A stretch of DNA of 64,000 bases from assembly GCF_024692365.1 (NCBI RefSeq), contig NZ_JAILMR010000109.1:29582-93581 (forward strand). The letters run 5' to 3'. Origin of the DNA: Ruminococcus sp. Its GTDB lineage: Bacteria > Bacillota > Clostridia > Oscillospirales > Ruminococcaceae. This document shows, piece by piece, positions 1 through 64,000 of the stretch (its first letter is position 1; each line of letters starts with the position of its first letter). Position numbers and translations under genes: made by a program. Under the pieces are notes generated by a model that had not been told where the DNA came from, did not search any database, and saw nothing but the letters and a program-made list of their open reading frames with translations.

Positions 1-495
1 TGAATTCTGTATAGTCAGCGTTTTAAGGGCAGTGCAGTCCGAAAAAGCTGCTTCTGCAACTGTCTGTAAATTCTTTGGCAGCTTGACGGATTTAAGACTC
101 GCACAGCCGCTGAAAGCGCAAACACCAATGGTCTTTACAGAATCGGGTATCGTTACTGATGTCATTGAATCACATTCCATAAATGCGCTTTCGCCGATTG
201 AAGTGACCGTATCGGGGATAATCACAGATGTAATTGCATCGCACTGGAAAAATGCGTTATCCGAAATGGCTACTACCTTTTTGCCGCTTATCTTCGAGGG
301 TATAGAAACTTTTCCGCCGATGCCGCTGTAAGCCGTTATCGTAACTCCACCGCTGACAGCTTCATAATTAAAATCGCCGTAAGTTTCCGCCGAAGCAGAT
401 ACACTGTACATACTCCCTCTGACAGGCAGAACACCGCTGCCGCCGAACACGAAAACAGCTGCCGCCAGACAGGATGCTAATCTTTTATTCAACAT
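1..495 (-). CDS. Secreted leucine-rich-repeat (BspA/LRR_5-like) protein, C-terminus cut by window edge
   Basis: Reverse-strand reading from ATG at 495: MLNKRLASCLAAAVFVFGGSG... signal peptide, then LRR_5-type repeats (TSVIIPDTVTSIGESAFMECDSMTSVTIPDSVKTIGVCAFSGCASLKSVKLP). Open to window edge, so absent from the ORF track. RBS GGAGG upstream. Confidence 0.8.
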   Translation of the reverse strand, partial: MLNKRLASCLAAAVFVFGGSGVLPVRGSMYSVSASAETYGDFNYEAVSGGVTITAYSGIGGKVSIPSKISGKKVVAISDNAFFQCDAITSVIIPDTVTSIGESAFMECDSMTSVTIPDSVKTIGVCAFSGCASLKSVKLPKNLQTVAEAAFSDCTALKTLTIQNS

Positions 496-657
496 ATTTC
501 CTCCGATCGTTTTTATACGATTTTGCTTTTTACATTTTCTTGCCACGCAGAAGTTCAAAAGCCTTAAAACAGGCATTTGTGACATATTTAGACATAGCAT
601 TTAGTATATTATACCCTAATCGCTCCGTTATGTCAATTGCTATAAATGCAGAAGAAA

Positions 658-683
658 GCCCGAAAACCTTAGAGTTTTCGGGC
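658..683 (-). terminator. Rho-independent terminator of GH30-dockerin gene
   Basis: Inverted repeat GCCCGAAAAC...GTTTTCGGGC followed by T-rich sequence on minus strand, just after stop at 696. Confidence 0.75.
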
Positions 684-695
684 AATTTCATCAAA

Positions 696-2465
696 TTATC
701 CGTCAGAAGCGTTATCAATATCCGGGTTCTCAGTGACATCGGTATAAGATATAAAGTCATCTTCATTGTACCTGCTTGCGGCTGTGATAAGACGCTTGCC
801 CTTGATATGTGCAGCTATACGTGTGATATCGGTGACATTTATACTACCGTCACCGTTTATATCAGCAAGCACCTGCGCTTCATCTTCCAAAAACCTGCGA
901 GACTTTATATGGGCGGCTACGATTGTGATATCCGTCACATTTATCTGACCGTCATTGTTAACATCACCGATATGTCCAGTGGTAAGTATAACAGCACCGT
1001 CAATAACATAGGTGGTTACAGAATTCGGTGCAAGGTCGGCTGAAAATCCACTTTTTGTTACTGCTGCCGCTTTGCCTGTCACCGACCAGTGTTCGCCGTC
1101 TGCCAGGCTACCCGAAGTTCGTATCTCTGAAACTTTGCTTCCTTTCAGCAAACCGAATCCATCAAGTAAATACTTAACTTTTCTGACCTCACTGCTGTCG
1201 TTAACTGCAACGATAGTCATCCTGTTCTTTGACCTGTCATATGCCGCTATGGTATTATCGTCAACTTTCAAAAGCGACGAATTCGCGTCTATATATCGGC
1301 TGAACTGACCGAAAGCGTAATACTTCTGCGTTGTTTCAAGATTTTGTGACATATTCTCCCGATACAGAAGACCGAGATACCCGCCATTAAGGTCGGGGCT
1401 GCCGCTGCTGATAGCCTGCCACATCACCCAAGCAGAAGCACTGCTGTTTTCAAGGTCAGCGATGATTCGTTTGCTTATGCCCAGTGCCGCCGACATCTCT
1501 CCTGCATTTTCACCCGCGGTGTAAAGACCGTCAGCTTCAGTTATCCGAATCCTTCCACACTTCTTAGCCACCGCGACAAAGTCAGCATTCTCATTATCGG
1601 CAGAATGTATATTCACTCTGCTGATACAGTCCCTCGCCTTATTTGAAAGGGCATTCAGTGAAGCCGCGGCTGTATCGATATCTGCTTCATCGGAGGCAGC
1701 AATAAATACTCTTGAAAGTCCTGCCCTGTCAAGTGCATTCCTTACTGCCAGCAGCATTTTAGTCTGCATATCACCCTGCGAAACATGACACCCTTCCCTT
1801 CTGGTATCTTTTGCTTTCCAGTGAAGTGAAGAAGGTTCATTCATTGGCGCTATGCTTCCAACGGTTATCCCTTTCGATGCCATAGCACTCACAGCAGATG
1901 CAAGATATTTGCCGTAATCTCCACGTGAATCCGCCCGCAGATTATCCAGCCCTGAAAAGACAGCCCCAGCTGTACAGCCACTGACAGTCATATAATATGG
2001 CGGAGAAGTTGGACAAAGTTCAACCGAAACATCTTCGCCCGCACTATCAATGCACTTTTTCAGCAGATTTATCCTGCCCATGTCCCTTGAAAGATCAACT
2101 ACATGGCTGGTATTCCCGTTCTTATCTGTTACTGTCTTCGTCCATGATGGCGGCATTTTGTCAGCTTCAAGAAAATGATTATGGGACGGATCGTCTCCGC
2201 CGCTGACTTCATACCTGACGATATTCATTTTAAGCCCGTCTTCACCGAACAGCATTTCAGCTGCCTTTTTAGACACCGTACCAGACTTTCCTGCTTCGAC
2301 AGCCCATTTTGAAAATCCAGTGCCCCAGCCTGAGAACACACAAAGCTTGTTCGACAAGGATATGTTTACAGTTTCACTTTCATCGGCTGATGCAGGAAAG
2401 CTTATTACATCAAAAAGCACCGCGCAGGCGGCAGCCAAGCACAGTATACGTTTTTTTAGTTTCAT
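696..2465 (-). CDS. Secreted GH30-like glycoside hydrolase with C-terminal type I dockerin
   Basis: Signal peptide MKLKKRILCLAAACAVLFDVISFPASA; GH30-like features (MNIVRYEV, APMNEPSSLHWK, ITEADGLY); duplicated dockerin GDVNNDGQINVTDITIVAAHI...ADINGDGSINVTDITRIAAHI. Start moved to ATG 2465 with RBS GGGAGG. Confidence 0.85.
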   Translation of the reverse strand: MKLKKRILCLAAACAVLFDVISFPASADESETVNISLSNKLCVFSGWGTGFSKWAVEAGKSGTVSKKAAEMLFGEDGLKMNIVRYEVSGGDDPSHNHFLEADKMPPSWTKTVTDKNGNTSHVVDLSRDMGRINLLKKCIDSAGEDVSVELCPTSPPYYMTVSGCTAGAVFSGLDNLRADSRGDYGKYLASAVSAMASKGITVGSIAPMNEPSSLHWKAKDTRREGCHVSQGDMQTKMLLAVRNALDRAGLSRVFIAASDEADIDTAAASLNALSNKARDCISRVNIHSADNENADFVAVAKKCGRIRITEADGLYTAGENAGEMSAALGISKRIIADLENSSASAWVMWQAISSGSPDLNGGYLGLLYRENMSQNLETTQKYYAFGQFSRYIDANSSLLKVDDNTIAAYDRSKNRMTIVAVNDSSEVRKVKYLLDGFGLLKGSKVSEIRTSGSLADGEHWSVTGKAAAVTKSGFSADLAPNSVTTYVIDGAVILTTGHIGDVNNDGQINVTDITIVAAHIKSRRFLEDEAQVLADINGDGSINVTDITRIAAHIKGKRLITAASRYNEDDFISYTDVTENPDIDNASDG

Positions 2466-2482
2466 TATCACACCTCCCAAAA

Positions 2483-2512
2483 ACTGCCTTATCCCCAAAA
2501 GGACAAGGCAGT
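2483..2512 (-). terminator. Hairpin between CAP-like gene and GH30 RBS
   Basis: ACTGCCTTgTCC-TTTTGG-GGAtAAGGCAGT followed by TTTTT on minus strand; lies immediately 5' of the GH30 RBS. Confidence 0.65.
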
Positions 2513-2528
2513 AAAATTTTAAGATACA

Positions 2529-3785
2529 TTATTCAAGCGCTTTAACAGCGTTCTGCTTCTGTTCGTAAACCGTCTTTGCTGAACCGTAAGCGGTAGATGC
2601 TGACTGTGCAGCCGCTATCTTCTCGCTAACCTGCTGTTTAGCGGAATTGAGTGCACTCTCGGCACGCTTGAAAGCTTCCTCAGCCCCGGAGTAACTCTTG
2701 CCCTTGATAGCAGTTGAGTAATATTTGTTGAACTTATCTGTAAACTCACTTACTTCCATCAGCGGACCTGCATCATATCCTGCATCACAGAAAAGCACGT
2801 TATGAACATTGCCGTCCTTGTGACCATAAGCAAATCCCGCAGCGATATGATCTTCATTTACAAGGCTGAGATAGTTGCCGCCGTTTTCGTCCTTTTCATC
2901 TTCATACCATATAGTGAAAGGATCATCGAAACCAATAGCAAGGTCTTCATCAAGACCTGTGTCGTTGGAGTTACTGTTATCTGCGGCGTAAAGATCATTA
3001 TTCAGCGCAGCAAGAGCCATCAGCTTACAGCTTACTTTGATCTCGGGCTTGCCCTCAGCGGATCTTATATGATTGATATAATTGAGATAATCAAGACTTC
3101 TCTTCATGCACTCCAGCGAAGTAGCATCAGCGGAATTGCTCATATCAGCCAGAGAAATAAGATCGGAACCTGTAAGTGTATCAACACCGACATTGTCGCC
3201 TATGCTCTCAAAGAATCCCTGCATACCCTTGTTGAAGTTTTCCTTCTGGCTTTCATCGTAATTACGCTTGCTCTCTTCCAGCTTGGACTTAGCGTTATCG
3301 TACTCGTTCTGAAGCTGATCTCTTCTGTCCTTTGCTTCATCAAGAGCCTCATTGCACTGATCCAGCTTTTCGCCTGCTTTATCGAATCTTGCCTTGGCTG
3401 TTTCAAGTTCTTTCTTAGCTTTCTTGAGCTGTACTTCTTTGGTTTGTTTACTGTCTTTTGAAGACTTGGTAGTAGTTGTTTCGGTCTTACGGCGGTAATC
3501 TACCTTTTCGGTCGACTGTGTTACCGCCGGGGTCTCTTCCTCGGGCTGACTTTCATCGCCGCCGACAGAATCCAAAGCGTCAGGATCAATATCCGATACT
3601 ATCTCTTCGTCAGATGTAAGACCATCATCCTCGGTCTGAGTATCGCCCTGTTCTGAAAGGCTTTTACCCGAACGTTCAATTGACATAGGGTCTTTCTTTA
3701 GCGAATATCTGAAAAGAAGGATCGAAAAGCCAACAACCAAAATAGCGGCTATCCCTACCCAAAGCTTTATATTGCTATTTACCAT
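2529..3785 (-). CDS. Membrane-anchored coiled-coil protein containing a CAP/SCP-like domain
   Basis: N-terminal TM (LWVGIAAILVVGFSILLF), Lys/Glu-rich coiled coil, CAP-like segment (YLNYINHIRSAEGKPEIKVSCKLMALAALNNDLYAAD...HIAAGFAYGHKDGNVHNVLFCDAGYDAG), second coiled coil. Confidence 0.65.
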   Translation of the reverse strand: MVNSNIKLWVGIAAILVVGFSILLFRYSLKKDPMSIERSGKSLSEQGDTQTEDDGLTSDEEIVSDIDPDALDSVGGDESQPEEETPAVTQSTEKVDYRRKTETTTTKSSKDSKQTKEVQLKKAKKELETAKARFDKAGEKLDQCNEALDEAKDRRDQLQNEYDNAKSKLEESKRNYDESQKENFNKGMQGFFESIGDNVGVDTLTGSDLISLADMSNSADATSLECMKRSLDYLNYINHIRSAEGKPEIKVSCKLMALAALNNDLYAADNSNSNDTGLDEDLAIGFDDPFTIWYEDEKDENGGNYLSLVNEDHIAAGFAYGHKDGNVHNVLFCDAGYDAGPLMEVSEFTDKFNKYYSTAIKGKSYSGAEEAFKRAESALNSAKQQVSEKIAAAQSASTAYGSAKTVYEQKQNAVKALE

Positions 3786-4245
3786 TTTTTACCTCACTTT
3801 ATAGAATAGTTAAAAATTGCTAATAAAGCGCATATATTAAGACATTGAATATTATACCACAATAGAATAAATTTTCATGATATACTTAGTGAATAAATCG
3901 TGAAGTAATCGATTTTGAGTGTACTATTTTTCGTTCAAAATGCCCTTGTTACTGTTTAACCTGCACAATTCAGCTTGAAACCGCCTATGAACTGCGTTTT
4001 GAGCAATTAATAACTCTATACAGAAATTGCCCTGTAAACTTGGTTCTTATTGTGTACTTGAATTTGTCGAAGCAATCAGTGTGTGAAAAATAATACGTTT
4101 TCTGATAACGATACTGACTTGATATTTTAGCCTGCAAAATCAAAAATCGCACTGTTCGCAGCTTGCATTATTTTCAGAAATGTGATATAATCAAATGATA
4201 GGACAAAACATGATATATCAAAATTTGAAATTATGAGGTGTATTT

Positions 4246-4812
4246 ATGATAGTCAATTATTATGGTATCCCCGGTTGTGAATGTATATGGGATCAGAAAG
4301 GTATATTTCTTGCCGCACCTGCCGCTGTATCGACACAGTCTCTTCAGCAGATGGGATTTTACTGCGGTCATGACAACAGATGGTATAAACAGCTAACACC
4401 GCAGGAATCCGCATATATTGATTCTATGAAAAATATGTCCGTTGTTGATTTCCCTGCAATGGGTTCATCATACGGAATGATGGGTGGTACCCCTTTTATT
4501 ATGGAAGAGTCTCCTGAGGATAAAAAGAAAGCCAACACACTGTGCTTGATATCACTGTTATTGGGTCACGGTATCAATATTTTAAGTTACCTGATTACAA
4601 ATGCATATAAAACAGATAGCCATCCTATCACTGCATTAACAAGTTTAGCAGCTCTGATCCTGATGATCTATGTACGTGTAAAATATCCGAAAAATAAGTT
4701 CGGTAAGGTACTTATGATACTTTATATTGTAGAAGCTGTTTTTGTAATTTTATGTATAATAGCATTTGTTATCATGTGCGACTCATTCATGAGAGACTGC
4801 TCGGGAATGTGA
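4246..4812 (+). CDS. Small membrane protein, paralog 1 of 3 (N-terminal MIVNYYGI domain, about 3 TM, C-terminal Cys motif)
   Basis: Shares N-terminal MIVNYxxIxxCExxWD, GFYCG...WYKQL..QESxY and C-terminal Cys-containing tail with the next two ORFs; RBS ATGAGGT. Confidence 0.8.
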   Translation: MIVNYYGIPGCECIWDQKGIFLAAPAAVSTQSLQQMGFYCGHDNRWYKQLTPQESAYIDSMKNMSVVDFPAMGSSYGMMGGTPFIMEESPEDKKKANTLCLISLLLGHGINILSYLITNAYKTDSHPITALTSLAALILMIYVRVKYPKNKFGKVLMILYIVEAVFVILCIIAFVIMCDSFMRDCSGM

Positions 4813-4833
4813 TGTTGATCATGAGGTGAATTT

Positions 4834-5376
4834 ATGATAGTAAATTATCACGGTATTCTGGGTTGTGAATGCAAATGGGATGAGAACACAGCATATCTTG
4901 TAGCCCCGGAAGGAACAGCAGTACAGCCGCTCATGAAACTTGGATTTTACTGCGCACAGGATGGCAGATGGTATAAACAGTTATTCCCGCAGGAATCCGC
5001 CTATCTAGAATCCAAGAAAAATATGGCTGTTGTTGATTTTCCTGAGTATACATATTCCAGTTCGCCCTATTCATTAGAGGAATCTCCTGAGGCTAAAAAG
5101 AAAGCACACATCTTGTGCTTAATATCCCTGATACTTAACCTATCAAACTTTGTACTTGTAAAATCATATAAAACAGGAATTTTTCCAATAATCGCTTTAT
5201 TCGGTTTAGTTGCTTTTATACTGATGATCTATGTCCGTGTAAAATATCCGAGAAATAAATTCGGCTTAGCACTTATGATACTTTATATAATTGAATTGGT
5301 GAGCCTATTGATATTGGTTATCACAGTAATTTCGTGGTGCTTTTCCTGTCTGAATGACTGTACGAAATGTTCATGA
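4834..5376 (+). CDS. Small membrane protein, paralog 2 of 3
   Basis: Same architecture and conserved leader ATGAGGTgaATTTATGATAGT. Confidence 0.8.
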   Translation: MIVNYHGILGCECKWDENTAYLVAPEGTAVQPLMKLGFYCAQDGRWYKQLFPQESAYLESKKNMAVVDFPEYTYSSSPYSLEESPEAKKKAHILCLISLILNLSNFVLVKSYKTGIFPIIALFGLVAFILMIYVRVKYPRNKFGLALMILYIIELVSLLILVITVISWCFSCLNDCTKCS

Positions 5377-5416
5377 TACATTTTTGCGCTTAAATATCAA
5401 ATCATGAGGTAAATTT

Positions 5417-5968
5417 ATGATAGTCAATTATTATGATATCCACCGCTGTGAATGCGTATGGGATCAGGATGTTCCACTTCTTGTCGCTCCTGAAAATACA
5501 GCGGAACAGTTGCTTAAAATGAGAGGCTTTTACTGCGGCGAGAACGGCAAGTGGTATAAACAGCTTTTAAAGCAGGAATCCCTGTATCTTTATTCCAGAA
5601 GAAATATGATTGTTGTTGATCTGCCTGAGAATGATCATGCTTCATCATATAATGCAGAAGAATCAAACGAGGATAAAAAGAAAGCAACCTTATTGAGTAT
5701 CATATCCATGTTGCTGATGTACGGTGCCGTTTTATTTAATTTCCTGCTTTATAAGAAATTTGATATAAACACTTTACCCATTAGTGTTTTATCAATTATA
5801 GTTGGGATAATAATGGGGATTTACGTAGATGTTAGATATCAAAAAAAATCCGGCAATGGGTTTAGGATATTTTCTATAGTGTTTGAAGGAATTTTAGTAT
5901 TGATAATAATTTCAATTTTTACCACGTGCAATTCCTGCATGACTGACTGTAGGGGATGTTCAGTATGA
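5417..5968 (+). CDS. Small membrane protein, paralog 3 of 3
   Basis: Same architecture; C-terminus TCNSCMTDCRGCSV; stop overlaps start of next gene (ATGA). Confidence 0.8.
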   Translation: MIVNYYDIHRCECVWDQDVPLLVAPENTAEQLLKMRGFYCGENGKWYKQLLKQESLYLYSRRNMIVVDLPENDHASSYNAEESNEDKKKATLLSIISMLLMYGAVLFNFLLYKKFDINTLPISVLSIIVGIIMGIYVDVRYQKKSGNGFRIFSIVFEGILVLIIISIFTTCNSCMTDCRGCSV

Positions 5969-6702
5969 CCATGATGCATATACATATTAACACGACTCAC
6001 TCGCTGATGCAGCCCTATGGTCTGATGATAATTATGTCGTTTATTGTTGGTGCAGCTGGGATGTATCTGCTGAATATCCGAAAAGGCGTACAAAAAAATA
6101 TCGCACGTTATCTGCTGATTCTTCTGCCTTTGATGAGCTTGTTCTGCGGAGCTATGCTAACTGCTATCACAAGTGGCGGAAAAAGTTACGGGCTTTCTTC
6201 CGTAGGCGGATTAGTGGGAGTTTACGGGGCTGTTATCACAATGGGGCTAATGTCACCCGCCAAAAGTGATCTGGCTGTCATGGCAGAAACCGCTACGGTC
6301 ATGCTTCCGCTGATGTACAGTGTTTCAAAAATCGGCTGCTTTCTTGCGGGGTGCTGTTACGGTTTTGAATATGATGGCATATTTGCAGTTGAATATTCGG
6401 GACGTTATGCCCATGATCATCCTGCTTTTCCTGTTCAGGCAACAGAGACACTAACGTTCCTTATAATATTCCTGATTGGCGTTATGCTTTACACCAAAAA
6501 TAAGCGATATGCCGTGCAGGTGATATTTATAGCATCTGCCTTAGCTAAATGTGCGCTGGATTTTCTCCGTGCATCGCATGATGGCATCGTTCTTTCGCTG
6601 ACACAGGTATTCTGTATCATACTTGCGTTTATCGGTGTTGTTTGGCTGGTTGTGAAAATGAAAAAAGCTAATGCTGAATCTTCCGCAGAACTTCAGAATT
6701 AG
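5965..6702 (+). CDS. Prolipoprotein diacylglyceryl transferase (Lgt)-like integral membrane protein
   Basis: Multi-TM; Lgt-like segment SKIGCFLAGCCYGFEYDGIFAVEY...HPAFPVQATE; ATG 5965 overlaps upstream TGA with AGGGG RBS at good spacing. Confidence 0.65.
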   Translation: MTMMHIHINTTHSLMQPYGLMIIMSFIVGAAGMYLLNIRKGVQKNIARYLLILLPLMSLFCGAMLTAITSGGKSYGLSSVGGLVGVYGAVITMGLMSPAKSDLAVMAETATVMLPLMYSVSKIGCFLAGCCYGFEYDGIFAVEYSGRYAHDHPAFPVQATETLTFLIIFLIGVMLYTKNKRYAVQVIFIASALAKCALDFLRASHDGIVLSLTQVFCIILAFIGVVWLVVKMKKANAESSAELQN

Positions 6703-6720
6703 TATGATACATAAAAGCAA

Positions 6721-6757
6721 AAGAGCTAAGACGCGATTCTCATCGGTCTTAGCTCTT
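6721..6757. terminator. Bidirectional terminator between convergent genes
   Basis: AAGAGCTAAGAC...GTCTTAGCTCTT inverted repeat with flanking A/T tracts. Confidence 0.8.
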
Positions 6758-6776
6758 TATGATTTCTTAGATATTA

Positions 6777-7628
6777 TTATTCTGCATCGGTCACGTTTTT
6801 ATCCGCATCGAGAGTGAAGAAACTGTCGTTTCTGTGCTCGCCATAGGTGGATATGTAAGCCTTTTTTATGATGATATCTTTCTTAGGACGAAGATCGTCA
6901 TCTTCTTTCATCACTTCGGCACCGCAGACAGCGTCATAAGCATCGAAGCCGTCATATACCTGTCCGAAGATGGTGTACTGCTGTGAGAAATTCGGTATGC
7001 CGCCCTTGCTCTTGAAAGTTTCAACAAGCTCGGTGTTTCCGCCTGCTGAATCAAGTTCTTCCTTGAATTCGTCGGTGAATTCCACAGTATCAACGAAAAG
7101 TATTCGGCTGCCCGACATGATCTTTTTGTTGAAGATGGAGCCGCCCTTGTCGCCGTAGGATATCAGCGAACCCTTGAAAGGCCACAGGTCTTTGTGAATC
7201 TCGGGCTCTAACTGAGTTGTGTCCGTATCGGAAGTTTCAGTACCGTCCGAGGATTTTGAACCGCCCATGAAGTATACGTCCTTCTGTACAGCGAAAATGT
7301 AGGTGTTATCGTAATACCCATCGTTGACAAGATCCTCGAAATACTCAACGAACTTCGGTGCCTGATCTGGGTAAAGAACAGCTGTGAAGTTGCCCTCGGA
7401 AGTTTCAAAGACAACAACAGGTGCATCGTCCTTTGGCAGCTGATACTGGATAAGATCGACGTTATCAGGATCAAGTGCGCCACCGGACTTCATTCTCTGG
7501 CAAGCGCTGAACAGCGAGAACGCCAGCACAAAACCCAGAGCTATCATAGAGAAATTGAAATATATCCTGAATCGCCTGCTGCGCTTTACATCGTAATAAT
7601 TTTTCTTTGGCTTTTTATTATCCATCAT
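6777..7628 (-). CDS. Membrane-anchored divergent cyclophilin-type peptidyl-prolyl isomerase
   Basis: N-terminal TM; PVVVFETSEGNFTAVLYPDQAPKFVEYFEDLVNDGYYDNTYIFAV...NFSQQYTIFGQVYDGFDAYDAV. Confidence 0.75.
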   Translation of the reverse strand: MMDNKKPKKNYYDVKRSRRFRIYFNFSMIALGFVLAFSLFSACQRMKSGGALDPDNVDLIQYQLPKDDAPVVVFETSEGNFTAVLYPDQAPKFVEYFEDLVNDGYYDNTYIFAVQKDVYFMGGSKSSDGTETSDTDTTQLEPEIHKDLWPFKGSLISYGDKGGSIFNKKIMSGSRILFVDTVEFTDEFKEELDSAGGNTELVETFKSKGGIPNFSQQYTIFGQVYDGFDAYDAVCGAEVMKEDDDLRPKKDIIIKKAYISTYGEHRNDSFFTLDADKNVTDAE

Positions 7629-7637
7629 TTCCTCCGC

Positions 7638-9053
7638 TTAAAGCTTGGTCACAGTCGTGCCCTGACGAGTTTCCTTGACCTCATAGCCAAGAGCAGTTAT
7701 CTTGTCGCGAATCTCGTCTGCCTTTGCGAAATCCTTGGCTTTTCTTGCAGCCTGTCTTTCCTCGACCAGAGCCATTACCTCAGCGGGGATATCAGCACCG
7801 CTGTTCTTTTCGTTCTGCTTCTTGGCAGCAGCTATAAGACCTACGCAAAGTACCTTGTCGATGTCCTCGATAGCTGCCAGCTTGGTTGCAGCGGAAGCAT
7901 CGGATTTCAGGATATCATAAAGAACTGTCATGCCGTTTGATGTGTTGAGGTCTTCGTCCATAGCAGCTGCGAAGGCTGATCTCAGTTCAGCAGCCTTATC
8001 CTTATCGACTTCGCCTGCATCCTTCTCGTTAAGAAGAGCAGCTATCCTTGAAGTCAGCTTGTCGTAAGCTGTTTTTGCATTGTCAAGATTCTCCCATGAG
8101 AATACCAGGGACTTTCTGTAATGGGACTGCAGGCAGAAGAATCTGTAAACCAGAGGATCATAGCCCTTTTCTTCAAGCAGAGATACTGTCAGGAACTCAC
8201 CCTTGGACTTGGACATTTTGCCTGTATCTGTATTCAGGTGATGAACATGGAACCAGTAGTTGCACCACTTGTGTCCGATATAAGCCTCTGACTGTGCGAT
8301 CTCATTGGTGTGGTGGGGGAAGATGTTATCAACGCCGCCGCAGTGGATATCAAGATACTCACCCAGATTCTTCATGGAGATACAGCTGCATTCAATGTGC
8401 CAGCCGGGATAGCCAACGCCCCAGGGAGATTCCCATTTCAGTTCCTGGTCATCGAACTTGGACTTTGTGAACCACAGAACGAAGTCAGCCTTGTTGCGCT
8501 TGTTGGTATCTTCCTCAACGCCCTCACGAACGCCGACTTCAAGATCTTCAGCACTGAAATTGTGGAACACATAGTACTCTTTCAGCTTTGAGGTATCAAA
8601 GTAGATGTTTCCGCCAGCCTCATAAGCATAGCCTTTTTCGATAAGCGAAGATATCACCTTGATGAACTCATCGATATAGGTAGTAGCAGGTGCAACAACA
8701 TCTGGGGTCTTGATGTTCAGCTTAGCGCAATCAGTGAAGAAAGCATCGGTATAGAACTTAGCTATCTCCATAACGGTTTTATGCTCGCGCTTTGCACCTT
8801 TGAGCATCTTATCATCGCCTGTATCACCATCAGAAGTCAGGTGTCCAACGTCTGTGATATTCATAACGCGCTTAACATCAAGACCTGTCCAGCGCATATA
8901 CTTCTCCAAAACGTCCTCCATGATATAGCTTCTCAGGTTGCCGATATGTGCAAAGTGATAGACTGTAGGACCGCAGGTATACATGGATACCTTTCCCGCA
9001 GTGTTCGGTACGAATTCTTCAACCTTATGGCTGAGTGTGTTATAGATCTTCAT
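7638..9053 (-). CDS. cysS: Cysteinyl-tRNA synthetase
   Basis: MKIYNTLSHKVEEFVP...YTCGPTVYHFAHIGNLRSYIMEDVL; GWHIECS; KMSKSKG (KMSKS motif). Confidence 0.97.
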   Translation of the reverse strand: MKIYNTLSHKVEEFVPNTAGKVSMYTCGPTVYHFAHIGNLRSYIMEDVLEKYMRWTGLDVKRVMNITDVGHLTSDGDTGDDKMLKGAKREHKTVMEIAKFYTDAFFTDCAKLNIKTPDVVAPATTYIDEFIKVISSLIEKGYAYEAGGNIYFDTSKLKEYYVFHNFSAEDLEVGVREGVEEDTNKRNKADFVLWFTKSKFDDQELKWESPWGVGYPGWHIECSCISMKNLGEYLDIHCGGVDNIFPHHTNEIAQSEAYIGHKWCNYWFHVHHLNTDTGKMSKSKGEFLTVSLLEEKGYDPLVYRFFCLQSHYRKSLVFSWENLDNAKTAYDKLTSRIAALLNEKDAGEVDKDKAAELRSAFAAAMDEDLNTSNGMTVLYDILKSDASAATKLAAIEDIDKVLCVGLIAAAKKQNEKNSGADIPAEVMALVEERQAARKAKDFAKADEIRDKITALGYEVKETRQGTTVTKL

Positions 9054-9073
9054 TGTTTTTTCCTCCTGATAAT

Positions 9074-9697
9074 TTACTTGGAAATTTTATTAAGTTCAAG
9101 TCTGACGGGCTTTTTGAAATTCAGCTCACTCACTCCCGTAACGCTGAACCAGTTGAGTTCACTCTCAAAAAGCGACCGTGCATCTTCAAGCAGAGCAGAT
9201 TCATCTTTGAAAAAATGCCTGCGCTGATATATAACGCTGTCCGTTTCGTAAGCCGAAAGCCAGCCTGCGCCATCGGCAAGTTCAACAGCATAAAAAACTG
9301 TGGGGTATTTATCCAGATCGGTTATCTTTACAAAGGCTTGCTGCTGTTCATCGTTAAGTATTGCCCTTTTGTATGACCTTATCTCCAGTCTGCGGAAATT
9401 ATCGAAGTAATTCACGAACATACGGTAGCCCTCTTTATTGCCGAAATATGTCATGAGTATATCGTACCAGTCGGCTTTGGGTTCATCGTAGGTCAGCGAA
9501 CACCTGATGAATTCAGTGAATAGTCTCCAGTCAGCGGGCAGGAGCGAATATTTTTCAGGGCTGTCATTCAGTATCATATTTGAAGCCAGACAGAAATCAT
9601 AACCGAACTGAAAATATTTCAGTGCTGTCAGATCCTCTCCGCCCGTAAACAGATATGGCTTTGCCAGCATATGTTCAATAAGCTTTATCGTATCCAT
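9074..9697 (-). CDS. Hypothetical protein in cysE-cysS operon
   Basis: Long ORF tightly packed between cysE and cysS, same strand; no family recognised. Confidence 0.7.
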   Translation of the reverse strand: MDTIKLIEHMLAKPYLFTGGEDLTALKYFQFGYDFCLASNMILNDSPEKYSLLPADWRLFTEFIRCSLTYDEPKADWYDILMTYFGNKEGYRMFVNYFDNFRRLEIRSYKRAILNDEQQQAFVKITDLDKYPTVFYAVELADGAGWLSAYETDSVIYQRRHFFKDESALLEDARSLFESELNWFSVTGVSELNFKKPVRLELNKISK

Positions 9698-10369
9698 TTA
9701 TCTGCCCTCTTGTCCTATGAGCTTTTCAAGCTCTTCCACACGCTTTTTAAGGCGTTCAAGTTCGATCCTTTCCTTGCAGAGCTCCTGAGAAACAGGATCG
9801 GGCATATGCACCTGATCGAGATCAAGGGTACGCTTGCCGTTCTGCTTAACTACCTTTGCAGGAACGCCCACAGCTGTGCAGTTTGGCGGAACAGATTCAA
9901 GCACAACCGCATTAGCGGCTATCTTCGAGTTATCCCCGACCTTGAAAGGTCCCAGCACCTTAGCACCGCAGCCAACCATTACATTGTTGCCAAGTGTAGG
10001 ATGACGCTTGCCCTGATCTTTGCCAGTACCGCCAAGGGTACAACCCTGATACAGCAGACAGTTATCACCGATCTCCGCAGTTTCACCGATAACAACTCCC
10101 GCACCGTGGTCTATCAGCAGACCCTTGCCTATCTTTGCACCGGGGTGTATCTCGATACCTGTCAGAAAACGAGCCGTCTGGGATATCAATCTCGCTATGA
10201 ACTTGAAATTTTTAAGATAGAACCAGTGTGCAACACGGTACATTGCCACCGCGTGCAGTCCTGAATAAGTCAGTATTTCTAAAGTACTTGTCGCAGCGGG
10301 ATCTCTGTCCTTGATGGACTGTATCTCATCTTTGTAGCTTCTGATCACCCTGCTAATCAACTTGCTCAT
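9698..10369 (-). CDS. cysE: Serine O-acetyltransferase
   Basis: Hexapeptide-repeat acetyltransferase: [69 protein letters not shown]. Confidence 0.95.
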
Positions 10370-11051
10370 GTTGACCCTCCGTATCACACGAAAGCTTTTT
10401 CATCAAGCTTTCATACGTATCACCAGACAGCCCAAGCTTCTCAATATACCCCTTTGCGCTGCCGTATTTTTCAATAAACATTTCAATAAAATCTTCCATG
10501 CTGCATTCGTTCGCAAGAACTGCCCTGCGGTCGATCTCGGGGTGCGCTGCCAGATAGTTTTCAAGCAGCTGCCTGTTGTATTCACGGCTGACTGTATATC
10601 CGCGGACTATCTCTCCCCTGTCAACTCCGCAAAGCATCTGCAATACAGCGCTTACAACGCCCGTTCTATCCTTGCCCGCAGTGCAGAAAAATAACACTCC
10701 GCCATCAGCCTGCGCTAGACATCGAAATACCGCCGCCATGTTTTCGGACGCGGCTATCTTCATGTAAGACAAAGGCACATCTTCCAAACGTTTCGGTGGA
10801 ATACTGCCCTCGGTTATCGGCAGATGATGATAACGAAAACCATACTCACCTGCCGTACAAGGCTTGCGCCTGACTTCTTCATCAGTGCGTAGATCAATGA
10901 GATCCGTTATACCGTTCTCCCGAAGAAAAACTATATCCTCACACGAAAGCGATGATACCGCACCGCTTCTCCACAACGCCGCAGAGGGTCTTATTCCATC
11001 AACAGCACGTGTATTGTTCGCTAATCTCAGCAGACTTTTATATTCGCTCAT
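10353..11051 (-). CDS. Tyrosine/dual-specificity protein phosphatase-like protein
   Basis: P-loop [11 protein letters not shown] (CX5R) with [10 protein letters not shown]; start reset to ATG 11051 (MSEYKSLL), overlaps cysE start. Confidence 0.85.
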
Positions 11052-11065
11052 AACAGACCTCCAAT

Positions 11066-11322
11066 AAATAAAAAAGCCCCCGAACACGCGACGTATGCGT
11101 ATTCGGAGGCGAGAGATCCCGCGGTCCCACTCCGTTTCACTGTACATATATTGTACAGCCTTGATATCCTTAACGCGGATAAACGAGGAGAGATACTGAG
11201 CATAAAAGCCGTTCCCCGCTCCCTGCTGTCAGCCGCACTTCCCACCGCCGTGACTTAGCCTTGCACCGAACGACTTTTCTCTTGACGTCACTAATGCGGG
11301 GTACTCTTGCTGATGCGCATTT
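11066..11322 (-). ncRNA. T-box riboswitch leader, candidate Cys (UGC) specifier
   Basis: Minus strand contains T-box core GGAGTGGGACCGCGGGA, apical GGTGC-like element, candidate specifier TGC (11235-11237), and terminator GCCTCCGAATACGC...GCGTGTTCGGGGGCTTTTTT; directly upstream of phosphatase-cysE-hyp-cysS. Confidence 0.9.
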
Positions 11323-11335
11323 TGGGAATATTATA

Positions 11336-11929
11336 TTATTCGTTAGGATCGATATACTTCGCGTAAGCTTTAAGATAAACGCCGCCGGATATTACTGTGA
11401 GTATAACAGCAATCCATATCAGCACCTCATTCAGTAGGAACACAGGGTGTGTCCAGTTGAGGTCGGGTGCACCTTTAAGTTCAGGAAAGAGTATCTGCAT
11501 GAACATTATTGCTATCATAGCCACCATTGTGAAAGCTGTTTTCAGCTTGCCCCAGATACCTGCGGCAACCACAACACCTTCGCCCGCAACCACGAGCCTA
11601 AGACCTGTGACCATGAATTCTCTTGCCAGTATTATAACCACTGCTATAGGGTCTATCCATCTTTCAAAAGTGAAACATATCAGCGCAACCATGACCAGCA
11701 GCTTATCAGCCAGCGGGTCAAGGAACTTGCCGAATGTTGTTACCAGATTCTGCGACCTTGCTATCTTGCCATCCAGCATATCTGTCAGTGACGCGATTAT
11801 AAACACCGACATCGCAAGTATTGTATGCAGCTTGGGACCTATCTCAAAGCAAAGCATGAATACCATAAAGAATGGTATGAGTATTACTCTGAGCACCGTC
11901 AGCTTGTTTGGCAGATTCATTTTCTTCAT
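11336..11929 (-). CDS. pgsA: CDP-diacylglycerol--glycerol-3-phosphate 3-phosphatidyltransferase
   Basis: MNLPNKLTVLRVILIPFF; CDP-alcohol phosphotransferase motif SLTDMLDGKIARSQNLVTTFGKFLDPLADK. Confidence 0.95.
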   Translation of the reverse strand: MKKMNLPNKLTVLRVILIPFFMVFMLCFEIGPKLHTILAMSVFIIASLTDMLDGKIARSQNLVTTFGKFLDPLADKLLVMVALICFTFERWIDPIAVVIILAREFMVTGLRLVVAGEGVVVAAGIWGKLKTAFTMVAMIAIMFMQILFPELKGAPDLNWTHPVFLLNEVLIWIAVILTVISGGVYLKAYAKYIDPNE

Positions 11930-11942
11930 CGAAAAGCCCTCC

Positions 11943-13274
11943 TTATTCCGTTACAGTTCCCAGCAGGTCATAGTCAAGGGTATCAAAAAGTTCGACCTTG
12001 ACATACTGTCCCACAGCGACTTTTTTCTCGGAGGTAAAGAATACCTTTCCGTCTATGTCGGGCGCATCTGCTGCACCTCTGCCGAAATAGCATTCTGCAT
12101 AGCGGTCAAAGCCCTCGCAGACTATCTCGACTGTCTTACCAAGCTGTGCCTGATTGTATCTTTCAGTCACGAGCATCTGCTCCTGCATGATTATATCAGC
12201 ACGTCTGTTTCTTGTTACTTCATCTACCTGATCGGGCATCGAGTAAGCCTTTGTGCCCTCTTCTGGAGAATATGCAAAGCAGCCAAGTCTTTCAAAACCG
12301 ACATTCTTTACAAACTCGCAAAGCTCCTCAAACTGAGCTTCTGTCTCACCGGGGAATCCTGCAATGAGAGTAGTTCTCAGAACGATATCGGGAATCCTTG
12401 CTCTCAGCTTCTGTATCAGTTCAAGCAGAAAAGCTTCGTCGCCTGCACGGTTCATTCTCTTCAGGACATCACCGTTGCAGTGCTGTATCGGCATATCTAT
12501 ATACTTTACAAGCTTATCCTCGGTAGCAAGAACATCGATGAACTCATCGCTGATACGCTCGGGATAGCTGTACAGTGTTCTTATCCATTTGAATCCGTCT
12601 ATCTCACAGAGTTTTTTCAGCAGTTCGGGAAGCATGGACTTTCCGTAGATATCCTCACCGTAGCGTGTAGTATCCTGTGCAATGACTACTACCTCGGTTA
12701 CACCGTGTTCAGCCAGCCACTTTGCTTCTTCTAAGATATCTTCCATTTTCCTGCTTCTGAACTTTCCTCTTATGGCAGGTATAGCGCAGTAGGTACAACA
12801 GTTGGAGCAGCCCTCTGCTATTTTAAGATATGCAAAGAAAGGCTCGGTTGATATCAGTCTGCCGCCCTCCATAGGAAGGTCTGTCTTGCTGCCGTAGGCA
12901 CAAACGCTCTCCTCGGTGCGGTAAATATCCCTGATTATCTCGGCTATCTTGCCGTTTGAACCAAGTCCGACCACCGCGTCGAGCTCGGGTATCTCCTTTT
13001 TCATCTCATCGCGGTAACGCTCTGCAAGGCAGCCTGTTGCGATAACGTGCTTTATCCTGCCCTCTTCTTTAAGGGTGCAGAACTCCAGTATCGTATCGAT
13101 AGCTTCCTGCTTTGCAGATTCAATAAAACCGCAGGTATTAACGATGACCACATCAGCCAGCGCTGCGTCGCTAACAAGCTCATAGCCCTCTTTTTTGAGG
13201 TCATAAAGCATATGCTCAGCATCGACCTGATTTTTGGGACATCCAAGAGAAACCATTCCCACTCTTGTAGACAT
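11943..13274 (-). CDS. rimO: Ribosomal protein S12 methylthiotransferase
   Basis: VGMVSLGCPKNQVDAEHML; radical SAM CTYCAIPAIRGKFRSR; C-terminal TRAM-like region. Confidence 0.95.
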   Translation of the reverse strand: MSTRVGMVSLGCPKNQVDAEHMLYDLKKEGYELVSDAALADVVIVNTCGFIESAKQEAIDTILEFCTLKEEGRIKHVIATGCLAERYRDEMKKEIPELDAVVGLGSNGKIAEIIRDIYRTEESVCAYGSKTDLPMEGGRLISTEPFFAYLKIAEGCSNCCTYCAIPAIRGKFRSRKMEDILEEAKWLAEHGVTEVVVIAQDTTRYGEDIYGKSMLPELLKKLCEIDGFKWIRTLYSYPERISDEFIDVLATEDKLVKYIDMPIQHCNGDVLKRMNRAGDEAFLLELIQKLRARIPDIVLRTTLIAGFPGETEAQFEELCEFVKNVGFERLGCFAYSPEEGTKAYSMPDQVDEVTRNRRADIIMQEQMLVTERYNQAQLGKTVEIVCEGFDRYAECYFGRGAADAPDIDGKVFFTSEKKVAVGQYVKVELFDTLDYDLLGTVTE

Positions 13275-13368
13275 AAAATAAGAACTCCTATCAATTTAAC
13301 ATTCTGTTCAATTACATTCCTATATTATAACACCTTTTTTCCGATTTGTAAAGGGCTGTAAAAATTAT

Positions 13369-13773
13369 TTACAATAATTTCCCTTCGCTGGATACTTCAA
13401 TCGACCCATCTCCAAGAAGTTCGACCATAACACCCTCACCGAGAGCACCGTTTTTCGCGGTAACAGTGATACTCAGAACCGTGCCCTCATCGTCCTCGTC
13501 AACGAAAGCGCTTTCGATCTCCATGATCTCCTCTATCTGCGCCGAAGTCAGCAGAGGAAATTTTTTCTTGTCGTACTTTCCATCACGCTTGATTATCTCG
13601 GCAAGCTTGCCTTTGTTGCGCTCTACCCTGCCCAGTTTGTCAGCTATATCTGAAATATTATCCATTATATCCTGCTGATCTTCCATATAAAAAAGCACCG
13701 TTACAGGCTTTCCCCATATCTCGTAAGATATCTCGAATGCTTCCTGTTCTTCGTTGTATCTGATCTTATCCAT
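13369..13773 (-). CDS. Hypothetical acidic protein
   Basis: Tightly spaced with recX on same strand; no family recognised. Confidence 0.7.
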   Translation of the reverse strand: MDKIRYNEEQEAFEISYEIWGKPVTVLFYMEDQQDIMDNISDIADKLGRVERNKGKLAEIIKRDGKYDKKKFPLLTSAQIEEIMEIESAFVDEDDEGTVLSITVTAKNGALGEGVMVELLGDGSIEVSSEGKLL

Positions 13774-13776
13774 AGT

Positions 13777-14412
13777 CTACTCCTTCTCGCCGTATTCTTC
13801 TTCAATATCGCGCAGAACCTCTTTTATGAGGTCATAACTGTATCCATATCTTACCAGCGCATTCTTAACTCTTGCGACTCCCTTTTCGTCATCAAGGTAC
13901 CGCAGATATTTCTTCTCGACCAACTCATAAAGACGGTCATACCAGGTGTTTTCCTCGTCCTCATCATAACGGTCAAGGGCTTCGTTTATGACCTCTGACG
14001 TAAGACCTCTGTTACGCATCTCACGGAAAGCCCTTGTTCGTCCGAAACGCTTGACTTCAACATAATGCCTGGCAAGCCCCTCGGCGTAGCGCCTGTCGTT
14101 GATAGCACCAAGTTCAGCCATCTTGTCAACTACCCTATAGCAGGTGTCCTCAGAATAATTCTTTTCAAGCTTTCTGAAAAGCTCTATATAGGAATAATCC
14201 TTTACGTCCAGAAGATAAAGTGCTCTTTCCCGCGCTTTGCGGTATTCTTCTTCTGCCTTGATATCTTCCCACGCAGACAAAGGCAGACTGATGCCTGCCT
14301 TTAAATTATATCTGCTTACGATCTCACGATTCAGGAACTCAGCGTCCCTGTCCTCGAATTCGATCATATAAGTCGCGCCCTTATAAAGGGATACGTTGGT
14401 TATTTTTAGCAT
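13777..14412 (-). CDS. recX: Regulatory protein RecX
   Basis: Immediately downstream of recA; RecX-type repeats (ALYLLDVKDYSYIELFRKL..., GAINDRRYAEGLARHYVEVKRFGRTRAFREMRNRGL). Confidence 0.88.
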   Translation of the reverse strand: MLKITNVSLYKGATYMIEFEDRDAEFLNREIVSRYNLKAGISLPLSAWEDIKAEEEYRKARERALYLLDVKDYSYIELFRKLEKNYSEDTCYRVVDKMAELGAINDRRYAEGLARHYVEVKRFGRTRAFREMRNRGLTSEVINEALDRYDEDEENTWYDRLYELVEKKYLRYLDDEKGVARVKNALVRYGYSYDLIKEVLRDIEEEYGEKE

Positions 14413-14415
14413 TTT

Positions 14416-15624
14416 TTACTCACCGAGGCTGTCTATGTCTATCGGTGCAAACTCCTCAAAATCTTCATCGGAAGGATTCTCGGGCTCGGCAGATGCCTTG
14501 TCAGCGGTTATGCCTGCGCCTGCATTAGCCTTTTCCTCCAGCTTAGATTTCTTCTCTGCTTTCTTATTTGAAGATGCCAGTGCTTCATCAACGGAAGCCG
14601 CCTTGATCTTTTCCTCTATCTCAGCCATGATGTCAGGATGATCCAGCAGGAACTGCTTTGAATTATCTCTGCCCTGACCAAGCTTGTACTCCTCATAGCT
14701 GAACCAAGCGCCGCCCTTCTTGACAATGCCGAGATCAACAGCCGCATCGAGAACTTCACCCACACGGGAGATTCCCTTGCCGTACATGATATCGAACTCG
14801 CACTCCTTGAAAGGAGGAGCGACCTTGTTCTTTACGACCTTACATTTAGTTCTGTTACCCAGAACTTCGCCGCCGTCCTTGATCTGCTCACCGCGTCTGA
14901 CTTCAATACGAACCGAAGCATAGAACTTCAGCGCACGTCCGCCGGGAGTAGTCTCGGGGTTGCCGTACATAACACCGATCTTCTCACGCACCTGATTTAT
15001 AAATACGCAGGTGGTGTTGGATTTAGAAACAACGCCTGTCAGTTTTCTCATAGCCTGTGACATCAGTCTAGCCAGCTGACCTACGTGGGTATCGCCCATT
15101 TCGCCGTCTATTTCAGCCTTTGTTACCATCGCAGCCACGGAGTCGATAACTATGCAGTCGATAGCACCCGATCTTGCCAGTGCTTCAGCTATCTCCAGTG
15201 CCTGTTCACCACTGTCAGGCTGAGATACCAGCATACTGTCGATATCAACGCCGAGGTTCTTCGCGTAAACAGGGTCGAGAGCGTGCTCAACGTCGATGAA
15301 AGCAACATCGCCGCCCATCTTCTGTGTTTCAGCGATGATATGCAGTGCAACGGTAGTCTTACCCGAAGACTCAGGTCCGTATATCTCGATGATACGTCCG
15401 CGGGGAACACCGCCTATACCCAGTGCCATATCAAGCATCATCGAACCTGTGGGGATAGCCTCAACGTCCATGGCACGAGCGTCGCCCAATTTCATGATAG
15501 CGCCCTTGCCGAACTGCTTCTCAATAAACGCGATAGCGGTTTCAAGAGCCTTCTTCTTCTCCTCAGCGTCTGTTATGTTGTGTACCTTAACATCCTTTTC
15601 CTTTTTCTTCTTATCGATAGCCAT
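14416..15624 (-). CDS. recA: Recombinase A
   Basis: [64 protein letters not shown]. Confidence 0.99.
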
Positions 15625-15889
15625 ATTTTTTATTTCCTTTCAAAAATCATTTTTTCGGAAATTTTTCTTTCCTGCATATATTATAACACATTAACTGTCC
15701 CTTTGTACGGACTGCAAGTGATTATTTGCCATTTTCATTATTTTCGTACCTATTTTTGTACACTTAGCGTTTTCTGTACTCTTTAATGTACTCTAAACGC
15801 TTTTTACGACGTTCCGCACCGTTTTTCTTGTGGAAAAAGTTATTCTGCAAGCTTCTTTTCCGAAGCATCGCGTGCCATACAGCAAGATG

Positions 15890-16141
15890 TCAGCCTAGTT
15901 CATCATAAAGTACGCCCCAAGGTCTTGCGGGACGTTTTGCGCACATAGGACAATCAGCATTGCCGCAGATATCTTCTGCCCAACTATCGCATGCAAGGCA
16001 TCCAAGCGCATCATACATCGGGAAATCGTAAAGTTCCGCACCGCACACTTCGCAGACACGACCAGTTTCAAAGGCAAAACCTTCGTTTACCAGTCTGCGC
16101 ATTTTTGCACGTCTTTTAAGGTAGTTCTTCCTGTTTCTCAA
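15890..16141 (-). CDS. Small Cys-rich (zinc-ribbon-like) protein
   Basis: Four Cys pairs: CEVC...CLAC...CGNADC...C; Arg/Lys-rich N-terminus. Confidence 0.6.
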   Translation of the reverse strand: MRNRKNYLKRRAKMRRLVNEGFAFETGRVCEVCGAELYDFPMYDALGCLACDSWAEDICGNADCPMCAKRPARPWGVLYDELG

Positions 16142-16167
16142 ATTTCATCACCGCCGACGTATCGGCA

Positions 16168-16824
16168 TTATTTTATTTCGTCAGACGACTTCGGTATAGT
16201 GCAGTTGTAATGCCACTTCGCATTCAGAAGCCCTGCATTGAAGCCCTCATCGCAGAAGTCTATCTTTGCTTTGTCTTCCTCGCTGCCCTCATAAAAAACA
16301 TCATTCGGAGCGGTAAAGTTGAAAGCCTTGAAACCGATGAACTCCATGCTTTTCGGGATATAGACCCTTTTCAGATTTTTTAGTACAGCCGCACTGTATT
16401 CAATCATTCGCGTACAGCCCTCGGGAATGACTAGCGTTTCAAGTGTATTAACGAATATAGCAGTGTCACATATCAGCTTTACACCCTTGGGCACAAAGAA
16501 TACCCTGCCCTCAAATTTCGGGGGCATAAAGTACATCTTAGTCATATCATTTGAGTAAAGTCCACCCTCATACAATCGGAAGTACTCATTATCATCCTCT
16601 ACGATAAAACTGCGAAGATCTTTTTTATAATCAATTATCTCACCCTCTATCGTATCGACAGGCTTGCCGTTTATCGTATTCGGGATATAGAGATCTTTTA
16701 TCCCTGTACCGGGATTCTTATAGTCGCCAACAAGCCATATAGTACCCTCGTCTTCGATAAAACGAACCTTTTCCCCATCACAGAGGTAATAGTCCTTATC
16801 GGTGATCATATGTTTTGTGTTCAT
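16168..16824 (-). CDS. LRR_5/BspA-like protein without obvious signal peptide
   Basis: LETLVIPEGCTRMIEYSAAVLKNLKRVYIPKSMEFIGFKAF; ATG 16824 overlaps prmC TGA (ATGA). Confidence 0.7.
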   Translation of the reverse strand: MNTKHMITDKDYYLCDGEKVRFIEDEGTIWLVGDYKNPGTGIKDLYIPNTINGKPVDTIEGEIIDYKKDLRSFIVEDDNEYFRLYEGGLYSNDMTKMYFMPPKFEGRVFFVPKGVKLICDTAIFVNTLETLVIPEGCTRMIEYSAAVLKNLKRVYIPKSMEFIGFKAFNFTAPNDVFYEGSEEDKAKIDFCDEGFNAGLLNAKWHYNCTIPKSSDEIK

Positions 16825-17675
16825 TTTTTTGTACCCATAACACATCTCATGATACCGCAGGGATCGGGCTTGCAGCGCACATTCTCAAAACCGTGCTGAA
16901 CCATTATCTGCATGACATCGTCTTCCTGACCAATACCAATCTCGTAAATCAGCATACCGCCGACTTTCAGCCTGCTTTTCCAGATTCGTGTAACATCGCG
17001 GTAAAAGTCAAGACCGTCCTCACCGCCGAAAAGCGCTTCGCTAGGTTCATGGGTAACTTCCATTTGCAGACGTTCCATATCCTCAGCTGTAAGATATGGC
17101 GGATTGCATACTATCAGATCACACTCGGGGATACTCTCCGCACATGAAGATTCGAGCACATCACCCATAACAAGATGTACCGCCGAACCGTTCATTTTAA
17201 CATTCTCGCGGAGATAGCCCGCTGCCGCTTCGCTCTTCTCAACGGCGTACACTTCCCTGCACCGCAGATATTTTTCCAGTGCAAGAGCGATACAGCCGCT
17301 GCCCGAACAAAGGTCGGCAACAACTATATCATCCGATTTTTTGTACTTGTTAACAGCCAGTTCCACAAGAGTTTCCGTATCCTGTCTTGGGATGAGCACG
17401 CCTTTACCCACCTTGATCGGGATACCGTAAAACTCCCATTCTCCCAGCAGATACTGGAGTGGCTCGCCATTCTCTCTCCTGCCGCAAAGTTCTTCAAAAG
17501 CTAACTTTACAGAGTTTTCAGCCTGTTTGTCAAGTGCTGATTCAAAAGCTCCGCTTCGACAATCCTTGCCAATAGCCTGACCAAGAAGCTCGCTGCAATC
17601 GAAAAACGCATTGTCATTACCCGCCTTTTCAAGACGTTCAACCTGCGCTTTCAGAAGCTCCCTGTAAGTTACCAT
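16821..17675 (-). CDS. prmC: Peptide chain release factor N5-glutamine methyltransferase
   Basis: PLQYLLGEWEFYGIPIKVGKGVLIPRQDTETLVE; VADLCSGSGCIALAL; CNPPYL (NPPY). Confidence 0.95.
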   Translation of the reverse strand: MVTYRELLKAQVERLEKAGNDNAFFDCSELLGQAIGKDCRSGAFESALDKQAENSVKLAFEELCGRRENGEPLQYLLGEWEFYGIPIKVGKGVLIPRQDTETLVELAVNKYKKSDDIVVADLCSGSGCIALALEKYLRCREVYAVEKSEAAAGYLRENVKMNGSAVHLVMGDVLESSCAESIPECDLIVCNPPYLTAEDMERLQMEVTHEPSEALFGGEDGLDFYRDVTRIWKSRLKVGGMLIYEIGIGQEDDVMQIMVQHGFENVRCKPDPCGIMRCVMGTKK

Positions 17676-18634
17676 TGATCGTCCTCTTTGTTCTCGGGAA
17701 TAACAGCTTTCAGCGCAGCGATAGCACACTCGATCTCCTTTTTATCAGGCTCGCGTGTAGTTATGCGCTGTATCCAGAGACCGGGTGCAGAGAATACTTT
17801 TGTCACAGGATTGGTGTACTTTCCTGCCAGACGTATCAGCTCGTAAGCAATACCCGTCACCACAGGCAGCAGTGCCAGCTTGCAAAGCACTCTCAGTGGC
17901 AGACTAGCCCATGATATCCTGAAAATAGTGTTCACAAATATGCTTATGAACAGCACCAGGAATATAAAGCTAGTACCGCATCTTGGATGAAATCTTGTGA
18001 ACTGCTTAACATTTTCGGGTGTGAGCTCGGTCTCAGCCTCATAGCAGGCAATGGTCTTGTGCTCAGCTCCGTGATACTCGTAAAGGCGCTTCATATCGGG
18101 CATAAGGGAAGTAAGTGAGGTATATCCGATAAATATGCCTATCTTTAGAAATCCCTCGATAACATTTTTCAGCACAGTATTCAGTTCGGTTCCTGCCAGC
18201 TTTTCAACCAGTTTTATAAGTGCAGAAGGCACCCACATGAACAGGAACATGGCAACTACTAAACCGAATATCATGGATATCGTAGTTATAATGGGCATCA
18301 GCTTGTCACCAAGCTTTTCTTCCAGCCATTTCTCGAACTTTGTAGGTTCTTCCTCGTCTTCATCGGTCATCTGCTTATCGACTGAACGTGATATGCACTT
18401 GTAACCGTCAATCATCGAAGTTACAAAGTTGAATATGCCCCTGACGAAAGGTGTCTTTCTGTACCAAGGCGGATTCTTTCCGCCTTTGATATCCCATTCG
18501 TCGATATCGATAGTACCGTCGGGCATACGGTTAGCCATAGCGCCCTTGTCGATGCCGCGCATCATAACGCCCTCGATAACTGCCTGACCGCCTATCTTTG
18601 ATTTGAATTTTTCCTTACCGGCATTACTGCTCAT
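17669..18634 (-). CDS. DUF1385 (YqhQ-like) membrane protein
   Basis: KIGGQAVIEGVMMRG; YHGAEHKTIACYEAE; RFHPRCGTSFIFLV. Confidence 0.92.
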   Translation of the reverse strand: MSSNAGKEKFKSKIGGQAVIEGVMMRGIDKGAMANRMPDGTIDIDEWDIKGGKNPPWYRKTPFVRGIFNFVTSMIDGYKCISRSVDKQMTDEDEEEPTKFEKWLEEKLGDKLMPIITTISMIFGLVVAMFLFMWVPSALIKLVEKLAGTELNTVLKNVIEGFLKIGIFIGYTSLTSLMPDMKRLYEYHGAEHKTIACYEAETELTPENVKQFTRFHPRCGTSFIFLVLFISIFVNTIFRISWASLPLRVLCKLALLPVVTGIAYELIRLAGKYTNPVTKVFSAPGLWIQRITTREPDKKEIECAIAALKAVIPENKEDDQW

Positions 18635-20150
18635 CGGTCTCTTTCCTTTCTATAGCCACATCGGGCTTGTCATCAGAGGATATCAACTCCACATCAACGG
18701 TGTCGCTCTCCTCCGATTTCTCTTCCTGCTCTATGCATGGCAGGGTTATCATAACGGTAGTACCAACACCCTGTTCGCTGTCAATGGTCAGTTCACCGCC
18801 ATGTCTGGATATTATCTCATCAGCCACAGCAAGACCAATGCCCGAACCTCTGCGGGTCTGGTTTGCCTTGAAGAATTTCTGCTTTATCCTCGGGAGGTCT
18901 TCCTTAGATATACCTATACCCGTATCCGATACGGATATGCATATATCGCCGTCTTCCTCATAAGCTTCAACTGATACTGTATCCCCCTTGTCGGAATACT
19001 TTATCGCATTGTCCACCACATTGATGAACACCTGTCTCAGCCTGTTCTTGTCACCGTAAACAAATGGTAGCATATCGGGCTCGAAGTAGTTCAAGGTTAT
19101 GCCCAGAGCCCTAGCCCTCTCCTGATAGATAAGCACAGTCTCACCAAGCTCTGCAAGGATATCAATGGTATCCATCTGGAGCATCAGCCTGTTATCCTGT
19201 ATACGCGAGAAATCCAGAAGCTCCTCAACCATCTGCGAAAGTCTCTCCGTTTCACTGTTGATGACGCGCATACCTTTCTTGAAAGTCTCCACATCACCGT
19301 ACATTGTAGCAACAGTTTCCGTCCAGCCCTTTATCGCTGTCAGAGGTGTTCTCAGCTCATGGGATACCGAGGATATGAACTCGTTCTTCATCTGCTCGGT
19401 GTTTGAAAGTTCCTCAGCCATGTTGTTTATCGAATCACACAACTGACCAAGTTCGTCCTCGCTCTTTTTCTCGATACGCTTTGAGAAATCGCCCTTAGCG
19501 TACTTGTGAGTTATATCAGCTATACCGCGGATAGGTATAACTATCTGCCTGATAAAATACATACCCGTGAAGAACATCAGCAGTATGATACCGATAACTA
19601 TCGCGGATATCACAGCTATTATCATCACTATCTGATGATCCACGTTCTTCATGGAGCTAAGCATTCTCAATGCCTCGTAGTCGCAGCCCTTTGGCGATAT
19701 GACCGAAGTAACCGCCACAACTTTTTCACCCGTAGGCAGCTTGATTATCTGCGCAGCCGTACCAGCCGCGGATGACTTAGCCTCGGCATAATCAGCCATG
19801 TTATCGCTGCCCTCCAGCGAAAATCCCGAAGAGGTAACATCAACATCGCCGTCAGCGGTTATCGCCATCAGCTCTATCCTGTCCTTGTCCTCGTAGCTCT
19901 CGACTATACTTCTTATCTCAGCATTGTAGTTCGTAGTATCTCCCGCCGAATTCATCACCGATGTGGTGATGATATTCATCTTTGAAGTAACATACTGCTT
20001 TGCCGAAGTATAGTAATAGCTCCGCACTATCACTATCAGCACTATCTCCACCGCCAGCAGTATAAGCGTGACAATGCCCATGCTGTTTATCAGCCAGTGC
20101 CTTGTTATGCTCTCCCTGCCGCGGTATTTCCGTTTAATATCAACGCTCAA
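18624..20150 (-). CDS. Membrane sensor histidine kinase (HAMP-HisKA-HATPase)
   Basis: Two TM segments, FISSVSHELRTPLTAIKGW H-box, N-box VDNAIKYS, G-boxes. Start reset to TTG 20150 (LSVDIKRKYRG) behind RBS AAAGGAG. Confidence 0.9.
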   Translation of the reverse strand: MSVDIKRKYRGRESITRHWLINSMGIVTLILLAVEIVLIVIVRSYYYTSAKQYVTSKMNIITTSVMNSAGDTTNYNAEIRSIVESYEDKDRIELMAITADGDVDVTSSGFSLEGSDNMADYAEAKSSAAGTAAQIIKLPTGEKVVAVTSVISPKGCDYEALRMLSSMKNVDHQIVMIIAVISAIVIGIILLMFFTGMYFIRQIVIPIRGIADITHKYAKGDFSKRIEKKSEDELGQLCDSINNMAEELSNTEQMKNEFISSVSHELRTPLTAIKGWTETVATMYGDVETFKKGMRVINSETERLSQMVEELLDFSRIQDNRLMLQMDTIDILAELGETVLIYQERARALGITLNYFEPDMLPFVYGDKNRLRQVFINVVDNAIKYSDKGDTVSVEAYEEDGDICISVSDTGIGISKEDLPRIKQKFFKANQTRRGSGIGLAVADEIISRHGGELTIDSEQGVGTTVMITLPCIEQEEKSEESDTVDVELISSDDKPDVAIERKETDEQ

Positions 20151-20166
20151 TTTCAGCAGTACTCCT

Positions 20167-20871
20167 TTAGCCGTTTCCGCCCGACCACTTGTAGCCAAAT
20201 CCCCAGATCGTCAGTATATACTTAGGATTTGAGGGTTCATCTTCGATCTTCATGCGGATACGTCTGATGTTTACGTCAACGATCTTGTCATCGCCGTAAT
20301 AGCTCTCGCCCCAGATGTGGTTGAGTATGCTCGATCTGTCAAGAGCCGCATTCTGGTTCTTGAAGAAGTATTCCATTATCTGGTATTCAACCTGAGTAAG
20401 GTCGATCTGCTTATTGTTCTTGAGAACAGTCCTGCTCTTGAGATTGAGCACAAAGGGACCCGAAGTTATGGTAGATGCTTCCTCGGGCTTAACTGCAGAA
20501 CGGTTAACTCTCCTGCATACCGCATCAACTCTCGCGATAAGCTCTGATATTGAGAAAGGCTTTGTGATATAATCGTCCGCACCGCTCATCAGGCAGGAAA
20601 TTTTATCCATCTCCTGGCTCTTAGCAGAAAGCATAATTATACCAACAGAATTGTTCTTCTCGCGTATCTTCTTGCAAACCTGCATACCATCGATGCCGGG
20701 CATCATTATATCCAGCAGAGCCACATCGAAGCCGCCCTCGTTCTCCTCATAAGCTTTCAGCGCGTCCTCGCCGCAGTTTACGTCTACTACCTCGTAGCCG
20801 CTCCTTACAAGATTTATAACAACAAACTCGCGGATGGAGTCTTCATCTTCACAAACAAGTACTCTTTTCAT
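20167..20871 (-). CDS. OmpR-family response regulator
   Basis: MKRVLVCEDEDSIREFVVINL; DVALLDIMMPGIDG; C-terminal winged helix DDKIVDVNIRRIRMKIEDEPSNPKYILTIWGFGYKW. Confidence 0.93.
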   Translation of the reverse strand: MKRVLVCEDEDSIREFVVINLVRSGYEVVDVNCGEDALKAYEENEGGFDVALLDIMMPGIDGMQVCKKIREKNNSVGIIMLSAKSQEMDKISCLMSGADDYITKPFSISELIARVDAVCRRVNRSAVKPEEASTITSGPFVLNLKSRTVLKNNKQIDLTQVEYQIMEYFFKNQNAALDRSSILNHIWGESYYGDDKIVDVNIRRIRMKIEDEPSNPKYILTIWGFGYKWSGGNG

Positions 20872-20924
20872 GTTCAAAGTTCTCCTCTCGTATATTTTGC
20901 ATTTAGTAAATAACGTATCGTTCA

Positions 20925-22289
20925 TCAGTCAACGATAAAGAAATTGTTCTTGACCTCATCTATCGTGAGTATCAACTGCTCCCTCTTATCCTCGGGAAGC
21001 TTCACATAATAATCCAGCTGACCCTTGCTTGCTATCAGCTTGTAGCCGTCGTCCGCATAGGACTCACTATCCTTTCGGCTGACAGCCGCTATCCTCATTA
21101 TCTCAGTGTTTGAACTGTTGATATCTCCGCTGTATTTGTAGAATACCAGTTCGGACATATCCAGTTCCTTCTTAACTGTCACCTGATCGTTCCACCTGTT
21201 GGGGAAAGCGAAGAAATAACCGTTGGATATCGAATAATACCCGTGGTACTTCTCCGTCAGATCAAAGAAATCCTTGTATACGTTCCATGTGGTCATGTAT
21301 ACCATCTCGTCGATGATCGCATTTTCATAACCCGTCATCGGCTTTACCGACGGTATCTCAACTATGCCGTCATCATCAACATCGGTGCTGTAATAGCCCG
21401 AAGGTCTTGTACAAAGGGGCAGAAGCTTCTGCGGGCTAAGCTGCATAGGATTCTGCAAGCTTGAATACCGATAGTAGACTATCTCAGTCTGAAGATCGCC
21501 GTCCGTATTCATGCCATCGATGAATATTGCCTCATGCTGCTTGTTCAGCAGACCAGAGCAGGTGTTGACGTAATTCACAACATTTGAGCACATATCAATG
21601 CCCTCGGTCTTTACGATCTCATTATCCGAAGATATATCCAAAAGCGAAGCCTTTGCAGATGTAGCATTCGTTTCTGCATTGGTTTGTCTCTGTATCGTGA
21701 CTATCTCGCGATAGCCGTCATAGTTTATATCCAGCGTATCCAGTACCGAATAAGTATCCGTACCCACGCGCTTGAAATCGCCGTCATAGCAGCTATAAAT
21801 CTCCAGAGCACAGTCAGTACCCGTCACCGACTGATATCCTACCAGCACATTGTAACGGTTCTTCTCGCCCATCTGGGAGATAATTACTCTGTCAACTTCC
21901 GTACCTGCACCTGCAAGTTCCTTTACCGAAAACCATCTGCCCTGACTGTCTTTGTCAAGCAGATTTACTCTTATACCGTTATCCGAACCCGCACCCGTGT
22001 TGTATTCATAGAATACCAGTGCTTCTTTGCCGGGTTCGCCGTCAAGATTTCCTATAACAAAAGCCGAACGGTTATCACCGTTTCTGGGATATTTCAGCGT
22101 AACGCTACCGCCGACAGCAGCCGTCAGAGCCTCATGGATCTCGCCCTGCTCCTCGGTGAGCTTGGGAGCATTAAGAAGACCGTCAACCGTAAAGCTGAAC
22201 CCCGTACAGCCACTGAGCCCGACACTAAGCGCCGTCACAGCCGCAGCAAGGCTCAAACGTAAACAGCTCACCACATCACTTCCGATCAT
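20925..22289 (-). CDS. Putative lipoprotein upstream of the two-component system
   Basis: Signal/lipobox SVGLSGC; repeated calcium-loop/VCBS-like phrases (GNLDGEPGKEALVFYEY, LDINYDGYREIVTIQ, TDVDDDGIVEIPSV). Start reset to ATG 22289. Confidence 0.65.
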   Translation of the reverse strand: MIGSDVVSCLRLSLAAAVTALSVGLSGCTGFSFTVDGLLNAPKLTEEQGEIHEALTAAVGGSVTLKYPRNGDNRSAFVIGNLDGEPGKEALVFYEYNTGAGSDNGIRVNLLDKDSQGRWFSVKELAGAGTEVDRVIISQMGEKNRYNVLVGYQSVTGTDCALEIYSCYDGDFKRVGTDTYSVLDTLDINYDGYREIVTIQRQTNAETNATSAKASLLDISSDNEIVKTEGIDMCSNVVNYVNTCSGLLNKQHEAIFIDGMNTDGDLQTEIVYYRYSSLQNPMQLSPQKLLPLCTRPSGYYSTDVDDDGIVEIPSVKPMTGYENAIIDEMVYMTTWNVYKDFFDLTEKYHGYYSISNGYFFAFPNRWNDQVTVKKELDMSELVFYKYSGDINSSNTEIMRIAAVSRKDSESYADDGYKLIASKGQLDYYVKLPEDKREQLILTIDEVKNNFFIVD

Positions 22290-22529
22290 ATCAGTTTCAT
22301 TCCATACGATATCATTATAACACATTATCTTATAAAAGTAAAGCCCCAATAAGGCACACTTACGTAAATCAAAGTTCATAAACAACTAAGTATAAACTGC
22401 CAAGGAGAAAAAGCGCACGGTCAAACCTCTTTCCAATTCATAATTATTGGCAGGGTGGTAACTTCGATGTACTGAAATAAGATTGTCACTAACAGAGCTT
22501 TTGAAATGTTTGAACGATCAGCATAGCAT

Positions 22530-22770
22530 ATACCAAGATGTACGACAAACTACAAAAGCGGTAGGAACTCATATAAAACAATACGTAGGCACACTGCTGA
22601 TACAGTCCTGATACCCAAATATACGAACTCATACCAAACGATACGAACAGCTACCAGAGTTTACCACCTATCCATAAATCATACGTAGGCTTACGAAATG
22701 ATACCAAACCATACCAGAAGATACCAAGCTATACCAAACGATACGAACGTATACCATAGAATACAAAAAA
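22530..22770. repeat. Degenerate decamer array, about 24 units of ATACSAANNN in near-constant 10-bp phase
   Basis: Successive units: atacgaactc ataccaaacg atacgaacag ctaccagagt ttaccaccta tccataaatc atacgtaggc ttacgaaatg ataccaaacc ataccagaag ataccaagct ataccaaacg atacgaacgt ataccataga atacaaaaaa (22621-22770), extending left to 22530 with 1-bp phase slips. Confidence 0.85.
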
Positions 22771-22802
22771 CAGCCCCGCCGAAAAGCGGAGCTGTAAAAC
22801 TT
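22766..22802 (-). terminator. Rho-independent terminator of GH25 gene
   Basis: Minus strand ACAGCTCCGC-TTTTCG-GCGGGGCTGTTTTTTG. Confidence 0.85.
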
Positions 22803-22807
22803 CTTAT

Positions 22808-25057
22808 TTACTTGATAAGATCACCATAATAGAAAACATCATTAGCTTTCTTGGATTTCTCGTTACCTATGATGTAAAGCTGATTTGAGAAAAGACCACA
22901 GCTCGTCACGTTTTCATCGCCGACATAACCCTTGATCATTACACGTGCAAAATCAGCACCCTTAAGATCACCGATCATAGCCATGCTGCCCTTTACCGAA
23001 GAGTAAAGCTTGTAGCCGTCACCCTTGTCAAGGTATACCATGTACTCACTGCAGCCGTTTATCTCATTCCATGAGATAACTGCATAATCATCGGTCTTGC
23101 CTACCAAAGAAGCTTCTGTAACTTCGGGCAGGGATATAATCACGCGGTTTGAAGCCTCGGTGAAGAACTCCTTACCGTCCTTTGCATTGTAGCCCTTTAC
23201 ACAGAACACAGTACCCGCGGTATCATTTGTCTTGTAATGACAGCCGTCAACTCTTGCTATCTCGACCTCACTGCCGTCGCTTGCAACTTTGTATACTACA
23301 TAACCAATAGCATCGTCGATCTTGCTCCATATAAGACCATCATCGCTGGTGTCAAGTTCAACTACACCCTTAGGAGGATAATTAACACCCTTGAAGGAGC
23401 AAACATTGGAAGCCTCAGTGCAGCACTTTGTGCCGTCAAGCTCGATATAAGCCTGAACATAATAGTCAGCTGTAAGACTTTCGTCAACATAATAAGAAGT
23501 ATCAGTAACAGCAAGCTGACTTACCTTGCCGTTAACGTTCCTTGTAAGCAGATAGCCGTCAGCTTCGGGAACAGAAGACCATACCAGTCTGTTAGCCCTC
23601 AGTTCAGCAGCAGGTGCGACTTCGGGAGTATTGCCTGGCAGATCAATTCTTTCCGAACTTTCACTGCGTAAGCCGTTCTTGTTGTAAGCCTTAACAAAAG
23701 CCTGTCTGTTCTGGAGATTGCGTCCTCTTATCTCAAAGCTTGTACCTTCAGTCTTACCGGCAAAAGAAGTAACACCGTCCTTAACTGTATAGATCTCATA
23801 TCCAACTGCGCCTGAAACAGAACTCCAGCTTACAGTTACCTTATCAACGCCGCTTCTGTAAACTTCGAGATTTGCAGGTGCCTGACGGAAGCTGTCTACG
23901 ATATTTGAAGTTTTGCCGTAGTGCTTCTTTCCGCTGTAATAATTGTAAGCTGCAACACAATATCCGCCCGAAGACTGATTGGATACGTCAAAGCTTGTCC
24001 CCGTTACGTCAGCAACAACATATGTGTTTGAACCGTTATCCGTACCATATACGGTATAACCATCAGCGCCCGCAGCCTTGTTCCAGGTAAGCACACCGTC
24101 TTCGATCTTAGCATTGATCTTTGTTGTTGGTGAATAATCCACATCGTACATTACATTGATATCAACGCTGCCGCTGATACCGCTGATATCAGCGTTGCTG
24201 GAATACTGCCACATATCGTATATACCGCCATAGTTCAGCTGTGACATATAAGCGGCTACCCAGATCTTGTAATCATTGCCAAGTTCGGGGCCGTTTATCA
24301 TATTATTCAGCCAGTTAAGGCACGCATATACACCCGATTCATAACCGTAAGATTCTATCCTGTTGCAGAACTCCTTACAGAGTTTTGTTTTCTGAGCCTT
24401 TGTAAGACCTGCATGGTCAAGTCTGCCGTAATCGTAATCAACGCTCTCGATATCATAGTATACAGGAAGATCAAGAGTATAGCCCTTCAGCGCATTCGCA
24501 CAGAAATCAGCCTCAGCACGAGCCTCAGCATAGCTTATTGCCTGAGTATAGAAATATATGCCGACTTTCAGACCCGCAGCCTTTGCTCCATCGATATTCG
24601 TATAGAAGTTGTTATCCATCATAAGGGTACCAGCCGAGCCGTAGCCACGATAGCCAAGTCTGATGATAACTTCATTTATGCCGTCTTTCTTGACTTTCTT
24701 CCAGTCTATCTTGCCCTGCCACTGTGATACGTCGATAAGATACGTTCTGTTCATTCCGTCGAATCTGCTGTCGTGAGTAAGATAAGAACCAAAAGTACCG
24801 CATATTTTGGAGTAGTTCTGCTTGATCTTTCCCGCAGGGGACATACTCTCAAATTTCTTAGCGATGAGATTATGCTTGTATTTCAGATAACCACCATCGT
24901 CATTCTTTTCAGCGTTTGTGACCGCAATGGATTCACCGCCTGTGCTTATAACCTCTTTGCTGATCTCATCAGTTTTCTCAGCAATTGCAGTCAGGCTCAT
25001 GCCCGCGCAGATAATGCCCGCGATGACTGCTCCCGATGCCGCTTTGATAAATTTCAT
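22808..25057 (-). CDS. Secreted GH25-type lysozyme with multiple fibronectin type III-like domains
   Basis: Signal peptide; TYLIDVSQWQGKIDWKKVKKDGINEVIIRLGYRG...LPVYYDIES...KIWVAAYMSQ...MWQYSSNADISGISGSVDINVMY; then repeated ...WSSVSGAVGYEIY-type modules. Start at ATG 25057. Confidence 0.92.
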   Translation of the reverse strand: MKFIKAASGAVIAGIICAGMSLTAIAEKTDEISKEVISTGGESIAVTNAEKNDDGGYLKYKHNLIAKKFESMSPAGKIKQNYSKICGTFGSYLTHDSRFDGMNRTYLIDVSQWQGKIDWKKVKKDGINEVIIRLGYRGYGSAGTLMMDNNFYTNIDGAKAAGLKVGIYFYTQAISYAEARAEADFCANALKGYTLDLPVYYDIESVDYDYGRLDHAGLTKAQKTKLCKEFCNRIESYGYESGVYACLNWLNNMINGPELGNDYKIWVAAYMSQLNYGGIYDMWQYSSNADISGISGSVDINVMYDVDYSPTTKINAKIEDGVLTWNKAAGADGYTVYGTDNGSNTYVVADVTGTSFDVSNQSSGGYCVAAYNYYSGKKHYGKTSNIVDSFRQAPANLEVYRSGVDKVTVSWSSVSGAVGYEIYTVKDGVTSFAGKTEGTSFEIRGRNLQNRQAFVKAYNKNGLRSESSERIDLPGNTPEVAPAAELRANRLVWSSVPEADGYLLTRNVNGKVSQLAVTDTSYYVDESLTADYYVQAYIELDGTKCCTEASNVCSFKGVNYPPKGVVELDTSDDGLIWSKIDDAIGYVVYKVASDGSEVEIARVDGCHYKTNDTAGTVFCVKGYNAKDGKEFFTEASNRVIISLPEVTEASLVGKTDDYAVISWNEINGCSEYMVYLDKGDGYKLYSSVKGSMAMIGDLKGADFARVMIKGYVGDENVTSCGLFSNQLYIIGNEKSKKANDVFYYGDLIK

Positions 25058-25280
25058 AAAATATAGACCTCCGTAAAAGTTACAGTTTATTACATAACGG
25101 TTACAACTTTCAATGCCATATATTATACTCGATTTCACAAAGCTTGTCAATAGAAAGAATTTTCCAAATAAATAAAAAAACTCCCCAAAAACGGAATTTT
25201 TGTAAAAAATCACCGATTCAAGGGAGTAATTCATATCAATTTAAACAAAATTAATCAACTAGGCGAATTAATTTTTTACA

Positions 25281-25721
25281 TTATACATTTTCGATAGCAT
25301 GAATTTTATCAACTCTGCGCTGATGTCTGCCGCCCTCAAAAGGAGTATCGATAAACACTTTGATAAGTTCGCAGGCAAGTCCCGCACCAACTACTCTTGC
25401 GCCGATGCACAGAACGTTCGCATCGTTGTGAGCTCTTGTGTACTTAGCCGAGAAATAATCCGAGCAGCAAGCCGCTCTTATTCCCTTTACCTTATTAGCC
25501 GCCATAGACATTCCAATACCTGTACCGCAGATAAGTACAGCCAGTTCGCACTCACCGCCTGTTACCTTAGCGCAGACTTCCTGTGCCTTATCGGGATAAT
25601 CGCACTTTTCGCCCTCCTGAACGCCCAGATCAACATATTCCACGCCTATCTCATCCAGATATGCAAGTACCTCTTTTTTAAGCTCGGGACCTGCATGATC
25701 GCAACCAATTGCAAGTTTCAT
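25281..25721 (-). CDS. rpiB: Ribose 5-phosphate isomerase B
   Basis: MKLAIGCDHAGPELKKEVLAYL; LICGTGIGMSMAANKVKGIRAA. Confidence 0.96.
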   Translation of the reverse strand: MKLAIGCDHAGPELKKEVLAYLDEIGVEYVDLGVQEGEKCDYPDKAQEVCAKVTGGECELAVLICGTGIGMSMAANKVKGIRAACCSDYFSAKYTRAHNDANVLCIGARVVGAGLACELIKVFIDTPFEGGRHQRRVDKIHAIENV

Positions 25722-25760
25722 AGTAGTTTACCTCCACATTTTGATTTTAGATACATTTTC

Positions 25761-25949
25761 TCAAATGTCCAAATCTTCCCTTTTCCTCTTTTTCATATTT
25801 CCAAACAACATAAAGAATTCAATTAAAGCCATCACATGAAGAACCATCGATATTATAAGAAATACTTTTCCATTCCCCTTTAATAGAAGGCAAATCGTTG
25901 CCGATAAAAGCAATGTATACGCATAAAACGGGTCGATAAATCTCTTCAT
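25761..25949 (-). CDS. Small membrane protein
   Basis: 62 aa with two hydrophobic helices, RBS GGTGGAG upstream of ATG, same strand as neighbours. Confidence 0.5.
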   Translation of the reverse strand: MKRFIDPFYAYTLLLSATICLLLKGNGKVFLIISMVLHVMALIEFFMLFGNMKKRKREDLDI

Positions 25950-26024
25950 AACAACTCCACCTCAATATAAAATATCCTGTACCACAATTCAAATTTATTG
26001 AACCGTCCACAGGACAGATCGCAT

Positions 26025-26726
26025 TCAACTGTCGCGGTGAGCCTTGTCTTTTTCAGCCTTAGTCGCCTGAAGATAGGACACTGCCAGTTCATCAGCACTG
26101 CACATAAGCGTCGGATCATCTTCCACCGCCAGACAAAGTGACGATGCCCTTTGCAGAACACAGTTCAGCGGAGCTGTACGCACATTGTCCGACTCAGCAA
26201 AACGTCCTGCCTTTATTTCTTCGGCACAGTCGCCCACCAGCATGACATTTCCGCAGAAGCCTATCTGCGAGAAGAATTCATCCTCGCCACAGACTTTGTC
26301 CTCGGTTATACGTATGATCTTTCCGCCGCTGCTTTCAAATGCCGCAGCATAGATTATCTTCGGGCGAGCTCTCATCACAGAGAATATCTTACCCTCAAAG
26401 CCAACACAGTTGTAAGCCAATGCCAGCAAGGTGGATACACCTGCCGCCTTAATGTTTGGCGCACCCATGCATATGCCTTTAACAGCGCCAACACCTATTC
26501 TTAGTCCTGTATAAGAACCCGGACCGTTCGCGATAGCAATGCATTCGATATCGGGATAATCAAGCCCCGTTTCTTCCAGCGCACTGCTCACCATAGGCAG
26601 TATCACCTGGGAATGTGTAAGCTTGGTAAATACCGTTTTTTCCCACAGCAAATGCATTCCATCGCTTATTGCGACAGAAGCCGTCTTGCCGCTTGTATCA
26701 ATAGCTAATATTTTCAAATCTGTCAT
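26025..26726 (-). CDS. tsaB: tRNA threonylcarbamoyladenosine biosynthesis protein TsaB
   Basis: ILAIDTSGKTASVAI...KLTHSQVILPMV...IAIANGPGSYTGLRIGVGAVKG. Confidence 0.93.
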   Translation of the reverse strand: MTDLKILAIDTSGKTASVAISDGMHLLWEKTVFTKLTHSQVILPMVSSALEETGLDYPDIECIAIANGPGSYTGLRIGVGAVKGICMGAPNIKAAGVSTLLALAYNCVGFEGKIFSVMRARPKIIYAAAFESSGGKIIRITEDKVCGEDEFFSQIGFCGNVMLVGDCAEEIKAGRFAESDNVRTAPLNCVLQRASSLCLAVEDDPTLMCSADELAVSYLQATKAEKDKAHRDS

Positions 26727-27159
26727 CTCCGCCGCAGGTCTCGATGGTGAGTTCTCTCTCATCATCAGATATCCTGTTTATCGTGATCCTGATACAATCC
26801 TCAGGCAGATCGTCGTCGATATTCTCCGACCACTCCACCGCCAGCACCGTATCCTCGTCCATATAATCGAAAAAGCCCGTAGTTTCAAGGTCTTCCCCCG
26901 AGGTTATTCGATACATATCAAAGTGTATCAGGCTGAGTTTGCAGTCCCTTTTTCGGTACTCGTTTACAAGAGCAAAGGTAGGTGAAGTCACTTCGTCACC
27001 AAGCCCCATCCCTTCGGAAATACCGCGCGTTATCGTAGTTTTCCCTGCACCGAGCCCGCCGCGGTAAGCAAGCACCTCGCCGCCCCGCAAACGTCTGCCT
27101 ATCTCCCGCCCGAGCCCAATAGTCTGCTCGGGAGAAGTAGTTTTGTAAGTAAAGTTCAA
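26698..27159 (-). CDS. tsaE: tRNA threonylcarbamoyladenosine biosynthesis ATPase TsaE
   Basis: YRGGLGAGKTTITRGISEGMG; TSPTFALVNEY; HFDMYRI. Confidence 0.95.
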   Translation of the reverse strand: MNFTYKTTSPEQTIGLGREIGRRLRGGEVLAYRGGLGAGKTTITRGISEGMGLGDEVTSPTFALVNEYRKRDCKLSLIHFDMYRITSGEDLETTGFFDYMDEDTVLAVEWSENIDDDLPEDCIRITINRISDDERELTIETCGGDDRFENISY

Positions 27160-27173
27160 TTTATCTCAACCCA

Positions 27174-28373
27174 CTATTCTTCACCGACGAATTTGTGTTC
27201 GCCGTAATAATTCAACATAAGGTCAACCATTCTGCCGTAAGATTCGAGACCGTCCTCAACGCCGTTAGCGTGCAGCGAAGTTTCCATAGCCTTTTCACTG
27301 ACTTCACTGACGCTCTCGCTTTCAAACACGGTGTCTTCGGCTTCTTCCACCGACTCCCAGTATGCGCGGTTACCGTCAATATCAGCCCATACCTCGTCAC
27401 AGATAGCATTATCGAATTCGCACATCATATCATTGTCGCAGTACTCAAAGATCTCATTGCGAACGTAAGTCAGTGCTGAAAGATAACCAGAATATCTGTA
27501 CTCCACATCATCACAGCGGTCGCAGGCAACAAAAGCGATGAAATTCGCTTCTTCCTCCCTCATGAACCCCTTTGTATGCGCAAGTTCGTGGCAGATAGTG
27601 TCAGGCAGCTTCGCCTTGTACATATCAGTGTTGTAGTTTGCTTCCATCGAAAAGGGGAAGTAAATCCCCATCAAGTCCATCTGGCTCATAAAAAACGAGC
27701 AGAATATCGGCTTTGGGTGAACTTCATATCCGCCAAAATTTACAAACTCATCTTCCAGACCCTCGATAGCCGCACGCGCAGTATCATCGGCATCCGAAGT
27801 CAGCACAAAGCGACCTTCTTCATCGCGCTCGACCTGTTTTGCAAGCACGTTGATCTGCGCAATTATTCGGTAGCCCAGCGCTTCAAGTTCTTCATGGGTA
27901 TGCTCTTCTGTACTGATATCGTTCAGTTTTTCAAATGTGGATGTATGATACAGTACAAAGCAGTTCAGTGTTTCTGTACCAAGTATGAACACGAGTATCC
28001 ATCCGTAGATGAATCCGAAAACTTTCGCGACTTTTCCGCGCCTGCCCTTTTTGATAATGAGCAGAACTATCATCACCAGAAGTGAGATCGGCAACCCGAA
28101 AACTGCCAAAGCTATCAGCAATTCTCCGAAAGAGAACGGCAGCAGTGAAGTTACACGACCGTAAGTCTGCGCCCATAAGGGGTATACCCACTTCTGATAG
28201 AAGTCGCAGAACGGTGTGCTTTTCCATGCAAGCCCGTTCAGCAGCAGGAAAAATATCGTGCTGCCGATGAGCCATTTAAGTTGTGTATGTTTGTGTTTTT
28301 TGTCCGTCTTATTGGACACTTTTGTGTCAACGCCCTCTGCTGTCGCCTGTTCGGGTATGACTTTGGTTTTCAT
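27174..28373 (-). CDS. DUF3810-like membrane protein with HExxH-type motif
   Basis: TM segments then PDTICHELAHTKGFMREEEANFIAFVAC. Confidence 0.8.
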   Translation of the reverse strand: MKTKVIPEQATAEGVDTKVSNKTDKKHKHTQLKWLIGSTIFFLLLNGLAWKSTPFCDFYQKWVYPLWAQTYGRVTSLLPFSFGELLIALAVFGLPISLLVMIVLLIIKKGRRGKVAKVFGFIYGWILVFILGTETLNCFVLYHTSTFEKLNDISTEEHTHEELEALGYRIIAQINVLAKQVERDEEGRFVLTSDADDTARAAIEGLEDEFVNFGGYEVHPKPIFCSFFMSQMDLMGIYFPFSMEANYNTDMYKAKLPDTICHELAHTKGFMREEEANFIAFVACDRCDDVEYRYSGYLSALTYVRNEIFEYCDNDMMCEFDNAICDEVWADIDGNRAYWESVEEAEDTVFESESVSEVSEKAMETSLHANGVEDGLESYGRMVDLMLNYYGEHKFVGEE

Positions 28374-28390
28374 CTCGCACCTCTGATTTA

Positions 28391-30061
28391 TTAGAACAGA
28401 CCGAAGATATTGCCCTTGTTATCGCAGTCGATATTGTTAGCAGCAGGTACCTTGGGCAGACCTGGCATGGTCATGATATCGCCTGTGTAAGCAACAACGA
28501 ATCCTGCACCAGCCGATACTCTCAGATCGCGTACAGTTATCTCGAATCCTTCGGGCTTGCCCAGCTTTGTGGGGTCGTCTGAAAGCGAATACTGTGTTTT
28601 TGCAACGCAGACAGGGATATCGCCGTAACCGAGATCATTGATCTCTTTCAGTGCCTTTTCAGCCTGAGCGGTATAAATAACGCCGTCAGCACGGTAGATC
28701 TCCTTAGCGATTATGCCAAGCTTCTCCTTGATAGGCAGCTTTTCATCGTAAAGTGGCTTGAAGTTGCTTTCATTATTTTCAATGGTAGCAACAACCTTTT
28801 CAGCCAGATCAGTGCCACCCTTGCCGCCATTAGCAAATATCTCGGCAAGAGATACCTCAACGCCCATTTCTTCACAGGTGCGCTTGATAACTTCTATCTC
28901 ATCCTCGGTATCAGTAGCAAATCTATTGATAGCAACAACAACAGGCACACCGAACTTCTTCATGTTCTCAATGTGTGTTTTGAGGTTTACGATACCCTTT
29001 TCCAGTGCAGGAACGTTCTCAGCTGTCAGGTCAGCACGTGCAACACCGCCGTTGTATTTCAGCGCACGGATAGTCGCAACCAGAACTACGCAGCTGGGCT
29101 TGATGCCTGCAAAACGACATTTGATATCAAAGAACTTTTCAGCACCCAGATCAGAACCGAAGCCTGCTTCTGTAATGGTATAGTCAGCCAGCTTCAGCGC
29201 AAGCTTTGTAGCTCTTACCGAGTTACAGCCGTGAGCGATGTTCGCAAAAGGACCGCCGTGTATCAGGGCAGGATTGTTCTCCAGTGTCTGCACAAGATTA
29301 GGTTTCAGCGCGTCTTTCAGCAGTGCGACCATTGCGCCGCATCCGCCGATATCCTTTGCGAATACAGGCTTGCCGTCAGTGGTGTAAGCAACGAGAATTC
29401 TCTCGATACGCTTTTTCAGATCGTCTAGGTCAGCCGCCAGACAAAGAATTGCCATTATCTCAGAAGCAACGGTTATCTGGAAAGAATCCTCTCTGGGTAT
29501 ACCGTTTACCTTTGAGCCAAGACCGATGATTATATCTCTCAGCGCTCTGTCGTTCATGTCAAGACATCTCTTGAACATTATCCTTCTCTGATCTATATGC
29601 AGAGGATTACCCTGCTGCATCGAGTTATCGATCAGCGCACAAAGCAGATTGTTAGCAGCAGTAATGGCGTGCATATCACCTGTAAAATGAAGGTTGATAT
29701 CCTCCATGGGAACTACCTGAGCGTATCCGCCGCCTGCAGCGCCGCCTTTTATACCAAATACAGGTCCGAGAGAAGGTTCTCTCAGTGCGAGTATTGAATT
29801 CTTGCCTATAACGTGCATAGCCTCATGCAGACCTACCGAGATGGTAGTCTTGCCCTCACCTGCAGGGGTAGGGTTTATAGCAGTAACAAGTATCAGCTTA
29901 CCGTCGGGCTTGTCCTTTGTCTTTTCATAAAGACTTTCAGCGAGCTTAGCCTTGTAATGACCGTATGGCTCATACTCCTCCTCGGTTATGCCGAGTTTCT
30001 TAGCGATCTCGGAAATTTTCAGCATTTTAGCCTGCTTGGCTATCTCGATATCTGACAGCAT
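28391..30061 (-). CDS. fhs: Formate--tetrahydrofolate ligase
   Basis: [57 protein letters not shown]; start at ATG 30061. Confidence 0.98.
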
Positions 30062-30179
30062 GGCGATCAGTTCCTTTCCATCAAAAATGTACATATCCAT
30101 TATAGCACACAGCGCTCTAAAATGCAAGTACAAAATATGACTGCAACGGTATAGCAAAAAAGTATATCTGCCCTGCATA

Positions 30180-30878
30180 CTAAGTCAATATCACTACATA
30201 ACCGCTGTCTTTATCAAGCAGTGCACCTTTTGGAAAGTTGCCGTTTATCCAGTACAGCTCTGCGTTCTTGAATTCGCCGCGCCCGCTTTCATCTATCCGA
30301 GCATTATCACAGAACCAATCAATACCCTTTATCTCTTTTTCTCTTTCATCATCTTTCACCCTTATCTCATCGCATATTCTGCCGTAGTATTCAGCATAAT
30401 CCTCTATTGTTTCCACATCTGTGCAAAACATCAGGCATGAAGATGCGTGATAATCCTGCGCTAATATACTGCCTTTCGTCACAAATGAGTAGTCCTCGCA
30501 TTTATCAGGAAGTTTTTCAGGAAGAAGCTTTTTATAATACTCCGCATTCTTTCCGAAAACTCCGTAGGTGTAATCTAACCGTTTTATATTGTACATACAT
30601 TTTGTATGATCAAAACTCAAAAGTACAATCGCAGGCAGGATCAACCCGGAAATGCACAAAAACAAAGCAATCCTAAAATAACGTAATATTTTCCTGCCGT
30701 TTTTCATGCGGTCAGCTTTATTATAAGTCACCCCCGTAGCGATCATAAACACGAGCGTACCCAAAAAGCAATATTGTGATATTCCTATCGTCATTAAGCT
30801 GCAAAAGATCCACACAGGTAATACATAATTATGCAAGAATATTATTATGTTCAGTTTCTTTAAAGTGCTTTCTTTCAT
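30180..30878 (-). CDS. Hypothetical membrane protein
   Basis: Two or more TM segments near N-terminus, soluble C-terminal half; start at ATG 30878. Confidence 0.6.
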
Positions 30879-30991
30879 CGTTGTTGTCTCCTTTCTTCCT
30901 TGATTTGTATTATACCACACATAAAATTGATTGTCAATACTTTTTTATTGTTTTGCGATATTTATTTTTCGCTATTCAAAAACTCAGACAA

Positions 30992-31023
30992 ACAAAAAGA
31001 CCTCCCTGTTTCCGGGAAGGTCT
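30992..31023 (-). terminator. Terminator of dapB operon
   Basis: AGACCTTCCC-GGAAACA-GGGAGGTCTTTTT on minus strand. Confidence 0.8.
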
Positions 31024-31049
31024 CATGTAAGATATATGTTCAAAAAGAT

Positions 31050-31808
31050 TTAGCTCTCTTTAAGCAGATCGTCCATAGCATACAGACCAGCTGCCTTTCC
31101 TTTCAGGAAAACAGCCGCATTTACCGAGCCAACAGCGAATACAGACTTGGAATGTGCCTCATGCTTCAGGCTTACAACTTCATCTCTGCCTGCGAAGATA
31201 ATCTCGTGTTCGCCAACGATTGTGCCGCCGCGTACCGAGTGCATACCGATCTCATTTCTGCCTCTCTTTGCACGAACGGAGTGTCTGTCATAGGTGTAAG
31301 AACATCTGTTATCCAGCTCACCGTTGATAGCGTCAGCCAGCATAATAGCAGTGCCCGAGGGAGCATCAAGCTTCTGGTTGTGGTGCTTCTCTATGATCTC
31401 GATATCGAACTGGTCGCCCAATATCTTAGTAGCCCTGCGAGCCAGATCAGCCAGCAGATTTACGCCCAGCGACATATTGAATGTAAAGAATAGAGGTATC
31501 TGTTCGGAAGCCTTCTTGATCTTAGCGGTCTGTTCCTCATTGTAACCTGTGGTAGCAACAACAAGTGCAGTGCCGTTTGAAAGACAATAGCTCAGCAGAT
31601 CATCAAGAGTTGAGGGATGAGAAAAGTCGATGATAACATCGGGCTTTTCAGCCAGATCAGCAACATTCTCAACTATGCGGAAATCTGCATACTGTGCAGT
31701 CACCTTGTCGATACCCGCGATAACCTTGCAGTCATCTCTTCCGCTTATAACATCAGCGATAACTCTGCCCATGTGACCGTTAGCGCCGCATATAACTATA
31801 TTTGTCAT
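31050..31808 (-). CDS. dapB: 4-hydroxy-tetrahydrodipicolinate reductase
   Basis: NIVICGANGHMGRVIADVI; IEKHHNQKLDAPSGTA. Confidence 0.97.
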   Translation of the reverse strand: MTNIVICGANGHMGRVIADVISGRDDCKVIAGIDKVTAQYADFRIVENVADLAEKPDVIIDFSHPSTLDDLLSYCLSNGTALVVATTGYNEEQTAKIKKASEQIPLFFTFNMSLGVNLLADLARRATKILGDQFDIEIIEKHHNQKLDAPSGTAIMLADAINGELDNRCSYTYDRHSVRAKRGRNEIGMHSVRGGTIVGEHEIIFAGRDEVVSLKHEAHSKSVFAVGSVNAAVFLKGKAAGLYAMDDLLKES

Positions 31809-31838
31809 TTTTATCAGTCCTTTCGTTTTTCAATTAGT

Positions 31839-32279
31839 TTACATCATATCCCATGGATCTTCGCAGTCTGGCATATCACTGTCATAATACGGAGTGCCAT
31901 TCTTTATGCCCATTTTGATATGCACGGGAATATCCTCATAATCGCCTTCCCAGTCATAATCGGCAGGCTTTGCGGCTTTTAACATCTCCGCAAGTTCCTT
32001 AGCGGCAGCTTTATGAGCATCATCATTTTTTCCGCCGATGGCAGGACCGCTGGGACCCTGGTAGATCTCGAGATACATTATCTCGCCGTCCTCAGCCTTT
32101 GCAGATATCACCATGCTGAATATATTCTCATAATCTTCGGTAAAAAAGTCAGGCTGACCAAACAGCGTGATAGCCTGTCCGGGATAGCGCACCTCATCTT
32201 CCTGTGAACCGCTCGATACACTCATGATGTTACATTCGCCGTCGTAATTGTTCCTGTCTGTACGTTCAAAGGTGAACAT
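31839..32279 (-). CDS. Hypothetical acidic protein within the lysine biosynthesis operon
   Basis: 146 aa, strong RBS AAAGGAGG, between dapA and dapB on the same strand. Confidence 0.75.
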   Translation of the reverse strand: MFTFERTDRNNYDGECNIMSVSSGSQEDEVRYPGQAITLFGQPDFFTEDYENIFSMVISAKAEDGEIMYLEIYQGPSGPAIGGKNDDAHKAAAKELAEMLKAAKPADYDWEGDYEDIPVHIKMGIKNGTPYYDSDMPDCEDPWDMM

Positions 32280-32300
32280 ATCTATCCTCCTTTATAATAA

Positions 32301-32329
32301 GAGGGCAGAGCGTTCACCGCTCCGCCCTC
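32301..32329 (-). other. Intercistronic hairpin between dapA and hypothetical gene
   Basis: GAGGGCaGAGCG...CGCTCcGCCCTC; no strong T tract. Confidence 0.6.
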
Positions 32330-32340
32330 AGTAAGTTCTA

Positions 32341-33237
32341 TTACTTTACAAGTCCCAGTTCAGCCATCTTAGCTCTGAGCTTCTCGATTTTAGCCTCTTC
32401 CATCTTGATAAGGGGCAGACGGCACTCGCCTACCTCCCAACCCATGAGGTTGAGTGCTTCCTTAACGGGGATGGGGTTAACATCGCAGAACAGACCGTTG
32501 CTGTTTGCGAAATCGAGAATCTTATTCATCTTAGCGTTAGCCTCGGGATACTTGTTCTCCAGACAAAGCTGAGTGATCTCGTGAGTTTCCTTAGGCATAA
32601 CGTTGGACAAAACAGAGATAACACCCTTGCCGCCCAGTGCCATGATAGGAACGATCTGATCGTCGTTGCCTGAATAGATATCCAGATCATCGCCGCAAAG
32701 CGCAGCAACTCTTGCTATCTGCGAGATGTTTCCGCTTGCTTCCTTAACAGCCACGATGTTCTTTACCTTTGAAAGCTCCTTCAGAGTTTCGGGAGTGATG
32801 TTCACACCTGTTCTTGAAGGAACATTGTAAAGGATTATCGGGATATTAATAGCATTAGCAATAGTGGTGTAGTGTACGATCAGACCCTTCTGCGAGGTCT
32901 TGTTGTAGTAAGGTGTTACCAGCAGAACAGCGTCAGCGCCCAGTTCCTCAGCCTTCTTAGAAAGACCTACTGCATACTCGGTGTGGTTTGAACCTGTACC
33001 TGCAATAACAGGTATTCTGTGGTTTACCTTTTCGATAGCGTACCTGATAGCCTCAACGTGCTCATCATCACCCATTGTGGAGCTTTCGCCTGTAGTGCCA
33101 CAGATGATGATAGCGTCAGTGCCCTCAGCTATCTGCCATTCAATAAGCTCACCCAGCTTATCGAAATTGATAGAACCATCGGCGTTCATAGGTGTGACGA
33201 TAGCCACGCCTGCGCCAGTAAAAATTGTATTCTTCAT
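32341..33237 (-). CDS. dapA: 4-hydroxy-tetrahydrodipicolinate synthase
   Basis: GAGVAIVTPMNADGSINFDKL; CGTTGESSTM; LYNVPSRTGVN; AVKEASGN. Confidence 0.98.
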   Translation of the reverse strand: MKNTIFTGAGVAIVTPMNADGSINFDKLGELIEWQIAEGTDAIIICGTTGESSTMGDDEHVEAIRYAIEKVNHRIPVIAGTGSNHTEYAVGLSKKAEELGADAVLLVTPYYNKTSQKGLIVHYTTIANAINIPIILYNVPSRTGVNITPETLKELSKVKNIVAVKEASGNISQIARVAALCGDDLDIYSGNDDQIVPIMALGGKGVISVLSNVMPKETHEITQLCLENKYPEANAKMNKILDFANSNGLFCDVNPIPVKEALNLMGWEVGECRLPLIKMEEAKIEKLRAKMAELGLVK

Positions 33238-33337
33238 AATTATTCTCCTTGATCGTTACGATCAATGATCTGTTGTTTAAGGTCTGCTGCGGCGGCAATC
33301 AACTACCGCCTGCCGACCCTTTGATATTTATCGGATA

Positions 33338-34423
33338 TTAGTCAAAATAGCCCTTAGCAGCCAGCAGCTCAGCCAGCAGAACAGCACCGCCAGCAGCGCC
33401 TCTCAGTGTGTTGTGAGACAGGCAAACGAACTTGTAATCGTACTGAGTATCTTCTCTCAGTCTACCGATGGAAACAGCCATGCCGCCCTCGAGGTTTCTG
33501 TCAAGCTTAGCCTGAGGTCTGTCATTCTCCTCGAAGTAGTTCAGGAACTGCTTGGGAGCGGAAGGCAGATTGATCTCCTGAGGAACACCAGCGAATTCCT
33601 TCCATGTCTGGAGGATCTCTTCCTTGCTGGGCTTGTTCTCAAAGCTTACGAATACAGCAGCAGTATGACCGTCGGAAACGGGAACTCTCAGGCACTGTGC
33701 AGTGATTGCTGGAGTTGTAGCGTCAACGATCTTGTCGCCTTCGATGTGACCCCAGATCTTCATAGGCTCCTGCTCACTCTTCTCTTCCTCGCCGCCGATA
33801 TAAGGGATAACGTTATCCAGCATCTCAGGCCATGTCTCGAAAGTTCTGCCTGCGCCGCTGATTGCCTGATATGTGCAAGCCAGTGCCTTAGTTACCTTGT
33901 ACTTTGCGTGCAGAGGAGCCAGTGCGGGAACGTAGCTCTGCAGTGAGCAGTTGGACTTAACAGCGATGAAGCCTCTCTTTGTGCCCAGTCTCTTTCTCTG
34001 GGAAGCGATGATCTCGATGTGCTCAGGGTTGATCTCAGGGATAACCATAGGAACATCATCAGTATGTCTGTGAGCAGAGTTGTTGGAAACAACAGGGCAC
34101 TCAGCCTTTGCGTACTTCTCTTCCAGAGCTCTGATCTCGTCCTTCTTCATATCAACTGCGCAGAATACGAAGTCAACCATAGAAGCGATCTTCTCTACAT
34201 CGTCCTCAGCGTTGAGAATAACCATATCCTCCATGGATTTGGGCATAGGATCAGCCAGCTTCCACTTGCTGCCAGCAGCCTCTTTATAAGTCTTGCCTGC
34301 GCTTCTGGGGGAAGCAGCCAGACATACTACATCAAACCAGGGGTGCTTGTCGAGAAGCAGAGAAAATCTCTGACCTACCATACCGGTCGCACCGATGATA
34401 CCTACCTTAAATTTCTTTTCCAT
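33338..34423 (-). CDS. asd: Aspartate-semialdehyde dehydrogenase
   Basis: KVGIIGATGMVGQRFSLLLDKHPWF; SNCSLQSYVPAL; GAGRTFETWPEM. Start at ATG 34423. Confidence 0.96.
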   Translation of the reverse strand: MEKKFKVGIIGATGMVGQRFSLLLDKHPWFDVVCLAASPRSAGKTYKEAAGSKWKLADPMPKSMEDMVILNAEDDVEKIASMVDFVFCAVDMKKDEIRALEEKYAKAECPVVSNNSAHRHTDDVPMVIPEINPEHIEIIASQRKRLGTKRGFIAVKSNCSLQSYVPALAPLHAKYKVTKALACTYQAISGAGRTFETWPEMLDNVIPYIGGEEEKSEQEPMKIWGHIEGDKIVDATTPAITAQCLRVPVSDGHTAAVFVSFENKPSKEEILQTWKEFAGVPQEINLPSAPKQFLNYFEENDRPQAKLDRNLEGGMAVSIGRLREDTQYDYKFVCLSHNTLRGAAGGAVLLAELLAAKGYFD

Positions 34424-34524
34424 AACAAAAACTCCTTTTCCTCTCACGCTCATCGTCACGATAAACAAATTACGAGTTATATCATGTCAGATTTTTGCGC
34501 GAAACATAAAAAAATTGACAAATA

Positions 34525-34550
34525 ACAAAAAAACCGGTTGAAAACCGGCG
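34525..34550 (-). terminator. Expression-platform terminator of lysine riboswitch
   Basis: CCGGTTTTCAACCGGTTTTTTTG on minus strand between aptamer and asd. Confidence 0.85.
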
Positions 34551-34591
34551 CATCATACAATATAATAAGAATGTTGGCAAAATAATTTTTC

Positions 34592-34795
34592 CGCCGATAG
34601 CACTCCATCATAAAGTCATGATGACAACCGATGACCTATTAAACCATCAGTCAGCAAACGATATCCCACATCGCAGCTTCGGCAGTTTTACCTTTCACAT
34701 CGGTCATTCGGCATGGGGTGCTAAGTCCTCGGGAACAAAATTCACGCAGGACAGACCGTGCTACTCTTTTCAACTGCACCTCTATCTGTTCTGAA
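34592..34795 (-). ncRNA. Lysine riboswitch (L-box)
   Basis: Minus strand GATAGAGGTGC...AAGAGTAG...GTGAAAGGTAAAACTGCCGAAG...GGAGTGCTATC; P1 GATAG/CTATC closes the element at 34596 and 34786. Confidence 0.92.
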
Positions 34796-34940
34796 ATAAA
34801 GGATAACACATATTCCGCCGCTTGTCAATAGAAAGCGCCCATGTTCCGAAAAGTTTTATATGAATTTTCTGTAAATTGTCAGCAACCGACCGCCGTTTTT
34901 GTCTATTACGCGGCATACGATATAAACAAGGAGAATTAAT

Positions 34941-36008
34941 ATGCTAGACCTGAACAACATGAAAAAGTCCGATTTTTTCTATGAGCTCCCCCAGGAACTC
35001 ATCGCCCAGACCCCAATCGAGCCCAGAAACGCTTCAAGGATGCTTTGCCTTGACCGCAACACAGGCGAGGTCAGTCACGACCGCTTTTACAATCTATGCA
35101 ATCACCTGAAAAAAGGTGACCTGCTGGTACTGAACGATTCCCGTGTACTTCCCGCACGTATCTATGGCGAGACCGAGGATACTCACTCATTCATCGAATT
35201 TCTTCTGGTGGAACAGCGAGCAAATCTTGAATGGGAGATACTCTGCCGCCCAGGAAAGAAAGCCCGCGTTGGCAGACGTTTCGTCTTCGGCAATGGTCTT
35301 CTTACCGCTGAGATAACGGAAGTCCTTGAAGACGGCAACCGCATCGCAAAATTTGAGTGCAGTGATTCTACAAACTTCTTCGCCGCCTTAGATGAGATTG
35401 GTCAGATGCCACTTCCTCCCTACATAACCGAGAAACTAAAGGACAAGGAACGGTACCAGACTGTTTACTCCAACGAGATAGGCTCTTCCGCAGCACCCAC
35501 CGCAGGTCTGCACTTCACTAAGGAACAGCTGGCTGATATCGAGGCTATGGGCGTGAATATCGCTTACGTGACACTTCACGTTGGTCTCGGAACTTTCCGC
35601 CCCGTTAAAGAAGACAAAGTTCTCGACCACAAAATGCACCGCGAACACTACGAACTTCCTCAGCGTACCGCTGAACTCATCAACAAGACCAAGGCAGAGG
35701 GCGGACGTGTTATCGCAGTAGGTACGACCTCTTGCCGTACCCTTGAAAGCGTAGCTGCATTCTACGGCGAGATAAAGCCCTGCGACGGCTTTACCGAGAT
35801 ATTCATCTACCCAGGATTTGAATTCAAAGTACTTGACGGTCTTATAACCAACTTCCACCTGCCCGAAAGCACTCTCATCATGCTGGTATCTGCTTTTGCA
35901 GGCTATGAAAACACCATGAACGCCTATAAGATTGCCGTTGAAGAAAAATACAGATTTTTCTCATTCGGCGATTCAATGTTCATCGCACCAGGGGCAAACT
36001 CCAAATAA
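34941..36008 (+). CDS. queA: S-adenosylmethionine:tRNA ribosyltransferase-isomerase
   Basis: MKKSDFFYELPQELIAQTPIEPRNASRMLCLDR; GLHFTKEQL; THVGLGTFRPV-like VTLHVGLGTFRPV. Confidence 0.97.
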   Translation: MLDLNNMKKSDFFYELPQELIAQTPIEPRNASRMLCLDRNTGEVSHDRFYNLCNHLKKGDLLVLNDSRVLPARIYGETEDTHSFIEFLLVEQRANLEWEILCRPGKKARVGRRFVFGNGLLTAEITEVLEDGNRIAKFECSDSTNFFAALDEIGQMPLPPYITEKLKDKERYQTVYSNEIGSSAAPTAGLHFTKEQLADIEAMGVNIAYVTLHVGLGTFRPVKEDKVLDHKMHREHYELPQRTAELINKTKAEGGRVIAVGTTSCRTLESVAAFYGEIKPCDGFTEIFIYPGFEFKVLDGLITNFHLPESTLIMLVSAFAGYENTMNAYKIAVEEKYRFFSFGDSMFIAPGANSK

Positions 36009-36016
36009 AACAAACA

Positions 36017-36046
36017 GAGCGTATGCATTCATCTTTGCATACGCTC
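36017..36046. terminator. Bidirectional terminator after queA
   Basis: GAGCGTATGCA...TGCATACGCTC. Confidence 0.8.
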
Positions 36047-36060
36047 CTACTTTTTGACAA

Positions 36061-36603
36061 TTACTGCTCCTCGTCAAGCCAGATGCAGTAGTAATCTTCA
36101 TCATCATCCCAAGGAGTATTGCCCTCGCAGGGACCGACATATTTCAGCTCATTCCCTCTGATTATGATAGAACACTGATGTTCGGGCTCCCATGGGCAAT
36201 CTGCAACTATCTCATAGCCTATCTCATCAGTACCTTCTTCTGGAAGATCGATAAACAGACATGGCTTTTCCAAATGCTTGATGATATCTCCGCCATTCTC
36301 GAAATCATCTGCCGCTTTGTCAGTGTCCTCAGCGATATCATCGTAGATGCCCATAGCGTCCCATTCATCACGCATATAGTACATGAACTTCGCCAGTTTA
36401 TCACGGATATCCGCAATTAGCTCAGGCTTATCATTAAGGCAGTTATAGTGTGCTATGCATTTCTCTGCATAGCTGATATATTCGTTTGAATCGCCATACA
36501 ACGTTATATCCATCTCGCCCTGAAACAGCGAATCCGAATCGAACTTGCCGTTAAGCCAGCCAAGTCCGCCATCATCGTGAATTAAATCTCTGATTATACT
36601 CAT
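36061..36603 (-). CDS. Hypothetical acidic protein (possibly DUF6985-like)
   Basis: EYISYAEKCIAHYNCL...GNELKYVGPCEGNTPWDDDEDYY; family assignment tentative. Confidence 0.6.
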   Translation of the reverse strand: MSIIRDLIHDDGGLGWLNGKFDSDSLFQGEMDITLYGDSNEYISYAEKCIAHYNCLNDKPELIADIRDKLAKFMYYMRDEWDAMGIYDDIAEDTDKAADDFENGGDIIKHLEKPCLFIDLPEEGTDEIGYEIVADCPWEPEHQCSIIIRGNELKYVGPCEGNTPWDDDEDYYCIWLDEEQ

Positions 36604-36631
36604 GTTCTTCTCCTTTATCTTTGTATATTAT

Positions 36632-37114
36632 TCAGTGTAACTGCGAAGCCTGTTCTTCGATGTAACTGTCAAGATACCTATAAACAAGCCCCCACATATC
36701 AAAGTCGTTGTTCATATACAAAGAACTTTCCAATTCACTCAGCCTATCGCTGAATTCCTCATATACCTCATCATTGTGACAATCTGCGAGGATCTGACTG
36801 TAATGTTCATCAAGTTTCAGCGCCTGTGAAAGGACTTCTGCGTCATCTTCATCGCCGATAGCCCTGAATGCATCTATCATCTTACGATATTTGTCCACCG
36901 TAAAATATCCGAAATAAGGTGTGGGGAAACCCTCCATAGTGTACACCGCGTCAAAGTCCATTATCAAAAGAACATTGTAAATCGCATCGTCGCAATCAGA
37001 CCATTTTTCTTCGTCATGGTCATACATTTCCATTGCAAGCTTCTCGCACAGCGATTCTCCCGTAAACTTTTCGGGAGCGACCTCGCTTCCATCCAACCAT
37101 TTCATATCCGTCAC
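36632..37114 (-). CDS. Hypothetical acidic protein (DMP19/DUF4375-like)
   Basis: FDAVYTMEGFPTPYFGYFTVDKYRKMIDAFRAIGDEDDAEVLSQAL resembles DMP19-type pattern. Confidence 0.6.
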   Translation of the reverse strand: MTDMKWLDGSEVAPEKFTGESLCEKLAMEMYDHDEEKWSDCDDAIYNVLLIMDFDAVYTMEGFPTPYFGYFTVDKYRKMIDAFRAIGDEDDAEVLSQALKLDEHYSQILADCHNDEVYEEFSDRLSELESSLYMNNDFDMWGLVYRYLDSYIEEQASQLH

Positions 37115-37134
37115 ACCTCCGCAGATTATTATTC

Positions 37135-37170
37135 AGACCGCGGCAGTTATTGATACCGCCGCGGTCTGTC
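37135..37170 (-). terminator. Hairpin downstream of transglutaminase operon
   Basis: CAGACCGCGGC...cGCCGCGGTCTG. Confidence 0.7.
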
Positions 37171-37177
37171 AACTTTT

Positions 37178-39418
37178 TTATATGCTGTCCTTAGTTTCAA
37201 CACTCTGAACAGACTTTTGTTTATTCTTGTTCTTACCGGCAAGAGCTTTCCAGCTCTGCTTGTAACAGCTGTACGCCGCCTCAAATTCAACGTCCGCAGG
37301 TCTGTATCCACCAAAGCATACCTGCTCAAACAGACTAACTGCCCTGCTTATCTCAGCACCTCTCTGAGTACCCATTTCAAGTATCTCTCTCGGGGTCATT
37401 CCGCGGATATGTTTATCCTTGTCAGAAGATATCTCCAACAGACGAACTATACGTTCATACAGTGCCAGAGTTTTCTCGGCAGAAGTCTTGCGGAACTTCA
37501 TCCTGATACGGAAGAACCTCTCGATTATTCTGTCGATAAATACCACGAATACAAGTACGAACAGAACGCCCAGGAACAGAGCTATCTTGCTGAAATAATC
37601 CATAAATGTTCTGATAGCATTGGCTGCGTTATTGCCGCCGTAGTTGTTTTCTGTACCCCTGTAATCAGGAACTGTGGGGTCGAAAGTAACCCAACCTGCA
37701 CCCGCAATGTATACCTCGACAAAAGCGTGGGCATGGCTGTCACGAACGACAATATTTCCCTCATCGTTTCTCTCGTAAGCCGCAAATCCCTCAACATATC
37801 TAGCAGGGATATCCAATGCTCTCGCCATCAGCACCATTGAAGTCGAATAGCTTGTACATACACCTGTCTTGCTTTCAAACAGGAAGTAATCTATCGATTC
37901 ATCATCGGGGATATATTCAAGGTCGTAGATATAACCGTTATCCTCGAAATAATCCACTATCGCGGTACACTTCTCATAATCGGTTTTACAATCCTTGGTA
38001 ATGTCCTTGGCAAGCTTATCGATGCCCTCAGTCACGCCGCCTTTTTCGGTGTAGCGGTCATAGATGCGTACTATCTGTGAGTAATCCTCTGGGGTGACAT
38101 CACCGTAGTAAACACCTCTTGTCATCAGCTTCTCAAAGCTCTCCCAGGTGAAAGGCAGACCGCTGACATAATTATACTCAGCGCCCTCCTCGGGAACACA
38201 GCCGTAGCTGACTCCAAGTCCGCCGTAAGCCGCAGAATAACGACTCTTAAAATAGAACTCACCGTGAACGTTCCTGAAACCGTAATCAAGGCTCTCAGTA
38301 TCCGCCATAAGAGGTGCGGGAATATAGCTCGGGCTGTAAGTCGGTCCCGAAAGATTCAGCCATGCCTTTTTGCTATACTCTTTGCCGAAGAGATCTTCCG
38401 TAAGTCCCAGATCTTCATATCTGCCAGTAGCTGCCATCTTCTTTAACAGGCTGTGCATATAGAGTGGCGAATTCACAATATTGTCTGTACCGTCCTCGGC
38501 ACCGTACCAATCTCTGTATTCGTCCTTCAGCACCCACTGGTCTGCTCTGAACAGGTCAAAGGACTGTCTGCGCAGATAGAAACCTTCATTATTCTTTGAA
38601 GTCTCAACAGTGAACAGTATCTCTCCTGTCGAATCAGCACCAAATCTCGGTGATGATACATCATTAAGATCATCATAAGCGGTGGTGTTCGAGTTCATAT
38701 AGTACTTGAAGATACCTTTGTTCGCCTCAAGCTGTGACTGATAGTAGGGCTTCGGCAAAAGCATCGTTATCGCTCCGACGAATGTCACGAACAGTGATAT
38801 ACCGATAGCATAGGAGCGGTTCATTATCATGTTTCGCTTCGTTTTGTCGATATAATCGTCCGCAACACGACGCTGATGTATCATCATCGCCAGGAATACA
38901 GTCATCATTATCGTCAAACTAAGGGTGTTAAGGCTCTGTGCTCGTTTTCCATAGATAACAAACGGGAACATAGTCACCAGCATAACACCGAATATCCTGA
39001 ACCTGTAAACGGTAAAATAGTAAAGTATGGATATGATGAAAAATCCCATACCCACAAAAATAAAGGCATTGTAGTAAAATACCGAACCCACTTCTTGCGA
39101 GTTCACATAAAACCAGTCAATAAAGCTGACGCCTGTTTGCCGCCAGCCGTTAGCTACCAACCACCCCGAGGACACAAGTACAACAAGTCCCAGTGCGGAA
39201 TATATCAAGAAACGCCATCCCTTCCGCTTCTTTATCTTTTCAAAAAAACAGAAAAGAATACATTCGTATGCCACGAATCCCGCTGTCACAGTCTTGACGA
39301 AATAATCATAGTAAGTTCCAAATATAACATTCATCACGACCGCGCCCAGCAGCAGCGGAAGAAAATACTTAGCTGTGAGAGCATAGAGCCATTTCAGCGG
39401 TTCTTTTTTTTCAGTCAT
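37178..39418 (-). CDS. Membrane transglutaminase-like protein (TgpA-like)
   Basis: Multiple TM helices; SKTGVCTSYSTSMVLMARALDIPARYVEGFAAYE...DSHAHAFVEVYIAGAGWVTFDPT. Confidence 0.93.
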   Translation of the reverse strand: MTEKKEPLKWLYALTAKYFLPLLLGAVVMNVIFGTYYDYFVKTVTAGFVAYECILFCFFEKIKKRKGWRFLIYSALGLVVLVSSGWLVANGWRQTGVSFIDWFYVNSQEVGSVFYYNAFIFVGMGFFIISILYYFTVYRFRIFGVMLVTMFPFVIYGKRAQSLNTLSLTIMMTVFLAMMIHQRRVADDYIDKTKRNMIMNRSYAIGISLFVTFVGAITMLLPKPYYQSQLEANKGIFKYYMNSNTTAYDDLNDVSSPRFGADSTGEILFTVETSKNNEGFYLRRQSFDLFRADQWVLKDEYRDWYGAEDGTDNIVNSPLYMHSLLKKMAATGRYEDLGLTEDLFGKEYSKKAWLNLSGPTYSPSYIPAPLMADTESLDYGFRNVHGEFYFKSRYSAAYGGLGVSYGCVPEEGAEYNYVSGLPFTWESFEKLMTRGVYYGDVTPEDYSQIVRIYDRYTEKGGVTEGIDKLAKDITKDCKTDYEKCTAIVDYFEDNGYIYDLEYIPDDESIDYFLFESKTGVCTSYSTSMVLMARALDIPARYVEGFAAYERNDEGNIVVRDSHAHAFVEVYIAGAGWVTFDPTVPDYRGTENNYGGNNAANAIRTFMDYFSKIALFLGVLFVLVFVVFIDRIIERFFRIRMKFRKTSAEKTLALYERIVRLLEISSDKDKHIRGMTPREILEMGTQRGAEISRAVSLFEQVCFGGYRPADVEFEAAYSCYKQSWKALAGKNKNKQKSVQSVETKDSI

Positions 39419-39432
39419 GGCTCGCGCCCCCT

Positions 39433-40602
39433 TTAAGTTAGTTTTTCAAATTCAAATTCACGGCTGACTGTCCACATATCATTTCTGATAGCTCCCAGTC
39501 CGCTCTCCTTGACTACAACCAGCGTGCCCTCAAAGTTCTCCATAAGTGCCGCCAGCTGATCGGTCATCTGCCCTGTGCAGGCAGTAAAACAGATCATAGA
39601 TTTGCCCTTTTCGTTTATCTCATGATCGACCATTCTTCGTTCATCGGGATAAGGCGTTATCCCAGCCAGTCTTTCCTGAAGCTGTATCAGCGAAGCTTCA
39701 TCGCCTATCTCAGCCATTTCCCAATTGCCGTCTATGAAATAGTTGTACTCACTCTCATACCCCGATCTTATCAGCATTGAAAGCATAGCAAGCGAGCCCT
39801 CTATCGCAATGTCCATCATGGTATAGCTTATCAGATCGGGTGTCGGGCTTGTTGGCAGATCCATCCTGAATATCTGGCTGGAAGAAGTTACCTTCTCATC
39901 AAGCCTTACCATAAGCTGATCCTTTTTGGAACTCAGCTTCCAGTTGACCCTTTTCAGCGGATCTCCCGGAACATAAGCCCTGTGTTCATATCCCGGAACA
40001 CCTGTCAGTGCAGATGAAGTCTCATTTGATTCCTCATCGCTGTCATCAAAGGATATGTTCTGTGATACCGATCTCAGCACTTCGCTCTGGGAACCTGTAT
40101 CTGGTATCCTCGGAAGTATCTTCACCTTGCACATTTCGGGAAGCTTCTTCTTTTTCATACTGAAAATACCGAGGTAATCGGTGAAAGTGATCTTCTCAAC
40201 AGAAACCTCCGCACCGCCGCAAAGTATGGCTTTCAGCGGTATCTCAATGCTGTCGCCACGCAGGCCCGTACAAATGAATCTGTAAGCCAGCGAACCGTCT
40301 TCACCCTCAATATTCGGTGTCACAGCAAGAGTTACCTCGATAAAGGAACTTGGGAATATAGTCTTTTTATTGAAATCCAGTCTGGCTGTCAGTTCATCGC
40401 CCTTGTTGACGATATTGCCCGAAAGCCCCATGGATATATCTATCGTTGAATGTGATAAAGCCAGCAACGCCAACGATGTTATATTCGCCAGTATAAGCAG
40501 CACACCGATAAATATGCCGCCGCTGCCGCTTATCAGATAAGCCAGTACAACGGACAATGCCAGGCATGCCAGAAAGCTTATCAGGTTTTTTACAGTTTCC
40601 AA
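39433..40602 (-). CDS. DUF58 domain protein
   Basis: Two N-terminal TM; YVPGDPLKRVNWKLSSKKDQLMVRLDE. Confidence 0.92.
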   Translation of the reverse strand: METVKNLISFLACLALSVVLAYLISGSGGIFIGVLLILANITSLALLALSHSTIDISMGLSGNIVNKGDELTARLDFNKKTIFPSSFIEVTLAVTPNIEGEDGSLAYRFICTGLRGDSIEIPLKAILCGGAEVSVEKITFTDYLGIFSMKKKKLPEMCKVKILPRIPDTGSQSEVLRSVSQNISFDDSDEESNETSSALTGVPGYEHRAYVPGDPLKRVNWKLSSKKDQLMVRLDEKVTSSSQIFRMDLPTSPTPDLISYTMMDIAIEGSLAMLSMLIRSGYESEYNYFIDGNWEMAEIGDEASLIQLQERLAGITPYPDERRMVDHEINEKGKSMICFTACTGQMTDQLAALMENFEGTLVVVKESGLGAIRNDMWTVSREFEFEKLT

Positions 40603-40608
40603 ATCTTA

Positions 40609-41547
40609 TCACTCCGCAGTAGTAGGACTTTGTACCGTCATCGCCACAGCTTGAAGTGCAGCGCCGTTGCTTGCAAAATTAGACTTGCCCTTTGGCGAAA
40701 GCATCAGCCTGTGCGCAAGTACCTCTACCATTACCGACTTAACATCGTCGGGAACAACATAATTTCTGCCGTTTACATATGCGTAGGACTTTACCGCCCT
40801 CAACAGTGCGATAGAACCACGGGGAGAAACACCCAGCCTTATATACTCGGAATTTCTGGTGGCAGTAACGATATCGAGGATATACTTCCTTATGCTTGGA
40901 GCGGTGGCCACTTTCTGTGCTTCTTCCATCAGCACTGCGATATCATCGGTAGTCATAACAGCTTTAAGGTCTTTAGCCGAAATAAGGTTCTCACCGTTGG
41001 ACATTATGCGAAGTTCGTCCTCATAATCGGGATAACCCATGGATATCTTCATTATGAATCTGTCCATCTGCGCTTCGGGCAGATGATAAGTACCATATGT
41101 CTCAACAGGGTTCTGGGTAGCCAGTGTCATGAAAGGCACAGGCAGTATATGGGTAACACCATCGATAGATATCTGATGCTCTTCCATTATCTCCAGCAAG
41201 CTTGACTGTGACTTAGGCGAAGCACGGTTTATCTCGTCCGCCAGCAGGAAGTTGCACATGGCAGCGCCCTCTTTGTATTCAAGTTCCCTTGTAACCTGAT
41301 TTATCATGGAGAAGCCCACGATATCCGATGGCATAACGTCGGGGGTCAGCTGTATACGGTTGAACTTGCCCGCAACAGACCTCGCCAGTGCAGACACCAG
41401 CTGGGTTTTACCAACACCGGGAACGTCCTCTATCAGTACATGACCGCCGCAAAGCATGGCAGTTACTATTTTAAGCACTGTTTCCTGCTTTCCGACGATG
41501 ACTTTCTCTATATTTGCTACCAAAGCTTCGATCTTACTGTTCATCAA
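40609..41547 (-). CDS. MoxR-family AAA+ ATPase
   Basis: GGHVLIEDVPGVGKTQLVSALAR; LLADEINRASPKSQSSLLEIMEE; TQNPVETYGTYHLPEAQMDRF. Confidence 0.96.
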   Translation of the reverse strand: MMNSKIEALVANIEKVIVGKQETVLKIVTAMLCGGHVLIEDVPGVGKTQLVSALARSVAGKFNRIQLTPDVMPSDIVGFSMINQVTRELEYKEGAAMCNFLLADEINRASPKSQSSLLEIMEEHQISIDGVTHILPVPFMTLATQNPVETYGTYHLPEAQMDRFIMKISMGYPDYEDELRIMSNGENLISAKDLKAVMTTDDIAVLMEEAQKVATAPSIRKYILDIVTATRNSEYIRLGVSPRGSIALLRAVKSYAYVNGRNYVVPDDVKSVMVEVLAHRLMLSPKGKSNFASNGAALQAVAMTVQSPTTAE

Positions 41548-41734
41548 ATATCCTCCTGTTCAGGGATAAATTACACGTCCCAAAAACGCATATTATACTG
41601 TAATATTATACCATAATTATAAACCGATGTCAACCAATTAAACGACAAATACACAAATTATACAAAAATCGGATCTGCTATTCTCACAGACCCGACTTCA
41701 TATCAAATTAAACGTCATAATGACCGATAAACCG

Positions 41735-43066
41735 TCATTTTCTGCGATTGCCGCCGTTCTTTGCGGGTCTTCCGAAGTTCTTTATAGGTCTACCTGCTTT
41801 CTTCACAGTTCTTCCGACTGACTTTCCACGCGGCTTCAAAAATACCTGTTCTTCCTTCTCGGGAACTTTCACAGGAGGTTTTTCGACTGGCTTTTCAGCC
41901 TTTTCAAGACAGACAACATTCTCGATGCCCATAGTATGGGGGAACATATCCACAGGCTGAATGAATGACGCCCTGTAACCCTCGCGTTTGAATATCCTGA
42001 GATCACGTTCAAGAGTTTCAATACTGCACGATACATATACTATCTTCTCGGGGGCAAGCTTCACTGCACATCCGATGAACTCACGGCTGGCACCCGCCCT
42101 TGGAGGATCCATAACCAGCACATCAAAGCTGTCACCGCGTGATGCCATCGCCTGCATGAATTTACCTGCATCATCGTTGTAGAATTTGATATTATCCAGA
42201 CCGTTCAGCTCCGCATTGACCTTAGCATCTCTGCAAGCCGATTTATTAAGTTCCACACCTGTTACTTCCGCGCCGTTTTTCGCACAGATTATACCGATAG
42301 TACCGGTGCCGCAGTAAGCATCTATGACCTTAACGCCCTTGCGTATACCCGCAGCTTCAACTGCGAAATTGTACAATTTTTCGGTCTGTATCGGATTAAC
42401 CTGATAGAATGAAGCGGGCGATATCCTGAACCTGCATCCGCAAAGTTCGTCCTCGATATAACCCTTTCCGTAAAGGACAATGCTCCTTTCACCCAGAGTA
42501 AGGGGCATACCGTTGGTGCAAATATTGTGGACTATCGTAGTTATCTCGGGGTGTGCTTTTACCAAAACCTTGACGAAATTGTTCTTCGCTGGCAGCATCG
42601 GCGAAGCCGTAACAAGCACCACCATCACCTGTCCTGTTGTGAAAGAAGTCCTTATCAGCGTATGCCTGAGAATACCCTCGCCTGTACGCAGGTCAAAAGG
42701 TCTTATGCGCATATCTTTCATGAGCACCTTGATGGTCTGTACGATAGGTGAAGCGACCTCGGCTTCAAGCATACAGTCGTCAACAGCCACCATCTTCTTA
42801 GCGTTGGACTGATAAACACCTGATATTATACGCTTTGAGCTATCAAGTGCGTAAACAGTCTGTACCTTGCACCTGTAATTATATGGTTCTTCCATAGGAA
42901 CTATATCCCGAACTTTTCCGAATCCTGAAAGCATACGTGCAGCTTTCTCCTGCTTTCTAGCCAGCTGTTCGCTGTAACTCTCACTCAGCTGACATCCGCC
43001 GCATCTTTTGAAGCAGCGGCATTTTCTCTCACCGGTTGTATGATCTGTGATGACCTTTTTAGGCAT
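41735..43066 (-). CDS. rlmD: 23S rRNA (uracil-C5)-methyltransferase RlmD family
   Basis: CRCFKRCGGCQLSES (Fe-S Cys cluster); VIDAYCGTGTIGI; MDPPRAG; YVSCSIETLERD. Start ATG 43066. Confidence 0.9.
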   Translation of the reverse strand: MPKKVITDHTTGERKCRCFKRCGGCQLSESYSEQLARKQEKAARMLSGFGKVRDIVPMEEPYNYRCKVQTVYALDSSKRIISGVYQSNAKKMVAVDDCMLEAEVASPIVQTIKVLMKDMRIRPFDLRTGEGILRHTLIRTSFTTGQVMVVLVTASPMLPAKNNFVKVLVKAHPEITTIVHNICTNGMPLTLGERSIVLYGKGYIEDELCGCRFRISPASFYQVNPIQTEKLYNFAVEAAGIRKGVKVIDAYCGTGTIGIICAKNGAEVTGVELNKSACRDAKVNAELNGLDNIKFYNDDAGKFMQAMASRGDSFDVLVMDPPRAGASREFIGCAVKLAPEKIVYVSCSIETLERDLRIFKREGYRASFIQPVDMFPHTMGIENVVCLEKAEKPVEKPPVKVPEKEEQVFLKPRGKSVGRTVKKAGRPIKNFGRPAKNGGNRRK

Positions 43067-43285
43067 ATCTTGCCCTCCCGAAAATTTATTCAACAAGTGT
43101 ACGGGCTTCTCCCGACACACATTTTTCCAATACTATTCCACGCCCATTATCCCATGGAAATCAGAGCAGTAGTATGATTATACCATGTTTACACTCCCCT
43201 GTCAACGTTCCGTGTCGCAAAACAAGAAAACATTTATTAGAACATTCCTGAACATTATTACACTCATAGTACTAATCTTCATGCT

Positions 43286-43321
43286 AACAAAAAGACAGCC
43301 GCACATCAGTACAGCTGTCTT
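43286..43321 (-). terminator. Terminator of cohesin-like gene
   Basis: AAGACAGC...GCTGTCTTTTTG on minus strand. Confidence 0.8.
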
Positions 43322-43335
43322 GATATTACGAAAAA

Positions 43336-44640
43336 TTATTCCTCGTCACCGTTATCTTCGGAAGATTCTGCTTCAGTCTCATCAGCTTCGGACTCTTCTC
43401 CGCGGAGTGCCTTGCGGCGAGCATCGCGGGCATCGAAAGCCTTTTTCAGGTCAGCACGCATCTCTTCTTCGTCAGCGTCCTCGTCCTCCTGCTCTTCTCT
43501 CTCGAAGAAAGCTTCTGCCGCTGCAAGCTTCTTGCGGCGCTTGCTTGTTGGCTTCATTATAACAAGATATTCAACAGCGATTATTACCGCAGTCAGCGCA
43601 ACAGCGATTATGATAAACAGATTACGGACTGTCTTATCCATACCCTTACTGTCGTTATCAGCAGCAGGTGCTGTTCTGTCCTGTGCATCTGTCACGATAG
43701 TATCATCTTCAATTACGATATCATATGTTTCAATCTCATCATTGTTGAATACTACATCAAAAGAAGTCTCACCCGCAGCCAGCATCTTGAAAACGCCGTC
43801 TTCAAATTTTACTATGCTCTCATCAGCAACAACAATGTTCCTGTAATCCTCGATACCCATCTCCGAGGGCGGAGCCTGACCAATGCTCTTCTGAACTCTT
43901 ACCAACTTGTTGAGCTTGGGAGCCTCCTGCTGGTTGTTTGCCTGATAGCCGGGAGCATCGGGATTTGCGATTATACCATTATCAACAGAATAGGATATCG
44001 GTATGCCTGTCTTGTTATCAAGGGTGGTAACAGTCAGGAAAAGTGTGGTGGATACCATATCCTTATCCAGAACACTGAAATTCAGGGTAACATAATTGCC
44101 CTGAAATTTGCTGCCCGAATCATTGGTATAGTTGAATACATACTTGCCGTTGAAGCTGTTCTCGGCAGCCTTGCCGCCTGCTTCGGGATTTATCTGAGTG
44201 CTGTCAAGCTGTAAAAGCGCAGTATCGAATGTTACAGACATCAGTGTGCTGGATACAGCAGTATCAGCCTCTATCCTGAGTTCTACCGATACTTTGCCGT
44301 CCTTTATCTCGTCGGGCTTTAGGTACACTCTTGAAGGTGCAGATGTAGGCTTATCAGGAACAAGAGTAGTAGTCTTGTTCTGCATAGCTGTGACTTCATT
44401 TCCCGCAGACTGTGCAGGGTCAAAATCAGGGGTAGGAGCTGTCGTTGTGGTAGTCTCCTCATAGCCGTTATCATAGCTGTAATCGTAATTATAATCATAA
44501 TTATTATAATCGTATGTATTGTAATCATAAGTGTTATAATCATAACTGGGGTCGTAGCCGTACTCAGCAAAAGCCGCAGGTGCGGAAGCTGCGACCATCA
44601 AAGCCGCGGCAATGACCGCAGCAAACCTTTTTATAAACAT
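43336..44640 (-). CDS. Secreted, membrane-anchored protein with cohesin-like beta-sandwich and charged cytoplasmic tail
   Basis: Signal peptide; (Y)DYN repeat; VSVELRIEADTAVSSTLMSVTFDTALLQLDSTQINPEAGGKAAENSFNGKYVFNYTNDSGSKFQGNYVTLNFSVLDKDMVSTTLFLTVTTLDN; TM LFIIIAVALTAVIIAVEYLVIM; Lys/Arg then Glu/Asp-rich tail. Start ATG 44640. Confidence 0.6.
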   Translation of the reverse strand: MFIKRFAAVIAAALMVAASAPAAFAEYGYDPSYDYNTYDYNTYDYNNYDYNYDYSYDNGYEETTTTTAPTPDFDPAQSAGNEVTAMQNKTTTLVPDKPTSAPSRVYLKPDEIKDGKVSVELRIEADTAVSSTLMSVTFDTALLQLDSTQINPEAGGKAAENSFNGKYVFNYTNDSGSKFQGNYVTLNFSVLDKDMVSTTLFLTVTTLDNKTGIPISYSVDNGIIANPDAPGYQANNQQEAPKLNKLVRVQKSIGQAPPSEMGIEDYRNIVVADESIVKFEDGVFKMLAAGETSFDVVFNNDEIETYDIVIEDDTIVTDAQDRTAPAADNDSKGMDKTVRNLFIIIAVALTAVIIAVEYLVIMKPTSKRRKKLAAAEAFFEREEQEDEDADEEEMRADLKKAFDARDARRKALRGEESEADETEAESSEDNGDEE

Positions 44641-44733
44641 TTTTACCACTCCCGAGAATAATTTTTCGCTATACACAGCAAAAACCTCTATATTTTTATA
44701 ATACAGAGGCATCTGCTTTAAAATTGTTAATTA

Positions 44734-45207
44734 TCAGTCAACTAAAGTAACTTTCTTCATCACCTGTGGCTCCAGAGGCTTGTCGTTGAAATCAACCTTG
44801 ACATCAGCTATCTCGTCAACTACCTCGATACCCTTTACTACCTTGCCGAAAGCTGCATAGTCACCGTCAAGGTGAGGAGCATCTTCGTGCATGATGAAGA
44901 ACTGTGAGCTTGCAGAGTTGGGCATCATGGATCTTGCCATGGAGATAACGCCTCTTGTATGCTTGAGATCGTTATTAAAACCGTTTCTTGCAAATTCGCC
45001 CTTGATCTTCTCGTCAGAGCCACCCATGCCTGTACCTTCTGGGTCACCGCCCTGGATCATGAAGCCCTTGATGACTCTGTGGAATATCAGACCATCATAA
45101 AAGCCCTGCTTTACCAGCTTCTCAAAATTTGCTACCGTGATAGGTGCCTTCTCGGGATAAAGTTCGATAAGTATCTCCTTACCGTTTTCCATTTCTATTT
45201 TAACCAT
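44734..45207 (-). CDS. Cyclophilin-type peptidyl-prolyl cis-trans isomerase
   Basis: GLIFHRVIKGFMIQGGDPEGTGMGG; SQFFIMHEDAPHLDGDYAAFGKV. Confidence 0.96.
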   Translation of the reverse strand: MVKIEMENGKEILIELYPEKAPITVANFEKLVKQGFYDGLIFHRVIKGFMIQGGDPEGTGMGGSDEKIKGEFARNGFNNDLKHTRGVISMARSMMPNSASSQFFIMHEDAPHLDGDYAAFGKVVKGIEVVDEIADVKVDFNDKPLEPQVMKKVTLVD

Positions 45208-45225
45208 TTCCACTTTCCTCTCTGT

Positions 45226-45771
45226 TTATGACTCGGCATTGCCGTAGAACTTTTTTTCTTCTTCTTTTGATTTCGGCAGCAGACCTGCGTCGTATCTCTT
45301 CTGGAGATCCATGAAATACTCACTTTCGGGAGTCCTGCTCTTTTTGAATAGTGAGGACTTCTTAACTTCGTCCAGCGTGAAGAAATCACGGCTGCCATCG
45401 GTATTTACACAGTAAAATCTGTTGACCTTTTCAAAATCCCCGTTCTCATTATTTCTGTTCTTATCAAAGCAGCAGAAAATATCTCTTGCCATAAGATCAC
45501 AAAGTCTGAGAACTCTTGTATAATTGGAAGCATCTTTCCACGCATCGAGTTCCTCTTTGAAAAACTGCTGGACCGGTACACCGTTTACTTCCATGCGCCT
45601 GATTATCCTTGCAAGGCATACCGAAGCATCATGGTCTGTCAGCTTATCGAGACGTGCATTCTTATACTCCAGAATATAATCATTTACCGTTGAATAGAAA
45701 AGTTTATCATAGGGAAAATCTTTTCCTGCTTCAGAATACTTGATTATAGGGTTGTCTGTGTTGATGTTCAA
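45226..45771 (-). CDS. Hypothetical protein
   Basis: Same-strand ORF with good spacing; no family recognised. Confidence 0.65.
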   Translation of the reverse strand: MNINTDNPIIKYSEAGKDFPYDKLFYSTVNDYILEYKNARLDKLTDHDASVCLARIIRRMEVNGVPVQQFFKEELDAWKDASNYTRVLRLCDLMARDIFCCFDKNRNNENGDFEKVNRFYCVNTDGSRDFFTLDEVKKSSLFKKSRTPESEYFMDLQKRYDAGLLPKSKEEEKKFYGNAES

Positions 45772-45806
45772 AACCTATCGCTCCTAGAAAAACATTTGCT
45801 CTGACC

Positions 45807-46520
45807 TTATTTACGGTCACCATACTTTGCCTCAAATTCCTCGACTTTCTTGGCAAGGAACTCTTCATCAACAAAGCCGATGTTATCGGGGTCTTCGCTG
45901 TGGTCAATAACACCAAGCTTTTCGATCTCGGCAGCATCTGGCTCGGAAGCGATAGCAGCGATATCTTTATACTCCGCGTAATCTTCGGGTCTCTTAGCAT
46001 AAGGCAGATCAACAAGCTTCTTATCCACCTCAGCCTGTCCTACCTCACTGAATTCAAATTTGGTATTCTCCACCTCGGCTACCTTTGCATCATGCTCTGC
46101 ATACATAGCCTCCATCTTCTCCGCTATTCCCTGCTCCTTAGCCTCGGTGATCTCTTCCTGATGTGACCTTATATATTTTTCATGCTCAACTTCGTAAAGC
46201 TTCTCATACTCGGTCTGTGCATCAACGATCTCTTCACGTGCCACCGTGCTGGTGCCGTAATCAGCATGAGTTTTAACAGGCTGGTTCTTCTTCTCTTCAA
46301 GTTCCGCTTCAAGCTGAGCCATCTTGGTCTTGATCATCTCAGGATCAACACTTTCTACCTCAAGAGTTTCGGGAACAGCATCATCGTACTTGGACTCCTT
46401 CAGAGCAACAGTCTGCTTGCGTCTGGGTGACGGAGTATTCCAGATATCGTCAGGATTGACCGGCTTGACCACAGGAGCTGCAGCAGGAGCAGCAGGTTTC
46501 TTTTTATTGAATAGAGCCAT
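45807..46520 (-). CDS. Hypothetical charged, probably coiled-coil protein
   Basis: MALFNKKKPAAPAAAPVV N-terminus, Glu/Lys-rich central region. Confidence 0.65.
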   Translation of the reverse strand: MALFNKKKPAAPAAAPVVKPVNPDDIWNTPSPRRKQTVALKESKYDDAVPETLEVESVDPEMIKTKMAQLEAELEEKKNQPVKTHADYGTSTVAREEIVDAQTEYEKLYEVEHEKYIRSHQEEITEAKEQGIAEKMEAMYAEHDAKVAEVENTKFEFSEVGQAEVDKKLVDLPYAKRPEDYAEYKDIAAIASEPDAAEIEKLGVIDHSEDPDNIGFVDEEFLAKKVEEFEAKYGDRK

Positions 46521-46876
46521 TATATATTTCCCCCTAGTGTAAGAATGTCAGATATGATCACCCGCACCAAGAAAGCCTGTTCACGCGGACTGATATCTAT
46601 ACAAATTAATTATACTATAAACTGCACAAAATTGCAAACATTTTTTATCATCTAATTGAGATAAATTTCGCAGCACAATTTAGTAATATTTACCCGTATT
46701 CACATTCAGTTCACTAAACGTTTTATATTTGGTGATATATAAAGTAAGAATATTTGATATAATTAACTCGATATAGTATTTAGAGTTTACTATGCGGAAA
46801 CATTGTATAATCTTTTAACCGTTTAAAATTTTTTCCAGATATTTTTTACATTTAAATACCTTAAGGGGGAATCACT

Positions 46877-48886
46877 TTGGCAAACCAGAAACTTGGAGTT
46901 ACCGCTAACGAGCTGTTCGCCTGCAATCCTTTCAGAATATTGGGTCTGCCCGTTACTGCGGAGGATGAGGAGCTGACCGCTACCTACAAAAAGCTTCTCT
47001 CAATGGGAGATGCGGAAAGTTATAAGACTGATTATGATTTTCCTACCGCTCTGCCGCCTTTTAAAAGAGATGATATCACACTGAGGACAGCTTACGCTAA
47101 GCTTGCCAGCAACGGTTACCGCTGCTTTGCATTCTCGGACGGTGTATTTTCTCAGGCACTTACCGAGGACGATGTGCTCCTGAACCTTAAAGATGTCACC
47201 TGCTATGATGCTTTCATCAGATGCTATATGTGGCTCATCACAAATGACAGAGGATTCGAGCATCCTCATCTGTGGGTACTTCTCGCTAAGCACATAGACA
47301 AGCTCATCGATTCCAAGCAGAGCGAATGGAAGCGCCTGTTCGACAATCGTTTTCCACAGTCAGTAATGTCTGCCGGCAACGACCAGATGCTTGCTGAGCT
47401 CCACGCTACTTTTAAGGATATCATACTCCTGCCTCTCAAAGAGATGGTAAGAGGTTCAATGAGATGTACATCTGCGATACAGATACTCAAGGCTGCAAAG
47501 ATCGACGTTGACAAGGTATATACTATGCCCAACATTGGTCAGGCTAACGGTACAGGCTCCAAGCTGAGGATAGCTTCAAAGGATATCACCAGTTCTGCAG
47601 CTTCGTCGAAGGTCGAGGAAGCTCACAGCTTCGTAGCTGCTGCTTCGGCTATCACTGCTGATACTATCATGAGTGAAGAAGCTCCCAAGCCTGTTGCAAG
47701 ACCTGTTGTTAATACTGCAAAACCCGCAGCTCCTGCGCCCGCACCTGCTTCTGCACCGGTACAGCAGAAGCCTCAGGAAGAACATAAGGTCAGCCTTGTT
47801 GATGATGCTATCGCTACACAGGCTGCAAGCTCACAGAGCAGCAGTCAGGCAAGTACATCAAGCAGTTCTTCCAACAAGACTTCTCTTGTTGAGGAAGAGG
47901 TACCTGTTAAGCACGTTGAAGCTATTGACGGTTTTGCACCCAGACGCAAGCCTATCATCAAGAAAGAAGAGCCCAAGGCTCCAGGCGCATTCGAGATCCC
48001 CTCGGACAAGGATCTTGCAAACAGCTTCACTGTAAATGCAACTCCCGATGAATACTCAAAGCCCAAGCAGAATATGGGTCCTGTTTCATATCATACCGAG
48101 AGCGATGATCTGCCCTCTGCAAATATTGGTGAAAGAACACTGGAAGCAGTCGATCCTTTCGCAAGCGTAGGCAGCAGCTCTGCTAGAGTTATTGATGAAG
48201 GCAGCATAGCTACCGGTACAAAGCGTAAGTCTGTAAACCTCACAGGTCTTGACGGTACTGGTTCTGAGATCGCAGACGAGAAGATCGATATGCAGTTCAC
48301 AGCACCCGAAGGTGCTCGCCATGTTGAAGAGGAAGAAGTCGTTGAAGAGCGCGAGATCAGCAACCGTTCGCTGACTTACCTTATCAACGAAGTTGATTCA
48401 CGTACCGACGAGACCACCGATCAGCTGCTGACTGAACAGGAGATCGAGGACGAGCTTTACACCGATGCACTTATCAAACTGCTGCGTTCTAACCGTTCCA
48501 GCAAGATGATGAAGGAAGTTGATACCGAGCACGTTTATCTTAACGGCGGCGGCAACACCGAGAAGAAGGGTCCCGATATCACGATGGACGACATCGACAT
48601 GAAGAAGAAGGACAATTCCAATCTGGATTCTGCTTACGGATATCACAGATACGATGAAGCTCACGCTGCTGAGGCTATCAAGGAAAAGTACAAGAACATC
48701 AATATCGGCGATATGCTCAATCCTACTGTGGGCAACTCGCTGAAGAGAGAATATCACGAAGACCCCATCAAGGAGTACATCAAGTACAAGAAGGCTGAGA
48801 AGAGCCTTTCAGCTTCGATGATAAAGGTATTCGGATTTATCGCGTTGGTCGGCATACTGATCTTTGTGCTTGCATTCTATCTCTGA
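46877..48886 (+). CDS. Tail-anchored protein with N-terminal J-domain-like region and long low-complexity linker
   Basis: TTG start after AAGGGGG; NELFACNPFRILGLPVTAEDEELTATYKKLLS; Ala/Pro/Ser-rich linker; single C-terminal TM VFGFIALVGILIFVLAFYL. Confidence 0.6.
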   Translation: MANQKLGVTANELFACNPFRILGLPVTAEDEELTATYKKLLSMGDAESYKTDYDFPTALPPFKRDDITLRTAYAKLASNGYRCFAFSDGVFSQALTEDDVLLNLKDVTCYDAFIRCYMWLITNDRGFEHPHLWVLLAKHIDKLIDSKQSEWKRLFDNRFPQSVMSAGNDQMLAELHATFKDIILLPLKEMVRGSMRCTSAIQILKAAKIDVDKVYTMPNIGQANGTGSKLRIASKDITSSAASSKVEEAHSFVAAASAITADTIMSEEAPKPVARPVVNTAKPAAPAPAPASAPVQQKPQEEHKVSLVDDAIATQAASSQSSSQASTSSSSSNKTSLVEEEVPVKHVEAIDGFAPRRKPIIKKEEPKAPGAFEIPSDKDLANSFTVNATPDEYSKPKQNMGPVSYHTESDDLPSANIGERTLEAVDPFASVGSSSARVIDEGSIATGTKRKSVNLTGLDGTGSEIADEKIDMQFTAPEGARHVEEEEVVEEREISNRSLTYLINEVDSRTDETTDQLLTEQEIEDELYTDALIKLLRSNRSSKMMKEVDTEHVYLNGGGNTEKKGPDITMDDIDMKKKDNSNLDSAYGYHRYDEAHAAEAIKEKYKNINIGDMLNPTVGNSLKREYHEDPIKEYIKYKKAEKSLSASMIKVFGFIALVGILIFVLAFYL

Positions 48887-48918
48887 TCATGCACAACCTT
48901 ACGGAAAAGTTTTAAAAT

Positions 48919-48952
48919 TACGCGGAGAGGACTTCCCTCTCCGCTTTTTTAT
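48919..48952 (+). terminator. Terminator
   Basis: GCGGAGAGGacttCCCTCTCCGCTTTTTT. Confidence 0.85.
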
Positions 48953-49355
48953 CGATTGAACTGTATTATAGAGATTTATGATATGATGATGCTCTATACA
49001 GTATTACACTTCGTTCGGACAATCTGGGGCGTGAGGGAGCTTCCGGATATCTTATACTTAAATCAAGTCCTTCTACTATCAACCATTTCGGGTGCAAAAG
49101 TTGTACGTTTTTGTACGGATTTTGCAAAAGTATGTCTGGGTTAAATTTAAAAACATTTATCTGCACAAAGGCACAGCTATGTTAATGTGGGATATTCACA
49201 GTAAAAAATCAGCGTCTGCAAATGTTTACGGCATGGTCATACTCCGTTAGCTAATGTAATAAAATATTATTGACTTTTGAAAAGTAATCTGATATAATTT
49301 ACGATGGAGTATTTTAAAATATAAGGGGATTTTAACCAGCAAAGAAGGTCACGCC

Positions 49356-51983
49356 ATGAATGAAAAAAGAAGCGAACAGCTGCACCAGATGCTGGGCAGT
49401 CTGTGGGAAGAGCTTATGCGCTGTACGGACAGTGTTGGAGCTTTTGTGCTGTGGAATGACAGCCGCGAATATTATATTGATGACAATGCGCTTGGGCTGC
49501 TTGGCATGGACAGGGAGTATCTTTCCTGCGAGGCTTTGCAGAATGTGTTGGAGTGCGCCCTCGACGCAGAGGTATCTTCTAGTCCTGCTAAGGTGATGCC
49601 GGTCCGTGTTGATGACGAGGACTGCTTCGCCGGCTTCATTGTGCGCCGTGAAACGGCTGTTCCCCTTGCTATCGGTGAGATGTATCCTCTGCTAAATCAG
49701 AATCAGCTTGCTGAAAGAATGACAGAAGCAGGCAATGACGCATTCCTGATGCTGATACAGCTAGAACACGTTGACGAGGGCAGGGATGAAAAATCTTTCG
49801 TGCGAAGCGCATTGGAGAGCATAGACAAGGCATCTCCCGAGGGTACTGCTTTGGCTTATCATTCAGGACTGAAATTCTGGGTATTCGTAAAGGACGGCAT
49901 TGACGAACCCCAGGAATTTGCAGAGAATTTACAGAAAGCTGTAAAGGAGTCTTCCGTTACAGATGAATTTGGCGTGGTCATAAGCAAGGAACATTCCATG
50001 ACCATAACAGGCGGATATGTGACTTTTTGCAGCAAGGAAAATGCTGCTGTAAAGGAGTTCCACTATGCTTCATTTGCGCTGTATGAAGCTGTAAATGCGG
50101 GTGTTGGAACTATCAGCAGTTTTTCAAGCGCGGTATACGAGCTCCAGAAAAATGACTACCGCCGAGTGCAGAATTTCTTCCATGTGCTGGAAAGAAATTC
50201 TTTCATGTATCATTTCCAGCCGATAGTAAGCGCAAAGGACGGCAGTATATTCGCTTACGAAGCGCTTATGAGAACAGACAGGAAGTTCGGACTGAACCCT
50301 TTGCAGATAATCGACATGGCTTCAAAGTACGACAGACTTTACGATGTAGAGCACGCTACGATGTTCAACGTACTTGACCAGATGAGCAAGAACCAGAGCT
50401 TCTTCAAAAAGAGAAAGCTATTCATAAATGCTATACCTTCCAGTTTTCTGAGTGATAATGACTGGACACAGCTTTTGACGGACTACGGCGAGCTAATGGA
50501 AAAAGTTGTCATCGAACTTACCGAGCAGACTGATACATCAGACGAAAATCTGGATTTTCTAATAAACAGACTGAAAGAGCAGAAAGTCGAGATGGCAATT
50601 GACGACTACGGTACAGGATACTCAAATACTTCAAGACTTATCCGCTACGACCCTCAGTACATCAAGCTGGATCATTCGCTGATATCAGGTATAGATACCA
50701 ACCTGAAACTGAGGAGCATAGTTTCTCAGCTGATTGAAATGATGCACTCAAACGGACATCTTGTGCTGGCTGAGGGTATTGAGACTGCGGAAGAACTGAA
50801 AGTACTTTCAGGCATGAACGCAGACCTGTTCCAGGGATTCTATATCTCGCGCCCCAAGCCTTTCTTTATAAATGAGATAAGCGAGAGGATACGCAGTGAG
50901 ATAGTTAAGTATCATCTTGAAGCACAGGGAAATGCAGGCAAGATATACCATGCAGAATCGGAAGAAAAAGAAATAATAATGCTCTCTGACCTGATACAGG
51001 AAAAGTACACAGGGGTATTCATCAGCGGACGCGATGTGGAGATCATCGGAGAAGCCGGTATGCCTGCTGCCATCATGCCCATTACTGTAAAAGAGGGTGC
51101 AGAGTGCAAGCTGAGGCTGAGAAACGCTTCCATTGAATCGACATTGGGACGTGCTGCACTGTCGCTTGGCTGCGGAAGCAAGGTGACAGTAAGGGTGAGC
51201 GGTAAAAACAGACTCGTCAAGGGCGGAATACTTGTCCCCGAAAAGGCTGAACTGACCCTTGAAGGCACAGGAAGCCTGACCATAATCCCTGAAAGTGTCA
51301 GCTGCTTTGGTATAGGAAACGAGTTCGACCTTACCTACGGCAAAGTAACCTTACAGATGGACGATGAACTTACCATAACTGCCTGCGGTGACAACTGCGT
51401 CGGCATAGGCGGCGGAAAATGCAGCAGCCGCGACGGTATAAACATACTCTCAGGTACAATGGAGATAAGCTGCGCAGGCGGCAACAGCATCAGCATAGGC
51501 AGTTCCATCGGCAGAAGCGATATCACTATAAAAGAATGCTTTGTTTCAATAGGTGCTGCTTCGGCTAACCTCACGGGAATAGGCTCTATCGACGGCAATA
51601 CACGCATAGACGTTGAGAACGTAAAACTTGCTATAACTGCCAGCGGCAACACAATGTGCGCTGTGGGTGCCAAGAACGGCGGTGTCGCTGATATCAATAT
51701 CAGGAACTGCGAACTGTCTTCAAACATCAAGGGCAGAGATATAACCAACATCGGTACCCGCGGCAGTGAGTGTGCTTGCAGGATATCGAATTCAACAATG
51801 AACCTTAACTGCGAGGGCAGTATGGTATCGGGCATTGGTGACAGTACAGGCGCGGGATTCGTTGAGCTCACAGAAACTGATATCAACATTGATTTTCTGG
51901 CGGCGGAATGCTTCGACCTGGGCTGTCGTGATGGTAAACTTGAGATCAAGGATTGCGAGAAAAATATACACATCAACGTGTAA
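49356..51983 (+). CDS. PAS / degenerate GGDEF / EAL cyclic-di-GMP phosphodiesterase with C-terminal beta-helix-like repeat
   Basis: EAL residues intact: YEALMR, INAIP, ELTEQ, IDDYGTGYSN, KLD, AEGIE, QGFYISRPKP. C-terminal about 300 aa contain repeats with GIG motifs (NCVGIGGG, LTGIGSIDG, TNIGTRG, VSGIGDSTG). No signal peptide or TM. Confidence 0.85.
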   Translation: MNEKRSEQLHQMLGSLWEELMRCTDSVGAFVLWNDSREYYIDDNALGLLGMDREYLSCEALQNVLECALDAEVSSSPAKVMPVRVDDEDCFAGFIVRRETAVPLAIGEMYPLLNQNQLAERMTEAGNDAFLMLIQLEHVDEGRDEKSFVRSALESIDKASPEGTALAYHSGLKFWVFVKDGIDEPQEFAENLQKAVKESSVTDEFGVVISKEHSMTITGGYVTFCSKENAAVKEFHYASFALYEAVNAGVGTISSFSSAVYELQKNDYRRVQNFFHVLERNSFMYHFQPIVSAKDGSIFAYEALMRTDRKFGLNPLQIIDMASKYDRLYDVEHATMFNVLDQMSKNQSFFKKRKLFINAIPSSFLSDNDWTQLLTDYGELMEKVVIELTEQTDTSDENLDFLINRLKEQKVEMAIDDYGTGYSNTSRLIRYDPQYIKLDHSLISGIDTNLKLRSIVSQLIEMMHSNGHLVLAEGIETAEELKVLSGMNADLFQGFYISRPKPFFINEISERIRSEIVKYHLEAQGNAGKIYHAESEEKEIIMLSDLIQEKYTGVFISGRDVEIIGEAGMPAAIMPITVKEGAECKLRLRNASIESTLGRAALSLGCGSKVTVRVSGKNRLVKGGILVPEKAELTLEGTGSLTIIPESVSCFGIGNEFDLTYGKVTLQMDDELTITACGDNCVGIGGGKCSSRDGINILSGTMEISCAGGNSISIGSSIGRSDITIKECFVSIGAASANLTGIGSIDGNTRIDVENVKLAITASGNTMCAVGAKNGGVADINIRNCELSSNIKGRDITNIGTRGSECACRISNSTMNLNCEGSMVSGIGDSTGAGFVELTETDINIDFLAAECFDLGCRDGKLEIKDCEKNIHINV

Positions 51984-52063
51984 CTTGATAGTGTGAAATA
52001 ATGGAGGATCCCTCGTTTCAGCTGCAACGGTGGGGTGACCGTTGATTGGGTTGAAATGAGCTT

Positions 52064-52156
52064 ATGGGTAAAAATAAGGAACAGGCGGAAGTGGTCTGCG
52101 CGGGATTGGGTGTACCGCAGAAGACCCTCGATCATGAAACGGAGTGTATTTTATGA
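52064..52156 (+). CDS. Candidate 30-aa small ORF overlapping the GGDEF gene start
   Basis: ATG GGT AAA AAT ... TTA TGA encodes MGKNKEQAEVVCAGLGVPQKTLDHETECIL; TGA overlaps the next ATG (ATGA). RBS weak. Confidence 0.3.
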   Translation: MGKNKEQAEVVCAGLGVPQKTLDHETECIL

Positions 52157-54504
52157 GCGAAACAACTATCGGCAGACGCAGGCTGCGTGTGGGGCTGCTG
52201 ATAAGTAATCCGGAGGACGAATTTGACAATGCGGTTTGTGAAGGGGCAATGATCGCCGCGCAGCATTTTGATGTGGATATGTTCATACTGCCGGGACGTT
52301 ATATTGACGCGCAGTATGCCGACAAGATACGTACAGCTTACGAATATCAGTACAATACGGTTTTTGAACTTGCCAAAGACAAGAGTTTTGACGCTCTGCT
52401 GGTACTTATAGGGACCATTGGCAGTCACCTTGACAAAAAGCGCAGAGAAGAATTTCTCAAAAAATTCTCCGATGTGCCGATAATAACTCTTACTTCTCGG
52501 ATAAACGGATACCCCTGCATAACTGTTGACAACCGCACAGGGCTCAGGCAGGTGATAAGACATCTTATTGAGTGTCACAGCTGTTTCAAAATTGGATTCG
52601 TCAGCGGACCTATGACCAGCGATGACGCAGTGGAAAGATTCGAGGTATACAAGGAAGTTCTGGCTGAACACGGTATCAGTTACGATGAGAACAAGGTGGC
52701 TTACGGCAATTTCTCAAAGCACGTTGAGAATGAAGTTGGTGAACTTCTTGACAGATGCCCCGACCTCGATGCGATAGTATTCTCTAACGATCAGATGGCG
52801 ATAGGCGGATACAAGGCGATGGAAGAACGCAACATCAGACCCGGCAAGGATATACTTGTTACGGGATTTGATGATGATCCATCAGCTACCGATCTTACAC
52901 CCCACCTGACTACTGTTGCGATGGATTCTACAGAGCTTGGATACAATGCGCTGATTCAGGCTGTGAACTACATCAATGACGGTAAGATCCAGCAGGAAAC
53001 GCTGTCTTCTAAGATGATAATCAGAAACTCCTGCGGCTGTATAGATGCGGCTTCGGCAGAACTGAATGCACTTCAGAACGACCCGAAAAAGATCGTTGAA
53101 CACGCAGATGATATTTGCAGAACGATATTCAACAGGTACAGACTCAGCAACAGATCGGCTGTATACCGCGAAACATTTGCGGAAGTTATCAGGGAGCTTT
53201 GTTCATGTGCTGAAAGGATAAAGGAAGATGATGACTTTGATCCTTACTTTATCTTCGATCAGCTGGAAGATATGATAACAGAGGATTTCTTTGATTACAC
53301 CGATCTTGAAACGCTGTATTCGACAATGGAGTATATACATTCAGCACTTGCCTGCACCCTTGAAAGGAATACTGAACAGCTCAGACTAAGCAGCATATTC
53401 ATCAGGCTGTACAAGCTGATATCCGAGAAGAACATCAAAGTAAATCACCAAAAGCTGAAAAACAACACAATTATGACCTGGCTGACTAATATGTTGGCAA
53501 GGGATATGCTGGTGTTTGATGCTTATGACGATAAAGCTTACAGCTCGGTGGTAGACAAGATGAGCAGGCTCCACGTTACTTCCAGCTATCTGTATGTTTA
53601 CGACAAGATCGTGGAGCATCACAAGGGCGAAGAATGGAAGTATCCCGACTGCATCAAGCTGAAAGCTTACAACAATATGAAAAAGCTAAAACTGCTCCCG
53701 CCAGAGGAACAGAACATCGCCCCCGATAAACTACTTTCAAACAAGCATTTCGTTCGCGACAGGCGTTGTACCATGATATGTCTGCCGCTGTTTACCAACG
53801 AGGAGCATTACGGGCTGCTGATATGCGAGATGGAACATCAGTATTTCGGCTTTCTGCCGTCGCTGATGGTTCAGCTTTGTGCTGCGCTGAAAATGGTGGT
53901 CGTTATGAAGAATCAGAAGATCATCGAGAAGCAGCTTAATCAAAGCCTTATCGAGATACGAGAGAACAATCAGCTGCTTGACGAGCTTTCAAAGCAGGAC
54001 GCGCTCACAGGTTGTCTGAACAGACGCGGTTTCTTCGAGGCTGCGAGAAAGCTTATACGTGCAGAAGAAAATGAAGGCTGCCGCGCGATGATGATATTCG
54101 CAGACCTTGACAGCCTTAAAACGATAAACGACCGCTTCGGGCACGAGGAGGGCGATTTCGCCATTCGCGGTATCGCGAAGATACTGTCCTCGGCTTTCAG
54201 CGGCAGTGAAGTCATCGGCAGGATAGGCGGTGACGAGTTCGTGGTGTGCGTGATGTCTGATGAAAGTCTGAGCGCACCTGAGATACGCAGCAGGATAGAT
54301 GATATTTCCGCCAAGTTCAATGAGAACGAAGGCAAGGACAAGGAGTTCTATGTTCATGCAAGCGTAGGCGTATATCCTTTTAAATGTACTTCTGACGATG
54401 AAATAGGCGAACTGCTAAGCCATGCGGACGCTCTGCTTTATTCGCAGAAAAAAAACAAGCTCTCGGTCATAAAATCAGAGAGAGCAAAGCAAATCAGGGA
54501 ATAA
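52153..54504 (+). CDS. Soluble diguanylate cyclase with LacI/PurR-type periplasmic-binding-protein sensor domain
   Basis: LRVGLLISNPEDEFDNAVCEGAMIAAQHFDVDMFIL...VIFSNDQMAIGGYKAMEERNIRPGKDILVTGFDDDP; C-terminal DALTGCLNRRGFFEA...IGRIGGDEFVV. No HTH or TM. Start reset to ATG 52153 (RBS ACGGAGTG). Confidence 0.9.
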   Translation: MSETTIGRRRLRVGLLISNPEDEFDNAVCEGAMIAAQHFDVDMFILPGRYIDAQYADKIRTAYEYQYNTVFELAKDKSFDALLVLIGTIGSHLDKKRREEFLKKFSDVPIITLTSRINGYPCITVDNRTGLRQVIRHLIECHSCFKIGFVSGPMTSDDAVERFEVYKEVLAEHGISYDENKVAYGNFSKHVENEVGELLDRCPDLDAIVFSNDQMAIGGYKAMEERNIRPGKDILVTGFDDDPSATDLTPHLTTVAMDSTELGYNALIQAVNYINDGKIQQETLSSKMIIRNSCGCIDAASAELNALQNDPKKIVEHADDICRTIFNRYRLSNRSAVYRETFAEVIRELCSCAERIKEDDDFDPYFIFDQLEDMITEDFFDYTDLETLYSTMEYIHSALACTLERNTEQLRLSSIFIRLYKLISEKNIKVNHQKLKNNTIMTWLTNMLARDMLVFDAYDDKAYSSVVDKMSRLHVTSSYLYVYDKIVEHHKGEEWKYPDCIKLKAYNNMKKLKLLPPEEQNIAPDKLLSNKHFVRDRRCTMICLPLFTNEEHYGLLICEMEHQYFGFLPSLMVQLCAALKMVVVMKNQKIIEKQLNQSLIEIRENNQLLDELSKQDALTGCLNRRGFFEAARKLIRAEENEGCRAMMIFADLDSLKTINDRFGHEEGDFAIRGIAKILSSAFSGSEVIGRIGGDEFVVCVMSDESLSAPEIRSRIDDISAKFNENEGKDKEFYVHASVGVYPFKCTSDDEIGELLSHADALLYSQKKNKLSVIKSERAKQIRE

Positions 54505-54519
54505 TATCGAGGTTAATAT

Positions 54520-55323
54520 ATGGGAAAGATCTGTAAGTCATGCGGGCATTATTACAGCGGAGAATACAGCGACAAATGCGGCTACGGCAAGCCCGCTAAA
54601 GTCGCGGAATCTGTAAAAAAATACAGGAAAGCGGCTAGAAAGAAGCCGCTTCGTATGCAAACAGAGGAAGACAAAAAGCTGTATGCCAAGTGGGCTAAGG
54701 AAGAAAAGCAGGGTCAGGTCACGAAGAGGACTGACCCGAAAGCTAAGGTTCATTTCCTGATAGTTGTAATAATTGCGGCGGTAGTTGTGCTTGGCTTCGC
54801 ACTTTACAAGAGCGGCGTATTTTTTTCAAACACAAAGGAAGAAGTCATACAGCAGTATTTCACTTCGATATCTCAGGGAGATTATGACAAATTCGTCAAG
54901 TGCTTCCCTAAAGAGATAAAGAGGGACTACGATGCAGACAGAGAAGCATCGGGTCTAAGCAAGGACGAATACATGAAATCGCTGTATCAGGAATTTACCG
55001 ATACTTACGGCGCAGGGTACAGCATAATAGTCACCTTTGGTGATATGACTCCCCTTTCAGCTGACGATTACGATATGACCGCTTACAAGGAACAGCACGG
55101 TTCTGCACCGAAGCTAAGCGAGGTATGCGAAGTCGTTACGAATATCGAGTTCCGCGGTACTAAGGGCAGTCAGAAATCAAAACTGTTCATATACGTTGGA
55201 AAATCGGGCGGTTACTGGCATATCTTCGGCATGGACGAGGATATGGGAAGCATCAACGCAGATGGTTCACTAAACGATGGCGAGATACCACCTGTTGTCG
55301 AGAACGAAAACGGTATCAACTAA
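54520..55323 (+). CDS. Membrane protein with N-terminal zinc ribbon
   Basis: MGKICKSCGHYYSGEYSDKCGYG, then TM FLIVVIIAAVVVLGFALY and soluble C-terminal domain. Confidence 0.7.
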   Translation: MGKICKSCGHYYSGEYSDKCGYGKPAKVAESVKKYRKAARKKPLRMQTEEDKKLYAKWAKEEKQGQVTKRTDPKAKVHFLIVVIIAAVVVLGFALYKSGVFFSNTKEEVIQQYFTSISQGDYDKFVKCFPKEIKRDYDADREASGLSKDEYMKSLYQEFTDTYGAGYSIIVTFGDMTPLSADDYDMTAYKEQHGSAPKLSEVCEVVTNIEFRGTKGSQKSKLFIYVGKSGGYWHIFGMDEDMGSINADGSLNDGEIPPVVENENGIN

Positions 55324-55332
55324 TAATTCAAA

Positions 55333-55362
55333 TGCCTGTTCTGTTCGGGACAGGCTTTATTT
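55333..55362 (+). terminator. Terminator
   Basis: GCCTGTtctgttcgggACAGGCTTTATTTTTT. Confidence 0.75.
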
Positions 55363-55372
55363 TTTACAAACT

Positions 55373-55409
55373 AAGAGCTCAGCGACCCTTTACGGTACGC
55401 TGAGCTCTT
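55373..55409. terminator. Bidirectional terminator
   Basis: AAGAGCTCAGCG...CGCTGAGCTCTT. Confidence 0.8.
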
Positions 55410-55442
55410 TTGATTTATTATATTGTTATGCCACGGGAAGGA

Positions 55443-57947
55443 TCACTTTACAGTAACTTCAAATGTTCTGGTATTAAGTGCGGTGATATCCCACTTGCCG
55501 CCTACCTTTGCGCAGATGACCATCTTGTATGTCTGACCTGCATTGAGCTTTGGCGAAGTGTAGTACGGAGTAGATGCGGGTATTTTCTGGTCAAGAATCA
55601 CCCATTTACCTGCCAGATAAACTGCTACACCATAATTCTGAGCGTCCTTAACCTTTGACCATGTAAGTCTGAACTGGTGGAACTCCTCATTGTAATCAAT
55701 ATTTTTTACAACAGGATATTTTGTAGTGGTATCCTTGGGAGAAACAACGATAGAGTTAGTAACGTTAGTTACCCAATCACCATAAGCGTAGGAGATAACA
55801 GCTACCTTATATTCCTGACCTTCTTTCAGATCGTTCATAACATAACTGGTGCCTTTGTTCTCACCGATAATAGACCATCTGCCGCTGATACAAGCTACAA
55901 TGGCATATTTTTCAGCACCCTCAACTTCTGTCCAGTTAAGTTTGACTGCACCATACCCCTGTTCGTAGGTAATTTCAGGTGCATTGTAGATCAGCTTAGG
56001 GATTCGTACTTCCTGAGTATCAGTATAAGTCTTGCCCTCAAACTTAGCTGTGGCAGTGTATACTATCTTGCCTTCCTTCGTGTAAGTAGGCTCGGTCTTT
56101 ACGGATTTTATCACAGCAGTTGTGCCCTGTACCGTATTGCACTGAGTGCAAGGGAATGATACAGCCGCAGTGGTATATTTTTTGTTCCATGTCCATACAG
56201 GTTCACCGAATTTGTGACCTAAAGCATCAATAACAGTCTTGGACTTCGTTATCTCGCTGATGCCCTTGCTATCGATAAAGAATTTGTTATTTGCTTCATC
56301 GTACCAGTATTCGATATTGCCCTTTTGTGTACAGGTAGGTGCAACCGCTTCAACATGAGTGAGTTTCAGCATGGGGATAGTAACTTCCTTGGTGGAAGTA
56401 TAGGTCTTTCCGCCAACTTTTACGGTAGCAGTATATACATACTTACCGTTCTCTGTATATGTCGGATTCACGATATTTGCTTTAACAACTGCATCTACAG
56501 TTTCTGAATTTCCGCAAATCTTGCATTTGAATGTTGCCTTTGCAGTTGGAGCGGCAGTTGAAGTCATATCAGACCATGTCCACTTGGGCTCGCCGTAGCT
56601 GTGACCCTTTGCGGGGATAACTGTATCTTTCAATGCTACTTCTATCTTGCCGTCACCATCTAAGTAGTACTTTCCATCGGAACATATATAGAATTCTATA
56701 TTGCCGGCAGTGGTGCAGGTAGCTGAAACAGCCTTTACCTTTTTATAAGTATGATGAACTGTAACAGGAACATCAATTCCATAAACTGTCAGATAATGCT
56801 CGGTATCATTTGGAACGAACACAGCCTTGAAGGTCTTTTCGCCCACATCACCAACTTCCTCTTTAGCATTTTCCCAATGCCATGTACCGTTTTCTGCAGT
56901 GGGAAGTTCTGCATCACACAGTGTATGACCGAAAGGCACTCTGACATTCTTAGGGATAGTATATTCAGGCATCTTCTTTATCTTGAAAGAAATAGTAGTA
57001 GAGCCGTAGAAATCACCTATACCGTTGATATAAACTGTTGCTGTGCCGACTTCGATGTTTTCGTCATATGAAACAGTATAGTCAACATTTTCCTCCAGAG
57101 GACCCTTGGGAGGGCAGTTTGCTATAACAGGAGGAGTTACCTTGCTGCCTGTGTATTCTTGGTCTGGTATGAAATCAAGATCAAAGATTTTTTCCTCTAC
57201 CGATGTTGCACCAGTCTTACGGATACCATAGCTATAATAATCGTCATCCAGATCATAATACTCATGACCCTCGGCAGGCTCGGCTATATTTTCCTTCAAA
57301 TCAGTGCGCTCGGTGAAATATCCGCCTGTCAGATAGTAATGCCCTGAACCGTTTCTGTAAAAAGGACCGTCACGGTCATCAGTCTGGAGGTCGTAATAAC
57401 CGCCTTTGATGTAGATATGTGCATCATCTGATTCCGTTCTGGAGATATCATGACCACCTGTATATCTGCCGCTGAGCAGCTCGACAGTACCTTTTCTGAC
57501 CTTTAAGAAACGAACTACATTGGGATTTTCAGCGAACATTCCGCCGTAGTATCCGCTGTCAAGAAATGTTATGTGAGTTTTAGCGTTATTTATATAAAAA
57601 TATGTCTGGGGATCACGGTTGCCCATGCTGTCAAACCAGATAACATTGCCGTTAAAGTCAACAGTGAAGGATTTACCGTTATCTATGGTATGAGCGCCTG
57701 TGATATCAAAAGAGTCTACCAGCTTGATTGTATCGCCGTTTTCAGCCGAATTTGCAGCTTCAAGGAATTCGTCAAGGGTTGCAACCTCGTGAACCGATGC
57801 AACTATCTCCTTTTCAGTATCGGCATAAGCCGTAAGAGAAGTTATTCCGCTGAAACCATTTGTAGCTGCGCCTGCAGGGACAGTTCCCGCTGCACAAAGA
57901 ACAGCCAGAACACCTGCGATAGTACGCTTAGTGAAAATATTTGTCAT
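55443..57947 (-). CDS. Large secreted protein with beta-helix-like N-terminus, internal repeats and C-terminal FnIII/CBM37-like modules
   Basis: Signal peptide; two copies of about 110 aa VSATCTTAGNIEFYICSDGKYYLDG / VAPTCTQKGNIEYWYDEANNKFFID; C-terminus YPVVKNIDYNEEFHQFRLTWSKVKDAQNYGVAVYLAGKWVILDQKIPASTPYYTSPKLNAGQTYKMVICAKVGGKW. Confidence 0.8.
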   Translation of the reverse strand: MTNIFTKRTIAGVLAVLCAAGTVPAGAATNGFSGITSLTAYADTEKEIVASVHEVATLDEFLEAANSAENGDTIKLVDSFDITGAHTIDNGKSFTVDFNGNVIWFDSMGNRDPQTYFYINNAKTHITFLDSGYYGGMFAENPNVVRFLKVRKGTVELLSGRYTGGHDISRTESDDAHIYIKGGYYDLQTDDRDGPFYRNGSGHYYLTGGYFTERTDLKENIAEPAEGHEYYDLDDDYYSYGIRKTGATSVEEKIFDLDFIPDQEYTGSKVTPPVIANCPPKGPLEENVDYTVSYDENIEVGTATVYINGIGDFYGSTTISFKIKKMPEYTIPKNVRVPFGHTLCDAELPTAENGTWHWENAKEEVGDVGEKTFKAVFVPNDTEHYLTVYGIDVPVTVHHTYKKVKAVSATCTTAGNIEFYICSDGKYYLDGDGKIEVALKDTVIPAKGHSYGEPKWTWSDMTSTAAPTAKATFKCKICGNSETVDAVVKANIVNPTYTENGKYVYTATVKVGGKTYTSTKEVTIPMLKLTHVEAVAPTCTQKGNIEYWYDEANNKFFIDSKGISEITKSKTVIDALGHKFGEPVWTWNKKYTTAAVSFPCTQCNTVQGTTAVIKSVKTEPTYTKEGKIVYTATAKFEGKTYTDTQEVRIPKLIYNAPEITYEQGYGAVKLNWTEVEGAEKYAIVACISGRWSIIGENKGTSYVMNDLKEGQEYKVAVISYAYGDWVTNVTNSIVVSPKDTTTKYPVVKNIDYNEEFHQFRLTWSKVKDAQNYGVAVYLAGKWVILDQKIPASTPYYTSPKLNAGQTYKMVICAKVGGKWDITALNTRTFEVTVK

Positions 57948-58016
57948 TAAAATGTTCCTCCTTTTGTTTATCGATAATTCATCAAATCACCTTATAATAA
58001 ACACTTGACAAATACA

Positions 58017-58045
58017 ATTATATCACAAATAACGCCAAATGACAA
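58017..58045 (-). promoter_or_regulatory. Sigma-A-type promoter of the 55443-57947 gene
   Basis: Minus strand TTGTCA-17 bp-TATAAT. Confidence 0.7.
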
Positions 58046-58223
58046 GCAAATCATTAAGTATATGAATATTATCTTTTGTTTTTGTAAAGATTGACGGTCA
58101 TTATATAGTATTAACGGCATTTGATACAAAAGAATATTAACCTGAGTAATTAAGTTAAAAAAGTTCTGTAAACATAAAGTCTACAGAACTATTTTTAATG
58201 TATAGAAAAATCCGATACCCTGT

Positions 58224-59543
58224 TTATTCAGGACGATACATAAGTATGCTTACGTTGAAAATCCCGTTGTGGGTCTCAATGACCATTGACCCTTTATAAC
58301 GCTTCACAATGTTCTGAACAGAACGCAGACCGATTCCATGACCTTCTTTGTTGGTGATGGGCAGATCATTCTTGTCCAGTTCAATCCTGCCGCGATAGGC
58401 GTTGTATATCGATATTACCAACGCTTTCGGATTCATCAGACCGATGCGGACACTCACAAGACGGTTATCGCCATCAAGTTCTGATGCCGCACGAATGGCA
58501 TTTTCTACCAGATTGCCCATGACTGCGCACATATCCGATTCTTTTACTGGCAGGTCTTCACCTAAATCTATGGACCAGTTTATTGAAACATCCTGAGATT
58601 TTGCAGCTTCATCGTAATGACTTGCAATGGCATCGACCGCCTGATTTTCACATATTGCCTTATGCCGCTGGGAAATATGTTCAACCAGCGGGGCGAGGTA
58701 TTCATTCAGCTTACAGGTCTGACCCTTTTTCAAATATTCATTTATAAGGAGTATGTGCTGGCGAAAATCGTGACGAAGCTGAGAGGATTCCTGCAAATAC
58801 TGCCTTGTTTTTCGGTACTGGTTTTCTTCCATACGAAAAAAGTCAAGGCTGCGTTGTAGATCAGCACGCTCGGTCATCTTTTTGGAAAGCCACCATAATA
58901 TATGGTACAGAAACAATGTTACAATCGGAATGGTCAGAAATATCACCAGAGTTATCCTGCGCAATCTGCCTATCATGACATTCTCGGCGCTGAGAGGATT
59001 TGTCCATATAATGAGAACCGATGCAGTAAGCTGTACGATAGAAAGCACCTTCCACACATTATCGAGATCTTCGTTCTCAAACATTTCGGGGAACTTTTTA
59101 AATAGTGTTCGTGCAAAGACTAGCCCGACAGAAACTGTAACACCAAGACAGATAAGCCCCGAAGACAGGTTGTATACGTTATATTTGTTTCCAAGTTCCA
59201 GCGGCGCAGTCAGGAATGTGTTGTATGTGGTTGAAAACGCACACAGGAACATAGAATTTCCAAAGGAAAAAAGCTTTTGAAAAATAGATAGTTCAAAGCA
59301 GAAATTATATAGCAGAAACATCGCAACCATCGTCGGAAACAACAGCTTGTTAGTTGGAATGAGAAGCATCGAACACAGTATCGAACCGCCCACAGTGAAT
59401 ATGCCAAGAACGGTCGCAAGTGCGCCGAAGAGGAATGCCTTGTTTACCCTGCGGCAGCGGTAAACGGGTATCACCGCCATAGCTGCGGCGGGTATGACCA
59501 TTGCAAGCTCGGTAAAATATCTGATGGTCAGGCTGATATTCAT
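58224..59543 (-). CDS. Sensor histidine kinase, GHKL type (AgrC/VirS-like)
   Basis: About six TM helices; SSQLRHDFRQHILLINEYL; AVMGNLVENAIRAASEL; NKEGHGIGLRSVQNIVKRYKG. Confidence 0.9.
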   Translation of the reverse strand: MNISLTIRYFTELAMVIPAAAMAVIPVYRCRRVNKAFLFGALATVLGIFTVGGSILCSMLLIPTNKLLFPTMVAMFLLYNFCFELSIFQKLFSFGNSMFLCAFSTTYNTFLTAPLELGNKYNVYNLSSGLICLGVTVSVGLVFARTLFKKFPEMFENEDLDNVWKVLSIVQLTASVLIIWTNPLSAENVMIGRLRRITLVIFLTIPIVTLFLYHILWWLSKKMTERADLQRSLDFFRMEENQYRKTRQYLQESSQLRHDFRQHILLINEYLKKGQTCKLNEYLAPLVEHISQRHKAICENQAVDAIASHYDEAAKSQDVSINWSIDLGEDLPVKESDMCAVMGNLVENAIRAASELDGDNRLVSVRIGLMNPKALVISIYNAYRGRIELDKNDLPITNKEGHGIGLRSVQNIVKRYKGSMVIETHNGIFNVSILMYRPE

Positions 59544-60280
59544 ATATCAAGCCTCCTGCGCATACGCGATGCGGCGTATTTCGTGAATTTTGCGAGAATA
59601 TCCTTACGTCCGCGCCTGCGAACAGGATATATCATTTCATCCTGCATGATGATCTGGTCGCCCCTGACCTGTGAAGCGTAGTCCATATTGATTATTACAC
59701 CACGGCTGCAAAACAGAAAATTAGGCTCGTTTTCCAAAGCAGTTTCCAGTTCGCCAAAAAGCATGATACTCTGTTTGACTTCGCCCGTGATAAGTTTTAG
59801 ATCCACCGAATGGTTGTTTGAAAGCACAGCGACAATCTCAGAAAGTGGTATCTCCAACACCTTATGAGGAATGCTGACTTTCAGCAGCTTGTCCTCAGCA
59901 TCAAGATCGCGGATAGTCCTGTTCATTACCTCAGCAAAAGCAGCATACTCAAATGGTTTGCAGAGGTAACCTTTTGGCTGAGAAGAGAAGGACTGAAAAA
60001 CAAAGTCCCGCGTGGTAGACATAAAAATAATACCCAGTTCACGGTCGGCAATGCGAAGCTGTTCTGCAAGGGTAAGACCGTCCATTTCGCCCATGCAAAC
60101 ATCGATGAAGATTATCTCGAACATTCCTTTGCGGTAGATTTTAAGAAAATCCTCAGCAGAAGAATATTCCGCCGACCTGATTGTACAGTTGTGTCTGTCA
60201 CGAAAGAAACGATCAACACTATTCTTTATTATAATGCGGTCGTGTTCCAAATCGTCCACGATCGCTATATTAAGTTCCAT
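59540..60280 (-). CDS. LytTR-family response regulator
   Basis: N-terminal receiver (NIAIVDDLEHDRIIIK; IFIDVCMGEMDGL) and C-terminal LytTR-like domain; 4-bp ATGA overlap with kinase. Confidence 0.92.
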   Translation of the reverse strand: MELNIAIVDDLEHDRIIIKNSVDRFFRDRHNCTIRSAEYSSAEDFLKIYRKGMFEIIFIDVCMGEMDGLTLAEQLRIADRELGIIFMSTTRDFVFQSFSSQPKGYLCKPFEYAAFAEVMNRTIRDLDAEDKLLKVSIPHKVLEIPLSEIVAVLSNNHSVDLKLITGEVKQSIMLFGELETALENEPNFLFCSRGVIINMDYASQVRGDQIIMQDEMIYPVRRRGRKDILAKFTKYAASRMRRRLDI

Positions 60281-60329
60281 AAATTCACCTCTCCAGAGTT
60301 AATATAACTTAAAACAACTTAATATAAAT

Positions 60330-60358
60330 ATTATACCATAGTGACAAATAAAATACAA
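60330..60358 (-). promoter_or_regulatory. Promoter of the LytTR/GHKL operon
   Basis: Minus strand TTGTAT-17 bp-TATAAT. Confidence 0.65.
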
Positions 60359-60372
60359 GAATATAAATGACC

Positions 60373-60402
60373 ACTCACGCAAGTTTCATACAACTCACGC
60401 AA
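60373..60402 (-). promoter_or_regulatory. Candidate LytTR operator: direct repeats with 20-bp period
   Basis: ACTCACGCAA at 60373-60382 and again at 60393-60402, just upstream of the -35 element. Confidence 0.5.
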
Positions 60403-60953
60403 TTTCTATTGACTTTTTAGCTTTTTTATATTACAATTCTTAGTATGATGTTGGTTATGAAATTCATCTACTATTTGTTCAAATTTACACGAGTAAACGA
60501 AACGATGTTCACCCACCGCTCTATAATAAATGATAATATCATTATACAGATATAGAAGACCAAATTTATCGGCGTAAGATTTACATGACAGCGTTATAAG
60601 TACGCTAGTGCTAACTTTATCCAACGCCAAAAGCGATAACGTTGTCATGAATAGTCCCGCCGAAAGACGATTTGTTCCTTATGTGTAGATGATAATTATT
60701 TTTTGAGCAAATCTTAGGCTAAATTATTGAATATATCTATGATTCATTAATATATCGCACTTTGCAACGAATCTTCATATTGTGTAAATGGATAAACTAT
60801 GTACTCAAAGCAAGGCGGTTTTGAATTTAATGTAAATAATTACCATTAGTTGTACAGTTAGTCAGTAATAAACGCCAAATCAGAAATACCAATTTCTGGT
60901 GTATATTCATCGCTAATATACAGCAATTTGTCAAGTTAATAAAAGTGTATCCT

Positions 60954-60982
60954 TTGTGGTAATTAGGGTATGCTTTTATAAT
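60954..60982 (+). promoter_or_regulatory. Candidate promoter of the 61016-62608 gene
   Basis: TTGTGG-17 bp-TATAAT. Confidence 0.5.
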
Positions 60983-61015
60983 ATCAATAATCATTTTTTA
61001 AGGAGGAACTAGAAA

Positions 61016-62608
61016 ATGAACGAAAGAAGAAGTATGAAAAAGGTTGCATCAGGTCTGATGGCACTTACAATGGCAGCAGGTATGCTCCCTGCTAACGTTG
61101 GCAGCTTTATAAGCCTGTCAGCAAGTGCGGAAGAAGCAGAGCTGGTAGCTTACGTTGATGAGGAAGTTACCGCTGACGAAACTACCGCCGAAGCAGTTGA
61201 AGAAGTTGTTGCTGTTGATTACAGCGCGCTCAGCGAAGGCGATTATGTTATCGAAGAAGGTGACGTTACCGTTGACAGCGTAGTTACTGTTTCTGGTGTA
61301 GTTAACCTTACACTGAACGCAGGTGCAACATTTACAGCTTCTCAGGGTATCGTTATTGAAGACGGTGCAGTACTGAACGTTTACGGCGAAGGCACACTCA
61401 ACGCAACAGGTGCTCCCAATGAGGGTACCAACCAGTTTGGTCACAACGCTATCAAGGGTACTATAAACGTATACGGCGGCACTATCAACGCTACTGCAAG
61501 TGATTCTGCTAGAGGTTATGGAATCAGAAGCTGGCTGCACGGTAACGGAGGTATCCCCGGCGTAGCTGCCCTTGAAGGTGATATCACCGTATACGGCGGA
61601 ACTATAAACGCAAAGGCTGGTAATGCAGGTGATGGCGGAGATGGCTATTACGCTGGTAATGGCGGACAGGGCGGCTATGCACTGGCTGGCAATATAACAA
61701 TATATGGAGGCAACTTTAACCTCGAAGGCGGCAAGGGCGGCAAGGGTGCAAAGAGCGCTCATCCTGAGTGGGGCTATCCCGATGGTATCGATGGTAAAGA
61801 TGGTGCTGCATTTGATCCCAACTCTTCTGTATATGTTGATGGCAAGGCAGCAACTGTTGATAAGTACCACTATGTAACATGGAACTGGATTCTTGAAGAT
61901 GACGGCACATACACAGCTGTTCCTAAGATGATCAACCTGGACGACGGTGCTAGCGAAGCCGTTGAGAGCGAAGTTAACCTGACTTCTGTTTATTCCAAGG
62001 GTCTGACCATATATACTGCTACCGTTTTTGTTAACGGTAATGCATTCAGCGATTCCATTCAGGTTGAGGCAAAGGAAAAGCTCAACCCCGAGGTTACATA
62101 CGAGAAGCGTCACAAGAGCGTAACTCTGAATTGGGAAAAGGTATACGGTGCTGAAAAGTACGGTGTAGTTGGCTTTATCAACGGCGAGTGGAGACTTCTG
62201 GAATCCGGTCACGGTACATCTTATAATCTCAAGAATCTGAAGCCCGGTCAGGAATACAAGGTAGCAGTAATTGCAATGTTCAACGGCGAGTGGAAGAGAG
62301 ATTATTCCAAAGCTATCACTGTAACTCCCAGAGATGAAGAATATCCTACACTCAGCAACATCGAATACAGCAGACAGTTCCATCAGTTCAAGCTGGATTG
62401 GAATGAAGTTCAGGATGCAGAGGAGTATGGCGTAGCAGTTAAGATTGCTGGCAGATGGAAGATCCTTGCTTACACCAACGAGCTTTCATACACTTCACCT
62501 AAGCTGCTCGTTGACAGCACTTACGAGATGCTGATCTGCGCTAAGGTTGACGGTAAGTGGGATCTGGATAAGATAGACGACAGATCATTCTCCGTTACTG
62601 TACAGTAA
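61016..62608 (+). CDS. Secreted beta-helix-like protein with two C-terminal FnIII/CBM37-like modules
   Basis: RBS AAGGAGG; signal peptide; GTINVYGGTINATAS...GDITVYGGTINAKAG...GNITIYGGNFNLEGG repeats; C-terminal YPTLSNIEYSRQFHQFKLDWNEVQDAEEYGVAVKIAGRWKIL module. Confidence 0.85.
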   Translation: MNERRSMKKVASGLMALTMAAGMLPANVGSFISLSASAEEAELVAYVDEEVTADETTAEAVEEVVAVDYSALSEGDYVIEEGDVTVDSVVTVSGVVNLTLNAGATFTASQGIVIEDGAVLNVYGEGTLNATGAPNEGTNQFGHNAIKGTINVYGGTINATASDSARGYGIRSWLHGNGGIPGVAALEGDITVYGGTINAKAGNAGDGGDGYYAGNGGQGGYALAGNITIYGGNFNLEGGKGGKGAKSAHPEWGYPDGIDGKDGAAFDPNSSVYVDGKAATVDKYHYVTWNWILEDDGTYTAVPKMINLDDGASEAVESEVNLTSVYSKGLTIYTATVFVNGNAFSDSIQVEAKEKLNPEVTYEKRHKSVTLNWEKVYGAEKYGVVGFINGEWRLLESGHGTSYNLKNLKPGQEYKVAVIAMFNGEWKRDYSKAITVTPRDEEYPTLSNIEYSRQFHQFKLDWNEVQDAEEYGVAVKIAGRWKILAYTNELSYTSPKLLVDSTYEMLICAKVDGKWDLDKIDDRSFSVTVQ

Positions 62609-62664
62609 GCAGACACCTCTTATAGATAGTTAACTGCGGTTTCGTTTGAAGCTGTAGAAGCAGA

Positions 62665-62694
62665 AAAAGTCCGGTATTTTGCCGGACTTTTTTG
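62665..62694 (+). terminator. Terminator
   Basis: AAGTCCGGtattttgCCGGACTTTTTTG. Confidence 0.85.
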
Positions 62695-62960
62695 CGTGGA
62701 GTATTTTATGACATAATGGGCATAGTAATACGTATCATGCCGTAAATGGGATTTAGCATCAGATCACCACGAATTACTAATTTGGTTACAACACAACTGA
62801 TCTCATGTGTTTATACAATAAGACTATATCAAAAACGTAATTATTTCTTGATATGCTTATTAATCGTGTTCTAACTTTCCTTCTCATGACATATCGCCCA
62901 TGAATATCCATCGCTATAAATCATCGTTCGGTTCACAGCACCTCAATTGAACCCATAAAA

Positions 62961-63020
62961 AAGAAGAAAGAATAACATTGAATAAGATGGGACACCATTT
63001 ATTCGTTATTCTTTCTTCTT
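62961..63020 (-). terminator. Long perfect-arm hairpin downstream of xylanase gene
   Basis: AAGAAGAAAGAATAAC...GTTATTCTTTCTTCTT (16-bp perfect arms) with inner GAATAA...TTATTC pairing. Confidence 0.65.
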
Positions 63021-63051
63021 GATCTTTTAATCAGATGATCGCGTCAGTTAA

Positions 63052-64000
63052 TCAGATAACTGTTACAAAAACTGCATTCTTGATAGCGTTTGCAGAATCC
63101 CACTTACCATTTACCTTAGCAGCGATAGCTACCTTGTAGCTCATGCCGGGTGTCAGGTTCTTGGGTGTAACATAGCTTCTGGTGGAAGCAGGGATAGAGG
63201 AAGTCTGAACTCTCCACTTGCCTGCCAGGTAAACAGCGATACCATAGTTCTGAGCATTGGGAACTTCGCTCCATACGAACTGTATCTGGTGATACTGCTG
63301 ATTGTAATTTACCTGAATAGACTTAGGATAAGTATCTCCGTTAGTCTGGGGATCAGGATCGGGATTTGTATTAGTCTTCTCGGGTCCCTTGATGCCTGTA
63401 CCTGCTACTGCACCGATAACTTCATCAACGTAGAATGAAGTGGTAGAGCTGTCTGTCTCAACATAGATCTGAACATTTGATGCGCCTTCGGGAATCTTGA
63501 AGTTCGTGTTTGCAAGCTGTGTCCACTGACCCTTTGTTACTGTTTCAGTAGCGATCTTGGTGTAGTTGGTAGTGCCGCTTGCATCGTCATACTGCATTGT
63601 GAAGTGGAACTTATCTGTAGAAGGACCTTCAAGGTAGTTTACTATAGCACTGAAGCTATATTCAGTACCTGCCTTGAATGCGCGAGTATCAAGTGCATAA
63701 GAAGCACCGTTCCAAGCGCTCTCTCTGCCTGATACATAAAGTGAGCTGTTGCCAACGAATGCAGTATTGGTACTGGAAGCTATGCTTGCAGAACCTCTGG
63801 AAGTGAAGTTGTCGGTAGAACCTTCAAATCCGTAATTGAAGTACCAGCCGTACTGATTAGGCTCAATAGGCTTAACTTCAGCGCCGCCGTTGAACTTGGA
63901 ACCATCGCCCCACTGGCTGTCGGGAATGATAGAAGTTATGTAGTTGTATGCGGTCTTGGGCTGATTGTTTCCATCATAAAGCAGAGGATAGTTAGGTTTG
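63052..64000 (-). CDS. C-terminal part of a GH10-like xylanase with CBM_4_9/CBM22-like and CBM37-like modules (5' end outside window)
   Basis: Frame stays open to window edge (ORF track begins at an internal Met): KPNYPLLYDGNNQPKTAYNYITSIIP (GH10-type C-terminus), NYGFEGSTDNFTSRGSASIASSTNTAFVGNSSLYVSGRESAWNGASYAL (CBM_4_9-like), then NYNQQYHQIQFVWSEVPNAQNYGIAVYLAGKWRVQ. Confidence 0.75.
   Translation of the reverse strand, partial: KPNYPLLYDGNNQPKTAYNYITSIIPDSQWGDGSKFNGGAEVKPIEPNQYGWYFNYGFEGSTDNFTSRGSASIASSTNTAFVGNSSLYVSGRESAWNGASYALDTRAFKAGTEYSFSAIVNYLEGPSTDKFHFTMQYDDASGTTNYTKIATETVTKGQWTQLANTNFKIPEGASNVQIYVETDSSTTSFYVDEVIGAVAGTGIKGPEKTNTNPDPDPQTNGDTYPKSIQVNYNQQYHQIQFVWSEVPNAQNYGIAVYLAGKWRVQTSSIPASTRSYVTPKNLTPGMSYKVAIAAKVNGKWDSANAIKNAVFVTVI

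Follow-up and report, generated by a model that had tools for sequence, protein, structure and literature searches.

A phased decamer array in a Ruminococcus genome resembles the intragenic repeats of DUF6291 genes and may titrate a putative replication initiator

We identified an array of degenerate decamers (ATACSAANNN) in a 64,000-nucleotide stretch of Ruminococcus sp. DNA, hereafter the window, and the same phased decamer recurs inside genes of the DUF6291 family, which match the PHROG category “replisome organizer”. We see about an even chance that the window array belongs to a dispersed set of iteron arrays that are putatively bound by DUF6291, do not fire, and probably titrate or tether this initiator. 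The initial annotation had proposed selection or expansion at the period of one helical turn and a phased protein-binding platform; this is the reading we favour, with DUF6291 as the candidate protein in view of the shared decamer.

The region 22530–22770 of the window contained 20 TAC cores, each at a position equal to 1 or 2 modulo 10 (22531, 22541 and 22551; 22582; 22601; and 22612 to 22762 free of slips). The 1-bp slips described earlier near 22560 and 22600 were present. Self-matches at lag 10 numbered 108 (z 5.8), whereas 1000 dinucleotide shuffles gave 69.0 ± 6.7 and at most 92; lags 20, 30 and 40 were likewise raised, and this was the top lag-10 stretch of the window with no close second. 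A chain-of-units score reached 96 for 21 units, against 7.5–10.6 for the best chains in shuffled whole windows. The 10-bp phase over about 240 bp, and the autocorrelation proposed as a check on it, were thus confirmed, and the estimate of about 24 units proved slightly high, with 20–30 bp lacking clear units at both 22580–22610 and 22662–22682. Because TRF recovered at best 6.5 copies at 69% match and the units are degenerate, we rejected a simple tandem satellite or VNTR, in keeping with the earlier view that this is not a simple perfect satellite. No real gene was found over the array among the open reading frames checked, and a chain scan identified no inverted partner for it within the window. 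The array abuts the GH25 terminator, upstream of the lipoprotein and two-component genes, as had been noted, and this terminator rather than an AT-rich tract is its next neighbour.

Features of the decamer array and adjoining sequence (positions within the window)
Feature	Position	Strand	Basis
Species-specific insertion, ~370 bp net, absent at the same site in relatives	22330..22762 (approximate)	.	Alignment of relatives
Left flank of composite dispersed repeat, degraded (AATTCATAATTATTGGCAGG...), boundaries approximate	22380..22529	+	Alignment
Decamer array ATACSAANNN, iteron-like, ~21 degenerate units, 10-bp phase	22530..22767	+	Sequence, chain score, autocorrelation
First part of array, inside degraded copy of composite dispersed repeat (ATACCAAAATGTACGACAAACTACAAGAGCGATACGAACTC...)	22530..22600	+	Alignment
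Second part of array, beyond composite-repeat consensus, phase unbroken from 22612	22601..22767	+	Sequence
GH25 terminator hairpin, conserved in relatives lacking the array	22767..22797	-	Sequence and alignment

The search for phased runs across the host genome (3.68 Mb, 140 contigs) was strongly positive, returning 100 exact phased unit pairs compared with none for the reversed control, and 272 pairs at one mismatch or fewer compared with 14 for the control pattern. Counting the window array, we fetched and read at least 55 array loci in this genome. None of the 398 genomes of the host's family approached the pair count of the host, and counts were otherwise near background; our literature searches returned nothing specific on such repeats in Ruminococcus. 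Most arrays were intergenic, with gaps of at least 80 bp representing only ~9% of the sampled sequence. Based on heuristic gene calls in the fetched stretches, the flanking gene arrangement was not far from background: 14 arrays sit between divergent genes, co-directional and convergent gaps were used roughly as in the background, and distances from array to start codon varied widely.

Several loci of this set had features of their own. Inverted array pairs, which could form long hairpins, surround the palindrome ATACGRYCGTAT at L021 1465–1587, L024 498–610, L026 6970–7088 and L036 1603–1684. The claim that the repeat is non-coding holds in the window and fails elsewhere, where in-frame decamers occur in the linkers of DUF6291 and of two other proteins, a ComEA-like HHH protein and a secreted protein (L032 927–1805 and L030 7559–8557). 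In the latter two they encode peptides such as IPNDTK, and relatives have linkers of different sequence and similar length. The Y1 transposase loci of the host genome were free of decamers; with no inverted partner to the window array either, a REP/RAYT system was rejected.

Scans for three phased units returned simple repeats and a set of phage and prophage genes of one family, DUF6291; motif hits outside Clostridia, for the most part simple repeats close to perfect, were not considered further. Because this first search was by motif, we collected DUF6291 genes anew by protein profile. The 10-bp periodicity of the linker was raised in 17 of 20 representatives compared with other stretches of the contig that holds the gene (each at p < 0.05). 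Chain consensi were ATACGAACG, ATRCSAA and similar motifs, and the decamer variants within these genes include ATACGAACGN, ATGCGAACGC and CAACGATCGT. In the typical linker, 4–8 decamers preceded a final step of exactly 9 bp, after which came an AT-rich tract. This last step leads to a TRCCAATAW-like unit in most phage genes and in the DUF6291 gene of the host; the tract in phage genes is composed of AT-rich hexamers, with lags 6, 12 and 18 raised in the linker. Unit frequencies were A.82, T.99, A.94, C.97, S.94 and A.92 in the chromosomal arrays, in line with the decamer consensus ATRCSAANNN, and A.90, T.94, A.89, C 1.0, S.86 and A.93 in phages; both sets were aligned on the same core, which makes the likeness of the cores partly circular, and the phage periodicity was tested core-free.

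In phages the DUF6291 gene lies among SSB-like and helicase-like genes or adjoins an annotated helicase loader. The AlphaFold model featured an N-terminal domain of three helices, predicted with high confidence, and a disordered linker encoded by the repeats. A fold search with this model matched no known fold, DNA-binding folds included (best E 3.3), so a DNA-binding fold of DUF6291 was not confirmed, and we found no mention of the family in the literature searched. Separately, complete-looking intergenic origins of the DUF6291 type, with decamers and a 6-bp AT-rich tract, occur in four loci from Clostridia MAGs, of which one is labelled goat ileum and another sheep rectum (L062 5074–5110, L096 154–180, L101 1635–1680 and L120 1964–2020). 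No DUF6291 reading frame was present in these four fetched loci, and they are possible natural decoys or satellite origins.

The host genome contains one DUF6291 gene (C72:58021–58839), divergent from genes for an HlyD-type adaptor and an ABC transporter. Its position is syntenic in four species and phage genes are absent nearby, indicating a non-prophage gene; dN/dS of its N-terminal domain was 0.07–0.24. Viral relatives of the host protein are distant (27–35% identity), and no recent phage donor was found among them. Among the fetched array loci and the window, this gene was the only case of an array located inside a DUF6291 gene; DUF6291 coding sequence was absent from the window and from all other fetched array loci of the host genome, and we therefore rejected a prophage remnant. 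The host gene carries 8 matching decamers, the 9-bp last step included, and its orthologs carry 5, 3 and 2. Array pairs in the respective genomes, with the control count in brackets, were 272 (14), 80 (8), 24 (6) and 21 (15), the last hardly above control. Array abundance thus roughly tracks the number of decamers in the DUF6291 gene; the correlation is weak at its low end (21 vs 15) and is suggestive only, because the four species form one clade and are not independent. The ortholog of one relative resides on a 352,646-bp contig (L217) with the look of a secondary replicon; this chromid-like contig bears dnaK-, dnaJ-, grpE- and purF-like genes, named by eye.

The left part of the window array belongs to a composite repeat that is dispersed in this clade and has become degraded here. 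This repeat, ~240–400 bp in length, covers 22380–22600 of the window and occurs at some 40 further sites of the host genome. Relatives with a 96–97% identical lipoprotein beside the same GH25 gene are missing ~370 bp, the whole array included, and retain the GH25 terminator hairpin. The window copy would accordingly be either young or lost in these relatives. Because the site is empty in the closest relatives and the other arrays do not clearly favour any gene arrangement, the GH25 gene and the lipoprotein operon, whose location had been given correctly, are incidental neighbours; regulation of the lipoprotein operon was rejected as the reason for the array on the same absence. Elsewhere, arrays are shared between species, and three species have one where a chorismate-mutase-like gene starts. 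A rumen metagenome contig gave a 274-bp match of 98.9% identity, in which the single change inside the array concerned fell on a spacer base.

From the shared decamer we infer that DUF6291 would bind these arrays and that titration could follow. The decamer would be the presumed DUF6291 binding site, multiplied across the chromosome with the other origin parts left out. Each helical turn would hold one DUF6291 molecule or half of a dimer, and a filament would form along one face of the DNA. Neighbouring units alternated between C and G at position 5 in 229 cases, compared with 174 expected, and this 20-bp beat would fit a dimer. The 9-bp last step was absent in 56 of 56 chromosomal arrays, which were counted for this step, and the AT-rich tract was absent at the window array, where its presence was checked. 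Because the terminal step and the AT-rich unwinding tract are missing, the arrays are expected to bind the initiator and not to unwind or fire. They would then titrate or tether (“handcuff”) the stand-alone DUF6291 of the cell and also, in the event of infection by phages that share these iterons, the phage protein; by analogy with lambda, such titration or tethering is the most likely role. The target may be the host DUF6291, that of an infecting phage, or nothing at all, and in a cell that does not express DUF6291 the titration would be trivial. A more specific proposal, which we regard as rather unlikely, is that the host took over a phage replisome organizer and multiplied its iterons over the chromosome, without the origin tail, as a sponge that keeps DUF6291 phages from replicating or adjusts how active the host copy is.

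The chief competing explanation is a dispersed repeat that is neutral or selfish, whose decamers derive from DUF6291 iterons or just resemble them, are of no use to the cell, and spread through slippage, gene conversion and hitch-hiking with the composite mobile repeat; we consider it possible, although on the doubtful side. It accommodates the copy numbers of the composite repeat in five species (42, 30, 27, 17 and 9), the insertions of 110–370 bp facing empty sites in relatives, the independence of array positions from gene arrangement, and one orthologous site with 11 units here and 43 in a relative (L225 1034–1460), the latter with a 40-bp higher-order repeat. Arrays within the composite repeat could merely hitch-hike. 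It is less readily reconciled with the persistence of core bases: the commonest base was kept in 0.932 of composite-repeat copies at core positions compared with 0.829 at spacer positions (permutation p 0.0016), a sign of constraint that is supportive rather than proof because the consensus itself served to define the core and the copies are related to each other. Nor would it predict that the phase is held across divergent units, that a conserved DUF6291 gene goes with the arrays, or that the array in the secreted-protein linker grades in place from clear to degenerate between species, with segments of equal or nearly equal length.

Other roles appear less probable. A platform on which DUF6291 or another protein controls transcription of neighbouring genes would suit the intergenic location, the helical phasing and the 14 arrays between divergent genes; we consider it improbable, given the background-like use of the other gap types, the variable distances to start codons, and the absence of the window array in close relatives with the same operon. 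Contiguous phased sites resemble partition and origin iterons, and this likeness, together with the replicative character of the DUF6291 family, would fit functional sites for replication or segregation served by DUF6291, such as extra origins, restart sites or centromere-like sites. The terminal 9-bp unit missing from every array counted, the terminator in place of an AT-rich tract at the window array, and the presence of many arrays in only one of four species make such sites more improbable still. Least probable of all, and very much so, is a structured RNA, or DNA that is intrinsically bent and has no protein dedicated to it. Some arrays elsewhere do form long inverted pairs and the minus-strand fold of the window array gave z -2.18, but the plus strand gave z 0.38, the window array lacks an inverted partner, and neither version accounts for the agreement with the repeats inside DUF6291 genes. 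The repetitive RNA suggested in the initial annotation is therefore not favoured.

The titration or tethering reading has parallels in characterised systems. The O gene of phage lambda houses the lambda origin, composed of iterons and an AT-rich tract (PMC7466680), and DUF6291 genes similarly have repeats inside the putative initiator gene, then an AT-rich tract, between the N- and C-terminal parts. Additional copies of the lambda origin bring lambda replication to a halt (PMC4488673), and lambda iterons lacking the AT-rich part are enough for interference, with oop transcription also required (PMC3349717). In contrast to lambda, DUF6291 has no shown kinship to O, its repeats are contiguous and 10 bp long rather than 19 bp with spacers, and the array decamers are dispersed over the host chromosome without the AT-rich tract, as checked for the window array. 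PER (phage-encoded resistance) decoys, such as the Sfi21 non-coding region in Streptococcus thermophilus, are thought to bind incoming replication proteins (PMC6356513) and likewise represent origin-like DNA inside the cell. PER is an infection-activated, copy-number-dependent replication origin, whereas the arrays are chromosomal, degenerate and many, and lack the unwinding tract (checked for the window array); any phage protection by them is hypothetical. In DnaA titration on the bacterial chromosome, sites remote from the origin bind the initiator and do not fire (PMC12371093), which resembles the putative role of the arrays; these differ in initiator, site and contiguous helical phasing. 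As for REP/BIME elements, tens of copies are intergenic, some are palindromic, and one species far exceeds its relatives, but the arrays consist of head-to-tail decamers in strict 10-bp phase and Y1 transposase genes have no decamers nearby.

These results tie an unexplained dispersed repeat to DUF6291, a named but uncharacterised family, and predict both a binding site and an origin anatomy for it. The arrays are possible natural origin-iteron decoys, of a kind known so far mainly from plasmid experiments and prophages. If true, the sponge proposal would describe a system against phages or for replication control that is built from DNA repeats instead of genes.
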